From the NCBI GenBank assembly GCA_008933995.1, contig WARS01000093.1:3935001-3999000 (forward strand): DNA of 64,000 bases. The letters run 5' to 3'. The translations under genes and the position numbers were made by a program. The DNA is from Datnioides undecimradiatus. Its lineage: Eukaryota > Chordata > Actinopteri > Lobotiformes > Datnioididae. Below are positions 1 to 64,000 of the stretch, piece after piece (position 1 is the stretch's first letter; each line of letters opens with the position of its first letter). Below the pieces are notes generated by a model, which had not been told where the DNA came from, did not search any database, and worked only from the letters and a program-made list of their open reading frames with translations.

Positions 1-982
1 ATCATGTTTTTAAAGTGTTTCTGACACTCTCTCCTCCCCCCCCTCCCCCTCCTGCCCCTCCTCTTCTTCTGTGGTCAGATGGAGACTCTCACTGTAAATG
101 AAAAGACACTACAGGATACACGGTGTGTGTGTGCGTGTGTTTGTGTGTGTGCATACCTGTGTGAGTGTGAGAGAGCGTGTTTGTGTGTGTGTGTGTGCGA
201 GTGTGTGTATGTGTGTGAGAGAGTGTGTGTTTGTGTGTGTGTGACTCAGATCAGGACTCTGAGCTCAAAGTTGAAAAGATTTTTATTTTTTAATGATGAA
301 ATAAACAGAATTCTCCTTTAAAACAGCTTAAAGCACATACACACACGCACGCACACACTCTCTCTCACACACACATGTGTGATTGATGATTGGAAGTCGT
401 TCAGATCTGTCAGAGAGCTCAGAGTTTAGAGGATGAGAGCACCCTGAAGCATTCTGGGAAATATCACTTATTCCCTCTAATGTTGACTCTGATCCACGGC
501 TGTGACTGTGTATGTGTGACTCTGTGTGCGTGTGTGTGTGTGTGTCAAAGAAACTTCCTGTTCGTCTTTTATCCAAAGTGAGAAGCATCAAGTGCTGAGC
601 AACATTTGGCGTCATGTGACACAGGTGTGGACAGGTGGAGCTCGGTGTCGAGTGCAGGGGACGTTTAATGAGTCCCAAGTCGACTGCCAGGTGAGCAGGT
701 GTTAACCAGCTGTTTCTTAGACGACGTGATGGTGGAGCGAGGCAGCTTCTGTAGGCTGAGAGCTCGTCTAACAGTCAATATAACACTCATCATAATTAAA
801 TCATTAATTATACATTAATTCAATAAATTAGGAAAATGTCTCTTTAACTAATCTGTTTCTCTGGACGAACCACAGACTTCCTGTCACTTCCTCTCGCTTC
901 CTGTTAGACCATCAGTTTGTCCTAAAGGTCAACAGCAGCAGATACTGATGACTGGAATATGAGACCACATTGTGTGTGCGTC

Positions 983-1019
<37 letters not shown>

Positions 1020-1667
1020 CAGAACCCTGAAGACATTAACGAGTCCCATAAAAGGAAAAAAATTAAAGTTTTAATGTGAGCTGGTCATCACACAGCTGCT
1101 GAGTGTGTGTGTGTGAGTGTGCGCGGAGGGGTGTGTCCGGAGGCTGGTCAGTTTGTCTCGTTAATGACCCCTCCTACCTTAACGAGATAACGAGCTAATA
1201 ATGAGAGCTCGTTAGGACGGACAGACAGACGGAGCTCAGCCAATAAAACACAGTTAGTGCTCCCTCTGCAACGATCACACCTGCTGAAACAATGGCAACC
1301 AGTCTGGGCAGGTGTGTGTGTTGGGTGGGGGGGCAGACAGGTTAACTGGTGACTTGAATGAAGCATCAGACCTGTGGTAATTATGGTAATACACCTTACA
1401 GCCAATCAGAGAGCAGGGCTCTGTTTCTAGGACATAAGTATTCATAGTTTAGCGTCCTTGAGGAGGAAGGAGAGGTCCTTGAGAAAATCACTGAGGATGC
1501 TGCAGTGGTACTTGAGAGGGTCCTTGAAGAAATTTTCAAAATTCCTTAGAGTGGCTCCAGGGTCCTTGTGGAGTAAAATCCTTTTAAAAGGTCAGTCCTT
1601 AAATTGGTTCCTGAGGTTTGATGTGGTCTTGTGGTTCTGGAAAAGGTTCCAGGAGGACATTTAAATT
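1..1667. other. Gene-free flank rich in GT/CA microsatellites
   Basis: I see no exon with splice sites or conserved protein here. The stretch contains several short GT/CA tracts (about 121-245, 337-375, 525-545, 968-1018 and 1100-1125), which make every overlapping reading frame low-complexity. The part from about 1450 to 1660 is a weak repeat built on CCTTGAGA/GTCCTTG-type words and leads directly into the pentanucleotide satellite. Confidence 0.7.
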
Positions 1668-3727
1668 TCAGAAGAGAACAGGGCAGGACAGGACAGAGTA
1701 GAACAGAACAGCACAGGACAGAACAGGACAAACCAGAACAGGACAGGACAGGACAGGACAGAACAGGACAGACAGACCAGGACAGGACAGGACAGGACAG
1801 CACAGAACAGGACAGGACAGGACAGGACAGGACAGGACAGACCATACTAGGACAGGAAAGGACAGGACAAAACAGAACAGACCAGGACAGAACAGGATAG
1901 AACAGACCAGACCAGGACAGGACTGAGCAGGACAGACCAGGACAGCACAGACCAGAACAGGACAGGACAGCACAGACCAGGACAGAACAGAACAGAACAG
2001 ACCAGGACAGGACAGGACAGGATAGAACAGACCAGACCAGACCAGACCAGACCAGACCAGGACAGGACAGGACAGGACAGGACAGGACAGGACTGACCAG
2101 ACCAGACCAGACCAGGACAGGACAGGACAGGACAGAACAAGACAGGACAGGACGGGACAGCACAGCACAGGACAGCACAGGACAGCACAGGACAGGACAG
2201 CACAGGACAGGACAGAACAGAACAGGACAGGACAGGACAGGACAGGACAAGACAAACCAGGACAGGACAGACCAGACCAGGACAGACCAGGACAGAACAG
2301 GACAGGACAGGACAGAACAGGACAGACCAGAACAGGACAGACCAGACCAGGACAGACCAGGACAGGACAGGACAGAACAACACAGGACAGGACGGGACAG
2401 CACAGGACAGGACAGGACAGAACAGGACAGGACAGCACAGGACAGGACAGACCAAGACAGACCAGGACAGACCTGACCAGGACAGAACAGATCAGAACAG
2501 AACAGGGCAGGACAGGACAGAGTAGAACAGACTAGGACAGGACAGGACAGGACAGGACAGAGTAGAACAGAACAGCACAGGACAGAACAGGACAAACCAG
2601 AACAGGACAGGACAGGACAGGACAGGACAGAACAGGACAGACAGACCAGGACAGGACAGGACAGGACAGCACAGACCAGGACAGACCATACTAGGACAGG
2701 AAAGGACAGGACAAAACAGAACAGAACAGACCAGGACAGAACAGAACAGGACAGGACAGCACAGCACAGCATAGCACAGCACAGCACAGCACAGCACAGG
2801 ACAGAACTGACCAGGGCAGACCAGGACAGGACAGGACTGACCAGGACAGACCAGACCAGACTAGGACAGGACAGGACAGGACAGGACAAAACAGAAGAGA
2901 ACAGACTAGGACAGGACAGCACAGACCAGGACAGAACAGGACAGAACAGACCAGGACAGACCAGACCAGACCAGAACAGGACAGGACAGGACAGGACAGG
3001 ACAGGACAGGACAGAACAGAACAGCGCAGAACAGGACAGAACAGGACGGACCAGAACAGAACAGACCAGGACAGGACAGCACAGGACAGACCAGAACAGA
3101 ACAGGACAGGACAGACCAGGACAGGCCAGACCAGACTAGGACAGGACAGGACAGGACAGGACAGGACAGGACAGAACAGAACAGAACAGAACAGAACAGG
3201 ACAGGACAGGGCAGAACAAGACAGACCAGGACAGACCAGAACAGGACAGACCAGACCAGGACAGGACAGGACAGCACAGGACAGGACAGGACAGAACGAG
3301 ACAGGACAGGACAAGACAGACCAGGACAGGACAGGACAGAACAGAACAGAACAGAACAGAACAGAACAGCACAGACCAGGACAGAACAGACCAGGACAGG
3401 ACAGCACAGGACAGACCAGAACAGGACAGGATTGACCAGGACAGGATTGACCAGGACAGACCAGAACAGAACAGGACAGGACAGGACAGGACAGAACAGA
3501 ACAGAACAGGACAGGACAGGGCAGAACAAGACAGACCAGGACAGACCAGAACAGGACAGACCAGACCAGGACAGGACAGCACAGGACAGAACAGGACAGG
3601 ACAGGACAGGACAAGACAGACCAGGACAGGACAGGACAGAACAGGACAGAACAGAACAGAACTGACCAGGACAGACCAGAACAGCACAGCACAGGACAGG
3701 ACAGGACAGGACAGGACAGGACAGAAT
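1668..3727. repeat. Pentanucleotide (GGACA/GAACA) satellite, about 2.06 kb
   Basis: A continuous array of 5-bp units reads GGACA on the + strand, interspersed with GAACA, GACCA and GCACA variants. Longer blocks recur: the segment around AGTAGAACAGAACAGCACAG appears near 1697 and 2520, and ACCATACTAGGACAGGAAAG near 1841 and 2686. Distinctive blocks therefore return about 820-845 bp apart, a higher-order duplication. Because 5 is not a multiple of 3, the complementary strand is open in every frame and yields long artificial Cys/Pro/Val/Leu/Ser reading frames that are not proteins. The array ends cleanly at GGACAGAATTGAC. Confidence 0.95.
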
Positions 3728-4641
3728 TGACTTTATCAACTATATGACTCAGTTTTATTTAAAAAGAATAAAGAAATTAAAAATAAAATCATATTCATGA
3801 ATGAAGACATAAGTGAGCTCATAATAAACGAGATGTGAGCCGAGCAGGAAGCTCCATGTTTTATCTCAGAGCGTCAGAATCAAAGAAGAAGAAAAACTGA
3901 ATTAAACATCAAAGCGCAGGTGAGTTAATGACGAGTCAGCGTTAAAATTTAAACATTTACTATCATTATTACTCTTCTTAGACGTTAATAACATCATGTG
4001 ATCACAGATGTAATCCAACACTCAGAGCTGCTCTTCGTTAACCATGGTTACCACGGTAACCGCTGACACAGTCTCCAATCAAACAACAATGACTTCATTC
4101 AGAGAGTGGCTCAAGTTAATAGATTGATTAATTAATTAATCAATTAAGTTCAACTTGAAGCATGTTTGTTTACATGTTTAGATGTTTTAATTTGTTTGGA
4201 AACAAAATCAGACAAACAACACAAAGGAAGCTGCTTTAGTCTGTAGCCAGGTTTAGTCCTGGTTCAGGCCTGGCTTAGTTCTGGTCCAGGTCTGGTTTAG
4301 TATTGTTCTTGCTCTGGTTTGGTCTTAGTTCTTGCCCAGTTTAGTCCAGTTTAGACCTAGGTCTGGTTCAGGCCTGGACCAGGTGTGGCAGCTGTCTCCT
4401 GGACGGTGGGGCTCTGGGCCTCTAACAAGCTCTTAATCTGTGTGTGGGAGGAACATGAAGCTGCTGAGCTGCTGGAAAACCTCGTTAAAGACGTCAAGTG
4501 TCGCTAACGACCTCCTGATTAAACCTTCACACAGAGAAATCCTCCCGACTGTGATCTGAAGAGACACCGCCTTCATCTCTCACTCGCTCTGAGTCTCTCT
4601 CCTGACAGAGTGACTGATTTAATTGATCTAATCACCGACCT

Positions 4642-4672
4642 GGGGCGGGGCGGGGCGGGGCGGGGGGGGTGT
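4642..4672 (+). repeat. GGGGC tandem tract, predicted G-quadruplex
   Basis: Successive GGGGC units followed by an uninterrupted G run give at least five runs of four or more guanines separated by single cytosines. This is well above the four G-runs needed for an intramolecular G-quadruplex. No gene start is visible next to it, so a promoter role is not supported. Confidence 0.8.
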
Positions 4673-5696
4673 TAACCCTCTGTGTTAAAAAGTTAAAAAG
4701 GAGGAGGAGGAGGAGGACCCTGATGCTCTTCGTGGTCTCTGGAGACGGGACCTGTTAGCGGCTCATGTTAGCATCCTGCTGCTGCTGCTCTAATGGAGTT
4801 TCCATGTTAAAGACAAACTCACAGCAGCAGCTCAGAGCTAACGAAGCGAGCAGCCGGATGGGGGAACGGGGGGATAGGAGGCGGGGGACAGACTGACGGT
4901 CTGAGGGACTGATGCGTGTTTTGTTTGGCAGTTGAGTGATTTGAGATGTAAGCAGAGGACAGACAGACACACTGTTGGCTGCAGAGTGAAGCTAACAGGC
5001 CGCTCGATAAACATCAGATCTGCTCCTCTGAGGACGACGCCACGATGCCCCTGAATGCCTCATCCTGGGGTGAGGGTCAAAGGTCAGGCTCAGGTACTCC
5101 AGCAGACACACAGGTCTGGATTAGTCTGGGTTCTGGTCTCCTCTGGTTCACCTGAGTTGTTCACCTTCTTCACCTGAACCCTGAAAATCAAACACACCTC
5201 TGTAATAAGGTCAGTGGGACACTGTCTGTGTGTGAGTGTGTGTACCTGCACACACTGACCATCTGGGCGTGCTCCACAGAGACCAGGTAGCAGGATGAAC
5301 TGTGAGCGTCTCATTTATCACCTGGACACACAAACATAACAAACACACACACCGAACCCCTCCCCCCTTAACAGCAGCTCTCTGTCGTCACTTAGGTATT
5401 TAACTTAATCAATCTGATCCACAGCAGCTCTGTGTGTGTGTGTGTGTGTGTGTGTGTTGTCATATTGTGTGAATTCACTATCGACTGCGTCTGCATTAAA
5501 CAAATATACAGTCGTGTTGTTGCTCACATCAGACAGAAGTTAATTTATGACTGTAGAGTTGACCTGTGACCTCACACACACACACACAAACTAAACCAAA
5601 CTCAGTTCAATAAAAGCCTTTCTCATTAAGAGACAACCTCTGACCTCCACAGCTGTTGATCAGAGAGCCAATCAGAGAGCTTCATTTACATCGACA

Positions 5697-5752
5697 GACA
5701 GACAGGCAGACAGACAGACAGGCAGGCAGGCAGGCAGGCAGAGAGACAGGAT
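5697..5752. repeat. (CAGA)n / (GGCA)n microsatellite
   Basis: A run of tetranucleotides changes from CAGA units to GGCA units. It has no overlap with any coding feature. Confidence 0.85.
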
Positions 5753-5973
5753 TCCCTCAGAGAGTTATAATCTGGTGTTTTGGCTCCAAACCTCCATCAT
5801 CCCTCAGCTGAACATGTAGATTAACTGCAGCAGCACAAGATTCGGTGTAAGTAGGTTACACACACACGCACAGACAGCAACATACGTTTTTACAAAGTTA
5901 AGACATTTTTTGAATGTTCTTGTAATCGTTTCATTCAGTGTTCACACAAGTACTAACACACAAGTAGTAACTA

Positions 5974-6168
5974 TGAAGTGTGTGTGTTGCAGTGTGTGTG
6001 TGTGTGTGTGTGTGTATGTGTTGCAGTGTGTGTAGTGGTGTGTGTGTGTGTGCGTTTCTGTCAGTGCGTGTGTGTGTGTGTCCATGTGTGTGTGTGTCTG
6101 TGTGTGTGTGTCTGTGTGTCTGTGTGCGTGTGTTTGTGGTGTGTGTCCGTGTGCGTGTGTGTCCCTCA
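5974..6168. repeat. GT-rich compound microsatellite
   Basis: Nearly 200 bp of GT dinucleotides is interrupted by GTTGCA, GTCC and GTCT words. All overlapping reading frames are of the Cys-Val or Thr-His type and are artefacts. Confidence 0.9.
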
Positions 6169-7504
6169 GCTCCACTTTGTCCTCTGTGATAAACAGACTC
6201 TGGATCAGTTCCAGCCTCATGAAGCTCTTTGTTCTTTCTTCTGACATTCTGGACTCAAACTGGTCTCAGTCCCTCGGCTCCAAACACTTCCAGGATTCTC
6301 CAGGATCGTGCAGATTATTCCAGGACCTGTCTGATGTGTTTTCAGGGTGAAGTGGCTGCAGCGGACGCAGCCAGAAAACAACAAATCACAAAGGTCTGAC
6401 AGGCTGACAGCATTACTGTGTTACTTTGGATTTGCTGTTGTGTGTTTGTTTGTTTATGCTTTAATGTTTATGTTATTGTTTACTGCAGCTCATCAGTAGC
6501 ATTTTACAGCTTATTTGTATGATTTTTAACATTTTAACATCACATTTTTATTTTTATTTTATTTTTGAAACATTTTTTAGTTTTATTCTAATTTTTAGCC
6601 TTTGACTTTGGATCTGTCTGTTTCCTTATGTTACAGTCTCTCTCACACACACACACACACACACACTCACACACCATCAGATACGCACACACTGGTGTGC
6701 TTTGTATGTCAGTGTCTGACTGAAAGGGTCACCGTGGCAACAGATTTACATACTGAGTCCCTCAGTGGGACGTCCGAGGACGACATCACCTGACCCTGAC
6801 AGAGAGAAGGAGAGAGAAAGAAAAAGAGAGAGAGAGAGACGGGTAGAGAGACAGACAGGTAAACCAGCAGACAAACAGCAGTTGTTCCAGAAACTGTTCC
6901 CTGGCTCTCGACTTGCAGGCAGGCCGCTGTGCCTGAACAGACGAGCTCCAGGGACTCAGAGCTTGTTGGTTTGTTTAGGTGAATCTTCAAACATATCAGA
7001 ACCCATTCAGCAGCTGCAGTACAGCACAGTACTACTGCAGTACAGCACAGTACTACTATAGTACTCCACCAGCTGTGGAGCCACAGCTCCACCAACAGGA
7101 CGACAGATGTACTGCGCCTAAATCTGAGCTCTGTGTTCATGAGTTTTTACAATATTTCAGGTTAAATATTTAATTGATTACATTAGCTTTTGATGTTTAA
7201 ACACATAAAGTTACAGGATAAAAAAGTGAAGTGCTGAAACAACATTCATACACAGTCACCTGAGTGATGATCATTCAACACCTTTAATTCCCTAAGGAGC
7301 TATAAAACTCGATCAGTCTGAAAACACCAGGAACAAATAAAACAGACAAACATTTTGTTTACAACAAATTAATTATCCGCTCACAGATTCACAGCAAACA
7401 TGTGACTGAACAATGTTCAGAGGCCAAGCTTCTGCCTTCTAAATGAAGACCTTTAACAAGCAAATCAATTAACTTCAATTAACTTTAACATTTACACAGT
7501 TTTC

Positions 7505-7660
7505 TCAGTCACACGCTCTCATACACACACTCAGACACACACACACATTCAGACACATACACACACATTCAGACACACACACATTCAGACACACATAGAC
7601 ACACGCACACACATTCAGACACACACACTCTCTCACACACTCTCTCTCTCTCTGTGTGTC
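7505..7660. repeat. CA-rich minisatellite with CATTCAGA units
   Basis: Repeats of an ACACACATTCAGAC-like word are followed by a short CT tract. It is an intergenic simple repeat with no associated exon. Confidence 0.8.
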
Positions 7661-7860
7661 TCAGGGGTCTAGAATCAATGAACAGTAACAAGTTCGCATC
7701 AAAGTCAACCGGAGACTTTAAGGAGAAAAAGAAGAAAACAAGAAACAAATAAAGAGAAAAAGTTCCCTCGAGAAATGAACCAATCAGAGGCACAGACTGT
7801 GGTCGCCATGGCAACCATGTGATGCTCATTAGGAGCAGCAGCTTCCTGTCGTCATCGAGG

Positions 7861-8094
7861 TGTCGATCATCAAAGAGGAGGTGAAGAGGAGGAGGAGGTG
7901 GAGGAGCAGGTGAGGAGGAGGGGGAGGAGGCACAGGAGGAGGAGGAGGAGCAGAAGGAGCAGGGGGAGGAGGAGGGGGAGGAGGAGGAGGAGCAGAAGGA
8001 GCAGGGGGAGGAGGAGGAGGAGGAGCAGGTGAGGAGGAGGAGGCGCAGGAGGAGGAGCAGGAGGAGCAGGGGGAGGAGGAGGAGGTGAGATGAA
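7861..8094 (+). repeat. Polypurine GGA-rich minisatellite
   Basis: About 230 bp is almost purely purine on the + strand, built from GGAGGAGGAG units alternating with GCAGAAGGAGCAGGG and GTGAGGAGG units. Such mirror-like polypurine tracts can adopt triplex or quadruplex structures. There is no initiation context or splice site to suggest a Gly/Glu-rich protein. Confidence 0.9.
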
Positions 8095-9502
8095 GGTTTG
8101 ATTGATTTTCTGTCAGTTTTCAGCAGAGAGAATAAAGAAACGTTGCTTGGCCAAAATGTTCAAATAACATCTCAGAGGAGAGTGTGTGTGTGTGTGTGAG
8201 TGTGTGTGTGTGTGTGTGCGTGTGTCTGTATGTGTCTGTGTGTGTGTATTGAAGTTAATTGATTTGCTTGTTAAAGACTCGTCAGAACGAGTCAAGTTAT
8301 TGTTCATCAATCAGAGTCATAGTTTGGACCAGGATCTCTAGATACTCTGATTACTTTTGACTGCAAACACTACTTGTACTCCCAGACTATAACAGAGTAT
8401 ATTTACTCTGTGGTATCAGTACTTTTACTGCAGCAAAGTAACTGAGTACTTCACTCATGTTGAATCTGCAGCTCTGTGTGGGCAGGCGTCTAACCTCTGA
8501 CCGCGCTCCCGGCCGATGACCTCACACTGTAATAGAGACGTCACAGCTGACAGAGTCTGCTGACACACACACAAACACACATGCACACACACACGCTCTG
8601 TGGTGGGTCTAGATGTCAGGCTCTGGTCAGTTGGAGGGTACTCAATCATAGAGCTGTCGTACCTGTCAATCAAAGTCTCACACACACACACACACACAGA
8701 GTGATTTTAATCACAAGACATCAAATTTAAATTAGGGACCAGGTGAACAAACGGCAGCCTCCTATTGGTCAATGTTAATGATTCTTGATCACTTTAAAGA
8801 TCATTGATCCGATTCAAACATTAGTGACTCACACAAACGTGCGCACATGCACACACACACACACACTGTCAGCTGTCAGTCACAGAAAAATCAATAAAAA
8901 TGTAAAGGCCGTTAAAGTTAATATTTCATCCAAGCAGCTGAGGTAGCCAGTTAATGGAGGGAGTGTGTGTGTGAATGTGTGTGTGTTTATCTTTATTTTC
9001 AGCACGTTTAAACAAACACATTTAAGTTTGTTTGTTTTCATTAAAATTCACAAACATCTGATTCAAAGGTAACGTGCCTGTTTCCCTGACGACAACTCAG
9101 TCCTGTATGATGATAATGATGGAGGTGTCGGGGAGAGCGAACATCAGTTCCTCGCTCTCTCTCCTTAACAGCATTATAGATGAGTGTGTGTAAAGTAAAG
9201 TAATCCAAAGTAATGTAATGTAATCTAAAGTAAAGTAATGTTATCTGAACAGTAATATTCAGATAAGTGATGATGCACTTTGTCTTCTGTTTCTGTAGAG
9301 GAGATATTTAGTTTACATTAACCTCTGAGCGTTTATAATTGTTGGAATATTCCGTGTTAAAAACACGTCATATCTGTTAATAATCAGCCGCAGTGTGAAT
9401 ATTCATCGTGACCGTGCTGCCATCTGCTGCTCAGCGTCAGTTCCTGCAGCAGCAGACCGACTTCCGGTCTGACTCTCATTCATTTCTATGTGCCTGTAGT
9501 CA

Positions 9503-9569
<67 letters not shown>

Positions 9570-10137
9570 CATTATTATTATTACTATTACTATTAACCAA
9601 AGAAAGAAAAGTCTTCAGGTCTCGTGAGATTACTATCTCGCTCTCATTGGTTTGATTCGTGCTGACGTCACACAATTTGAAATGGAGGCAAGCATGAAAC
9701 AGCGTCCACGTGAGACGTCAAAAGTACTAAAATAAAACTTCCGGTTTAGTGACCGGGCCTTCAAAACAAGATCATATAAAATTGAAGTGGATTTCTGTGG
9801 GATTTGTTTAAATTAGTTGTTATTTAGATATATTTTTCAGTCCTTTCATTCATTATATTAGCTTTAACTGTTTTATTTTAAATTTTAAAAAACTGTTTAA
9901 TTTATTAGTTTTATGTTGTGCATGATTAGTTGCTATGGATGTTAACATTATTGTTATTGTTTACATATTGATGTTTTTATAATAAATACATCATTGGCTT
10001 GTGGCTCTATGGAGCAGTGGTGTTAGATCAATTCATCTGGATGATGCTCTGCTGTACAAACTAGTCTTCATGTCTCACAGCAGCGTCTGTTATCACCGGC
10101 AAAGATGACGCGTGCTTTTAATCTGAAACACCGAGTA
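8095..10137. other. Intergenic spacer upstream of the first gene
   Basis: The stretch contains GT/CA tracts (about 8181-8250, 8563-8600, 8678-8698 and 8843-8866), an (ATT)n run, and ordinary AT-rich spacer. An ACTTCCGG (ETS-type) word at 9738-9745 may belong to the distal promoter of the following gene. No exon is recognised. Confidence 0.55.
9506..9592. repeat. (ATT)n microsatellite
   Basis: About 20 uninterrupted ATT units are followed by a few degenerate ones (ACTATTACTATT). Confidence 0.95.
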
Positions 10138-10299
10138 CCGGAAGTGTAGATGTAGCTGCTGTAAACTTGAAGTTGCCGGTCAACAGAAGGTCGGTCAAGA
10201 GCAACAATAGTTAGCAGAAAACGGAAAGTTAAATGGTCACCGGATCGCCGTGAAACTTGTGTATTAATGAACTTTTGGCGGGAAACCGACAACTTCCGG
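10138..10299. promoter_or_regulatory. Probable promoter with two ETS-type sites
   Basis: CCGGAAGT is at 10138-10145 and its reverse complement ACTTCCGG is at 10292-10299, 130-290 bp upstream of the first start codon of the C10orf143-like gene. Paired ETS (GABPA-type) motifs are common in TATA-less housekeeping promoters of vertebrates. The motifs are seen directly; the promoter role is inferred from position. Confidence 0.45.
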
Positions 10300-10427
10300 T
10301 CACTCTTACATCAAATAACTGCTCCCTGGATTATCCGCTAATGCTAACAGGCTAACTGAGCTGCATTGTTCCAGGTCCGTGAAGAGGCTCCGTTAGGTGT
10401 TAGCTCCGTTAGCTGTTAGCTGCTGGC

Positions 10428-11548
10428 ATGCAGTGTGCTAGCCTTCTGAGAAAGAGAAGTTTGGAAACGGAGTTGGAGCCGTGGAGCCTCAGACCGGTGA
10501 GAGAGTTGAGTGTGTTTGTTAATGTTAAAAGGTTCATGTGACAGATGTGAAGGTGTCAGCAGCACCCAAACAGAACTAATAATAATGTTTTTGTTTGTTC
10601 AATGACGGAAATGGTCTGTTGGTCATCAGCTGTTCACACATTTTATGCTTCTGAACTTATCAATTAACCAAAGCTCTTACTGTGAGTCAACTAATTGATC
10701 AGTAATTGAGCAGAAGTCAGTAAAAGTTTTAGGGAGAAGAGACTCAGAGCAGATGGTGCTGATGGCGCTGATGGTGGTGATGATGGTGATGATGATGAAG
10801 ATGTTTATATTTATTTTCAGAAGCGCGTGTGTTTGGAGGCGGAGCTCCAGTTAGCTGACTGTCCAATGGAAACGTCTCACACTTTTGTGTCCAATCAGCA
10901 GCAAGTTGAGCAGGTAATGCAGGTGGAGGTGTTGCTCTGCTGAAATAAATCTGATTATGTTTGCTGTTGTTATGGTAATTCATTACTGTGTGTGTGCTGA
11001 TGTAGGCTGGTGTGGGCCAGCCCAGACCACCTCCGCTCCGCTGTCCCAGATGTCTTGGTGGAGAACCAGTAAGTGTGTGTGTTTGTTTACTCTCAGTGTA
11101 AACATGGCAGCAGGCAGGAGGAGCAGGAGTAGAAGAAGAAGAATGAAACTGTTTATTTATTGTTGACTTTTCACCATCTGAGCATATTGATGAGGATGAG
11201 ATCAGGGAGTTATTGATCAGTAACGCTCAGGTGAAACAGGTGATAAACAGATAAAGCTTCACCTTTGGATCAGGGAGAGGCTGCAGTCATATGACCAAGG
11301 CTGCTGTTTATAGCCTGACCTTTGACCTTTGCAGCTCACACACACTGCTGAGTAACAGTGTCAGTCAACACCAGATCATAACCATGTAACCGTGTAAACA
11401 GGACAAGCAAAGATGGGAACAGCTGCTCAGAGCTGACAAATTCACTGAACCCTGTTTTCATTGATGAGGCAGATCTGATCAATAACGTCAACAACGCTCT
11501 GTTTTTATTCTTTTTCAGGGTCACATCAACCACATCATGGGCCACTGA
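10428..11548 (+). CDS. C10orf143: C10orf143-like small protein, 4 exons, 84 aa
   Basis: Four exons with canonical GT/AG borders join in phase 0: 10428-10496, 10821-10913, 11006-11068 and 11519-11548. The 84-residue product begins MQCASLLRKRS and has a KRVCLEAELQ segment in the middle. It ends with a Cys-x-x-Cys motif in RCPRCLGGEPGHINHIMGH. As I remember it, human C10orf143 (about 108 aa, function unknown) shares a KRVC element and a C-terminal PRC-x-GESGHFSH-like ending, which is why I name it; this rests on memory, not on an alignment. The closely spaced CxxC and GHxxH could bind a metal, which is inference. Three introns are short. The upstream region carries ETS motifs. A second reading frame continues open past the stop codon (see findings). 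Confidence 0.65.
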
Positions 11549-12151
11549 GGAGCTAACCAACACTCCCACAGGAGGAGGAGGAGCAGGAGCCGAGGAGGCG
11601 TCCCCATCTCATGACCCCTTCAGGAGCCTCCATGTCAACCTGAAAAACCTTGGAAGCATCAGAAACCGGCAGCGTCTCACTGTCCAGTCAGATTTTAGCT
11701 CCTCCACTTCACTCCTGGTAGATGATGCCATCATGACCTCATCCCCTAAAAGGACCAATCAAGTGCTTTTTGTCAGATTTAACTTCATGTGATGTTTAGT
11801 TGTTTCCAGAGCTTTCAGCCACATCTCACAGTCTTCCTCTGAGTCTGCTCGGTCGTCATGGGGACAGTTTAGATTGTAACATGGTGTAGTTTGACTTGAA
11901 GATCTTTGTTGGTGTGTTTAAGGCCCCTCCGACATCTGAGTTTCTATGTTTATTTGAACACAGACTCAAGTGGTTGTTATTAAGAATTAATTATTAATTA
12001 AATTTGAATCAGCCTCAGTTTGAGCAGACTGCTGAACTCCATGGGTCCTTGAACACACCATCATGTGTTTAAAAGACTCCTTTAACAATTAGCTGCAGGA
12101 TCAATGACCTGTCAGAGTATTACCTCCGCCCCTCAACATGTCTTCCTCCTC
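11549..12151 (+). other. Likely 3' untranslated region and spacer
   Basis: This follows the stop codon of the C10orf143-like gene without a further clear splice donor. It contains an ATTAAA hexamer at about 11996-12001 that could serve for polyadenylation. An L2 retrotransposon begins directly after it. Confidence 0.4.
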
Positions 12152-13325
12152 CTATCTCAATTCAATTCAATTTTATTTATATAGCGCCAATTCACAACAA
12201 AAGTAATCTCAGGGCACTTTACAAACAGAGCGGGTCTAGACCACACTCATTACTATTAATTACACCCAACAGTTCCACCATGAGCAAGCACTTGGCAACA
12301 GTGGCAAGGAAATCTTCCTTTTAACAGGCAGAAACCTTGGGCAGATCCTGGCTCTACGTGGACGGCCATCTGCCTTGACCGGTTGGGGGGAAAGAGAGAG
12401 AGAGAGAGAAGTACAATATAGAATAATGACAGCAAATGGCAGCAGAGGACACGGGGCAGGTCGGTGGAGCCACAGATCAAATGTTCAGCCACAGGTATCT
12501 GTAGAGAGGTACAGAGAGAGAGACCCAAGAGAAACAAGCACAGCACTAGGGGAGAGAGGACACAGAGTTAATGGTTAATCTGTGATGGTTAAAATGAGTT
12601 TGCGGAGAGAGAGGGGAGAGGAGGAGTATGGAGACGATCATGGGACGTCCACCGGCAGCCTCGGCCTATAGCAGCATAACTAAGGGATGGCATGGAGGGG
12701 TAGTTTAGACTATGGGTGTAGTTCACATGGTAACTAGAGCTAGCTATAAGCTTTGTCAAACAAGAAGGTTTTAAGCTACTACTTTAAAAGTAGAGAGGGT
12801 GTCTGCCTCTCAGAGCCAGACTGGCAGCTGGTTCCACAGGAGAGGAGCTTGAGAGCTAAAGGCTCGGCCTCCCATTCTACTTTTGGAAACTCTGGGAACC
12901 ACAAGCAAACCTGCTCTCTGGAAGCGAAGTGATCTGTTGGGGTAATGGGGAATTAGCATTTCATTGATGTACAATGGAGCTTGGCCGTTAAGGGCCTTGT
13001 AGGTAAGGAGAAGGACTTTAAAATCTATTCTGGACTTTACAGGGAGCCAATGAAGAGAAGCTAAAACTGGAGAAATATGATCTCTCTTGCTAATTCCCAT
13101 CAGAACCCTCGCAGCAGCATTTTGGATGAGCTGGAGGCCTCGCAGTGAGCTAGTCGGACAACCCGACAACAAGGAATTACAATAGTCCAGCCTTGAGGTA
13201 ACAAATGCATGGACTAGCTTTTCGGCGTCACTTTGGGACAGGATACTCCTAATCTTAGCTATGTTGCGAAAAGTGAAAGAAGGCAGTCCTAGTGACCTGC
13301 CTAATATCTCACATCTCATTGGTCC
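12152..13325 (-). mobile_element. L2-clade non-LTR retrotransposon, 5'-truncated 3' part
   Basis: Read on the minus strand this copy encodes the C-terminal part of the reverse-transcriptase [50 protein letters not shown] and MGGRAFSSQAPLLWN. A 3' UTR with a GA/CT tract follows. The 3' terminus, at low coordinates, has the AATTCAATT tail and the TTTATTTATATAGCGCCAATTC motif typical of fish L2 elements. The RT palm domain is missing, so it cannot be autonomous. It lies between the convergent 3' ends of the C10orf143-like gene and RPP30. The clade assignment is from family knowledge; the homology to four other copies in the window is seen directly. Confidence 0.85.
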
Positions 13326-14136
13326 ATGTGTTCTGTCACATGACAGGTGAGGACACCTGTGCACAGCATGTGTTGTGCAATGAATTCATCAGTTTGGTAG
13401 AATTGTGTTGATTTACTTCAGTTAATGATAGCTTATTAATAATCAATGATTTTCAGCTGTGATGGGTCACCCTGACACAGCCACTGATTTGACCTCAGGT
13501 TGGTTCACAGTAAAGGGCTATTACACAGTTTTTAATGCACATCACGTGAGAGCTCAGTAATGTCAGAGCGGCACACCGTCGCACTCTGAGCATGGCGCCT
13601 GTGTGCTGACAACGGCGTTCTCTGAGTGTGGTGCTGCTGATTATTATGAATAATTATGTTCTATTGAACACATCAACTCAGTTTGAGATGAAACGTCTCA
13701 GATTAAGGGAATTAATTGAGGGATACGATCAAAAGTGACCCTGATCTGATTACTGGACAGCTGACATATTGATCTCAGTATTGATTAGAGCAGAAATCTT
13801 CTCATGAATCTGTGTGTTGCAGCTAAAATTTAAGGTGTTTTTTTTTAAGGTGGTCTGTAGAATCTGAATGTTTCCCTTAACTCCCCTTAAAGGGTTTTTG
13901 CATTAAAGGGAAAATAAAATCTGAGTTCTTCTGTTTGTAGATTTCTATTTATATATATTTTTTTATTAATCTGAATGTAAAACAGCTTCCTGCAAAGCTC
14001 TATTTTTGATGATATCACTTCCTGTTTTGGGGCTGACCAATCAGTGCAGTATTTGTTCTAATGCCCAAATAAAATGTGAAAACTGGTCTGAGGTCTGTTG
14101 CCATGAACACTTCACTTTTGTGTGATTTGAAAAACT
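13326..14136. other. Spacer between L2 copy and RPP30 3' end
   Basis: Ordinary AT-rich sequence with no open frame flanked by splice sites and no recognised repeat. It lies downstream of the RPP30 polyadenylation hexamer. Confidence 0.5.
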
Positions 14137-14142
14137 TTATTC
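14137..14142 (-). terminator. RPP30 polyadenylation signal (AATAAA)
   Basis: TTTATT on the + strand gives AATAAA on the minus strand, about 100 bp after the RPP30 stop codon. This is a suitable distance for a short 3' UTR. Confidence 0.6.
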
Positions 14143-14242
14143 ATTCTAAGCTGCAAAAACAAATCAAACAACCAATGACATAACGAGTTCTTTAGACTCT
14201 TCCCCTCTCTGCCCTGAAGCCCACGCCCTCTTCAGCCGTCAG

Positions 14243-14718
14243 TCACTGTGTCAGCTGAGGTTTGGTTCTCTTGGCTGCAGGAGCTTCACCTGCTCAGGTG
14301 CAAACAGAAAAGCAGGTTGTTTGAATTCAGACACCTAGAATCTGTTTTTATTATTGATCAGTATTGACTGATCTGAGCACACATATGACAGCCAATCACA
14401 GTGATGCATTTCCTGTTTGACGCTGTGACCTACAGTCTGGTGGAGCCTCCTGCAGGCCAGGCGAGTTGCTGCACCTCTTCGTGGTGAAAACGATCCCGGA
14501 GGCCGTGCGACGGGTCTCTGAACATACACAGTGTGGGAGGGTCCAATCCATAATCAATAATATATAGTTGACAGATCAGAGGAATGTGCCGTCATAGTGT
14601 TTACAGTATTTTACCTGCGTGGAGAACAACTGATCGACAGGTGGAGGAAACAGCTTCTTTTGCGTCTCCTTCTGACAAACTGAACAACAAACCTCTGAGG
14701 AACCAGGTCAGGAGAACA

Positions 14719-14749
<31 letters not shown>

Positions 14750-16810
14750 TGCAGTACTTATTGTGCAGATTCCTGTATCAGTGTGGTGTTTTTGCAGCAG
14801 AAGGATACAGGTTGCTGATGTCATATGGACCTCTGAGCTCCAGAGGCTGCGGATACACACACATTATTGATGATCAGTGACTGCACACTGCAGCACATCA
14901 CTGCTGATAACCAATCAATGGAGACACTGATCACTGACCTTCTCGGCTGCACTGGACAGGATGACATTCTGAAAGAAATAGGAAGCAGGAGTCACATCAC
15001 TTCCTGTCACAGCAACAGAAGTCTGTAGGGACAAAAGACATACTTTCCCTTTACACGTCTCCATCAGAGAGACAGCGTTTGCGATGGTGTAGCGCCTCAG
15101 GGTGGAGTCTCTGATGGCTGCAGAGTACGAGACCTCAAACACCAGGCCCCTGTCTATGGCCTGAACACACACACACACACACAGACATACAGATAGATAC
15201 ACTCACATACACAGCTGAATAACAATACGTTTTTATTTATTATAGAATTTGTGCTTGTAACAACAACAAGCTCACCACGCTGACCGGCGACCTCTTGAAG
15301 AAGAAGGGAAGCTTCTCTGTCACTGAGACACAGATGATGTCAACATCATATGTCATACAGGCCGTCTGCACACGCACACACACACACTGCATTAATATGA
15401 GCATTCAGGTGAAAGATCTGATATTATTATTATGAAAATGGAGCATTGATTAACCAAAGTAACGACCTCAGACATGTACTCGAGTAAATGTACTTAGTTA
15501 CTTTGCTGTGAACAATGTGTCAGTGAATCTCACATGGAAGAGTTTCTCTGTGGTTGGCTGCACGGCGAGCAAGTCAAATCTCTGAAACTCAGGCAGAGTC
15601 GTCCTCTGGACGGACACGGACACACACACACACACACACACAACATTAATCAACCGGTGCTATTATTTTGAAGGTCACGTGTTTTTCATTAATTTATTGA
15701 TCAACTGGCTGCAGGTTCCTCTCAGTCAAACTGATCAACACTCACAAAGTGACAGGACTCTGACATCACCACGGTCAGCCTGTTCAGCACTCTGATTGGA
15801 CGAGACCGACCCTGACAGAGACACAGACAGACATGTCAGCAGGAGACAAACATCAGCATCATCAGTGTCATCCTCATCCTACCTGTACAATCGGCAACTG
15901 ATCGATCAGATCATTGATCGGTGTCGGGGAGGGAACATCCTGAAACAGGAAGTCAACAGAAAGTTTCAAAATAAAAGTGACAAAAAAGATTCCGCACCAA
16001 CACAATCTCCTCGTTTTTCTTTAAAAACGTCGTTGCACATTATTTTTCTGACAGTCGATCCATAAAATGTCAAATTGGTATTTCCAGCTCCTCGGACTCT
16101 CTGACTCTTAGTGAATAAAATCAAATGTCATTGATCTTTGTCAAGTTATCCTGCTGTGAACGTGTTCATGAACGCAGCACAGGAGGTGAGGACACTCACC
16201 TGTTTCTTTTTGCCTTTGAGTTCAAACGCATAGTTGATGGCGACGGTGGAGTAACCGACTGCAGGAAGGAGACGAGACACGTCATCACACGACTTATTGA
16301 TCATTTTCATGTAGCGATCAATACAGGAGACACTAATTAGTTTGACTAATCGGTTCAATGATGTTTCATTTAACCCTGCTGTCATTAATAACACCATTAA
16401 AAGTAAACGGAGCTTTTTGAGCGGAGTCTGGTGTCATGACCATGTATTACTGGCGTCTCTAACGACAAACATCTGAACAAGCTAACCCGCATCAGGTACT
16501 GCGAATCATTAAAAAGTTGTGCGCTAATTAAACAAAGATTAATAAGCGTTGACACGTGATCCCAGAGAGGCTTGTGCGTTAACTGATATCAGGGAAACTT
16601 TAAAAACACGCCTACATGTAAACAGGTCAGCTCTGATGCTAGCTGCTGCTAGCTGTTAGCATCCCGTTCAACCAGACCTCCGCAGTGAATGGGTGTGTTT
16701 CCGGTGAGACCGGCCGGACGATACTCACGGTGAGCGGCTGTCTCTATCACACTCCGCAGGCGGCTCTTATCCGCCGTGAAGCTCAGGTTTAAATCCATGA
16801 ACACAGACAT
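14243..16810 (-). CDS. rpp30: RPP30, ribonuclease P/MRP protein subunit p30
   Basis: Twelve exons on the minus strand join in frame to 273 codons plus stop: 16810-16729, 16258-16200, 15939-15883, 15811-15746, 15605-15534, 15365-15276, 15160-15044, 14968-14939, 14846-14809, 14694-14615, 14517-14434 and 14289-14243. Human RPP30 is 268 aa. The product begins MSVFMDLNLSF and contains HLGYSTVAIN, the VTEKLPFFFKR element, AIDRGLVFEVSYS, RRYTIANAVSLM and LRGPYDISNL, all hallmarks of the RPP30/Rpp1 PHP-fold family. It is an RNA-binding subunit of nuclear RNase P (tRNA 5' maturation) and RNase MRP (rRNA processing). The Lys-rich tail (AAKRTK) is a likely nuclear localisation signal. All splice sites are GT/AG and no frame lesion is seen. 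It is transcribed divergently from NUDT13 and has a ZNF143-type motif just upstream of its start. Confidence 0.96.
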
Positions 16811-17817
16811 GATGCTGCTGTAAGCGCCTGCTCACAGATCTCCGCCACATGCGTGCAGTTGCACGGCCCGCTGGGAAATGTAGTCCTTCATCCGAAACCG
16901 CTGTAGTCTTTTGTAGTCCTTGTAATATAGGTATTTCCCGACTAGGGATTAGGGAAAACGATTTATTTCTTAGCGTTTAAATATCCAACAAGGACCTTTA
17001 TTAAGTTTAATGTGTGTTTGTTCTTTTTGATTTGACATTTTAGAAACAATAATCATTTTAATCGTTTTTATTTAACAGTTTATTGATATAATTCTCTAAT
17101 TTTAAGAAAGGCTGCTTACATTTTATCCCTTTGCTATTACAAACATTTCACTGATCATTTATGATATGAATTACGTCATTATTATCGATTACTTTTGGAA
17201 GAACGTGAAACAAGCCGTGAACTCGTTTGTAATTCATCCTTCTTCCTGCATGGGGCAGAAACACTGCTGCTCAATAACGGAAGAAGAAGAAGAAGAAGAA
17301 GAGCGTCTGTGCTGCAGTAATAGGCTCAGCGGGTATCTGACTGACGGTCGGTCATTATCTCTTCTCCTCCTCTCCTTCTGCTCCACCTCGACTCATTGTC
17401 TCCTCGTCTCCTCCCCCGTGCTGTCGGGTCGCTTCAGACCAAACTTGACAGTTTGTCACTGTCTGCACCCATATTCAGAAGTGACGTCAGAGCACTGAGA
17501 GTCAGGTGATTCAGGCTGTTGACACGTGCGCGGCCGGATCACACCGTCAGCCTGTTGTTTCCCTCTCGGTCTCTGCTGCCGCGTGAATATCTCTGTTCGT
17601 CTCAGAGCCGTTTGTTTGAGTCACCATCCACCGGAAGTGTTCAGGTTCACACGGATCAGAACAATAAGACTAAGCTAAGCTAACAGTTTCCCTCTGCGTC
17701 TCTTGTCTTTCTCACAAATTCAGCTTATTTTTAGAAAGCAGAGTCAAACCAGACCAGTCCAGACTGGTCTAGATCAAAACAGACCAGTCCAGTGTAGACT
17801 GGTCCAGAGTGTGGGCC
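16811..17817. promoter_or_regulatory. Divergent RPP30/NUDT13 promoter region
   Basis: About 1 kb separates the start codons of two genes transcribed in opposite directions. The interval holds a ZNF143/THAP11-type motif near RPP30, a CCGGAAGT ETS motif at 17631-17638 near NUDT13, and a short (GAA)n run at 17278-17302. GC-rich stretches lie at both ends around an AT-rich centre. No third gene is apparent. Confidence 0.6.
16871..16884 (-). promoter_or_regulatory. ZNF143/THAP11-type (ACTACA-TTCCCAG) site
   Basis: On the minus strand the sequence reads ACTACATTTCCCAG, matching the well-known ACTACAnnTCCCAG core bound by ZNF143/THAP11 in vertebrate housekeeping promoters. It lies about 60 bp upstream of the RPP30 start codon and in the RPP30 orientation. 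Confidence 0.6.
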
Positions 17818-19847
17818 ATGTTCAGGCCTCTGAGGATCCTCCTCTCTGCCAGCAGATGTTCTCTGACCCGCTGCTGCTCAGCCTTCGTCTCCAGGATGAG
17901 GTTCAGTAATTCAAATAACTGATTGATTATTGATTGATTGATTATTGATTGATTGGCCTCTTCTCTCAGGTATGTGAACAGGCTGAAGCAGGACGATGCA
18001 GCATGTGCTGCAGCGCTGCAGAGCGCTCACATCTTCCTGTTTCACTGCCTGGCTCCTCTTCTGCAACGAACAGAACATGGAACCTTCAGACCAGCAGCAC
18101 TGATGTACTCAGGTAGAGAACCACAGAACCATGAGAGAACATCAGGTAGAGAATTACAGGCTCACCAATGTAACTGCAGATGGAGAACACCAAAAACATT
18201 GTTCCATTGAGAACATCAGAAGGAAAACCTTGGAGAACCTGTCTCTCTGTCATGACACACATCTGCATTTTGTGCATTCTGTGTTCTAGATGTTCACTCG
18301 ATCCTGGAGAGACTGGGCTCAGACGGATCTCGGCTGATGAACTCGGTTCTGATTGGCTGTTCTGAACAGAACCAGGCTCAGTTCTGCCTGGATGTTGGTG
18401 AGAACACATCAAATCCAGAGTGTGATACAGGGCTCTATTGTCCTGCAGGTTCTCTAGGTTCTGTTGTTCTGTGTTTGGTGCTGCAGGAGACCTGGATCAG
18501 GCAGCAGTAGAAGAAGAGTGTGAAGGAAACTTCATCGATCTGAGGAAGTCCTTCTTTCTCCTGACAGGACCAGAGGCTCCGCTGGTGGCCAAGGTCTGTT
18601 GTCAACTGAGTCTGTTACTGCATCTGTACTGTCTGTTACTGCATCTGTACTGTCTGTTACTGCTTCAGTACTGCGTCTGTTACTGCGTCAGTACTGAGTC
18701 TTTACTGTCTGTTACTGCATCAGTACTGCATCTGTTACTGCGTCTTTACTGTCTGTTACTGTATGTGTTACTGCGTCTGTACTGTCTGTTACTGTATGTG
18801 TTACTGCATCTGTACTGTCTGTTACTGTGTCTGTGTCCTGCAGGCTCAGGCTCTTCTTCATTGGCATCAAACCAGCGGCTTCTGCAGCGCCTCAGGTGAA
18901 CCAACGCGCCGCAACCAGGCAGGAAGTCAGAGAGTCTGCAGCAGCAACGGCATCATCTACTACCCCAAAGTAAGACCTGCATCCAAACCAGATCTGAGAC
19001 CTGGATCCAAACCAGTTTGCTGCCTTGTTATAGAACTGTGTGTGGTTCTGGTTCTGAGCTGTTTGGTTTCTGAATGGTTCTGCTGTTTCTGCTGGTCTTC
19101 CTGTAGATGTCTCCAGTAGTCATCGTACTGGTGTCTGATGGGAAACGGTGTTTGTTGGGCCGACAGTCGTCCTTCCCCCAAGGGATGTACAGCGCTCTGG
19201 CTGGTTTCTGTGACATGGGTCAGTCTCACTTGTCGACGGAGTCACCTGTCTGCTTACCTGATATCATGCCTCTGTTCCTGTTCAACCAGCCTGGTTACTC
19301 TGTTTCCCTGTGTCCCCGTCCGTCTGTGGTCGTCCAGGTGAGACACCAGAGGAGACTCTGAGGAGGGAGGTGGCAGAGGAGGTGGGTCTGGAGGTCCAGG
19401 GTGTCTCCTACAGCTCCTCACAGCACTGGCCGTTTCCCCACAGTTCCTTCATGTTGGGCTTCCACGCTTTTGTTAACCCCGCTCAAACTCAGGTGAGCTA
19501 TTTAAACACACATTATGATTTAGATGAAGGTTAATTACCGGTGATTGTCGTCATAATGAAGCGTTAATGACTTTTTATTTATTTAATTATTGTTATTGTT
19601 ACTGCTGTGCTCAGTCATGTGACTTGACACCTGCTGTGCTGTTTGTGTCCAGTTAAACGTGGACCTCACAGAACTGGAGGACGCTCGCTGGTTCAGTCTG
19701 GAGGAGATCACCTGTGCCCTCCAGGTGAAGACTCCACCCAGGAGAGGCGATCGCCCCGTCATTTGGTTTCCTCCAAAACACGCCATCGGCAACCGCCTAA
19801 TCAGAGAGTGGGTGGGGCGCCAGTGCCACCACGAGGAGGGCAAGTAA
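17818..19847 (+). CDS. nudt13: NUDT13, mitochondrial NAD(P)H-type Nudix hydrolase
   Basis: Eight exons join in frame to 342 aa: 17818-17900, 17970-18112, 18290-18397, 18487-18593, 18844-18969, 19107-19218, 19338-19492 and 19653-19847. The N terminus ([14 protein letters not shown]) is Arg/Ser-rich without acidic residues, like a mitochondrial presequence. A middle region with [12 protein letters not shown] and [12 protein letters not shown] corresponds to the segment before the catalytic domain in NUDT12/NUDT13. The Nudix box GX5EX7REUXEEXGU is complete: it starts at GFCDMGE, crosses the exon 6/7 junction and ends [16 protein letters not shown], the element after the Nudix box that marks the NADH-pyrophosphatase subfamily, is also present. 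The predicted role is hydrolysis of NAD(P)H or similar dinucleotides. AATAAA at 20449-20454 is a plausible polyadenylation signal. Human NUDT13 is of similar length (about 352 aa). Confidence 0.95.
18600..18840. repeat. Minisatellite in NUDT13 intron 4
   Basis: About 20-bp units of the type TACTGTCTGTTACTGCATCTG are repeated roughly a dozen times with single-base variants. The array fills the intron between exon 4 and the acceptor of exon 5. Confidence 0.85.
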
Positions 19848-19944
19848 GGTCTGAACACACCAAGGAGCTGACAATCCAATGGACAGATGTCACTCAGACA
19901 GTGGTCACGTAACGTCCTGGAATCAATAAGGAAGAATAACATCT

Positions 19945-20062
19945 ACACGCTAACGGGAGCAGCTAACAGGAGCTGCTAACATTAGCAGTTAACGGGAGCT
20001 GCTAACATTAGCGGTTAATGGGAGCTGCTAACATTAGCAGCTAATGGGAGCAGCTAACAGCT
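19945..20062. repeat. Minisatellite downstream of NUDT13
   Basis: Four copies of a unit of about 35 bp contain GGGAGCTGCTAACATTAGC. The CTAA/TTAG and GCTGCTAAC words are self-complementary enough to form small hairpins. It lies in the NUDT13 3' region. Confidence 0.8.
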
Positions 20063-20291
20063 CATTCAGGTCATTCACACACTCTCTGACTGATCAGCCA
20101 ATAGCATCTGGTCTGTTGCACTGACTAAAGAAGAAGACGAACTGAAGCTCAGTTGAGAAACATCATGTTTTATTGATGACGTGATGCTGAACTACATCTG
20201 TTGATTGATTGATTGATTTCACTGTTTATGCTGCTTGGTGAACAAGAGGACACGTGTGTTGAGTAATGACTGGTTTGGACCAGACTAATCT

Positions 20292-20293
<2 letters not shown>

Positions 20294-20330
<37 letters not shown>
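20294..20330. repeat. (CA)n microsatellite
   Basis: An uninterrupted CA run preceded by CGCGCG. Confidence 0.9.
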
Positions 20331-20448
20331 CAGCATTAGCCATAGAAGCCACTCAGAAACACTGTTGTGTCATCAGGAACTGGTGTTTCTGTTATATTAT
20401 ATATCATCTATACAAGTTTAAATATGTGTCCACCTGAGAAAGTGACAA

Positions 20449-20454
20449 AATAAA
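20449..20454 (+). terminator. NUDT13 candidate polyadenylation signal
   Basis: AATAAA about 600 bp after the NUDT13 stop codon; it is the first canonical hexamer I see there. Confidence 0.45.
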
Positions 20455-20974
20455 TGTCTGATTATCACCTGTGGTCTTGAACGCAGCATCGTTGATTTTT
20501 ATATTTAAATAATTTTTCTCATCAGATATGATGTTACTGTTACTGATCTTTGTCTAAACATGTGTTTACAGTGACAGAACAGATGTTTAATAGTTTCTAT
20601 GGAAGAACATACATCCTAAACTAAAGAGAAGATGAAAAACAAGGTTAAATAAATAAATAAATAATCTCCCTGGGTTATTTTATTGGGAAGTCGGAGATTA
20701 ATAACGGTTTGAAGGTGATGTGAGAAACAAAGACTGTGTTTAAACAAATTCAGTTTATTCAACGGCTCCGAGACCGGAAACAGTGCCTGTTCGACCTGGA
20801 AGCGGAAGGACAAGCCCTTCCTGCAGCGTCTGTATACACTGGTCAGCAGTTAGTTGATGTTAGGGTTGTTTCCTTATAAAAGGTCACTTTATTCATTTTA
20901 TGCTATAAAACCAAAGCGGAGCAGCTCAGCTGATGTTAGCCAGTTAGCATTAGCCGTTAGCCGTCAGCGGCAGG

Positions 20975-23900
20975 ATGAGCTCCTCTGCTCCGCTTCATAC
21001 GCAGCTCGCCACCGTCATGGAGTCTCTGGTCCACGCTGCGGTGGCGGAGCTGAAGAAGCTGGTGGAGGACAGCTCCGCCTTCCTGCTCAGCCTGGAGGTC
21101 CAGACCGGAGGAGAGCCAGCCCTGCCGGCCAGGCTGCAGGGCGACAATCGGGAGAGGATGGTGAGGAGCGGCTGTCCGCTGGGCCCCGGGGGTCAGATAC
21201 ACCGGGAGGGGGGGGTGTCAGATACACCGTGTCAGGTTAATGTATACTCTGATCTTGTAAATTCATAATGTTTGATGTGTGTGGACCAGTTTCTGTTTAG
21301 ACTCAGTTAAGTTAGTTCAGACTTACACATGCGATAAACTCCACACAGAGCTGTTATATTTCCCGTCATTCAGTTCTGTCTTGATGAACTCAACAATATA
21401 ACGAATCACCTCAACCTTTACAAACTCACCAGCAGTGATGTTTATGATGTCAGTGGTCCAGACCTGCGTCATCCTGGTGTTTATGTTTTTCTGTTTCTGT
21501 GTCATCACGTGACACTTCCTCTGTCATGGTGCTTTCAAAGACAATCAGACGGAAACAACTTTTGAGAGTCTGATTGTTCAGCCTCAGAGAACCTGGAGAA
21601 CGAACAAAAAACCTCCTCAGTCTGACCTCTCACCTGTCTCAGGTGCTGTCTGACCTCTCATCTGTCTCAGGTGCTGTCTGACCTCTCACCTCTCACTTGT
21701 CTCACGTGCTGTCTGACCTCTCAGGTGCTGTCTGACCTCTCACCTGTTTCAGGTGCTGTCTGACCTCTCACCTGTTTCAGGTACTGTCTGACCTCTTACC
21801 TCTCAGGTGCTGTCTGACCTTTGACCTGTCTCAGGTGCTGTTTGCCTCCATCATGGAGACTCTGGGGAACGAGGCTCTGGGGAAGATCATGAACATCGTG
21901 GATGAAGCCAGACTGCTGGTGGATCTCGAGTCTGGGAGGGGCAGCAGGAGACCGCAGACCAGCGTCCTTAACATCCTCAACAAGGCGCGTGTAGGTACGT
22001 ATGCAGCCCTGCCCCTCCAGTCAAACACACCAATCAGGAGAGCCACCACACGATAATGTCATAGTAACTAGGCGTGTGATTTGCCCATGACAGAACACGA
22101 ACACTCGTATGGTGCCCGACTTGAGAGCTCCAATACATACACACCCACTCAGGTAAGACCCTCCTCACCTGTTCATTAGTGATGCGTTCACTGACCTCAC
22201 TGTGACTGTGTACTTTGTGTCACCACAGACCAAACTAGAGGATCAGGAAACTGTCGAGAATCCGTTTGTACTGGCAGTCACCGTGAAAGACGAGCACGGC
22301 AACATTGACCTCGGAGCCATCGCTGAGAGTGAGAACTGATATCAGATCAATTCAATTCAACTTTATTTATAAAGTGCCAATTCACAACACAAGACATCTC
22401 AGGGCTCTTTACAGTCAGAGCAGAGACCGCACTCATTACTGTTAATCACACCCAGCAGCTCCACCACCAGCAAACACCTGGAGACAGAGGCAGGAGAGAC
22501 TTCCTGTAACAGGCTGACACTTGTTCCACAGGAGAGGAGCCTGATAGCTAAAGGCTCGGCCTCCCATTCTACTTTTGGAAACTCTGGGAACCACAAGCAA
22601 ACCTGCTCTCTGGGAGCAAAGTGATCTGTTGGGGTAATAAGGAATTAGCATTTCATTGATGTACAATGGAGCTTGGCCATTAAGAGCCTTGTAGGTAAGG
22701 AGAAGGACTTTAAAATCTATTCTGGACTTTACAGGAAGCCAATGAAGAGAAGCTAAAACTGGAGAAATATGATCTCTCTTGCTAATTCCCATCAGAACCC
22801 TCGCTGCAGCGTTTTGGATCAGCTGCAGGCTTCTCAACGAGCTAGTTGGACAACCTGACAACAAGGAATTACAATAGTCCAGCCTTGAAGGAACAAATGC
22901 ATGGACTAGTTTTTCAGCGTCACTTTGGGACAGGATACTCCTAATCTTAGCTATGTTGCGCAAGTGAAAGAAGGCTGTCCTAGTGACCTGACTAATGTGA
23001 GACTGAAATGACATGTCCTGGTAACTCCAAGGTTCCTCAGGGTTGAGCTGAAGGCCAGGGTAAAGCCATCCAGAGTGACTCTATGGTCAGATAACCTGTC
23101 TCTGAGGTGTTTAGGACCAAACACAATCACCTCAGGTTTGTCTGTGTTTAGGAGTAAATCATTACAGGTCATCAGGCCTTTGGGTCTGTAAGACATGTCT
23201 GAAGTCTGACTCACTGATCTGTTTCTTCTGGCTTCATAGATAAATATAGCTGTGTATCGTCAGTGTAGCAGTGCAGTTTATGCTGTGCTTCCTAATAATG
23301 TTGCCTAGGGGAAGCATGTATAAGGTGAACAGCAACGGTCCAAGCACAGAACCCTGTGGAACTCCATGATTAACCTTTGTGTGCATGGACGAGTCATTAT
23401 TTACATGAACAAAGTGAAATCTGTCGGATAAACAAGATTTAAACCAGCTTAGTGCTCATCAGTACCTGTCTGATCAGATCAATACCTCAGAATACATCAG
23501 ATCTCTTTCAGATTAGAAGCCTGTGGTAGCCTGAGGCTTTTATTTTGAAAGTCTGACAGGAAGTGTGGTGTTTCAGGTGAATCACGTTTGGTATTCGATG
23601 TGACATCCATCCCATAATAACCCTGTTTCCTGTTCTCTGTTGCAGGAGCTCGAGTCGAGGCCGCTCCGCTGGTGACCTCTGACCTCCCACAGGAGCAGGA
23701 AGTTCCCAGTGCGCCGGAGTTTGTCCTACAGAGCGTCACCTGGAAATACTTCATGTGCACGGCGTGCGGGAAGTCCTTCACATCTCAGAGCAACCTGAAG
23801 TCTCATTACCGCATCCACACGGGCGAGAAGCCGTTCTCCTGCAGCGTCTGCGGCCGAGCTTTCCGCCAGAGGCAGAGTCTGCAGAGCCACATGAGGACGC

Positions 23901-24667
23901 ACAGCGGCGAGCGGCCGTACGCGTGCCCGCAGTGCGGCAAGTGTTTCTCCAAGCAGGCACAGCTCAAGACACACTCCATCATCCACACCGGAGAGAAGCC
24001 GTACAGCTGCGACGTGTGCGGCCGCCGTTTCAACCTGCTGCAGAACCTGCACCGCCATGCGCACACGCACACCGGCAAGAAGATCTTCGTCTGCAGTGTC
24101 TGTGGGAAAGGCTTCACCCGGGCCATCACGCTCAAAACGCACGAGCTCATCCACACGGGCCAGAAACCCTTCAAATGCGAGCAGTGCCCCAAAACCTTCC
24201 GCCATGCCGTCAACCTCAAGAACCACCTGAGGATCCACAGCGGTGTACGGCCATTCAGCTGTGAGCTCTGCGGGAAGAGCTTCCGCCAGTCGGTGAACCT
24301 GAAGATCCACCGCAGGATCCACACTGGCGAGCGTCCGTTCAGCTGCCAGGAGTGCGGCAAGACGTTCAGCCAGCAGAGCAGCCTGATCTCACACGGACGC
24401 ACCCACTCCACCGAGCGGCCATTTGCCTGCAGTCACTGCGACAAGAAGTTCAACAATGCCAACAGCCTGAAGCTGCACCTGCGCGTGCACACCGGAGAGA
24501 AGCCATACACCTGCGACATCTGCGGCAAGACCTTCAGCCAGGGCAGCCACCTGAGGACGCACAAGAGGCACGTCCACGCCGGGGGCAAGCAGTACATCTG
24601 TGACAAGTGTGGGAAGAGATACTCAGACCAGCGCAACCTAAAGCTGCACAAGTGCGGCTACGCATGA
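20975..24667 (+). CDS. Poly-C2H2 zinc-finger transcription factor, 508 aa
   Basis: Five exons join in frame: 20975-21160, 21835-21994, 22094-22152, 22229-22328 and 23646-24667. The N-terminal exons encode two related helical modules, [20 protein letters not shown] and [20 protein letters not shown]. An N-terminal domain of this kind is found in a large expanded group of teleost zinc-finger genes. The last exon encodes a block of 11 fingers. Ten have C-x2-C-x12-H-x3/4-H spacing joined by HTGEKP-like linkers. The eleventh ([20 protein letters not shown]) ends in Cys and lacks the final His pair. The product is a nuclear DNA-binding regulator with an unknown target. Exon 1 is preceded by TATAAAA at 20874-20880, and AATAAA lies at 25002-25007. 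A truncated L2 element sits in the intron before the last exon and does not disturb the frame. I cannot assign a specific ortholog. Confidence 0.92.
21630..21838 (+). repeat. Minisatellite built on the exon-2 splice acceptor
   Basis: About eight copies of a 27-37 bp unit (CAGGTGCTGTCTGACCTCT, CACCTGTCT) end exactly at the zinc-finger gene's exon 2. The true junction CTGTCTCAG|GTGCTGTTTGCC is the last copy of the unit. The array therefore multiplies both the acceptor and the first bases of the exon. Confidence 0.85.
22344..23460 (-). mobile_element. L2-clade retrotransposon, internally deleted, in zinc-finger intron
   Basis: The minus strand encodes fragments of L2 reverse transcriptase. They include the region after the palm domain ([17 protein letters not shown]) and the C-terminal part ([35 protein letters not shown]). 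The 3' end at low coordinates has the AATTCAACTTTATTTATAAAG motif. Frame breaks and missing segments make it inactive. It lies wholly inside an intron of the zinc-finger gene, antisense to it. Confidence 0.85.
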
Positions 24668-25885
24668 AGGTGACACTCGCACACTGAGAATATGAACCGG
24701 TTAACGTGTCTGTCGCCAGGGAGACGACACCATCTGGAGCTCTGATGTCAGAAACGCATCATGTCAAACAACAGTCGCCCGGCAACAGAGACTGAAGCTC
24801 TCTGATAGGATGATGACCTTTAACTCAGGAACAGTTGATGGCAGAGCTGCAAGAAGCCCCGGCCACTGAAATGCTGTACTCTGATTGGTTGAAACCATGA
24901 CTTTAAGTTGATTTTGTTGCTTGAACGGCCTGTAAATGTGTACAGACGCACTGATGCTTTTTATAATTTAATAGATGATATTTTTCATTTGTTTTCAGAA
25001 TAATAAAATGTTAAAACATCTGCCCGCCTTCATCCAGCTGCTGTGGCCACGCCTTAAAGGAACGACACAACAACAGGTTGTTCCACATTTAATAAACACG
25101 TTTTACAGAAGTGACACATTTTTACAAAAACTCCATGAATCTTTTTATTTTTAATTAAAACAATCATTAAAGTAAAATGATGCTCATTAAATTAGCTAAA
25201 AATAATTGAAACAGTAATTAATCATAAAATTACTTCGTAAAAACAAAAACCATCCTAGACCTTTACTAATCCCCCTGACGTCGCACCGACGTAGCCTTCT
25301 GTACGTCACATGATGTCTGTCCACCGAGAGCTCACCTGTCACCACCGACTGAATCAGGAATCACGAGTCCGAAGTTTCCATAAACCCGGATCCTATGAGT
25401 CCTCTGGCTGGATACTGCCAGAAACACTGCGGACTCAAATGATTCAGTTGTATTGGTTCACTGACTTCAGTGATGTCACTCCAGTCAGTAAGTTAAATAT
25501 TGCAATAAACAACTGGTTAAGTGAACTAAGTGAACCTGATCACTTTAGTGAGTGACTCAGAGAAACCCGAGTCCATTAAATTAACCGCGTTTAACACCAC
25601 TACCCACAACAACACTGGTCCCTTCAAAATAAAAGCTGAAACGTTGAAACATGTGGGATGCGTGTACTTTCAGAATAAAACCCCGAGAATCACCTGAATA
25701 TCAGTCAGTAATAGGAGACCTTCAAATTAAAAGTCTAAATAAAAATGTCTAAATAAATAAAATGTTAATTTGGTTTTATTTTGAAAGATTCACACAGTTG
25801 TAGGAAATGGGCAAAAGTGATGACTCATCTCCACCCGTGACCAGAAACAACAAGTCCTTGGCATGGCATCATCACCTGTCCTCTG
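24668..25885. other. Zinc-finger 3' UTR and intergenic spacer
   Basis: The 3' UTR of the zinc-finger gene probably ends just after AATAAA at 25002-25007. The rest, to the start of the TBC1D12-like locus, is AT-rich with no recognised element or exon. Confidence 0.5.
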
Positions 25886-26535
25886 TTGATGACATCACCC
25901 AGGGTCAGACCGTCTGTCCAGGTGCTCAGCGGGTCACATGTTCAGGCGCAGCGTGCGGATCCTTCCACCTGTACACTCTGCCCAGGGTCAGATGGCAGGA
26001 TGAGAGGGGATGGTCAGGGGGCGGGGCCTAGACTAAGAGATGTCACTCACAGAGACATTCCAAATATGGACATGAGCTCAGACAGTGTGGTGAACTGCAC
26101 TGAGGGGTCAAAGGTTAACTGCTGTCACAGACTGGAAGGGGGTGCTCACTGTGGGGGCAGGGCTACCAGAGGCAACAACCACCACCTGGATGAGGTCACC
26201 TGTCAGGCCTCAGGTTCTGACTCAGACACACACGAGGGCAGTTTGACCTCTGAGGTCATCTCTGATGATGACGCCTTCATCATGGAGCCGCCGGCGCTGA
26301 GCACGCTGGACCTTCCCACCGCCGCGGCTCTGTCCAGGAACACATTTGAGTCCAGTCGCAGGCAGAGTGCTCCTGCCCAGCTGCTGCAGGACGACGGCGG
26401 TCCAGAGTCAGAGCTGTAGTCCAGGAGGCCCGGTATCATCCAGTACTTCAGCAGGTGAACCAGACTCCAGGCTGATCATCAGTACTACAGCTGTACTGCA
26501 TCAATACCACATCAGTGTTAATGGTCTGAATATAC

Positions 26536-26537
<2 letters not shown>

Positions 26538-26581
<44 letters not shown>

Positions 26582-26637
26582 CGGTGTGTTTGTGAGTGTG
26601 TGTGCGTGTGTGTTTATGTGTGTGTATGTGTGTGTGC
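26538..26637. repeat. (GT)n compound microsatellite in TBC1D12-like intron
   Basis: About 100 bp of GT/TATG repeats end at the acceptor of the following exon. Confidence 0.9.
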
Positions 26638-27876
26638 AGCAGGAAGCAGTGGTCTGTCAGTCACAGCGTTCCTGGCTGGAAGCTCTTTGGTAAAGTTCCT
26701 CCTAAGCAGAGTTCATCCCGACAGGCTCAGATCATCCAGCAGGTACTGACTGTTCACGTCTCGGACTCAGTCACATGACAACATCACAGGCATCACATGA
26801 CAACATCACATGACAATGATGCTGGCTCTTTTCTGGTCGACATGATTCTCCAGAATGACCGAAAACATCAAACACGTCACACTCACAGTCAGTGACATCA
26901 CAGTTCATCACCATGACGACATGAGCTACTACATGATTGGCTGATGACATGTTTGCACAAACAAGAAGAGGCACTCTGTCTCTTGTTGTTAGTTGTTGTC
27001 ATGGCGACTGAGGCAGGTCTTGTGATGTCATTGCAGGAGTTTGAGGCGCGGAAGGTTACAGCCTGCAGCTCTCCTACCCATCATGCCACAGGGCAGCAGA
27101 GCAGGAAAAAGGTGGAGTTTGAGCCACCGTCGAACGCAGTCCTGGAGGATCGACCACTGTGAGGGCATGTTTGTCTGTCAGAGCTGAAGGAAGCGCAGAG
27201 GAGGCAGCAGCTGGCAAAAGAGAGAGTGAGACAGGAGGAGGTGATCTCCAACGCAGCGCTGGTCTGGACCCAGCACATCCTGCCGCAGTGGGATGCTATG
27301 TACGAACGTGTGTCTTTGTTTGTGTGATGATGTCAGAGTGTCTGTAATGATGTCATACAGTTTCTGTGGCGTTTCAGGAATGGGGCGTTGTACCTGTGAG
27401 CTGTGGTGGGGGGGTATACCCCCCAGCGTCCGAGGACGAGTCTGGAGTCTCGCAGGTAGCGAGCTTAACGTCACAGCAGGTAGCGACGACAGCAGCGTGA
27501 CTCACCTGAGACTCTGGCCAGACTAATGAGACATGTGCCCCCCCCTACCCCCCAGTCCTTAGAGCTGTATGAGAACTTCCTGTCCAGAGCGAAGGAGAAG
27601 TGGGGGAACCGCGATGACACAGATGATGAGACAGAGACGAGCTTTAACTTTGTATCAGTGTGAGGGGTGAGACGCGGGTTATCAGGTGAGATAGGTGTAA
27701 TCACGTTGGCCCACAGACGGCGCATCATCCAGCCTGGAGCTGATCTCGCAGGACATCTGCAGGACGTATCCGTCGCTCTGTATCTTCCAGCAGGTGAGAC
27801 AGGATCAGACTGTCTGTCTTTTTTACACACAGACAGGAAGTGAACACAGGCTTTTATTTTGTAGGGGGGTCCTTAC

Positions 27877-30154
27877 CCCCCAGCGTCCAAGGACAGTCCG
27901 CACGAAAATTAGAGAGGAAGTGGCGATCCACTAATATAGAAGAATTTCACCTTTCCTGGAAAGATAGTATTATAACATACAAATCAGCCCTGCGTAAGGC
28001 AAGAACTGCCTATTATTCCAAATTAATAGAGGAAAATAGGAACAACACCTGATTTCTATTCAGCACTGTAGCCAGGCTGACAAAGAGTTACAGCTCTGTT
28101 GAGCCAACTATTCCCTCAGCTCTCAGCAGCAATGACTTTATGAATTTCTTTACTAGTAAAATCATAGATATTAGAGAAAGAATTCATTACGCACTCTCTT
28201 CAACTGTTAGAGATCCATGTGTGTCACGTGCAGCAGCCCCTGAAATGTCTGCAGGCCCTAATTTATCTCTAGACCACTTCTCTCCTATAGATCTCACTGA
28301 ACTGTCCTCAACAATTATTAGATCCAAACCCTCAACTTGTCTTTTGGACCCCATCCCAACTCGTCTTCTCAAAGATGTTTTGCCCCTGATTGGCACTTTT
28401 ATATTAGACCAGATCAATCTGTCATTACTAACAGGTTATGTTCCACAGGCTTTAAGGTTGCTGTCATCAAACCTTTACTCAAAAAGCCTTCTCTTGACCC
28501 TGATGTTTTAACGCACTATAGACCAATATCCAACCTCCCCTTTATTTCTAAAATCCTTGAAAAGGCCGTGGCTGATCAGTTCTGTGATCACCTGCAGAGG
28601 AGCAGTTTATTTGAAGCATTTCAGTCAGGATTTAGAATAAACCACAGCACAGAAACAGCATTGGTAAAGGTTAGCAACGACCTCCTGTTAGCTTCAGACA
28701 ATGGCCTCGTCTCTTTACTTGTCCTGCTGGACCTCAGTGCTGCATTTGACACCATCGATCACAATATCCTACTACAGAGACTAGAACATGTCATTGGCAT
28801 TAAAGGAACAGCACTAAGCAGGTTTAAATCTTATCTATCGGACAGATTCCAGTTTGTCCATGTTAATAACGACTCGTCCATGCACACAAAGGTTAATCAT
28901 GGAGTTCCACAGGGTTCTGTGCTTGGACCATTGTTGTTCTCCCTATACATGCTTCCCCTAGGCAATATTATTAGAAAGCACAACATAAATTTCCACTGCT
29001 ACGCGGATGATACACAGCTATATTTATCTATGAAGCCGGAAGAAACAGATCAATTAGTCAGACGTCAGACATGTCTGACAGACATTAAGGCCTGGATGAC
29101 TTGTAATGTTTTGCTTCTGAATACAGACAAAACTGAGGTGATTTTGTTTGGGCCTAAACACCTCAGAGACAGGTTATCTGACCTCACAGTCACTTTGGAT
29201 GGTGTTACCCTGGCCTGCAGTTCTACCGTGAGGAACCTGGGAGTCATATTTGACCAGGACATGTCCTATCAGTCCCATATTAGGCAGGTCACTAGTTCTT
29301 TCACTTGTGTAACATAGCTAAGATTAGGAGTATCCTGTCCAAAAGTGACGCCGAAAAGCTAGTCCACGCATTTCTTACCTCAAGGCTGGACTATTGTAAT
29401 TCCTTGTTGTCGGGTTGTCCGACTAGCTCACTGCGAAGCCTCCAGCTCATCCAAAATGCTGCTGCAAGGGTTCTGATGGGAATTAGCAAGACAGATCATG
29501 TTTCTCCAGTTTTAGCTTTTCTTCATTGGCTCCCTGTAAAGTCCAGAATAGATTTTAAAATTCTTCTCCTTAATGGCCAAGCTCCATTGTACTTCAATGA
29601 GATGCTAATTCCCCATTACCCCAACAGATCACTTCACTCCCAGAGTGCAGGTTTGCTTGTGGTTCCCAGAATCTCCAAAAGTAGAATGGGAGGCCGAGCC
29701 TCTAGCTATCAGGCTCCTCTCCTTTGGAACCAGCTGCCAGTCTGGGTCTGAGAGGCAGACACCCTCTCTACTTTTAAAGTAAAGCTTAAAACCTTCTTGT
29801 TCGACAAAGCTTACAGCTAGTTCTAGTTATCATGTGAACTACACCCATAGTCTAAACTACCCCTCCATGCCATCCCTTAGTTATGTTGCTATAGGCCAAG
29901 GCTGCTGGGGGCGTCCCATGATCGTCTCCATACTCCTCCTCTCCCCTCTCTCTCCTCAAACTCATTTTAACCATCACAGATTAACCATTAACTCTGTGTC
30001 CTCTCTCCCCTAGTGCTGTGCTTGTTTCTCTCTGGTCTCTCTCTCTGTACCTCTCTACAGATACCTGTGGCTCCAGAGCTGAACATCTGATCTGTGGCTC
30101 CACCAACCTGCCCCGTGTCCTCTACTGCCATTTGCTTTTATTATTCTATATTGT

Positions 30155-30193
<39 letters not shown>

Positions 30194-30380
30194 CCCAACC
30201 GGTCAAGGCAGATGGCTGTCCACCCTGATCCAGGATCTGTCCAAGGTTTCTGCCTGTTAAAGGAAGTTTTTCCTTGCCACTGTTGCCAAGTGCTTGCTCA
30301 TGGCGGAACTGTTGGGTGTAATTTATAGTAATGACTGAATTGAATTGAATTGAATTGAATTGAATTGAATTGAATTGAAT
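27877..30380 (+). mobile_element. L2-clade retrotransposon with RT domain, inserted in an exon
   Basis: This is the longest coherent L2 reverse transcriptase in the window, on the + strand. It starts in the linker after the endonuclease (SARKLERKWR, YKSALRKARTAYYS). It continues through [63 protein letters not shown] and the catalytic [12 protein letters not shown], then the C-terminal [12 protein letters not shown] region and a 3' UTR with a (CT)n tract. It ends in a (TTGAA)n tail. The frame breaks at about 28510 and 29317, and the endonuclease and ORF1 are absent, so it is 5'-truncated. TTAC sits on both sides (27873-27876 and 30380-30383), compatible with a short target-site duplication. 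Confidence 0.9.
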
Positions 30381-30689
30381 TACCACGACCTGCTGCAAAG
30401 CATCCTGGGAGCCTACACCTGTTACAGACCTGATGTGGGATATGTGAGTCTCACAGACACACACAGACACAAACACAGAAGAGACACACAAACTGAGAAC
30501 TCTCTCTCTCTCTCGCTCACCCAGGTGCAGGGGATGTCCTGCACGGCAGCCATGTTGGTTCTGAACATGAACAAATTCGAAGCCTTTGTCAGTTTCTCAA
30601 ACCTGATCAGCTGACCTTTCACAGAGTGGACCACCACCTGGTGCACACACACAGACACACACAAACTTCACACACACAATGCAATGCTG

Positions 30690-30800
30690 ACCTTCAGTCT
30701 GTCTCTCTGTCTGTCTGTCTGTCTCTCTCCATGTCTGTCTGCCTGTCTGTCTGCCTCTCTCCATGTCTGTCTGTCTGTCTCTATGCCTGTCTGTCTGTAG
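30690..30800. repeat. CTGT/CTCT minisatellite in TBC1D12-like intron
   Basis: CTGTCTGTCTGTCTCTCTCCATG-type units are repeated and end at the acceptor (CTGTCTGTAG) of the next exon. Confidence 0.85.
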
Positions 30801-30925
30801 ATGCTCTGGTATTTTGGGGCGTTCCAGGTGTTTTTCGAGGAGACTCTTCCTCGTCTCTTCTCTCACTTCCAGTCTTCAGGTGTGACTCCTGAAGTCTACC
30901 TCATGGACTGGTGAGTCCACAAACC

Positions 30926-31024
30926 CTTAGCATAGCTTAGCACAAAGACTGGGAGCAGAGGAAAACTTTTAGCCTAGCTTAGCACAAAGCCTGGGAGCAG
31001 AGGGAAACTTTTAGCCTAGCTTGT
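30926..31024. repeat. Tandem duplication of a 47-50 bp unit
   Basis: Two and a half copies of CTTAGCACAAAGACTGGGAG...AACTTTTAGCCTAG lie in an intron. Words of this kind are common in fish dispersed repeats. Confidence 0.7.
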
Positions 31025-31899
31025 TTAATGGGTCTGGGCTTCATGTATCTAATGCAAGAGACTCGATGAAGAACACGATTGTTCAGGTGACGTACAGAGG
31101 CGTGGAGGCTGCTGAACGTCACAGGAAGTTCACTCCTGCTCACCCCTTCCTCCAGGATCCTGTCTCTGTACACCAAGCCCCTCCCTCTTGATGTGGAGAG
31201 CAGAGTCTGGGACGTGTTCTTCCGGGACGGTGAGGAGTTCCTGTTCAGAACAGCTCTGGGGATCCTGCGTCTCTACCAGGACACATGAACCTCGTCAGCA
31301 TTGGTGAGACATCATCACAACTGCAGTTACCTCACTGACATCACACATGCTGTGGCCAATCAGCTGTCAGAAGCACCACCTGCATGCTAACTTGTCAGGA
31401 CTTGAAACTTGACTCGAACTGGACTGGGCCAATGTTAGAAATATAGAATCAATGCTGGTATTAGAGGAGTTCTGCTTCCTGTTTGTAGTCCCATTGGCAC
31501 TGACCAATCACGTTTGAGGCTTTAGCTGAATGCAGGTGCCATGTAGAGAACAGGTGAGTTGTCAGCTCATATCAGAGAATCCACTTGGGCTTATCTCGGG
31601 TCACTTTGAGATTCAGACTGGTGTTGGTGCAGGGACACGGGTTAAACTGTGAACAACTGTTCTGCTGTGTCCTCCAGCTCAGTTCCTGTCCCACCTCCCT
31701 GATGAGGAGCTGCTCTCTGATAGGCTGTTCTCCTGCATTGAGGCATCGCCCATGCTGAGCGGGAACAGGAAGTGGAGTCAGGTGAGTCAGCTGACAGGAA
31801 GACTGACGCTGTGCAGAGGAAAATAAAGAGATGCTTCAGTGAACGTTTGTGTTTGTGTCTCAGGTTTTGTCTTTGGTCAGACAGTCAGAGACAAGCTGA

Positions 31900-32475
31900 A
31901 CGTCACTGTGTCCTGCTTCACATGGAGCATCTGAACTCAGAACCTCACTCATGTCCCTCATGTTCCTTGTGTTCCTCATGTTCCTTGTGTTCCCTCTTGT
32001 TGTCCATATTCAGCTTCATGCTGAAGCTGTGAAGGATATGTGGAAATTAACCATGGATCTGTTTGGATCTATTGTTTCAGTCTGACTCTGTCTGTGAGGA
32101 GGATCTGTGACCTGGACTCGTGTCACCAGGTGAAGCGGTTCTCTGTATTTCTGAGAGCCGACTCATGTTTCTGCTGAAGCTGTTGATCAGGTGTCCTGCA
32201 GACCCCGTCTCTGCTACTCTCTGTTTATTAAATCATGGCTGATAAACCCGTCCTGTCTCGCTGTTCTCTCTGTTTCCTGTAATGTGTCCTCCCGCCGCCG
32301 GGGGTCGCTGTTGTCTCACCGGAAGTCGGGTTTAGTGTTTCCAGGTTATCGACCCGACCCCGCTTCTCTGATCGACACACGTGTGGAAACAAACCGTGTT
32401 TTCATCAAAACTCATCGACACGCTTCACCTCGCACACCGAGCTGACGCAGCGGGCCGAGCCGGAGCTCCGCAGCC
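31900..32475. other. TBC1D12-like 3' UTR and NOC3L promoter
   Basis: ATTAAA at 32227-32232 is a candidate polyadenylation signal for the upstream locus. The interval also holds a GTTCCT(T/C)(G/A)T-type short repeat at about 31955-32000 and a GC-richer part from 32285 that precedes NOC3L. Confidence 0.5.
32319..32326 (+). promoter_or_regulatory. ETS-type site (CCGGAAGT) upstream of NOC3L
   Basis: CCGGAAGT lies 150 bp upstream of the NOC3L start codon in a GC-rich, TATA-less setting. This is typical of GABPA-type control of ribosome-biogenesis genes. Confidence 0.45.
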
Positions 32476-34898
32476 ATGGGTCCGGTGAGTGACCGCAGGA
32501 GCACCGTTAAATGGGTGTCTCACGGCGGAGTTTGTGTGGGCAACATGTTCTCACTGTAGTCAGGGTTTAATTCAACTGGCTCCGAGCATCAACAGCACCG
32601 TTGTTTCTGCACTGAGACACGTCGGTCTGTCGGTCTGTCCCGCTGCTGAAACTGAAGCTGCTGCTGACGCACAGGACGGTGTAGGTCCGACCAGCTGATC
32701 ATCACAGGAATCATTATAATCACACACTCACATGAACACACACATCACACTGTAACCTGTATTTTAATTGAACGTTGTCACGTGATCCTTCGGTCTTTAC
32801 TCGTTCGCCTCGTTGTTTGTTTGATCTCCTTAACAAACACAGTAAACAATAAGACGAGTAAACAAAGGCTCGGCTCTCTCTCAGGCTCATCACCATCACT
32901 CTGTTATTATGCCACATGTTTCACGGGTTAATTTATGCTTTCTGGATTATATTAAGTTAATCTCTAACACGTCTGGGATTATTATTGATCATTAACTTGT
33001 GGTCACACTCTTGTTTCCTTTCCTGTCTTGCTTCCTTTCCTCCTCCCTGCAGCCTCGTTCAAAGAAGCGGCGGCCGACGTTCCGCCGCCTGTTGAAGACG
33101 AGCGGCGTGAAGCTGGAGAACAAACTGAAGAACCGTCAGCTGAAGCAGCAGAATGTCGCCAAGAAGCAGCGGAAAGAGCAGAAGAGGCTGAGACAGGCAG
33201 TGAAGGACGCCGCCATCAGGATGCCCCAACCCCTGGAGACATACAGGAAGAGACCCGGTGAGGGAGCATGGCTGCTAATTGGCTGGCTGCTGTACGACTG
33301 ATCACTCCATCAATCAGCTGCGTGTCGATGTTTGTCTATAAACAAACCATAAAGACGACACCGTCACCTGAAACTGTCGAATATAATAAACGATTATTGA
33401 TTTTAAACGGAACCATGTGACCTTGTCACCGCGTGGGTGAGCTGATCTCATTCCAGAGTTGAAGTGAAAGAATTACAGTGTTAATGAGGCAAATTACCAA
33501 CCTCATAGCAAAGCCATGTGACCTGTTGACGAAGACAGTGATTTGTAGATGATGTCATCTCCCATGATGCACTGCTGCATTTGTTGATGGTGTCTGTCTG
33601 ACAGAGGAGGAGGAGGAGGAGGAGTTCCTGGAGACTCTGCCCACCGACATGATGGAGGATGAAGATATGCAGCAGATGACTGTCATGGCTCGACAAGCCT
33701 CATTCATCACCAGAGACCTGTCGTCATGGTAACGCTAGTGAACACACACACGCATGCCTCATATCACTGTAGCTTGGAGCAAGATGGTGGATGTGACTGT
33801 AGCTGTACAACACACACACACACACACACAGTGACTGAGGTGTGTTTGTTTCGGGTGGCGGCTTGTCTTAGCGAGCCGGTGCACAGCGGGAAGAAGAGGC
33901 GCTCAGAGGTGATTCGTAGTTATGAGAAGGTTCCCAGGAAGATGGCAAGGATGGAGGAGAAGGAAGTGATCCACCTGCTGCCCATCAAAGACAAGTCAGG
34001 AGTGATCCCGCAGAGCGTGGAGAGAGGTACGGCTCGCTCTACTGATCCACTGATCGATCTGCTGACTGATCTGATCAGTTAGAGAGTAAACATCCTCTGT
34101 TGTTTGTTTGTAGTGGTGAACAAGCAGCCGGAAGAGGAGGAGCTGGAGGAGCCAGAGGAACTGGAGCAGCCAGAGAGCGGTACGATCGACCTTTGACCTG
34201 ATCACTGGTTTGATTTGAGTGGATCATTAATCAGTTAGGAGCCTGTTGTGACCTGCGTGTCTGTGCGCAGGGGGGGCACTGCAGAACTGCGCTAGGCTCA
34301 CAGCGGAGCAGCAAGAGCAGCTGCGCCTTCACACCATCCATGAGAGGAAGCTCCGCATCGGCAGCCTGGGGTCAGCCATCGTGTCGGACCCACACAGCAA
34401 CGTGAGAGCAGACCTGAGATCAGCTGACACTCCATGATCCACCAGCTGTCTTACACCGTGTGTGTGTCCGTGTGTATGTGTGTGCTCAGATCAAGCGGCT
34501 GAAGGAGCTGCGAGCGATGCTGATGGAGTCTGACCCGTGTGTGGCAGTGACGGTCAGGAAGCTGGTGATGGTGTCTCTGATGGAGATCTTTAAAGACATT
34601 GCCCCCACCTACAGGATCCGACCTCTGACCGCAGCTGAGAAGGCTGCCAAGGTGTGTGTGTGTCCGTGTGTCCAGGCTTCCCCTGCTGGTCTGTGTGTTT
34701 GTCCTTGTTCGTGGTGTGAATGTGTTGGTTGTAGCATGTCCTGAGCGGAGGTGGAGCCGGAGCGTCCGATTGGTTGACGAGCGTTTCCTGTTTGTGCAGG
34801 TGAAGAAGGAAACACAGCAGCTGCGAGAGTTCGAGGAAAGTTTGGTCAGTCAGTACAAGTTCTACCTGGAGGACCTGGAGCAGACCGTCAGAGGTACA

Positions 34899-34939
<41 letters not shown>

Positions 34940-36289
34940 CCTGCAGGTACCATTTGGCTGAATGTACCTCTGCCTGCAGACTGGAAGCAGAGGAAGAAGA
35001 AGCGCAGTCAGGCAGTGGCTCTCCAGTCGTACCACAGCCTCGCTGAAGTTGCCGTGCGTTGCCTGTGTGAGTTGCTGCTCGCATTGCCTCACTTCAACTT
35101 CCACAACAACATCATTGTCGTCCTCGTGCCGCTGATGAACGACCCCACCAAGAAGGTGAGACTCAGCCCGCGAGCTTCACCTGTGTGCTGTGATGTGTTC
35201 AGGTGTCTGTGTGTGACAGGTGCTGTGATGTGTTCCAGTGTCTGTGTTACAGGTGTCAGGTATGTGCTGTGATGCGTTCAGGTGTCTGTGTGTTACAGGT
35301 GTCAGGTATGTGCTGTGATGCGTTCATGAAGCTCTTCCATCAGGACAAAGTGGGCGGGGCTTCATTGGCCACTGTGCAGGTCATCTCCGGCCTTGTAAAG
35401 AGCCTCAACTACAACGTCCGGCCAGAGGTAACGAATCAAACACACACCACCTGTGATGTCAGAGCTCACCTGACCCCCTGACCCCCCACCCCAGGTGCTG
35501 AGGACCCTGCTGAGTCTGCGGATCAAAGAGGTGGAGATGAAGAAGGACATGGAGGACACAGCACCAACGAAGAAGTTCATGAACAACAAAGAGAAGAAGA
35601 ACCTGTCGAGGATGCAGAGGAAGGTAAACACCCACACACCCACACACAGCAAACAGAACACATGAAGCAGCTGCCTCACGAGTCTCTCCCCCCCCAGTGG
35701 AGGAAGGCAGAGGAGCAGCTGGAGAAGGAGCTGTTGGAGGCTGAAGCTTCAGAGAGCAGAGAGAAGAAGATCAAACTGGTGAGTGAGAGACACGAGAACA
35801 CCGGTCGCTGATGACACCAGCCTCAAACTCACCTTCTCTTTCTGTTCCTCCTCCCTCTGCCCCTCCTCCCCGTGCTCCTCCTCCCTCTGCTCCTCAGCAT
35901 ACAGAGACTCTGAACGTCGTCTTCCTGATCTACTTCAGGATTTTGAAGAAAGCTCAGAAATCTGTTCTGCTCCCCGCTGTTCTGGAGGGGCTGGCCAAGT
36001 ATGACACACACACACACACACACAGTGGTAGTGCTGTAGCATTGACTGTGATGTCACTTCCTGTCAGTTTTGCTCACCTGATCAATCTGGAGTTTTTTGA
36101 CGACCTTCTCAGCGTGCTGCAGAACCTCATCCAATCAGGAGTGAGTATTGACTTCAACCTGATTTTATTTGATTCGATTGGTTGATTGAGTGATACTTTG
36201 ATTGATCAATTGACGTGACTTCTGCAGGATCTCACCAATCGGGAGAGTCTCCACTGCATCCAGACAGTCTTCACCATCCTGTCAGGACA

Positions 36290-36326
<37 letters not shown>

Positions 36327-37757
36327 TTGAGCCACTGTCAGTCTGGCCCAGATCAATAAGGTTTTTGTGTGTGTGTGTGTGTCAGGTGACGTTCTGAACA
36401 TCGACCCGTTGACCTTTTACTCACAGCTCTATAGGAAGTTGCTGCAGCTTCACGCAGGTCAGAGACTTTGTTCACACACCTGTTCATGTTCACCTGTGTG
36501 TGTTCTGCATGATGTTTGTCTACACACACACACACACACACACGCGCATACACACACAGACATGCACAGACCAGAACAACAGCAATGGTGAAGGTAGAGG
36601 AGGCAGTATGATGTAATGTAAAGTAATCAGATTACTTTTACTATCTTTAATACTCAGGGGCACCCAATGATGACATCATCATCGTGCTGCAGTGCCTGGA
36701 CGCCATGCTGACACGCCGCAAGAAGCAGGTGACCCTGCAGAGGGCGATGGCATTCATCAAACGGCTGAGCATGCTCAGTCTGCACGTGCTGCCCAACGCC
36801 AGCGTGGGAATCCTCGCCGCCAACAGGGCTGCTATGCATGTGAGTTTGTGTGTGTTTGTGAATTATTCGGTTAACAGATTAGGCTCGTTGGAAATGAGCC
36901 AGGCCTGCACAGCATTGATCGCTGCACAATGCATGCTGGTTAGATTTTTGTCAGACTTGAGCCCGACTTGCTTTGACATCATAAACTAATGGACAATGAT
37001 AATCTCGGGAGATCAAGGCGCCGCAGCTACTCTCCCCCGACTGCAAAACCCAGGGCATGATGGGAAACGCCTGGCTCTCGTCTGATCAAAGAGCTCATTG
37101 GCTCTTAGTTTGGCTGTCACATGGAAAGTTTTGTAGGAATTTGTAATTTTTCCATCTAATTTAAATAGTTTAGATTGGAAATCATTATTCCTGTGTTGTG
37201 AATGAAAGTTTAACCTGTCAACGAACAGAACTGAACTATTATTATTATTATTATAGTAGTAGTAGTAGTAATAGAGGTAGTGTAATAATGGTGATAATAA
37301 AGTTTATTTCTAACTGCTCAAAACAAGCAGTTACACTTAAAAAGGACAGATAAACACACACACTTCTACATATCTGATCATAATCAGGCCTGCAGTGCTG
37401 ATCAGCCAGAGAAATTCCTGATATATAACTGTTGTGAAGGGACTGGGAGCCCTGGCTGTGCTGCAGGTCAACGTGCATCATACAGAGCAGTCACCTGCTG
37501 CCTGTGCAACACTGTGAACGCCTGTTGTTTACTCTGTGTTTGTGTGTGTGTCAGGCCTTCCCTAAGAGTGACTTCCTATTGGATAATGAAGTTCAGGGCA
37601 GTGGCTTCTACCTGCCGGAGCTGGACGAGCCAGAGCACTGCAACGCACAGAACACAGCAGTGTGGGAGCTACACACACTGCAGGTACACACACACACACA
37701 CACACACACTGCAGGTACACGCACACGCACGCACACACACACACACACACTGCAGGT

Positions 37758-37789
<32 letters not shown>

Positions 37790-37790
37790 G

Positions 37791-37826
<36 letters not shown>

Positions 37827-37827
37827 G

Positions 37828-37863
<36 letters not shown>

Positions 37864-37864
37864 G

Positions 37865-37900
<36 letters not shown>

Positions 37901-37901
37901 G

Positions 37902-37937
<36 letters not shown>

Positions 37938-37938
37938 G

Positions 37939-37974
<36 letters not shown>

Positions 37975-37975
37975 G

Positions 37976-38011
<36 letters not shown>

Positions 38012-38012
38012 G

Positions 38013-38048
<36 letters not shown>

Positions 38049-38049
38049 G

Positions 38050-38085
<36 letters not shown>

Positions 38086-38086
38086 G

Positions 38087-38122
<36 letters not shown>

Positions 38123-38123
38123 G

Positions 38124-38159
<36 letters not shown>

Positions 38160-38160
38160 G

Positions 38161-38196
<36 letters not shown>

Positions 38197-38197
38197 G

Positions 38198-38233
<36 letters not shown>

Positions 38234-38234
38234 G

Positions 38235-38270
<36 letters not shown>

Positions 38271-38271
38271 G

Positions 38272-38307
<36 letters not shown>

Positions 38308-38308
38308 G

Positions 38309-38344
<36 letters not shown>

Positions 38345-38345
38345 G

Positions 38346-38381
<36 letters not shown>

Positions 38382-38382
38382 G

Positions 38383-38418
<36 letters not shown>

Positions 38419-38419
38419 G

Positions 38420-38455
<36 letters not shown>

Positions 38456-38456
38456 G

Positions 38457-38492
<36 letters not shown>

Positions 38493-38493
38493 G

Positions 38494-38529
<36 letters not shown>

Positions 38530-38530
38530 G

Positions 38531-38566
<36 letters not shown>

Positions 38567-38567
38567 G

Positions 38568-38603
<36 letters not shown>

Positions 38604-38604
38604 G

Positions 38605-38640
<36 letters not shown>

Positions 38641-38641
38641 G

Positions 38642-38677
<36 letters not shown>

Positions 38678-38678
38678 G

Positions 38679-38714
<36 letters not shown>

Positions 38715-38715
38715 G

Positions 38716-38751
<36 letters not shown>

Positions 38752-38752
38752 G

Positions 38753-38788
<36 letters not shown>

Positions 38789-38789
38789 G

Positions 38790-38825
<36 letters not shown>

Positions 38826-38826
38826 G

Positions 38827-38862
<36 letters not shown>

Positions 38863-38863
38863 G

Positions 38864-38899
<36 letters not shown>

Positions 38900-38900
38900 G

Positions 38901-38936
<36 letters not shown>

Positions 38937-38937
38937 G

Positions 38938-38973
<36 letters not shown>

Positions 38974-38974
38974 G

Positions 38975-39010
<36 letters not shown>

Positions 39011-39011
39011 G

Positions 39012-39047
<36 letters not shown>

Positions 39048-39048
39048 G

Positions 39049-39084
<36 letters not shown>

Positions 39085-39085
39085 G

Positions 39086-39121
<36 letters not shown>

Positions 39122-39122
39122 G

Positions 39123-39158
<36 letters not shown>

Positions 39159-39159
39159 G

Positions 39160-39195
<36 letters not shown>

Positions 39196-40122
39196 GGTAC
39201 ACACACACACACACACACACTGCAGGTACACGCACACGCACGCACACACACACACACACTGCAGGTACACGCGCACGCACGCACACACACACACACACAC
39301 ACTCTGCAGGTACACGCGCACGCACGCACACACACACACACACACACTCTGCAGGTACACGCGCACGCACACACACACACACACACTCTGCAGGTACACG
39401 CACGCACGCACACACACACACACTCTGCAGGTACACACTTTTACACAACTAAATTGTTGTGTGTGTGTTGCAGAGACATTACCACCCGGTCGTGCGGCAG
39501 TTTGCAGTCCACCTGTGTCATGGAGCTCCCAGCGAAGGATCGGCAGCACTCAGCGTGGAGCTGAGCCGCAGGTATGAGCTCTTAAAGGGGCAGCGCTCTT
39601 ATTTTGAGTGTGTGTGTGTGTGTGTGTGTGTGAGCGGGGCTCGACCTCACTGTGACTCCTCTCTGCTGCTGCTCAGTCATTCTTGGAGAGATGAGGAGCG
39701 TTTGTTTTACTGCATTACATCTCCCTGCTGATACCAATTTGCTGAATCGCTGTGATGTCATTGGCTGTGTGTGTCTGTGGTCACTTCCTGTCCAGGTCCC
39801 CGGTGGAGCTGTTTAGCCTCTACAGTGTTACAGACATGACCTTTAACCCCCCCGTAGCTCTGCCTGGCACCAAGAAAAAGGTACAGTGTTGATCACTGGT
39901 GATTGACTATTGTGTATTGATTATTGGTTCACCCCCTGTTTTGAACAGGTTTGTCAATAAAGTTTAGTTTGTTTTTGTTTTCAGGATTGTTTTGTGGGCA
40001 GAGTGTCGCTGCTGGACGGCGAGCTGCAGAGGCGAGCCCAGAGAGTCCTGACAACCGCCGAGGAGACACAGCTGGACTTCAACACACACACTCACAGTGA
40101 CACACACACACACTCACAGTGA
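32476..40122 (+). CDS. noc3l: NOC3L, nucleolar complex protein 3 homolog
   Basis: Twenty-one exons join in frame to 800 aa (human about 800): 32476-32484, 33053-33257, 33605-33728, 33872-34026, 34114-34179, 34271-34401, 34490-34651, 34800-34893, 34980-35155, 35299-35427, 35495-35623, 35698-35778, 35898-35998, 36068-36140, 36228-36291, 36386-36457, 36658-36839, 37555-37683, 39474-39571, 39796-39880 and 39985-40122. Landmarks are the basic N terminus ([16 protein letters not shown]), [15 protein letters not shown], the NOC3 N-domain ([29 protein letters not shown]), [49 protein letters not shown] and the CBF/Mak21-like C-domain with [20 protein letters not shown]. The protein works in the nucleolus with NOC2 in export and maturation of pre-60S ribosomes. 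Start choice: the 9-nt first exon MGP has a good Kozak context (GCAGCCATGGG). Tandem repeats sit on the exon 10 acceptor, the exon 18 donor and the stop codon. Confidence 0.96.
34903..34940. repeat. (CA)n in NOC3L intron 8
   Basis: A short CA run followed by a GCCTGCAGGTACC word resembling the unit of the large array in intron 18. Confidence 0.8.
35180..35312 (+). repeat. Tandem duplication covering NOC3L exon 10 acceptor
   Basis: Three to four copies of a 45-52 bp unit contain TGCTGTGATG(C/T)GTTCAGGTGTCTG and TTACAGGTGTCAGGTATG. The last copy contains the true acceptor (TGTTACAG|GTG) and the first codons of exon 10. At least one complete decoy acceptor lies 45-50 bp upstream. Confidence 0.85.
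36294..36325. repeat. (GT)n at NOC3L exon 15 donor
   Basis: A GT run starts immediately at the splice donor, so the intron begins inside the microsatellite. Confidence 0.85.
37672..39436 (+). repeat. 37-bp minisatellite carrying the NOC3L exon 18 donor
   Basis: Each unit is TGCAGGT followed by about 15 AC dinucleotides. The first TGCAG|GTACAC is the real end of exon 18. From 37823 to 39192 the TGCAG word recurs with exact 37-bp spacing (1369 bp = 37 x 37) and no visible variant. Shorter or variant units containing CGCACGCAC flank the core at about 37684-37822 and 39193-39436. In total about 45-48 identical donor-like sites lie in tandem in intron 18. The exon 19 acceptor follows 37 bp after the array. 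Confidence 0.95.
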
Positions 40123-40198
40123 CACACACACACACACACACACTCACAGTGACACACATACAAACACACAGTGACACACATACAAACACACAGTGACA
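40083..40198. repeat. CA/CTCACAGTGACA repeat containing the NOC3L stop
   Basis: CACACA tracts are punctuated by ACTCACAGTGACAC. The repeat encodes the last 13 residues of NOC3L ([13 protein letters not shown]), provides its TGA, and continues into the 3' UTR. Confidence 0.85.
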
Positions 40199-40214
40199 GT
40201 TGTTTTGTCTTGGA

Positions 40215-40220
40215 AATAAA
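40215..40220 (+). terminator. NOC3L polyadenylation signal (AATAAA)
   Basis: A canonical hexamer about 95 bp after the stop codon. Confidence 0.65.
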
Positions 40221-40559
40221 AAGTGAATTTGTCGTGTTTAAATGATTGATCCTCTCAATATTGATGATTGAAGTGTGATCGGAGAGTTCCCTCCAGAATA
40301 AAAGCCTAGCATGTCCGTTTCAGGGGTGAGGAAGGTCAGAGGCATCAGTTTGTGTGAAGTGATCAATATAATCAACAATGCTGATCAGTTTTCATGCTGA
40401 CTTGTTTGTTTCGTTTTTATTGATTACTGTCAAACTGATCAGCTCCATTGACAATGGAAAACACAGAAGCTGAAGTTCAGCTGTCTCCCGTCTCACCACC
40501 AGGGGTCTCTGATCAACCAGAGCTGAAGCTCAGAGTCTGGATCAGACAGACAGGCAGAG

Positions 40560-43500
40560 ACAATTCAATTCAACTTTATTTATAGAGCGCCAGTTCACAA
40601 CACAAGACATCTCAGGTCTCTTTACAGTCAGAGCAGAGACTCATTACTGTTAATCACACCCAGCAGCTCCACCACCAGCAAACACCTGGAGACAGAGGCA
40701 GGAGAGACTTCCTGTGACAGGCTGACACCTGTGACTGATCCTGGCTCTGCCCTGACTGGCTGGGGGAGAGAGAGAGAGAGAGGTTTTCTTTTAAAGTAGA
40801 GAGGGTGTCTGCTCCTGAACCCAAACTGGCAGCTGGTTCCACAGGAGAGGAGCCTGAGAGCTAAAGGCTCGGCCTCCCATTCTACTTTTGGAAACTCTGG
40901 GAACCACAAGCAAACCTGCTCTCTGGGAGCAAAGTGATCCGTTGGGGTAATAAGGAATTAGCATCTCATTGATATACAATAGGGCTTGGCCATTAAGAGC
41001 CTTGTAAGTAGAGGGACTTTAAAGTCTATTCTGGACTTTACAGGGAACCAATGAAGAGAAGCTAAAACTGGAGAAATATGATCTCTCTTGCTAATTCCCA
41101 TCAGAACCCTCGCTGCAGCATTTTGGATCAGCTGCAGGCTTCTCAGCGAGCTAGTTGGACAACCTGACAACAAGGAATTACAGAAGTCCAGCCTTGCGAA
41201 TGCATGGACTAGTTTTTCAGCGTCACTTTGGGACAGGATGTTCCTGATCTTGGCTATGTTGCGCAGGTGAAAGAAGGCAGTCCTAGTGACCTGACTAATG
41301 TGAGACTGAAAGGACATGACATGCTCCAGTCTCTGTAGTAGGATATCGTGATCGATGGTGTCAGATGCAGCTCTGAGGTCCAGCAGGACAAGGACAGAGA
41401 CAAGGCCATTGTCTGAAGCTAACAGGAGGTCGTTGCTAACCTTAACCAATGCTGTGCTGTTTCTAAACTGCTCCTCTGCAGGTGATCACAGAACTGATCA
41501 GCCACGGCCTTTTCAAGGATTTTAGAAATAAAGGGGAGGTTGGATCACCACTTCCTCTTTAACTTTCGTGAGAACTGTCTTAAAGTGCGTAACTGTGAGT
41601 CAAACCATGGAGCTAGCTTCCTCTGGTTAATGGCTCTCTTATTCTGTTTCATAGGGGCCACAGTGTCCAGGGCTGTGTGCAGTGTAGCTGCAGTATTATC
41701 AACAAGATGATTGATATGTGCTGGACTAGTGGTTAGGCTGCTACCCTCTGCTGTAATGGCACATGGCAACGAGGCCAAAAGAGATGGAATTATTTCCTTA
41801 AATTTGGTAACAGCATTATCAGAGAGACACCGGCTGTAGGTAGCTTCCCTCCCAAATGCTGAGAAGTTCATGATTGTGAACTGAAATGTTATTAAAGTGG
41901 TCAGATAAAAGAGGGTTTTGGGGAAACACTGTTAAATGTTCAGTTTCTGAGCCATACGTCAAAACAAGATCGAGGGTGTGATTAAAGCAGTGAGTTGGTT
42001 TGTTAACTGTCATTGGTGTCGTCTACATGAATGTTGAAGTCACCCACTATAATTACTTTATCTGAGCTGAGCACTAGTTAGATAGATAAGAAGTCAGAGA
42101 ATTCAGATAAACACTGAATAAGCAGCAGGCGAGCGATACACAACAACAAACAGAACTGGTTTCTCTGGCCTATCATTAGGGTGGCAGAGACTGAGAGTGA
42201 GAGACTCAAACGTTTTAAACTCAGGCTTAGGTCTAGGATTGATTAATAAACCTGAGTGGTAGATTGCTGCCACTCCTCCTTCTCAAGGAATATGGTGATT
42301 AATGTGACATTTTATTGTGGTGTGTTTAGGTCCAGATAACGTGGTGGTATTAATTCTTATGAGGTTTTTATGAATAACACCTCTTGAATTTTTTACCCCA
42401 GGTAGTTTAGGTGGACAAGGGACAGACACAGTCTCTATAGGAAACTGGGGGTAGTGGTGGTTATGGGAGGGTGACAGCTCTAAAGAAACTGCAGAGAAGC
42501 GTGTATGACAGCAGCTCTGCTGCCTGGTCTCTGCTCTGGTTTGTCAGGTCTTAATATAATTTGCCATATTTCTATAAATGAGAGCCGCTCCATCCAAAGT
42601 AGGATGAATACCGTCTCTCCTAATGAGACCAGGTTTTCCCCAGAATGGTTTCCAATTATCTATAAAGGCCACGTCGTTTGCTGGACACCACCTTGACAGC
42701 CAGCGATGGAGTGACGACATCCGGCTAAACATGTCGTCACTGGTCAGATTGGGCAGGGGTCCAGAAAAAAGTCCAACATTAGCAAACTTACACCGACTCT
42801 ATGTTAATGTTGGTGACCTCCGACTGCCATAACCAGATGTCATTTCCGCTGACATTAAAAACAATTTTATTGAATCTACGTTTTTCCTTAGTCAGCAGTT
42901 TCAAATAAGATTCAACGTTGCCCACTCTGGCCCCGGGGATGCATTTAACTGTGGTCACGTCTCTAACTTCACGTTACGCAAAATAGAGCTGCCAATAACC
43001 AGAGTCTTGACGTCAGCGGGTGTGTCGCTGAGTGGGGAAAATCTCTTGGAAACATGAAGCAGTTGGTGGTGAACCGTGGGCTGTTGTTTCGGGCTACGTT
43101 TCCTTCGGGCTGCCACCAAGCCACCCTGGCTTTGGGGAACGGCTAACAGGAGCTACCCTGGGACCGCTAGCAGAGGCTACGCTGGGCAGGTCCGTACCGG
43201 CTACTGGGGACTGGCTAGCTAATGCTACAGGGGGGCTTTCAATGATGCGGAGCTGTGTCTCTACCTCCTTAAGCCTCGCCTCCAAAGATATGAGTGCTAC
43301 ATTTAGCACACAAATCATTATCATTAACACCCGCACACAGAGCAAAACAGAGGAGAAGCAGGGGAAGAGAGAGCAGCCATGGGTAGTGATCGAACAAGCT
43401 AACCAGTGGTGAAAAATGGAAAGGAGTAAAATCCCCAAAAAGCCGTGTGAAACAGGTGTTAAACAAAGGTGTGCGTGCCAATGCCATAATTTGGCAAAAT

Positions 43501-43610
43501 TAAATGTTTTAAAACAGAAATGTTTTAACAATTGACGGCGCCACAGCAAGCTACAATCCACCACAGTACAGAGACAACAACAGGAAGTGACGCAATACGT
43601 TACCAATACA
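40560..43610 (-). mobile_element. L2-clade retrotransposon, ORF1 to 3' end, RT core deleted
   Basis: Reading the minus strand from high coordinates, a coiled-coil stretch (LEARLKEVETQLRI, about 43250) comes first. An ORF1 SGNH-esterase-like segment follows ([19 protein letters not shown] then IHP, about 42600). Next are endonuclease pieces with GDFN (about 42045) and LSDHF (about 41920), the linker KLAPWFDSQLRTLRQFSRKL, RT pieces [10 protein letters not shown] and LVLLDL, and the C-terminal [14 protein letters not shown] region. The element ends with the TTTATTTATAGAGCGCC 3' motif. The RT palm with the catalytic YADD is missing: LLQRLEHV joins directly to MSFQSHIS. It is therefore an inactive, internally deleted copy, but the only one here that keeps ORF1 sequence. 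Confidence 0.8.
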
Positions 43611-44760
43611 CAGAGACGCAGACGCCCACTGCATGCAGGGTGGTGAAGCGGGTCCGAAGATCAGCGGCTCCTGCAGGACCCAGAATACTGAGCTGCAGCT
43701 CTGAAGCCTCTCCTTGGTGAACAGGCCCCACACTCCAACAAGTCCACGATAAAATCTCGGCAAATCCTCCAGTTTGTGACTTTGCAGGTCCATTAAAAAC
43801 AGTCTCAGTCCCAAACTGCCGCACCTACCCAGAATGGTCCGAGCAATGGGTCTCCAGGCCAAGTCTTTGGGACCAGAGAGAAACCTCTGTGTGAACTGTA
43901 GGCGAAAAGCAGTGCCCCTGCTGGCCAGATGAACAAGTCCTTGGCCTCCTTCCTCCTTTGGGAGAAACAGTACACTCTGAGGGATCCAGTGCAGGTGATC
44001 CCAGAAGAAATCTACAATCACTGCCTGAACTTTGCCTAGCAGGTGTGTAGGAGGGTCCAGGCACGACAAACGATGCCAGAGCATGTTTTTGTACAGAGCC
44101 TTCATCCCCAAATTCAGCTGTAATCTTCAGCAGCCGACCTTCAATAATTTCTTCTGGAGAGACTGGTAGAAAGACTCCACCACTGTTTCTGCTCTTATGG
44201 CTCAAAAAAACCTCCACTCCCTCCTCCAGTCAGACTCATTGTCCACTGTGCTGTGAGTTTCTTGGAGTTAATCAATGCTGTCAGGTCTGGTCCTGTCCTC
44301 CTGTCTGTCCTTAGCTCTCTGAACCTGCTTGTCAGTCCTCTGTTCATTTGTTCTGTCAGTCTTTTCCTATCTGTCACTGCTCTTCTGTTTCACCTTCCTC
44401 ATACCTGCCTTCACCTGTTCATCATCTGCTGCCTACTGTACCTGTTGCTCACCTGCCTCCAACTACTCCGCTGTTTCTATTTCTCCTGTCTGACCCTTTG
44501 CCATGTCATTTCCCCCGTCATCACTGTCAGTTGTTGTACTGTTCAAAACTATTTTTCCCCTCTCTGAAGGGCCAGGTTCGGCAGGCGGCGGAGCCTCCAA
44601 AAAAAGCAGCGGTGTTGCCGGACACAACCGGATGAGATGGCCCTCCTGCCCGCAGGTGAAACACTTCATATTATCGGTCATGACATGGACAGTATAATCG
44701 AAGTCGTCAATTCTGAATTTAAAAGCCAGGTTGAGACTCCTTGTTCTCATTGAGGATCAT
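43611..44760 (-). mobile_element. Tx1/L1-like retrotransposon remnant (ORF1 zinc knuckle joined to ORF2 tail)
   Basis: The minus strand at about 44463-44750 encodes a CCHC knuckle, MKCFTCGQEGHLIRLCP, preceded by KFRIDDFDYTVHVMTD. This is the ORF1 signature of fish Tx1/L1-like elements. At 43551-44111 it encodes a late ORF2 segment (GKVQAVIVDFFWDHLHWIPQ, FLPKEEGGQGLVHLASR). The endonuclease and RT that should separate them are absent, so this is a large internal deletion. It adjoins the L2 copy, and the exact border near 43.6 kb is uncertain. Confidence 0.75.
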
Positions 44761-45065
44761 CAAAACCTACCTCTGAAATGAAACAACGTTTCAGAGGCAG
44801 CGAGCTGCCCGTGCCCCATAGCCAACCAGCTCCCCCACCGCCAGACTACACCCCTCCAACCCGGAGCCCTGCACCATGCTGACCTACTCAAAACCACCAA
44901 CACCTCTAGACCCCCTAAACCCCTAAACCCCCTTCGCCAAAACACCCAAAACTAATCAGTGATCCCCAAACACCAAGAACTAAACACCATCAACATGAAA
45001 AAAGTTAGAAAAACCGCAGTCACGCTGCAACACGCTCTCAGCTCCACACACTCACCACGCCACTC

Positions 45066-45098
<33 letters not shown>

Positions 45099-45423
45099 GA
45101 GAGAGAGACAGACAGACAGGCAGGCAGAGAGACAGGCTAAAAGCACAAAACAGTTTTATGTTTGTTGTTAACCTCTGACTTAATTTCTTGGAACTTTCTG
45201 TTTCCTGTCTGACTGCAGTCATGTGACATTCTGAGAAATTCCAGACTGATGACGCTGTAACAGCAGGAAGAACCCTTAAAAGGGCAAGATAGGTGGGGAA
45301 GTCATGGAGTGAATCTGATATGGGGTGGGTGGGGCCAGCAGCGGGCGGGGCCTGGCTCCTGTAAAAGCAGCCGTGGTGATGAAACGGCTCAGTGAGCTCA
45401 CTCTCATGCTCTGAGCCAATGGC
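44761..45423. other. Spacer and CH25H upstream region
   Basis: A C-rich segment (about 44770-44950) and a CAGA microsatellite are followed by about 250 bp of promoter-like sequence containing GGGCGGGGCCTGG (GC-box-like) at about 45340-45352. No exon is recognised. Confidence 0.5.
45062..45136. repeat. (CAGA)n / (GAGA)n microsatellite
   Basis: Alternating GAGA and CAGA tetranucleotides upstream of CH25H. Confidence 0.9.
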
Positions 45424-46497
45424 ATGATGCTGTTGCAGCCTCTCTGGACCTTCCTCCTGGGACACTCCTCCCTCCTGCTCTCACCTGCGTTCCCCACTGT
45501 CTTCTCCCTGTCTGTCTACCTGTCCTGCTGTCTGCCCTTCCTGCTGCTCGACCTGCTGTCGTCCAGGTGGGCTCTGCTGCGCAGGTACAGGCTGCAGCCG
45601 CGCACCTCTGCCAGCTGGGCCTCCGTGTGGAGCTGCTTGGCTCTGACATTCTACAACCACCTGGTCTACATCCTGCCGCTCACCCTCATTCAGTGGTACC
45701 TGATGCCCATCCACCTGCCCCAGGAGGCCCCACCCCTGCCCCGCCTGCTGGCTCAGGTTCTGGTCTGCCTGCTGCTCTTCGACTTCCAGAGCTTCGTCTG
45801 GCACCTGCTGCATCACAAAGTGCCCTGGCTCTACCGCACCTTCCACAAGGTACATACCCCTGAACTTACCTGTGACAGATGGAAACATGGTTCCTCCACC
45901 TGATGGTCTGAGGTGGCCTCAGGTGGAGGAACCAGGTTTCCATCTGTCACAAACCAAACATTTTATCACTGATCAACTTTAAAAGGTATCTGATCGGTTT
46001 GTTTAGTGACAAGAGTTTGAAGACAGGAGCTCTGAGGTTCAGGTGTGTTCAGGTGTGAAGCTTCAGATCTTAAATCCCAGCGGCTGCTGATCTGATCTTA
46101 TTGTTTAATTAGTAATTAATGATGAGTGATGATGTCTTTACCTCGTGTTGTGTTGTTGCAGGTGCACCACACCTACACCTCCACCTCTGCCCTGACAGCA
46201 CAGTGCTCTGGGGCCTGGGAGACTCTGAGCCTGGGCCTGTTCGCTGCCTCCACTCCCGTCCTGCTGGGCTGCCACCCGCTCAGCCAGCTGGTCTTCTTCC
46301 TGCTCAACATCTGGCTGTCGGTGGAGGACCACTGCGGCTATGACCTGCCCTGGGCCACGCACCGCATGGTACCCCTCAAGCTGTACGGCGGGGCCCGCCA
46401 CCACGACCTCCACCACCTCAAGTCCAAGTACAACTACGCCCCCTATTTCACCCACTGGGACCTTCTGGCTGGGACACTGTACACACAGGAGGACTGA
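45424..46497 (+). CDS. ch25h: CH25H-like cholesterol 25-hydroxylase, two exons
   Basis: Exons 45424-45849 and 46162-46497 join in phase 0 to 253 aa (human CH25H 272 aa). The protein belongs to the membrane-bound di-iron fatty-acid-hydroxylase family. The histidine clusters are complete: WHLLHH, FHKVHH and HHDLHH. Several hydrophobic segments precede the first cluster (about residues 8-50, 65-90 and 105-125). The enzyme makes 25-hydroxycholesterol at the ER, a regulator of SREBP processing and an interferon-induced antiviral oxysterol. The 312-bp intron interrupts the second cluster exactly between FHK and VHH. It contains a near-perfect inverted repeat. Two adjacent ATG codons (45424 and 45427) could serve as start. 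ATTAAA lies at 46590-46595. Fish have several CH25H-like paralogs, so exact orthology is open. Confidence 0.88.
45871..45951 (+). ncRNA. Near-perfect 33-bp hairpin in CH25H intron
   Basis: The left arm 45871-45903 (starting TGTGACAGATGGAAAC) and right arm 45919-45951 are reverse complements at 32 of 33 positions, separated by a 15-nt loop. The 81-nt foldback has pre-miRNA dimensions. It could be an intronic small-RNA precursor, a foldback of a short duplicated segment, or the remnant of an inverted-repeat element. No conservation data are available, so the ncRNA label is a hypothesis. Confidence 0.35.
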
Positions 46498-46615
46498 ACT
46501 ACTGACGGAGGAGTCTGTGGCCTGATGAAGGAGTCTGTGACCTGATCTGGTCTCCACAGCTGGTCTCAGATGATCTGATTGTCTTTTATATTAAAAGAAG
46601 CACAAACATATATTT

Positions 46616-46665
<50 letters not shown>

Positions 46666-47424
46666 ATTATTTATATTCATTTATATTCATGTTTATAAAC
46701 ATTAACAGGTTGATATTGAACATTAAATATATTAACATATTGAATATTGTTATTGAACCAGTCACACTTAAATTCTGTGGTTTTATAATATTTAAACGAT
46801 AAGTTTTACATGTTTGAATCAGAAAGCAAGAGACGTTATTTAAACGTTACTTGGTGGTTAATTGAATGTCACTGCTGGTTAATTGAACGTTACTTGCAGG
46901 ATGTTTTTTCTGTGTAATGTTGGGCACATCTGTTTCTTGGAGACACGACAGAGACAGAAAAATGTTAATATATTATAAATTGCCAGGGGTATGAATAATT
47001 TCGGCCTTGACTGTATGTTGGCCATTAGAGGAAACAGACTGGCAGTGCTCAGTCATGCAGCCTGCGTCTTTCTGTCTTTGTGTATCAAACAGCAGCAGCG
47101 ACTAAACCAGGATCTCGTTTAAGTTAGGCTGGATTAATTTCACTTTCTGTTGATTAATTTTGGAAAAAAATATTCTTGATATTTTCTTAATATCTTGAAT
47201 GTTTTTGGAGAAAATAATGCGTGTTTTTTTTGTTTGTGTGTTTATTGTAAATCTGCCCTGCCTGACATCCATTATCCAGGCGGCATAAGCCTAGTGTGTG
47301 CTTTGTGTTTTTCCTAGCAGAGAAAGTGGTAAGGAAGTATCAGGTCATTGAAGGACTGAGTTGCTGTCCTGGAAAGTTTTGGAAACATGTTGAGTTTGAA
47401 CACTTGTTTGTGTCTGTGCTGCAG
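46498..47424. other. CH25H 3' UTR and intergenic spacer
   Basis: The stretch contains a (GT)n run at 46619-46664 and a transposon-end fragment at about 46975-47018. I searched it for the missing N-terminal exons of the ATG16L1-like gene and found none. Confidence 0.55.
46975..47018. mobile_element. Solo Tc1-type transposon terminus
   Basis: GCCAGGGGTATGAATAATTT followed by a TTGACTGTA motif resembles the terminal inverted repeat found at one end of many fish Tc1 elements. No transposase accompanies it. The match is from memory of the motif. Confidence 0.4.
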
Positions 47425-47965
47425 CTCGCTCAGAGTGTGATTGAACTGAACAACCTGATTCAACAGAAAGACAAAGAGATCCAGAGCAACGAGGCCAAGT
47501 CAGTATCTGTGGTCACACACACTCACACACATTCTGTGTGTGTGATATCTACAGCAGGTGATGAACACATGCATGTTGTGTCAGTATCTTGTCTGGTGTT
47601 TGTGTGTTTTCAGGATGTTGGAGTACCAGCAGCAGATCGCTAACCTGGAGGGGGACTGTCGGGACTTGAGGAGTTACCTGCAGGTAGGAGACCAGCTGAG
47701 ACACCTGTGGACATGAAAACTCAGGTCAGGATGTGTGTTTTGAGCACAAGCCTGTCCTTTGTATTTTATGAAACACAGCGTGTTAATAAACATCATCTAA
47801 TTAAGCAGCAGAGCTTCCACCTGACAGCGTTTCCTCCGCTGTAACGCAGTCTCTGTTAAACCCTCCCGCACCCACCCAGGACAGCACCGGCCCCCTGAGG
47901 CAGCACCGCTCGTTACACCAAAGAGGCAAGAGCACCAGTCTGCTCGGCCTGTAGAGACACGGTGA

Positions 47966-48256
47966 AGGTCAGTGATGAGCAGTAAAAGGTCTGGCCACCC
48001 TGAGTACTCCCTGCCCTCACGGCAGCAGCCCCTGCTCTCTGCCCCATCATGTCTAGTGGTGCAGTGGTGGTCCCAGGAGCTGCTGACACACAGGATGTGA
48101 CTTTTATCTGATGTGAGTCTGTACCGAGATCCACCACAGGCTCAGGGTGATGACATACATCCAACAGGACCAATCAGCATGGAGCGTCAGGCTGAGGAGG
48201 AGGAGGAGGAGGAGGAGGAGGAGGGAGCTGATCTCAAGTTTTCAACCTGAGACCTT
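47966..48256 (+). repeat. Unidentified dispersed repeat, copy 1
   Basis: Begins GTCAGTGATGAGCAGTAAAA and ends at TTTTCAACCTGAGACC. The core words CCCCTGCTCTCTGC, AGTGGTGCAGTGGTGGT and GCTGCTGACACACAGGATGT are shared with two further copies in the same locus. It contains an expanded (GGA)n tract at about 48193-48228. No coding capacity or clear terminal repeats are seen. A Rex1-like element abuts its end. Confidence 0.85.
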
Positions 48257-49292
48257 CACCGTGAGCACAACAGGAAGTCTGGTACCAGTGCCTAAAACAC
48301 CGCACCCTAAAGACCTCAGCAACTACAGGCCGGTGGCTCTAACATCTCATTTGATGAAGACACTGGAGAGACTGGTCCTAGGACACCTCTGCTCCATGGT
48401 GGGCTCCTCCATGGATCCACTACAGTTTGCCTACCGGCCTAACGTTGGAGTGGAGGACGCCATCATCTTCCTGCTACATCGAGCTCATTCTCACCTGGAG
48501 AAACCCGGCAGCACTGTGAGAATCACGTTCTATGATTTCTCAAGTGCGTGATTCTGAAGGACAAACTGGAGAGGATGGGTGTGGACAACCAGCTCTCAGA
48601 ATGGATCCTGGACTACCTCACAAACCGACCACAGTTTGTGAGATCCTGGAAGTGTGTCTCTGACCTGCTCACCTGTAGCACGGGTGTCCCCAAGGGGACT
48701 ATCTTGGCCCCTCTACACGGCGGAATTCAGGCACAATACTGACAGCTGTGTGCTGCAGAAGTTCTCTGATGACTCTGCGATTGTCGGCCTCATGACTGGC
48801 GACAACGACGCAGAGTACAGAAGAGACAGGCCCGCAGAGCACTAGCGGACTGGTGTCAGCGGAGCCACCTACTGATCAACGTGGGGAAAACCAAGGAGAT
48901 GGTGGTGGACTTTCGCAGACGACGGCAAAACTGTCATCTCTGCTGGACAATGAGTCCCACCCCCTGCAGGACGCCCTGTCAGCTCTGGAGAGCAGCTTCA
49001 GTGTCAGACTACTCCATCCCCGATATGTGAAGGAAAGACAGCAACCACTCCTGATATGTGCATTTTCACTACATTCTCACTACATTCCACTGTGCAATAT
49101 CTTATTTTTTTTTTTTTTTTATTCTTTATTGTATTTACTTTTTTTTTTTTTATTACAATATGTTGCTTATTGCTTTACTTACCGCTCTTACCTGCTGTAC
49201 TGCTCTTACCTGCTTACTGTTCTTACTTGCTGCTGCAACAATGCAATTTCCCCATTGTGGGACAAATAAAGGTTTTCTTATTCTTAAGTCAG
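48257..49292 (+). mobile_element. Rex1/Babar-like non-LTR retrotransposon, degraded
   Basis: The + strand encodes RT fragments LSNYRPVALTSHLMKTLERL, DPLQFAYRPNVGVEDAI, VRITFYDFSSA, LSEWILDYLTNRPQFV and KFSDDSAIVG (SDD in place of the usual F/YxDD) in more than one frame. The 3' end has a CAATTTCCCC-ATTGTGGGAC-AAATAAAGG motif. Termini of this form are characteristic of Rex1-type elements of fish. The frame is broken at about 48545 and 48720, and two poly-T runs are present (about 49106-49160). It lies in an intron of the ATG16L1-like gene, in the same orientation. Confidence 0.7.
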
Positions 49293-49642
49293 TTTCATTA
49301 CAGTGGCGGCACATTTGATGTTAGTGTTTAAATGTAGTTCTGTCGGGAAAGCAGGTTTGTCTCCTGAGACTTCGATCATTAAAATCTAAACAGAGTCAAA
49401 CCAGCTCCAGCAGCGAAAGCAGAAGTTTCTTTGAGGGTTTAAACACTGGAGCCTGAAGAGAAGCAGCTCCATCATAAAGGACAGCGACATCCCTGAGGAG
49501 TAGAGCTGTGACGAGCCCACGCATAAAGTCTAAACCCAGTATTAACTCAGTGTAAACGCAGTCTAAACTTGGTATCAACTCAGTCTAATAGTACAACAAA
49601 GCTACCTCATCCTAAACAATCACTGGTGTCTCACTGACTTAA

Positions 49643-50009
<367 letters not shown>

Positions 50010-50882
50010 TGACTCTGCAATGCTGTTTGTGTTTCAGACGCAGACAAGCCAAACTGCAGAAGGAACTGGCCGATGCTGCCAAAGAGCCTCTGCCTGTCGA
50101 ACCGTCAGTAGACTTTCTGTTGCTTCATTATGTCACAGAGGTGGACGTCGGTCTGACTTGCTGTTTGTGTCCTCAGAGATGACGACATCGAGGTTCTGGC
50201 TGAGGATGGAGGGAAGGGGGGCGGAGAGACCTCCCCCAACAGACCGCTCAGCAGGACTCCCAGGTGAGACCAGAATCTGTCCCGCCAAAGACTCAGGGCA
50301 CCAAAGCTGCTAATACGAAATAGGTCAGGGGCCACCCTTGGACCGGGGGGGGGGGGTCTGCCCACAGGTCTGCTACAGTGACCAATGCAAAGTGTTGGTT
50401 AGTTGCAGCAGCTGCTGTGAATGATGATCAGACAGCAATCAGTGTTATTGATATGATAAATGTTGTGATGACATAGTTAATGTGACGCCGCGCTCAGTGG
50501 CCGTGGAGCTGAACATCTGGTTTCCACTCAAACGTGTGTTTCTTGGTTGCAGTAAGAAAACGTCCCAGCCTCCCCCCGGCAGTCTGCTCGACTCCATCTC
50601 CAACATATTTGGGTATGTAGCTGTGCCATCACCAGGTGTGTCCTGCATCCATCCTGGTCTCTGGGGGTCTGGATTGTCCGTGTTGTTATTGACCACCTGT
50701 CTTTGTACCTGTCTGTCTGTCTGCAGCGTGTCTGAGTGTGTTCAGCCTGGACTCGTCGCACCACACTCCAGGTGAAAGGACTGTGTGTGCTCACCCTATT
50801 CACATATCAGCTCTGTGATTGGCCGGTTGTTAACAGCATATTTGACTTTAGAGGAACAAAGTTTCACTAGGGCTCAGTCCTG

Positions 50883-51035
50883 CTGACAGCCTGCCTGTCT
50901 GTCTCTCTGCCTGTCTGTCTGTCTCTCTGCCTGTCTGTCTGTCTCTCTGCCTGTCTCTCTCTATCTATCTCTGTGTCTCTCTGCCTGTCTGTCTCTCTCT
51001 GTGTCTCTTTGTCTGTCTGCCTGAGCCTCAGACCT
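50883..51035. repeat. CTGTCTGTCTCTCTGC minisatellite
   Basis: Six or more units of a 16-24 bp CTGT/CTCT repeat lie in an intron of the ATG16L1-like gene. Confidence 0.85.
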
Positions 51036-52980
51036 TCATGTTCAGGATGATTTGTAGAAACTTTATTGATCCTCTGACTTTTCATCAGTTCTGTTAGTGT
51101 GTTAGCGTGTTGAGGTTAGCGTTCAGCTGTGTGTAAGTACTGGACCTGCTAGCACGGCTGCAGACTCAGTGCTTTGGTCACTTTTTACTCTGCAAGTTAA
51201 TCTATGACATCACTGAGACGAGCAGTCACATGATCCAAAGCACCTCATCATGAGGTCAATCTGATACTCACACTTTCTCTTAGTGACATCAGCAGTTCAC
51301 ACGTTCACCTGCTGAGTCAAATGTTTGTGACTGCCGGAAGCGACGTCAACCAGAACCACAAAGAAGAGTGATTCAACAGATGCTCAACTTTAGACGATGT
51401 CTCTGATTGGCTGTCAGCAGGGGATGAGGGTGGAGTCTCTGATTGGCTGTCAGCAGGGAATGACAGACACCTGACAGATGATGCTGTCGAACTTGTCAAT
51501 GATGTTAAATCAATAATAAACCAGTCAATAATGAGTGTCTCAGCAGATGATGCAGGACGCAGCGGCAGTGTCTGGTCCTTCCTCTGCTCACGTCACATTA
51601 AACTACATTAAACCAGCTCCCGGCTTCCTGAAACCCCTCGTCCAGGGGGGTTCTGTTTCCAGAAGGTCTGCTCACCTGCGCTGTTACCTATACTTCTGCA
51701 CTTGACATGTGCTCCATTCGCCCACTCCTGTGTCCCATCAGACTCTGACATTTCTCAGCACCTGTCCACGTTGCTCCTCTCTGCTCGTGTTGTTCTGACT
51801 CTATATGTACGTCTCTTTGGATAAAAGCATCTCACAAATGAAAGGTGTAGGTGGATGTAGTTGTTGTTGTGTGTGGGTGGAGCTGCTCCCTGATTAGATC
51901 AACAACATGATGCAGTTGATGGTCACAACTAGACACCTCACATCATTCTGCTGGTGGACTGGACTCAGCTCCAGCTGATGATGGAGTCTGTGCTGTGTTC
52001 CAGATAATGTGAGGTCATGCAGGAGGGTCAGTCCACTGCAGGTCCTGGTCTTGTCATGTGGTCTCTGGTGCACTCTGAGACTGAGAACAGCTAAACTGCC
52101 CAAGATGCAGATTAGTGTGTGATGTTTCTGTTGGTAGCTGATCTCACACACTAACATTAACTGTACGGCTTTGTGTTGTAACAGCGTGACTAATGAAACA
52201 CATGGATAGTGCAGGTGTCAATGTTTTCTTCAGGTGATTGGTTAGCAGAGGTGGTGAACTCAAGTCACATGGTTGATAAAACCACAGTTTCATACCTTTA
52301 AATGGACTTTTATTAAACTCCCAAACCTCCATTATACGGTTTACTGTATCCTCACCAGTCTACCTGCGGACTGATGGGCCTGTTGTCTAATGAAACCCTT
52401 CCTTGTGTGTGTTTGACTCTCCAAACCATCACTTTACTCATTATAGTTACTGGACTCTCTCACACTAACACACTCACACACGCATATTCACACACTCACA
52501 TGCACACACACACCTCTGATATGTGACTTAAGTTCAACTCGGAGCTGATGTGAATCCACACTTTGGCTTTAGTCGCAGATCTCAATCAAATGTAACTTCC
52601 TGGTCTGAGTAATCAGCCAATGGTGTGATGTCATTCGACTGTTGGTGACGCTGCTCCTCTTCCTCAGCAGGCGTCGAACTGCCAGCTCCTTCAGCACTTC
52701 ACCTGAAAACACTGAGGCCCCTTCAGGCGTGTGTGCAGAGGTTCGAGTCCCATCAACAGCTCTGCACATCTTTGTAAGTATGTCACTCTGTTGGTGATTG
52801 GCCCAAAGCGAGGAGGTCTGTCTGTCAGTGGGAAAACACTTATTGGACAAACGCTGGCTGCTGTTCAGCTGGTCGCTGGCATTATAAACAACGCTTTGTT
52901 CCAAAAAGGGAACAAGTACTAAACTGTTGGATGTAACAGGAAATATCAACAGTTGTGGTTGCCCAGGTCTAACCTGTTTG

Positions 52981-53263
52981 GTCAGTGATGAGCAGTAAAA
53001 GGTCTGATACCCACAATCCTCCACTGCCCTCTGGCTCCCAGCAGCCCCTGCTCTCTGCTCCCATCATGCTCTAGTGGTGCAGTGGTGGTCCCAGGAGCTG
53101 CTGACACACAGGATGTGACATCACAGTGTGAGTCTGCACCAAGGTCCAACAGGCTCAGTGTGATGACATACATCCAACAGGACCAATCAGCATGGAGCGT
53201 CAGGGCTGAGGAGGAGGAGGGAGGAGGGAGCTGATCTCAAGTTTTCAACCTGAGACCAACAGA
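52981..53263 (+). repeat. Unidentified dispersed repeat, copy 2
   Basis: Same start and end words as copy 1, with a shorter GGA tract. It ends about 75 bp before the first WD40 exon of the ATG16L1-like gene. The 2-kb intron around it (51036-52980) otherwise shows no recognisable element. Confidence 0.85.
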
Positions 53264-53300
53264 AAGAGGGAAAGTGATCAGTGTTCAGGTGTTTTGATAG

Positions 53301-53534
<234 letters not shown>

Positions 53535-53749
53535 TGAGCCTAAAGGAGCGCTGACCGGCAGTAATGCTGGAATCACCAGCATCGAGTTCGACAGTGCTGT
53601 AAGTTGTGTACAGCTGAATCCTTGTTTGTTGTTATTTGTTGTTTTTGAGTGTGAGCTGTTTCCGTGTGATGTAAATAATATAGAGAATCGTGGAGCTCAG
53701 TGTTGAAGCGTTCAGCTCCAATAGATATCAATATTTATTGATCACATAG

Positions 53750-53905
<156 letters not shown>

Positions 53906-54116
53906 TAGATCGGACGAGCAGCAGTAGTGATTGATGTCATTATCAATAAGGTATTGATTACGTTCGTGATGAATCGATTGGTTTTATTGTTTTATTCTTA
54001 ACGTTTTCCAACATCCAAACTCAGAATAACAATCCTAATAAACTGTCCATCGACGATCACACACTTCATAAACACTTTGATTGGCTGCAAAGGTGTGTTT
54101 GTGTTCATCAGTCTGC

Positions 54117-54395
54117 TGGTCACTGATGTGATGTAAAAGGTCTGAACCTCAGAGCCCTCCCACTGACCTCTTCAGCTCCCAGCAGCCCCTGCTCTCTGCT
54201 CCCATCATGCTCTAGTGGTGCAGTGGTGGTTCCAGGTGCTGCTGACACACAGGATGTGACATCACAGTGTGAGTCTGTACTGAGATCCTACAGACTCAGT
54301 GTGATGACATATGTCCAACAGAACCAATCAGCACAGAGCGTCAGGGCTGAGTGGGCGGGGCCTGAGTCCTGATCTCACTCTTCTACTGAGACCAT
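54117..54395 (+). repeat. Unidentified dispersed repeat, copy 3
   Basis: Aligns to copies 1 and 2 over the core (CAGCAGCCCCTGCTCTCTGC, CTAGTGGTGCAGTGGTGGT, GACACACAGGATGTGACATC). It diverges at the 3' end, where a GGGCGGGGCC word replaces the GGA tract. Confidence 0.8.
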
Positions 54396-54506
54396 GAAGA
54401 CATGACCACTGTCAGAACACACACGCAGTCACACACATGCAGTCACACGTAGACACACAGTCTGAACTCTGAACGTTCTCACACGCATTGTTTCGGTCGA
54501 TCCTAA

Positions 54507-54692
<186 letters not shown>

Positions 54693-54695
54693 TGA

Positions 54696-54890
<195 letters not shown>

Positions 54891-55619
54891 TGAGTGAGTT
54901 GAAGACCAGGTCCTTAAGTGGTCTGACTGATCAGGTGTCCTCTATTAGCGTGCTGGTCTGTGTTAATGAGTCTGATCACCTGTCAGGTGGAGATCAGGTG
55001 TCCAAACATCCTACAATCTCCCGTTTTTGATTTCAGTTTAATCATCCAGTGTCTCATTTTAGGATCTGGAAGGTCTGACAAGTTTCCACACTGATGAGTG
55101 TTAACAAGCTTGTTAGTGTTCAGTCAGTTGAACACATTAACGAGAAACGTGCTGGCAGACGCAGTGGCAGGAAGTGTTGCCGGCTGAATTTAGATGATTT
55201 CTTCTTCATGAATGTTTCGAAGCATTTTGACTCAAATGGTTTTAAAAAGAGGATTTAAGTGTGTTTTTGGCTCCAGTTCACTGTCCAGTCAGTGGACACC
55301 TGACCATTACACCTGGACACCCGACCGTCACACCTGACCCTGATACCTGTGAGCTCTGATGTAGGACACAAAGGTTCTGGTTCTCATTCTGAGTCTTTAC
55401 ATAAAGGTGTTCAGGAGGTTCCAGAGTGAAGACTGTGTGTGTAGCCAATCAGGTTCCTTTTCCAGTGAACTTGATGAAGATGACACTTAATGGGCAGATC
55501 GTGCTTCAAGATGTTTGGATCAGGAATCAGCAGGAGACCAGCTGAAAGATGGTCCACACTGTCTATCAGAAACACAGATCAGAGCTTCTTATGAGGCTTC
55601 GTAATCCAATAACAAGAAC

Positions 55620-55620
<1 letters not shown>

Positions 55621-55655
<35 letters not shown>

Positions 55656-55656
55656 G
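55621..55656. repeat. (GT)n microsatellite
   Basis: An uninterrupted GT run followed by a G run, just upstream of an exon acceptor in the ATG16L1-like gene. Confidence 0.9.
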
Positions 55657-56449
55657 GGGGGGGTTTGCTGTGTCCAGGCGGGCCGTCCAGGGCTGGAGCT
55701 GCTGGGCAGAGTGACATCTCTGGACCTGAACCGCGACGCAGCTGAGCTGCTCACCTGCTCCAGGGCGACCTGGTGAAGATCATCGACCTGCTTTTAACAC
55801 TGTCCGACAGGCGTTCAGTGAGTCCGACCTGAGCCGGGCCTACAGAGCTCAGGCGCCTGAGGGCAGCGGCTGGCGTGAGCCTCTGCCACTTCATGAAGAG
55901 AAAACTTCCAGCACCTGATCCTGCTGCTTTGTGTGTGTGTGTGTGTGTGTGTGTTCAGTGCTCAGGGCTTTAAGTGTGGTGCCATTGGATGCAGGTCCCT
56001 TCAGGTGAGATGATTTCTCAGTGACAGACTGTAAATGTTTTCAAATAAATAATCAATTGTGTTTTTAATTGATTATTCTGATCTTTCTCACTGATGCGAT
56101 TGTCGTTGTTTGTAAGTTATTCAGTCCCTTTGTGTTGAAACTCTGATGCTTTTATTATGAAACCTCTGCAGGAAGTGTCAAGCGTCACTGACCCTATTTG
56201 TTTTCAGTCCTGATGCTTCGCCTCGTGGCGGTGGATCAGCTGATGGTACTCTGTACATCTGGGACGTCCTGACAGGGAAGGTGGACGAACTCTGGACGAA
56301 ACCACAAGTAAACTCGACTGGTCACCCAGTGTTGTTACTGTAATCAGATTACCAGAGACCTGAAAGCTGACCTGCATTGGACATGTGATGGCGGCAACCT
56401 GCAACATGTTTGTCTCATTGTTGTTTTGGTGATTTACCGTTAAATATGA

Positions 56450-56548
<99 letters not shown>

Positions 56549-56551
56549 TGA

Positions 56552-57539
56552 TTGGCTGAGGTTTCCAACCTCCTGATGATGTGGACTGCAGGGAGGCGAA
56601 GGCAGAGACCCGGAGAAGCAGGAGGGTGGAGCTCCTCTCAGACTGACTTGTTTCCTGCCACTTGTCATTGTGGCATCACGGCATCGAATCGAACATTAAA
56701 CTGCTTCCTGTTTTGTGTTTTGCGCTGTGACGCCGTTTGTTCCTCTGAACATTTAGAGTCAAGCGTCAGATGCGTGACTCGTCAGAGTGTCCTACGTCAC
56801 ACCGTCATCACACTAATGTGTCTGTGTGTGAAACTGAATAAAGTCCAAATAATCTCGTCTTTTCTCTCAAAACCATGTCCTGTGAAAACAGGAAGTGTGT
56901 GACTTAACTTCCTGTCTCAGGTCAAATCTGTTTACTGGCTTGTCAGAGTAATGTGAACACATTGAGTTATGGGTAAATCTCCCAAAGTCTGCAGGAAGCA
57001 CTTAAAGCATCTGCAGGGCTGCTGATCTGAGCCTTGTGGATGCAAGTCTGTCACTTCCTGTTGGCGGTATGAATGGTTGTGCTCAGGTGTTGAGCAGGTA
57101 CAGCGTTGAACAGTTCCGATAGACCTACATTTGGAATTTGAAAAAGCAAGAAAGAAAGTTCTTCTTCCTTCTCTGTACATAGTAAAATCAGTGGTTCTCA
57201 ACCTGAGGCTCGTGCCCCCCCCCCCCCCCCCCCGAGGAGTCATGAGATTGATCTGTGTGTATTAAATGTGTGTGTGTGTAAGCTGCTGATGTCAGCAGAC
57301 AGACTGCTGAGTCTGACTGGCAACTGCATAGCTGGGTTCAGCAGAGACTCAGTGCTGATCACATTGTCTCTGTCTTATTCATCATTGTGTTAATGATTAT
57401 TGATCACAGTTCAGACTTGCTCTAAAAAAGAAACATTTTTAAAAAAGAGCTTTAAAAAAGAGTTCAGAGTTTTCCCACAATGAAGCCTAGACCCTCCCAC
57501 GTGGATCAGATCCATCGTGACAAACGCACCTGGTTCACA
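56552..57539. other. ATG16L1-like 3' UTR and spacer
   Basis: Probable 3' UTR to about 56860, then spacer with a poly-C run at 57215-57233 and short GT tracts. No exon is seen on the + strand. Confidence 0.5.
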
Positions 57540-58284
57540 TCAGCAGCATCGTCTCCTCCAACAGAAACCGGTTTCAGACACGTTATCGTGTTTGTCAGCC
57601 GAACTGTGTTTCAGGGCCAGACGATGACCAGACGTCCCGTCAGCAGAAACGCTGCAGGCTGGAAGGCCAAAAGTGTTTGTGTTACTGGATTGAAGGCTGG
57701 GAGGAGTGCTGGGACCAGATCTCAGACCAACAGACGAGTAGATGGACCAGTTCTGGTCTGTGTTGAATCTGCTGGAGTCCCAGGCAACTGCTGGTCCCAC
57801 ACAGGTCGAAGGGAAGATGGTGGTAGCCACTGAGGAAACGGAGTTTAATAACACAAACTGATTGTGAGCCTGCACACACTAGGTCTAGGGCCAGGGTCTA
57901 GGATTTTTCATCTGTTTGAACTGCAGAAGGTTTCTTGGATTCATATATCTTTTCTATTCCTAGAATTGAGTTTGGCAGTGAGGAGCTCCATCACCAGCAA
58001 AATGACTTCCAACCAATGATTCCTCCATGGGCAGTAGCAGGAAAGGAGCAGACAAACCTGCTAAGGGGATACAGGCAGAAGCTGAGGTGAGCTAGTCTGA
58101 GGCGGTTCCAGACAAAACATCTCACTCTGTGACTGAGCCGAGTGAAGACCTTCATCTCATCCTGGTACTGCTCCACATGAAAAGGTGGCTCCACCCATCC
58201 ACAGGAGAACCCCCTGGTTAAATCAGGGACAGGGTGAAGCTGATTTATCAGGTAGCGCTCCATGTCATCGTTTAACGGGTTTAT
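57540..58284 (-). CDS. Two plausible exons of an unrecognised gene
   Basis: On the minus strand, 58284-58126 (159 nt) has an acceptor TTTCAG and a donor GTGAGA. It encodes 53 residues with no stop (INPLNDDMERYLINQLHPVP, then HVEQYQDEMKVFTRLSHR). After a 256-bp intron, 57869-57540 starts after GTGCAG in the matching phase and encodes 109 residues to a stop (AHNQFVLLNSVSSVATT, then FNTDQNWSIYSSVGLRSG). The composition is non-repetitive and protein-like; the second part is Ser/Thr-rich. I do not recognise the family and see no further upstream exons, because a mariner-like element begins 230 bp away. It may be the 3' end of a gene or a chance pair of open frames. Confidence 0.35.
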
Positions 58285-58515
58285 CTGAAATGATGACAAA
58301 GGATTTGACTGCACGCTGCAGCAGTTACACGTAAACAACAAGATCCTCTACATGTGAATATACACATTCATCTGACGTTTCAAAGTCCACTTACTGCCTG
58401 TTTGTTGGAGCTTTCAACAGCATTGCATGGTCTTCATCAGCAGATTTTGCTCATCTATTAAACTAAAGGTTTCTGTGGAGCCTTTTGTGTTTTTAATTGC
58501 TTCTAAGCGGATTTT
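58285..58515. other. Short spacer
   Basis: No feature recognised between the putative exon and the mariner-like terminus. Confidence 0.5.
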
Positions 58516-60048
58516 CATTCCCGGTATTATGCAAATGTAATTTTCTCTCTTTTTCCTAAATCTATAAAATGATAGTTCTCACCAATTTTCAAGTCATCAA
58601 GCATTAGAGTATAAGCTTTCGACTGGTTTTTGAGCGAACCTCAAATCCATAACGTTTTTAAAAAAAAAAATCAAAAATCTTAAAATGCACTGTTCCACAT
58701 TAATGCGCACAATAGGTTTCAAAACATTTTGTTATTTGTAAGCAACTGAAAAATGGTCATTAGTTAAACTACAAGCATTTGCAGGTTATATTTGCTGAAA
58801 TCAAAAGCTCTTTCAATCAAAAATATCTTAACAGGCCAAATTACATTTTGACATAGGACCCTTATTGGATAGGAGCTTCACAATTCTTGCATCCATGGGA
58901 AGTTGTCCAGTGTTTGGATGGTCTGCTAGATTTCTTTGCAGGATGTCGAATAGCCTCCCAGAGATGCTGTTTGGTGTGAATTGCCTCCACCTCATAGATC
59001 TTTTGCTTCCTTGATGCTCCAAAAGGTTCTCCAATAGGGTTGAGATCAGGGAGGATGGGGGAGCCACATCATGAGGTTTCTTGTTTTATGCCATAGCAGT
59101 CAATGATGCTGGGTATTCCTTGCAGCATGGGATGATCTTGTCATGCATAAAGATGATCTTGCTACAAAAACCGCAGTTCTTTTTTTTTGTAAGTGGTCAG
59201 TCAGAAACTCCACATATTTCACAGAAGTCATTTTCACACCTTTGAGGGACAGCAGAAGGGCGACCAGCTCTCTCCTCATGATTCAGCCCAAAACATAGCG
59301 CCACCACCTCCTTGCTGGCTGTCGCAGCAGCCAGGGACATGGTGGCCGTTCACCAACCATCACGACTCCATCATCTGGACATCAGGGGTTGCATAACTCA
59401 TCAGTGAACAACACTGTTTGAAGTGGTCTTCATGTACATAGCAGGCCCACTGCAGGCATTTCTGCTTCTAGCAGGCTTTGGTTAGGGGTGGCTGAATGAC
59501 AGGTTTCATAACTGCAACCCTCTTGAGATCCTACACCTTGATGTTCTTGGCACTCAGAGACACCAGCAACCCGACCACCTGTTTGCTGCTTTGCAGTGGC
59601 ATTTAGCTGCTTTTCTTAACCAGCAGCATTTATCTGGCAAAATCTTGCCTTCCTCATTGTGCCTTTATCTGCTCAAGCCGTGTGTGTTCTAGATAAGCTA
59701 CAAATCTCTTTATTGTACGATGATCCGCGGTGATTGTTTTGAAATATCTAAAGAGTTGTCATACCTTCTCCTAAATTTGAACTATTTCTCGCTTTTGACA
59801 GCAGAGAGATCCTTCTTCCCCCATATTGCTGGAAAATGGTGGTCTGCTTAATATTGTGGAACATCCATTCTTAAGTAGTTTTCCCTTTATTTGGACTCAC
59901 CTGCAAACTAATTGGCACAGGTGCCTGAGATTGATTGGAGTGACTGGAAGAGCCCTGACACATTCCCATCCATGTGTTAAACCCAGCAAAAAAATGACCT
60001 TTATGACCTTTAAACACAATTTGCATAATAATATGGAACGCGGTGTAG
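58516..60048 (-). mobile_element. Tc1/mariner-superfamily element, degraded
   Basis: The ends form imperfect inverted repeats: TTCCCGGTATTATGCAAAT near 58519 against TTCCATATTATTATGCAAAT on the minus strand near 60038. Inside, the minus strand encodes broken transposase motifs: VVMVGERPPCPW, VKMTSVKYVEFLTDHL and SPDLNPIGEPF (the catalytic-region SPDLNPIE signature). Several frameshifts and stops make it inactive. The length of about 1.5 kb fits a complete but mutated element. Confidence 0.8.
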
Positions 60049-61487
60049 TGTCAACTGTCACTGGCTATCAGCATAAAGCCTGCGACAGAGGGCAGCTGTA
60101 AATTATTGATTCATCCAATAATTATAAAGATTAAATCATCAATCAGCTGAAGCTTTTGGAGAGGTGTTCGATTATTTTTGTAACATTAAGCTTCCTGTTT
60201 GTCAGGATTATCTGGTGTGTATTTAGTCTGTAATAGTCAGCATGCTGACCAGGCTGCGTGTGTTAATGCGCGCGTATAAATCTTGGCTGTGTGGTCATGA
60301 TCAGCTATTTCAAACCTGTATTTGTCTTGCTGACTGGCTCAGTCCTGCTGCTCTCAGGTCAGTTCCTGCTTCTCGCTGTTCTCGTTCTCTGGGTGAGTTC
60401 TGGTTTCCAGTTCTGGCTCTTCTTCATGTGTTGTCATTGAAACACACTGACAATAAAACTGAATACAGAGACTGTTGGACTTCAGACTGTTATGTTTTTA
60501 TGTGACTGACTGTATGCTCCCACAGTAACTCCTCCAGTGTGTTTGCTTTATCTGTTCATTCAGGTGCATTAAAGTCAGGCCTGGCATTCAGATGTGTTCT
60601 TTGGTTCCTTTCACTTTAGTTCAAGTTATAAGGAAACCAAAAGAAACACAATAAATAACATGAATAATTGTGTAATTTCAGTCAATATTCAGGTGAGAGT
60701 GCAAACAAGAGCAAGTGTGGCTTGTGGATGTCAAACCAATGTTTCCACTGCAAGATCAGAGGGGTTGAGTGTGGCCTGTCTCCTGTGCGGAATGGATTAC
60801 ATTGTAGGTCTATGAGTCCCGAACCACGTCGTCTTTAAGAAAGTTTCGAGACAAGTGGTAAGTCATGTGCCAAAACAGTTGTCCGCGTTGTCGCAGAGGT
60901 GGAATTAAGCAAGAACTCTGTTAAATAAGCAGAGTTTAGCAGCTCCTCCAAATCCCCCTGTGCTTCCAGGTGGCAGTCTACATAGCCAAGAGACTTTGTG
61001 GATCACTGCAACTTTATTGGATCAGTCGGTGAGTTCAAGCTAAAGCTAATTTAACCTTCAGTGTTAACAGTTTCCCCTGCTGCCAGCGTTTGTGCTAAGC
61101 TAGGCTAAGCGTGTCCTGTGCTGGAGCTGGATGGTGGAGTCTGTGAGCTTCATTCTACTGGGCGCCAGTTGTTTGTGATAGTGGTTATAAAGTATGTTTT
61201 AGATGTTAACCTCAGAATCCAAAATCAACTAAAGTAAGCTGTGATTATTGCTCTCATTTCATGTCTTTAGATGGAGTTATACGTGATTGACCGGCGCAGC
61301 TCAAAGGGAAAAGAAGGTCAGTGTCTGTGGGTTCTTAATACAGTAGTGGTTGATTGGTGGTACATAAAAACATCTTAATCACTATATTCATCATAATTGT
61401 TGTGTGGCTGAGCTCAGCTATGAGAATAAGGCATGAATCATCGGACTGAGCAGGACTGTTACAGGACCTGCAGTGAAATAGCAAATT
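60049..61487. other. Spacer without recognised gene
   Basis: AT-rich sequence. A small open segment 61271-61316 (MELYVIDRRSSKGKE, preceded by TTTAG and followed by GTCAGT) has exon-like borders but is too short to name. GCTAAGCTAGGCTAAGC-type words at about 61090 are common in fish repeats. Confidence 0.45.
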
Positions 61488-61842
61488 TCAATTCAATTCA
61501 TTTCAATTCAGTTTTATTTATATAGCTCTTAAATTACACCTAACAGTTTCACCATGAGGCAGCACTTGGCAACAGTGGCAAAACTTCAGCACAACAGGCA
61601 GAAACCTTGGGCAGGTCCTGGCTCTAGGTGGACGGCCATCTGCCTTGACCGCTTGGGGGGAAAGAGAGAGACAGGAGGGGCAATAGAGAGAGAGGATACA
61701 TCTTGTTGCAGGAGTACATAACTACATGAAAACTAACAGAATGGTAGAACAACAACTATGGCAACTATTTGCAGCACAATATAGAATAATGATAAGTGGC
61801 AGCACAGGACACGGGGCAGGTCGGTGGAGCCACAGAAATTGA
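61488..61842 (-). mobile_element. L2 3' UTR fragment
   Basis: AATTCAATTC and TTTATTTATATAGC at one end, then the GGACGGCCATCTGCCTTGAC and ACGGGGCAGGTCGGTGGAGC words shared with the L2 copies at 12.2 and 27.9 kb. Only the 3' untranslated part is present. Confidence 0.8.
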
Positions 61843-61859
61843 ATAACTTTACTACTACT

Positions 61860-62060
61860 TCAGCTGATCTGAGTTCTGTCTCTGTCACTTTACTCAGTCC
61901 TTTGGCTGTTCGTCTTTTTATGCAGATGATGCACAACTTTATATTCCTTCCTCGATGAAGCTAAAGTTCTCTGCAATTAAACTTATTCAACCACCTCAAA
62001 TATGTCAACCAGCCCTAGCAGATAAAACTGAGTCCCTAGTCACTGGTCACGAATCATAAA
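61860..62060 (+). mobile_element. Non-LTR reverse-transcriptase fragment (YADD)
   Basis: The + strand around 61912-61960 encodes LFLYADDAQLYIPSSMK, the catalytic YADD box of an L2-like RT. Its orientation is opposite to the adjoining L2 3' UTR piece, so it is a separate insertion or a rearranged one. Confidence 0.65.
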
Positions 62061-62265
62061 CATGGGGTTTGGGGTGAACTTCGGACCTGTGGTCTATTGT
62101 CCGCCAAATCCACTTCTGAGGATCAACTTTGTTTAACATGTGTCTTTAATTTCTTCTGAGCAGATTTCCAGAGGGAGCAAAATGCAAATATGAGCAAAAT
62201 ATATATATAGTCTGTACAGAGTACCTATGCTAATATACCAATGTATAAATATACACATACAGAGC

Positions 62266-63886
<1,621 letters not shown>

Positions 63887-63902
63887 GATAATCTGGCCTA
63901 TA

Positions 63903-64000
63903 GGTGAACTGCGGATCAAGTGCTGTGTCCACCAGGGTGCGGAGGTGGCTGAGGATGATCCTCTCCATGGTCTTCATAAGGTGGGAGGTCAGGGTGACAG
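63903..64000 (-). mobile_element. Rex1-like RT fragment running off the window
   Basis: The minus strand reads VTLTSHLMKTMERIILSHLR followed by TLVDTALDPQF. This is the same RT region as VALTSHLMKTLERL in the element at 48.3 kb. Only this N-terminal RT portion is inside the window. Confidence 0.7.

Follow-up and report, generated by a model that had tools for sequence, protein, structure and literature searches.

A minisatellite carrying 48 copies of a splice donor at a NOC3L exon-intron junction of Datnioides undecimradiatus, and its probable origin by slippage between AC runs

In the NOC3L gene of the fish Datnioides undecimradiatus, the last bases of a coding exon and the adjoining 5' splice site are repeated in tandem, and the resulting array occupies nearly the whole of the following 1790-nt intron. 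The motif TGCAGGTACAC (TGCAG|GTACAC) occurs 48 times, with starts from 37679 to 39426 and a span of 37679-39436, and is absent from the rest of the window, by which we mean the whole 64,000-nt stretch of DNA that was analysed. We regard the array as a minisatellite that probably arose by slippage of AC runs across the exon-intron junction, with splicing proceeding mainly from the first copy. Duplications of the same kind recur at other exon ends of this genome, where they are statistically linked to AC runs inside the exon.

The array consists of a uniform core and two graded edges. At the 5' edge (37679-37785, + strand), three units of 31, 41 and 35 bp begin with the true exon-intron junction, whose donor GT lies at 37684. 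The core (37786-39191, + strand) is exactly (TGCAGGT + (AC)15) x38; its 37-bp units are identical letter for letter, and each contains CAG|GTACAC and a PstI site; the PstI motif CTGCAG is found in every copy of the array. The 3' edge (39192-39436, + strand) comprises diverged units of 29, 39, 45, 45, 39 and 37 bp followed by a last, partial copy, and includes CG-bearing variants; its 39-bp unit at 39221 is similar to the second unit of the array at 37710. Tandem Repeats Finder delimited the repeat at 37686-39438, with a period of 37, 47.0 copies, 96% matches and 2% indels. The edge units of 39, 45, 45 and 39 bp are in frame, which in so few units may be chance. The copies lie head to tail, with a unit longer than 6 bp and high identity, as in a minisatellite, and graded variants on both sides of a uniform core would be the usual picture of one that has grown from the middle. 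No second array of the 37-bp unit was seen in a search of the 581-Mb assembly, in which repeat counts may be lower bounds.

The identity of the gene is clear from the exons. When the translations of five exons that surround the array are joined, they match human NOC3L (8fkv_SU) with an E value of 7.2e-76, and the alignment of the fish ELHTLQ|RHYHP with the human ELHALR/RHYHP is gap-free at the array junction. The upstream coding exon (37555-37683, + strand), homologous to human NOC3L, ends in CTACACACACTGCAG, so that its last codons already contain an AC run, 8 nt long and made of His-Thr codons; the next coding exon (39474-39571, + strand), with the same homology, ends in ELSRR. Between them, the array-bearing intron extends over 37684-39473, and its 3' end (39437-39473, + strand) contains a branch-point-like ACAACTAAATTG, picked out by eye, and a GT-rich tract, TTGTTGTGTGTGTGTTGCAG, which adjoins the acceptor and is complementary to the AC units. 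As it takes in the exon end and the splice site of NOC3L, the array is a tandem repeat at an exon-intron boundary. The predicted U1 pairing of its donor is ordinary: the duplex of CAG|GTACAC scores -7.3 kcal/mol and ranks 8th among the 14 NOC3L donors scored, out of 16 listed. An earlier note on this DNA had described a nearly 50-fold multiplication of a donor, in a unit made of exon end plus donor, with a homogeneous 37-bp spacing over 37 steps from 37823. Our count of 48 copies bears this out for the real NOC3L donor; the units carry TGCAG|GT, the first copy is the exon end that the human match identifies, and the spacing was right for a core that is in fact one unit longer, beginning at 37786.

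With an exon that ended in CTACACACACTGCAG and an intron that began with GTACACACAC, a short TGCAG|GT core would have come to lie between two AC runs. We read the 8-nt run at the end of the upstream exon as the left slippage arm, and the AC runs on either side of the junction may together have acted as such arms. Replication slippage or unequal exchange between them would have duplicated the TGCAG|GT core and, with it, the donor; later unequal exchange could then have raised the number to 48 copies, the 38 identical units presumably being the most recent.

Other exon ends of the genome display the same duplication. A survey of this genome for AGGTACACAC words that occur in pairs at a distance of 10-30 nt found 77 such pairs at 19 places, counted by hand from the list, and 39 of these pairs lie in NOC3L. 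By eye, 13 of the 19 places (NOC3L included) read as coding exon ends with a tandemly copied junction, and the other 12 (L039, L041, L042, L043, L048, L049, L050, L051, L052, L054, L055 and L056) have fewer copies than NOC3L. At L040, a large array lies directly 3' of the donor of an ADAM-like exon (disintegrin match of 1.9e-6, under the cut-off), and its units do not copy the exon end; five further places (L044, L045, L046, L047 and L053) appear non-exonic or doubtful by eye. Family models match the exons at L050 (THF dehydrogenase, 1.9e-12) and L055 (plexin RBD, 2.3e-12), and at L041 an EML propeller match of 1.7e-23, which is below Pfam's cut-off, spans the junction. The family match at L052 is weak (0.003, under the cut-off), those at L051 and L054 are doubtful only, and Pfam gave no match for L039, L042, L043, L048, L049 and L056; the coding status of nine of the 13 duplicated junctions comes mainly from reading by eye.

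If AC runs on both sides drive the duplication, AC runs are to be expected inside the exon of duplicated junctions. An alternating A/C run of at least 6 nt was present in the last 40 exon bases at 8/13 duplicated junctions vs 5/40 unduplicated AC-flanked donors (Fisher p = 0.0011), the 6-nt cut being one of four tried (p = 0.031, 0.0011, 0.0016 and 0.0023 for cut-offs of 5, 6, 7 and 8). Ranked by the longest exonic A/C run, the two groups differ with p = 0.017, and with p = 0.020 when only the 16 clearly coding singles are compared. The 40 comparison sites were the first among the 100 single CAGGTACACACACAC places listed, of 413 in the genome, rather than a random draw, from which the L041 array (three rows) and C17:2075039 were left out as known tandem places; at L049, the exon end was placed by hand at the upstream GTACGCAC copy. 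A second AGGTA(C/T)AC within 300 nt downstream was found at 0/40 of the single sites, partly by construction because those tandem places had been left out beforehand, and at L058 one further copy lies 181 nt upstream. Five of the 13 duplicated junctions have no exonic AC run of 6 nt; this counts against the slippage explanation, and other microhomology must act at those junctions. An apparent enrichment of donor arrays at exon ends (13/19 tandem places vs 16/40 singles clearly coding, by eye) was dropped as evidence, as CAGGTACACACACAC is itself donor-like; nothing is drawn from these fractions because the coding calls were unblinded.

As to splicing, the first copy is most likely still the main donor, since it alone would have the full upstream exon as context, and the other 47 copies may mostly be silent bystanders within the intron. 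Against this stands a preference for short introns, conceivable because several other NOC3L introns here are short, which would favour late copies: the predicted remaining intron measures 1790 nt for copy 1, and 119, 80 and 43 nt for copies 46, 47 and 48. When each donor was tried, 20/48 proved to be in frame (copies 1, 3, 5, 8 and every third to 41, then 43-47), and 28/48 shifted the frame, 15 by one and 13 by two. The earlier note had held that downstream use adds 37n nt and shifts the frame unless n is a multiple of three. The frame is indeed mostly shifted, but the edge units are not 37 bp long, so that the in-frame donors are not simply every third copy. Occasional downstream use would either yield a frameshifted product that is removed or, at the 19 downstream in-frame donors, add His-Thr-rich residues. 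In the six frame-shift cases listed, translation would stop 67 or 95 nt upstream of the last exon junction, a distance at which decay would be expected.

Such consequences could turn the array into a length-polymorphic modulator, in which the number of copies sets what fraction of the NOC3L mRNA becomes frameshifted and disappears, either directly or via hnRNP L on the (CA) runs. The 48 equivalent donors with their ordinary predicted U1 pairing, the 28 donors that shift the frame and the stops just described would suit this role, and (CA)n repeats have been presented as splicing enhancers or repressors bound by hnRNP L (PMC3940906). Nevertheless, little favours such a modulator, and we consider it unlikely. 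The permuted non-donor word AGTGACACAC forms 55 pairs at 19 places, and thus the donor word is not duplicated at more places (19 vs 19, counted by hand, with C205/C207 and C433/C434 looking like the same sequence on two contigs), though the permuted word is the rarer one in single form (274 vs 413 for the donor word CAGGTACACACACAC, 41 of these in the NOC3L array, both counted as slightly longer words). A general mutational process therefore suffices, and by comparison with the permuted word there is no sign that duplication of the donor is favoured, nor a clear one that it is avoided. The backward control differs: the reversed donor word gives 5 pairs vs 77, an excess that speaks for the modulator and against the slippage explanation, but the reversed single word is rarer as well (68 vs 413), and the excess of the donor word over its reversal is roughly alike in pairs and in single words. 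For the backward control word, the counts are 87 pairs and 340 singles; words that differ as widely as 5/68 vs 87/340 make one permuted word a thin control. Moreover, the spacing of the copies does not preserve the frame, as the first spacing is divisible by three in just 2/13 duplicated junctions: 33 nt at L050, and 186 nt at L048, which is doubtful because variant copies lie between.

A different selection of the donor could come from the acceptor, whose GU tract might single out one copy by pairing with its AC run, in the manner of the fish introns that Lin et al. reported. The intron does have an AC repeat at its 5' boundary and a GT repeat at its 3' boundary, and it is the sole one to combine both tracts among the NOC3L introns viewed by eye (14 donors); in the predicted fold, the GT tract is almost fully paired (17.9/20 positions). 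Two reviews describe this class of fish introns, in which AC and GT tracts at opposite ends pair and splicing takes place without U2AF2 (PMC7404189, PMC9198270). However, the predicted partner of the GU tract depends on the sequence folded: mainly copy 1 for the intron by itself, but copies 47 and 48 for the intron with its exon flanks. Near the 40 other AC-flanked donors, GT-run acceptor-like sites number 8 downstream vs 7 upstream within 420 nt, an underpowered comparison that gives no excess in favour of AC-GT bridging as a genome-wide property. Because the fold partner varies and this excess is lacking at the 40 sites, we keep the bridge as a rival only, and a distinctly improbable one. 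We hold no higher expectation of a docking selector born from a minisatellite, in which the GU tract would pair with any of the 48 copies, and array length together with local pairing would set the donor and the surviving NOC3L mRNA. The same expectation applies to a wider reading, in which exon-intron junctions of AC-rich fish genomes would be recurrent hotspots of duplication, and a continuing source of new donors, wherever an exon ends in a coding His-Thr run (CAC ACA).

Two further explanations concern the array itself. It could be exonised if splicing used copy 46 or 47, close to the acceptor, and so left a short intron and a long, His-Thr-rich insert in frame. Copies 43-47 are all in frame, copy 47 would leave an 80-nt intron, and every forward frame is open across the array. 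Yet this would insert about 557 to 570 residues into an essential protein, at a point where the human NOC3L match is gap-free, and the in-frame edge units may be fortuitous; we give exonisation very little credence. It is also very unlikely that the assembler created the number of copies or their perfect homogeneity. The absence of any length variant among 38 perfect (AC)15 units is unusual in a microsatellite-rich array. On the other hand, the longest contigs exceed 20 Mb and so suggest long reads, dinucleotide errors rather than perfection would be expected from noisy reads, the edges are graded on both sides as in real minisatellites, and the exon-bearing stretch occurs once in the 581-Mb assembly among the 40 of 74 candidates scored. 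With smoothing by the assembler as the alternative, the uniformity of the 38 runs suggests that the core expanded recently. With dinucleotide runs mutating 1e-4 to 1e-5 times per run and generation, a first variant among the 38 should arise within a span of some hundreds to a few thousand generations.

The NOC3L array bears on how vertebrate splicing picks among equal 5' splice sites. It amounts to a natural competition experiment, in which one exon is followed in cis by dozens of near-identical donors and position is almost the sole variable. The survey also provides a testable rule, namely that AC runs flanking a junction make it prone to tandem duplication, and such duplication could plausibly give rise to new alternative donors and to inflated introns. 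Zhuo and colleagues are said to have described, in 2007, alternatively spliced introns that arose from tandem arrays with an AG|GT in each unit. NOC3L shares with these arrays the AG|GT in every tandem unit; it differs in that its unit stems from a real exon end and, at 37 nt, lies below the size limits for an intron by itself. Likewise, Hui and colleagues reportedly showed in 2003 that intronic CA repeats, in the form of a plain microsatellite, are regulated through hnRNP L. NOC3L also has CA runs in an intron, directly downstream of the donor, but here a donor breaks up the run at intervals of 37 bp.

Tandem repeats at exon-intron boundaries are already known. For a donor repeated as many as 48 times, and for the exonic-AC-run rule, we found no precedent in the open-licence literature, judged by title and the start of the abstract. 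De Grassi and Ciccarelli (2009) describe human paralogues that have internal tandem repeats at their exon-intron boundaries, with 27 intron modifications (PMC2812944). Like the NOC3L array, these are minisatellites at the boundary, and they change splicing patterns; unlike it, they vary between paralogues and form new introns, whereas the NOC3L gene was found once and its 48 copies multiply an existing donor in an AC-based unit. The AC-GT bridged, U2AF2-independent fish introns of Lin et al. (2016) resemble the NOC3L intron, as reviews describe them, in having complementary tracts at opposite ends, but in NOC3L the AC tract takes the form of an array whose 48 units each include a donor. In Sparus aurata, intron 1 of MSTN-2 carries one or two copies of a 150-bp unit at its 5' end, and GH-gene minisatellites are reported in the same available text (PMC3045353). 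These repeats are length-polymorphic, and the MSTN-2 one, like that of NOC3L, is arrayed in tandem where a fish intron begins; nothing in that text describes its donor as repeated, whereas in NOC3L the donor is part of the unit.

NOC3L carries a second copied junction besides its donor array, in the form of a 46-bp tandem repeat at 35183-35326 whose unit comprises a splice acceptor together with the first bases of the following exon. The copied junction reads TGTTACAG|GTGTCAGGTATGTGCTGTGATGCGTTCA, with an exon peptide of 13 residues. Since this repeat copies an acceptor, NOC3L contains both a repeated acceptor and a repeated donor. A further intron of the gene (34894-34979) starts with GTACACGCGCAC(AC)n, which resembles the variant edge units of the donor array, and CTGCAGGTAC is present behind its AC run. 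At the 3' end of the coding region lies an AC-rich minisatellite (40082-40192), which encodes a C-terminal tail rich in His-Thr (16 residues, then a stop); in the homology match, the human NOC3L chain ends at approximately this point.

Elsewhere in the genome, at L040:1200-1885 (minus strand), a 20-bp unit with the reverse-complement consensus CACACAAACACAGGTACACA recurs about 34 times in an array directly behind an exon donor. The exon is of the ADAM-like disintegrin kind, and the array's units contain AGGTAC without copying the end of this exon. Another exon end, L049 on contig C173, encodes ...REHTLQLE, which is coiled-coil-like; junction copies recur there every 27-31 bp at approximately 880-1020 in reverse-complement coordinates. 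These alternate between CAGCTGGAG|GTA-like and CAGTTTGAG|GTA-like forms, which makes L049 a donor array of two types.

The permuted control word AGTGACACAC is clustered across about 1.8 kb at G000:C490:6287961-6289727, an extent comparable to that of the NOC3L array, but this cluster lacks donors.

Within the window, a two-kilobase array of the 5-bp unit ACAGG occupies 1678-3724 (about 410 copies, 79% match). Open frames flank NOC3L on both sides (28322-29317 and 40958-41485) and, by eye, look like reverse-transcriptase fragments of LINE-type elements.
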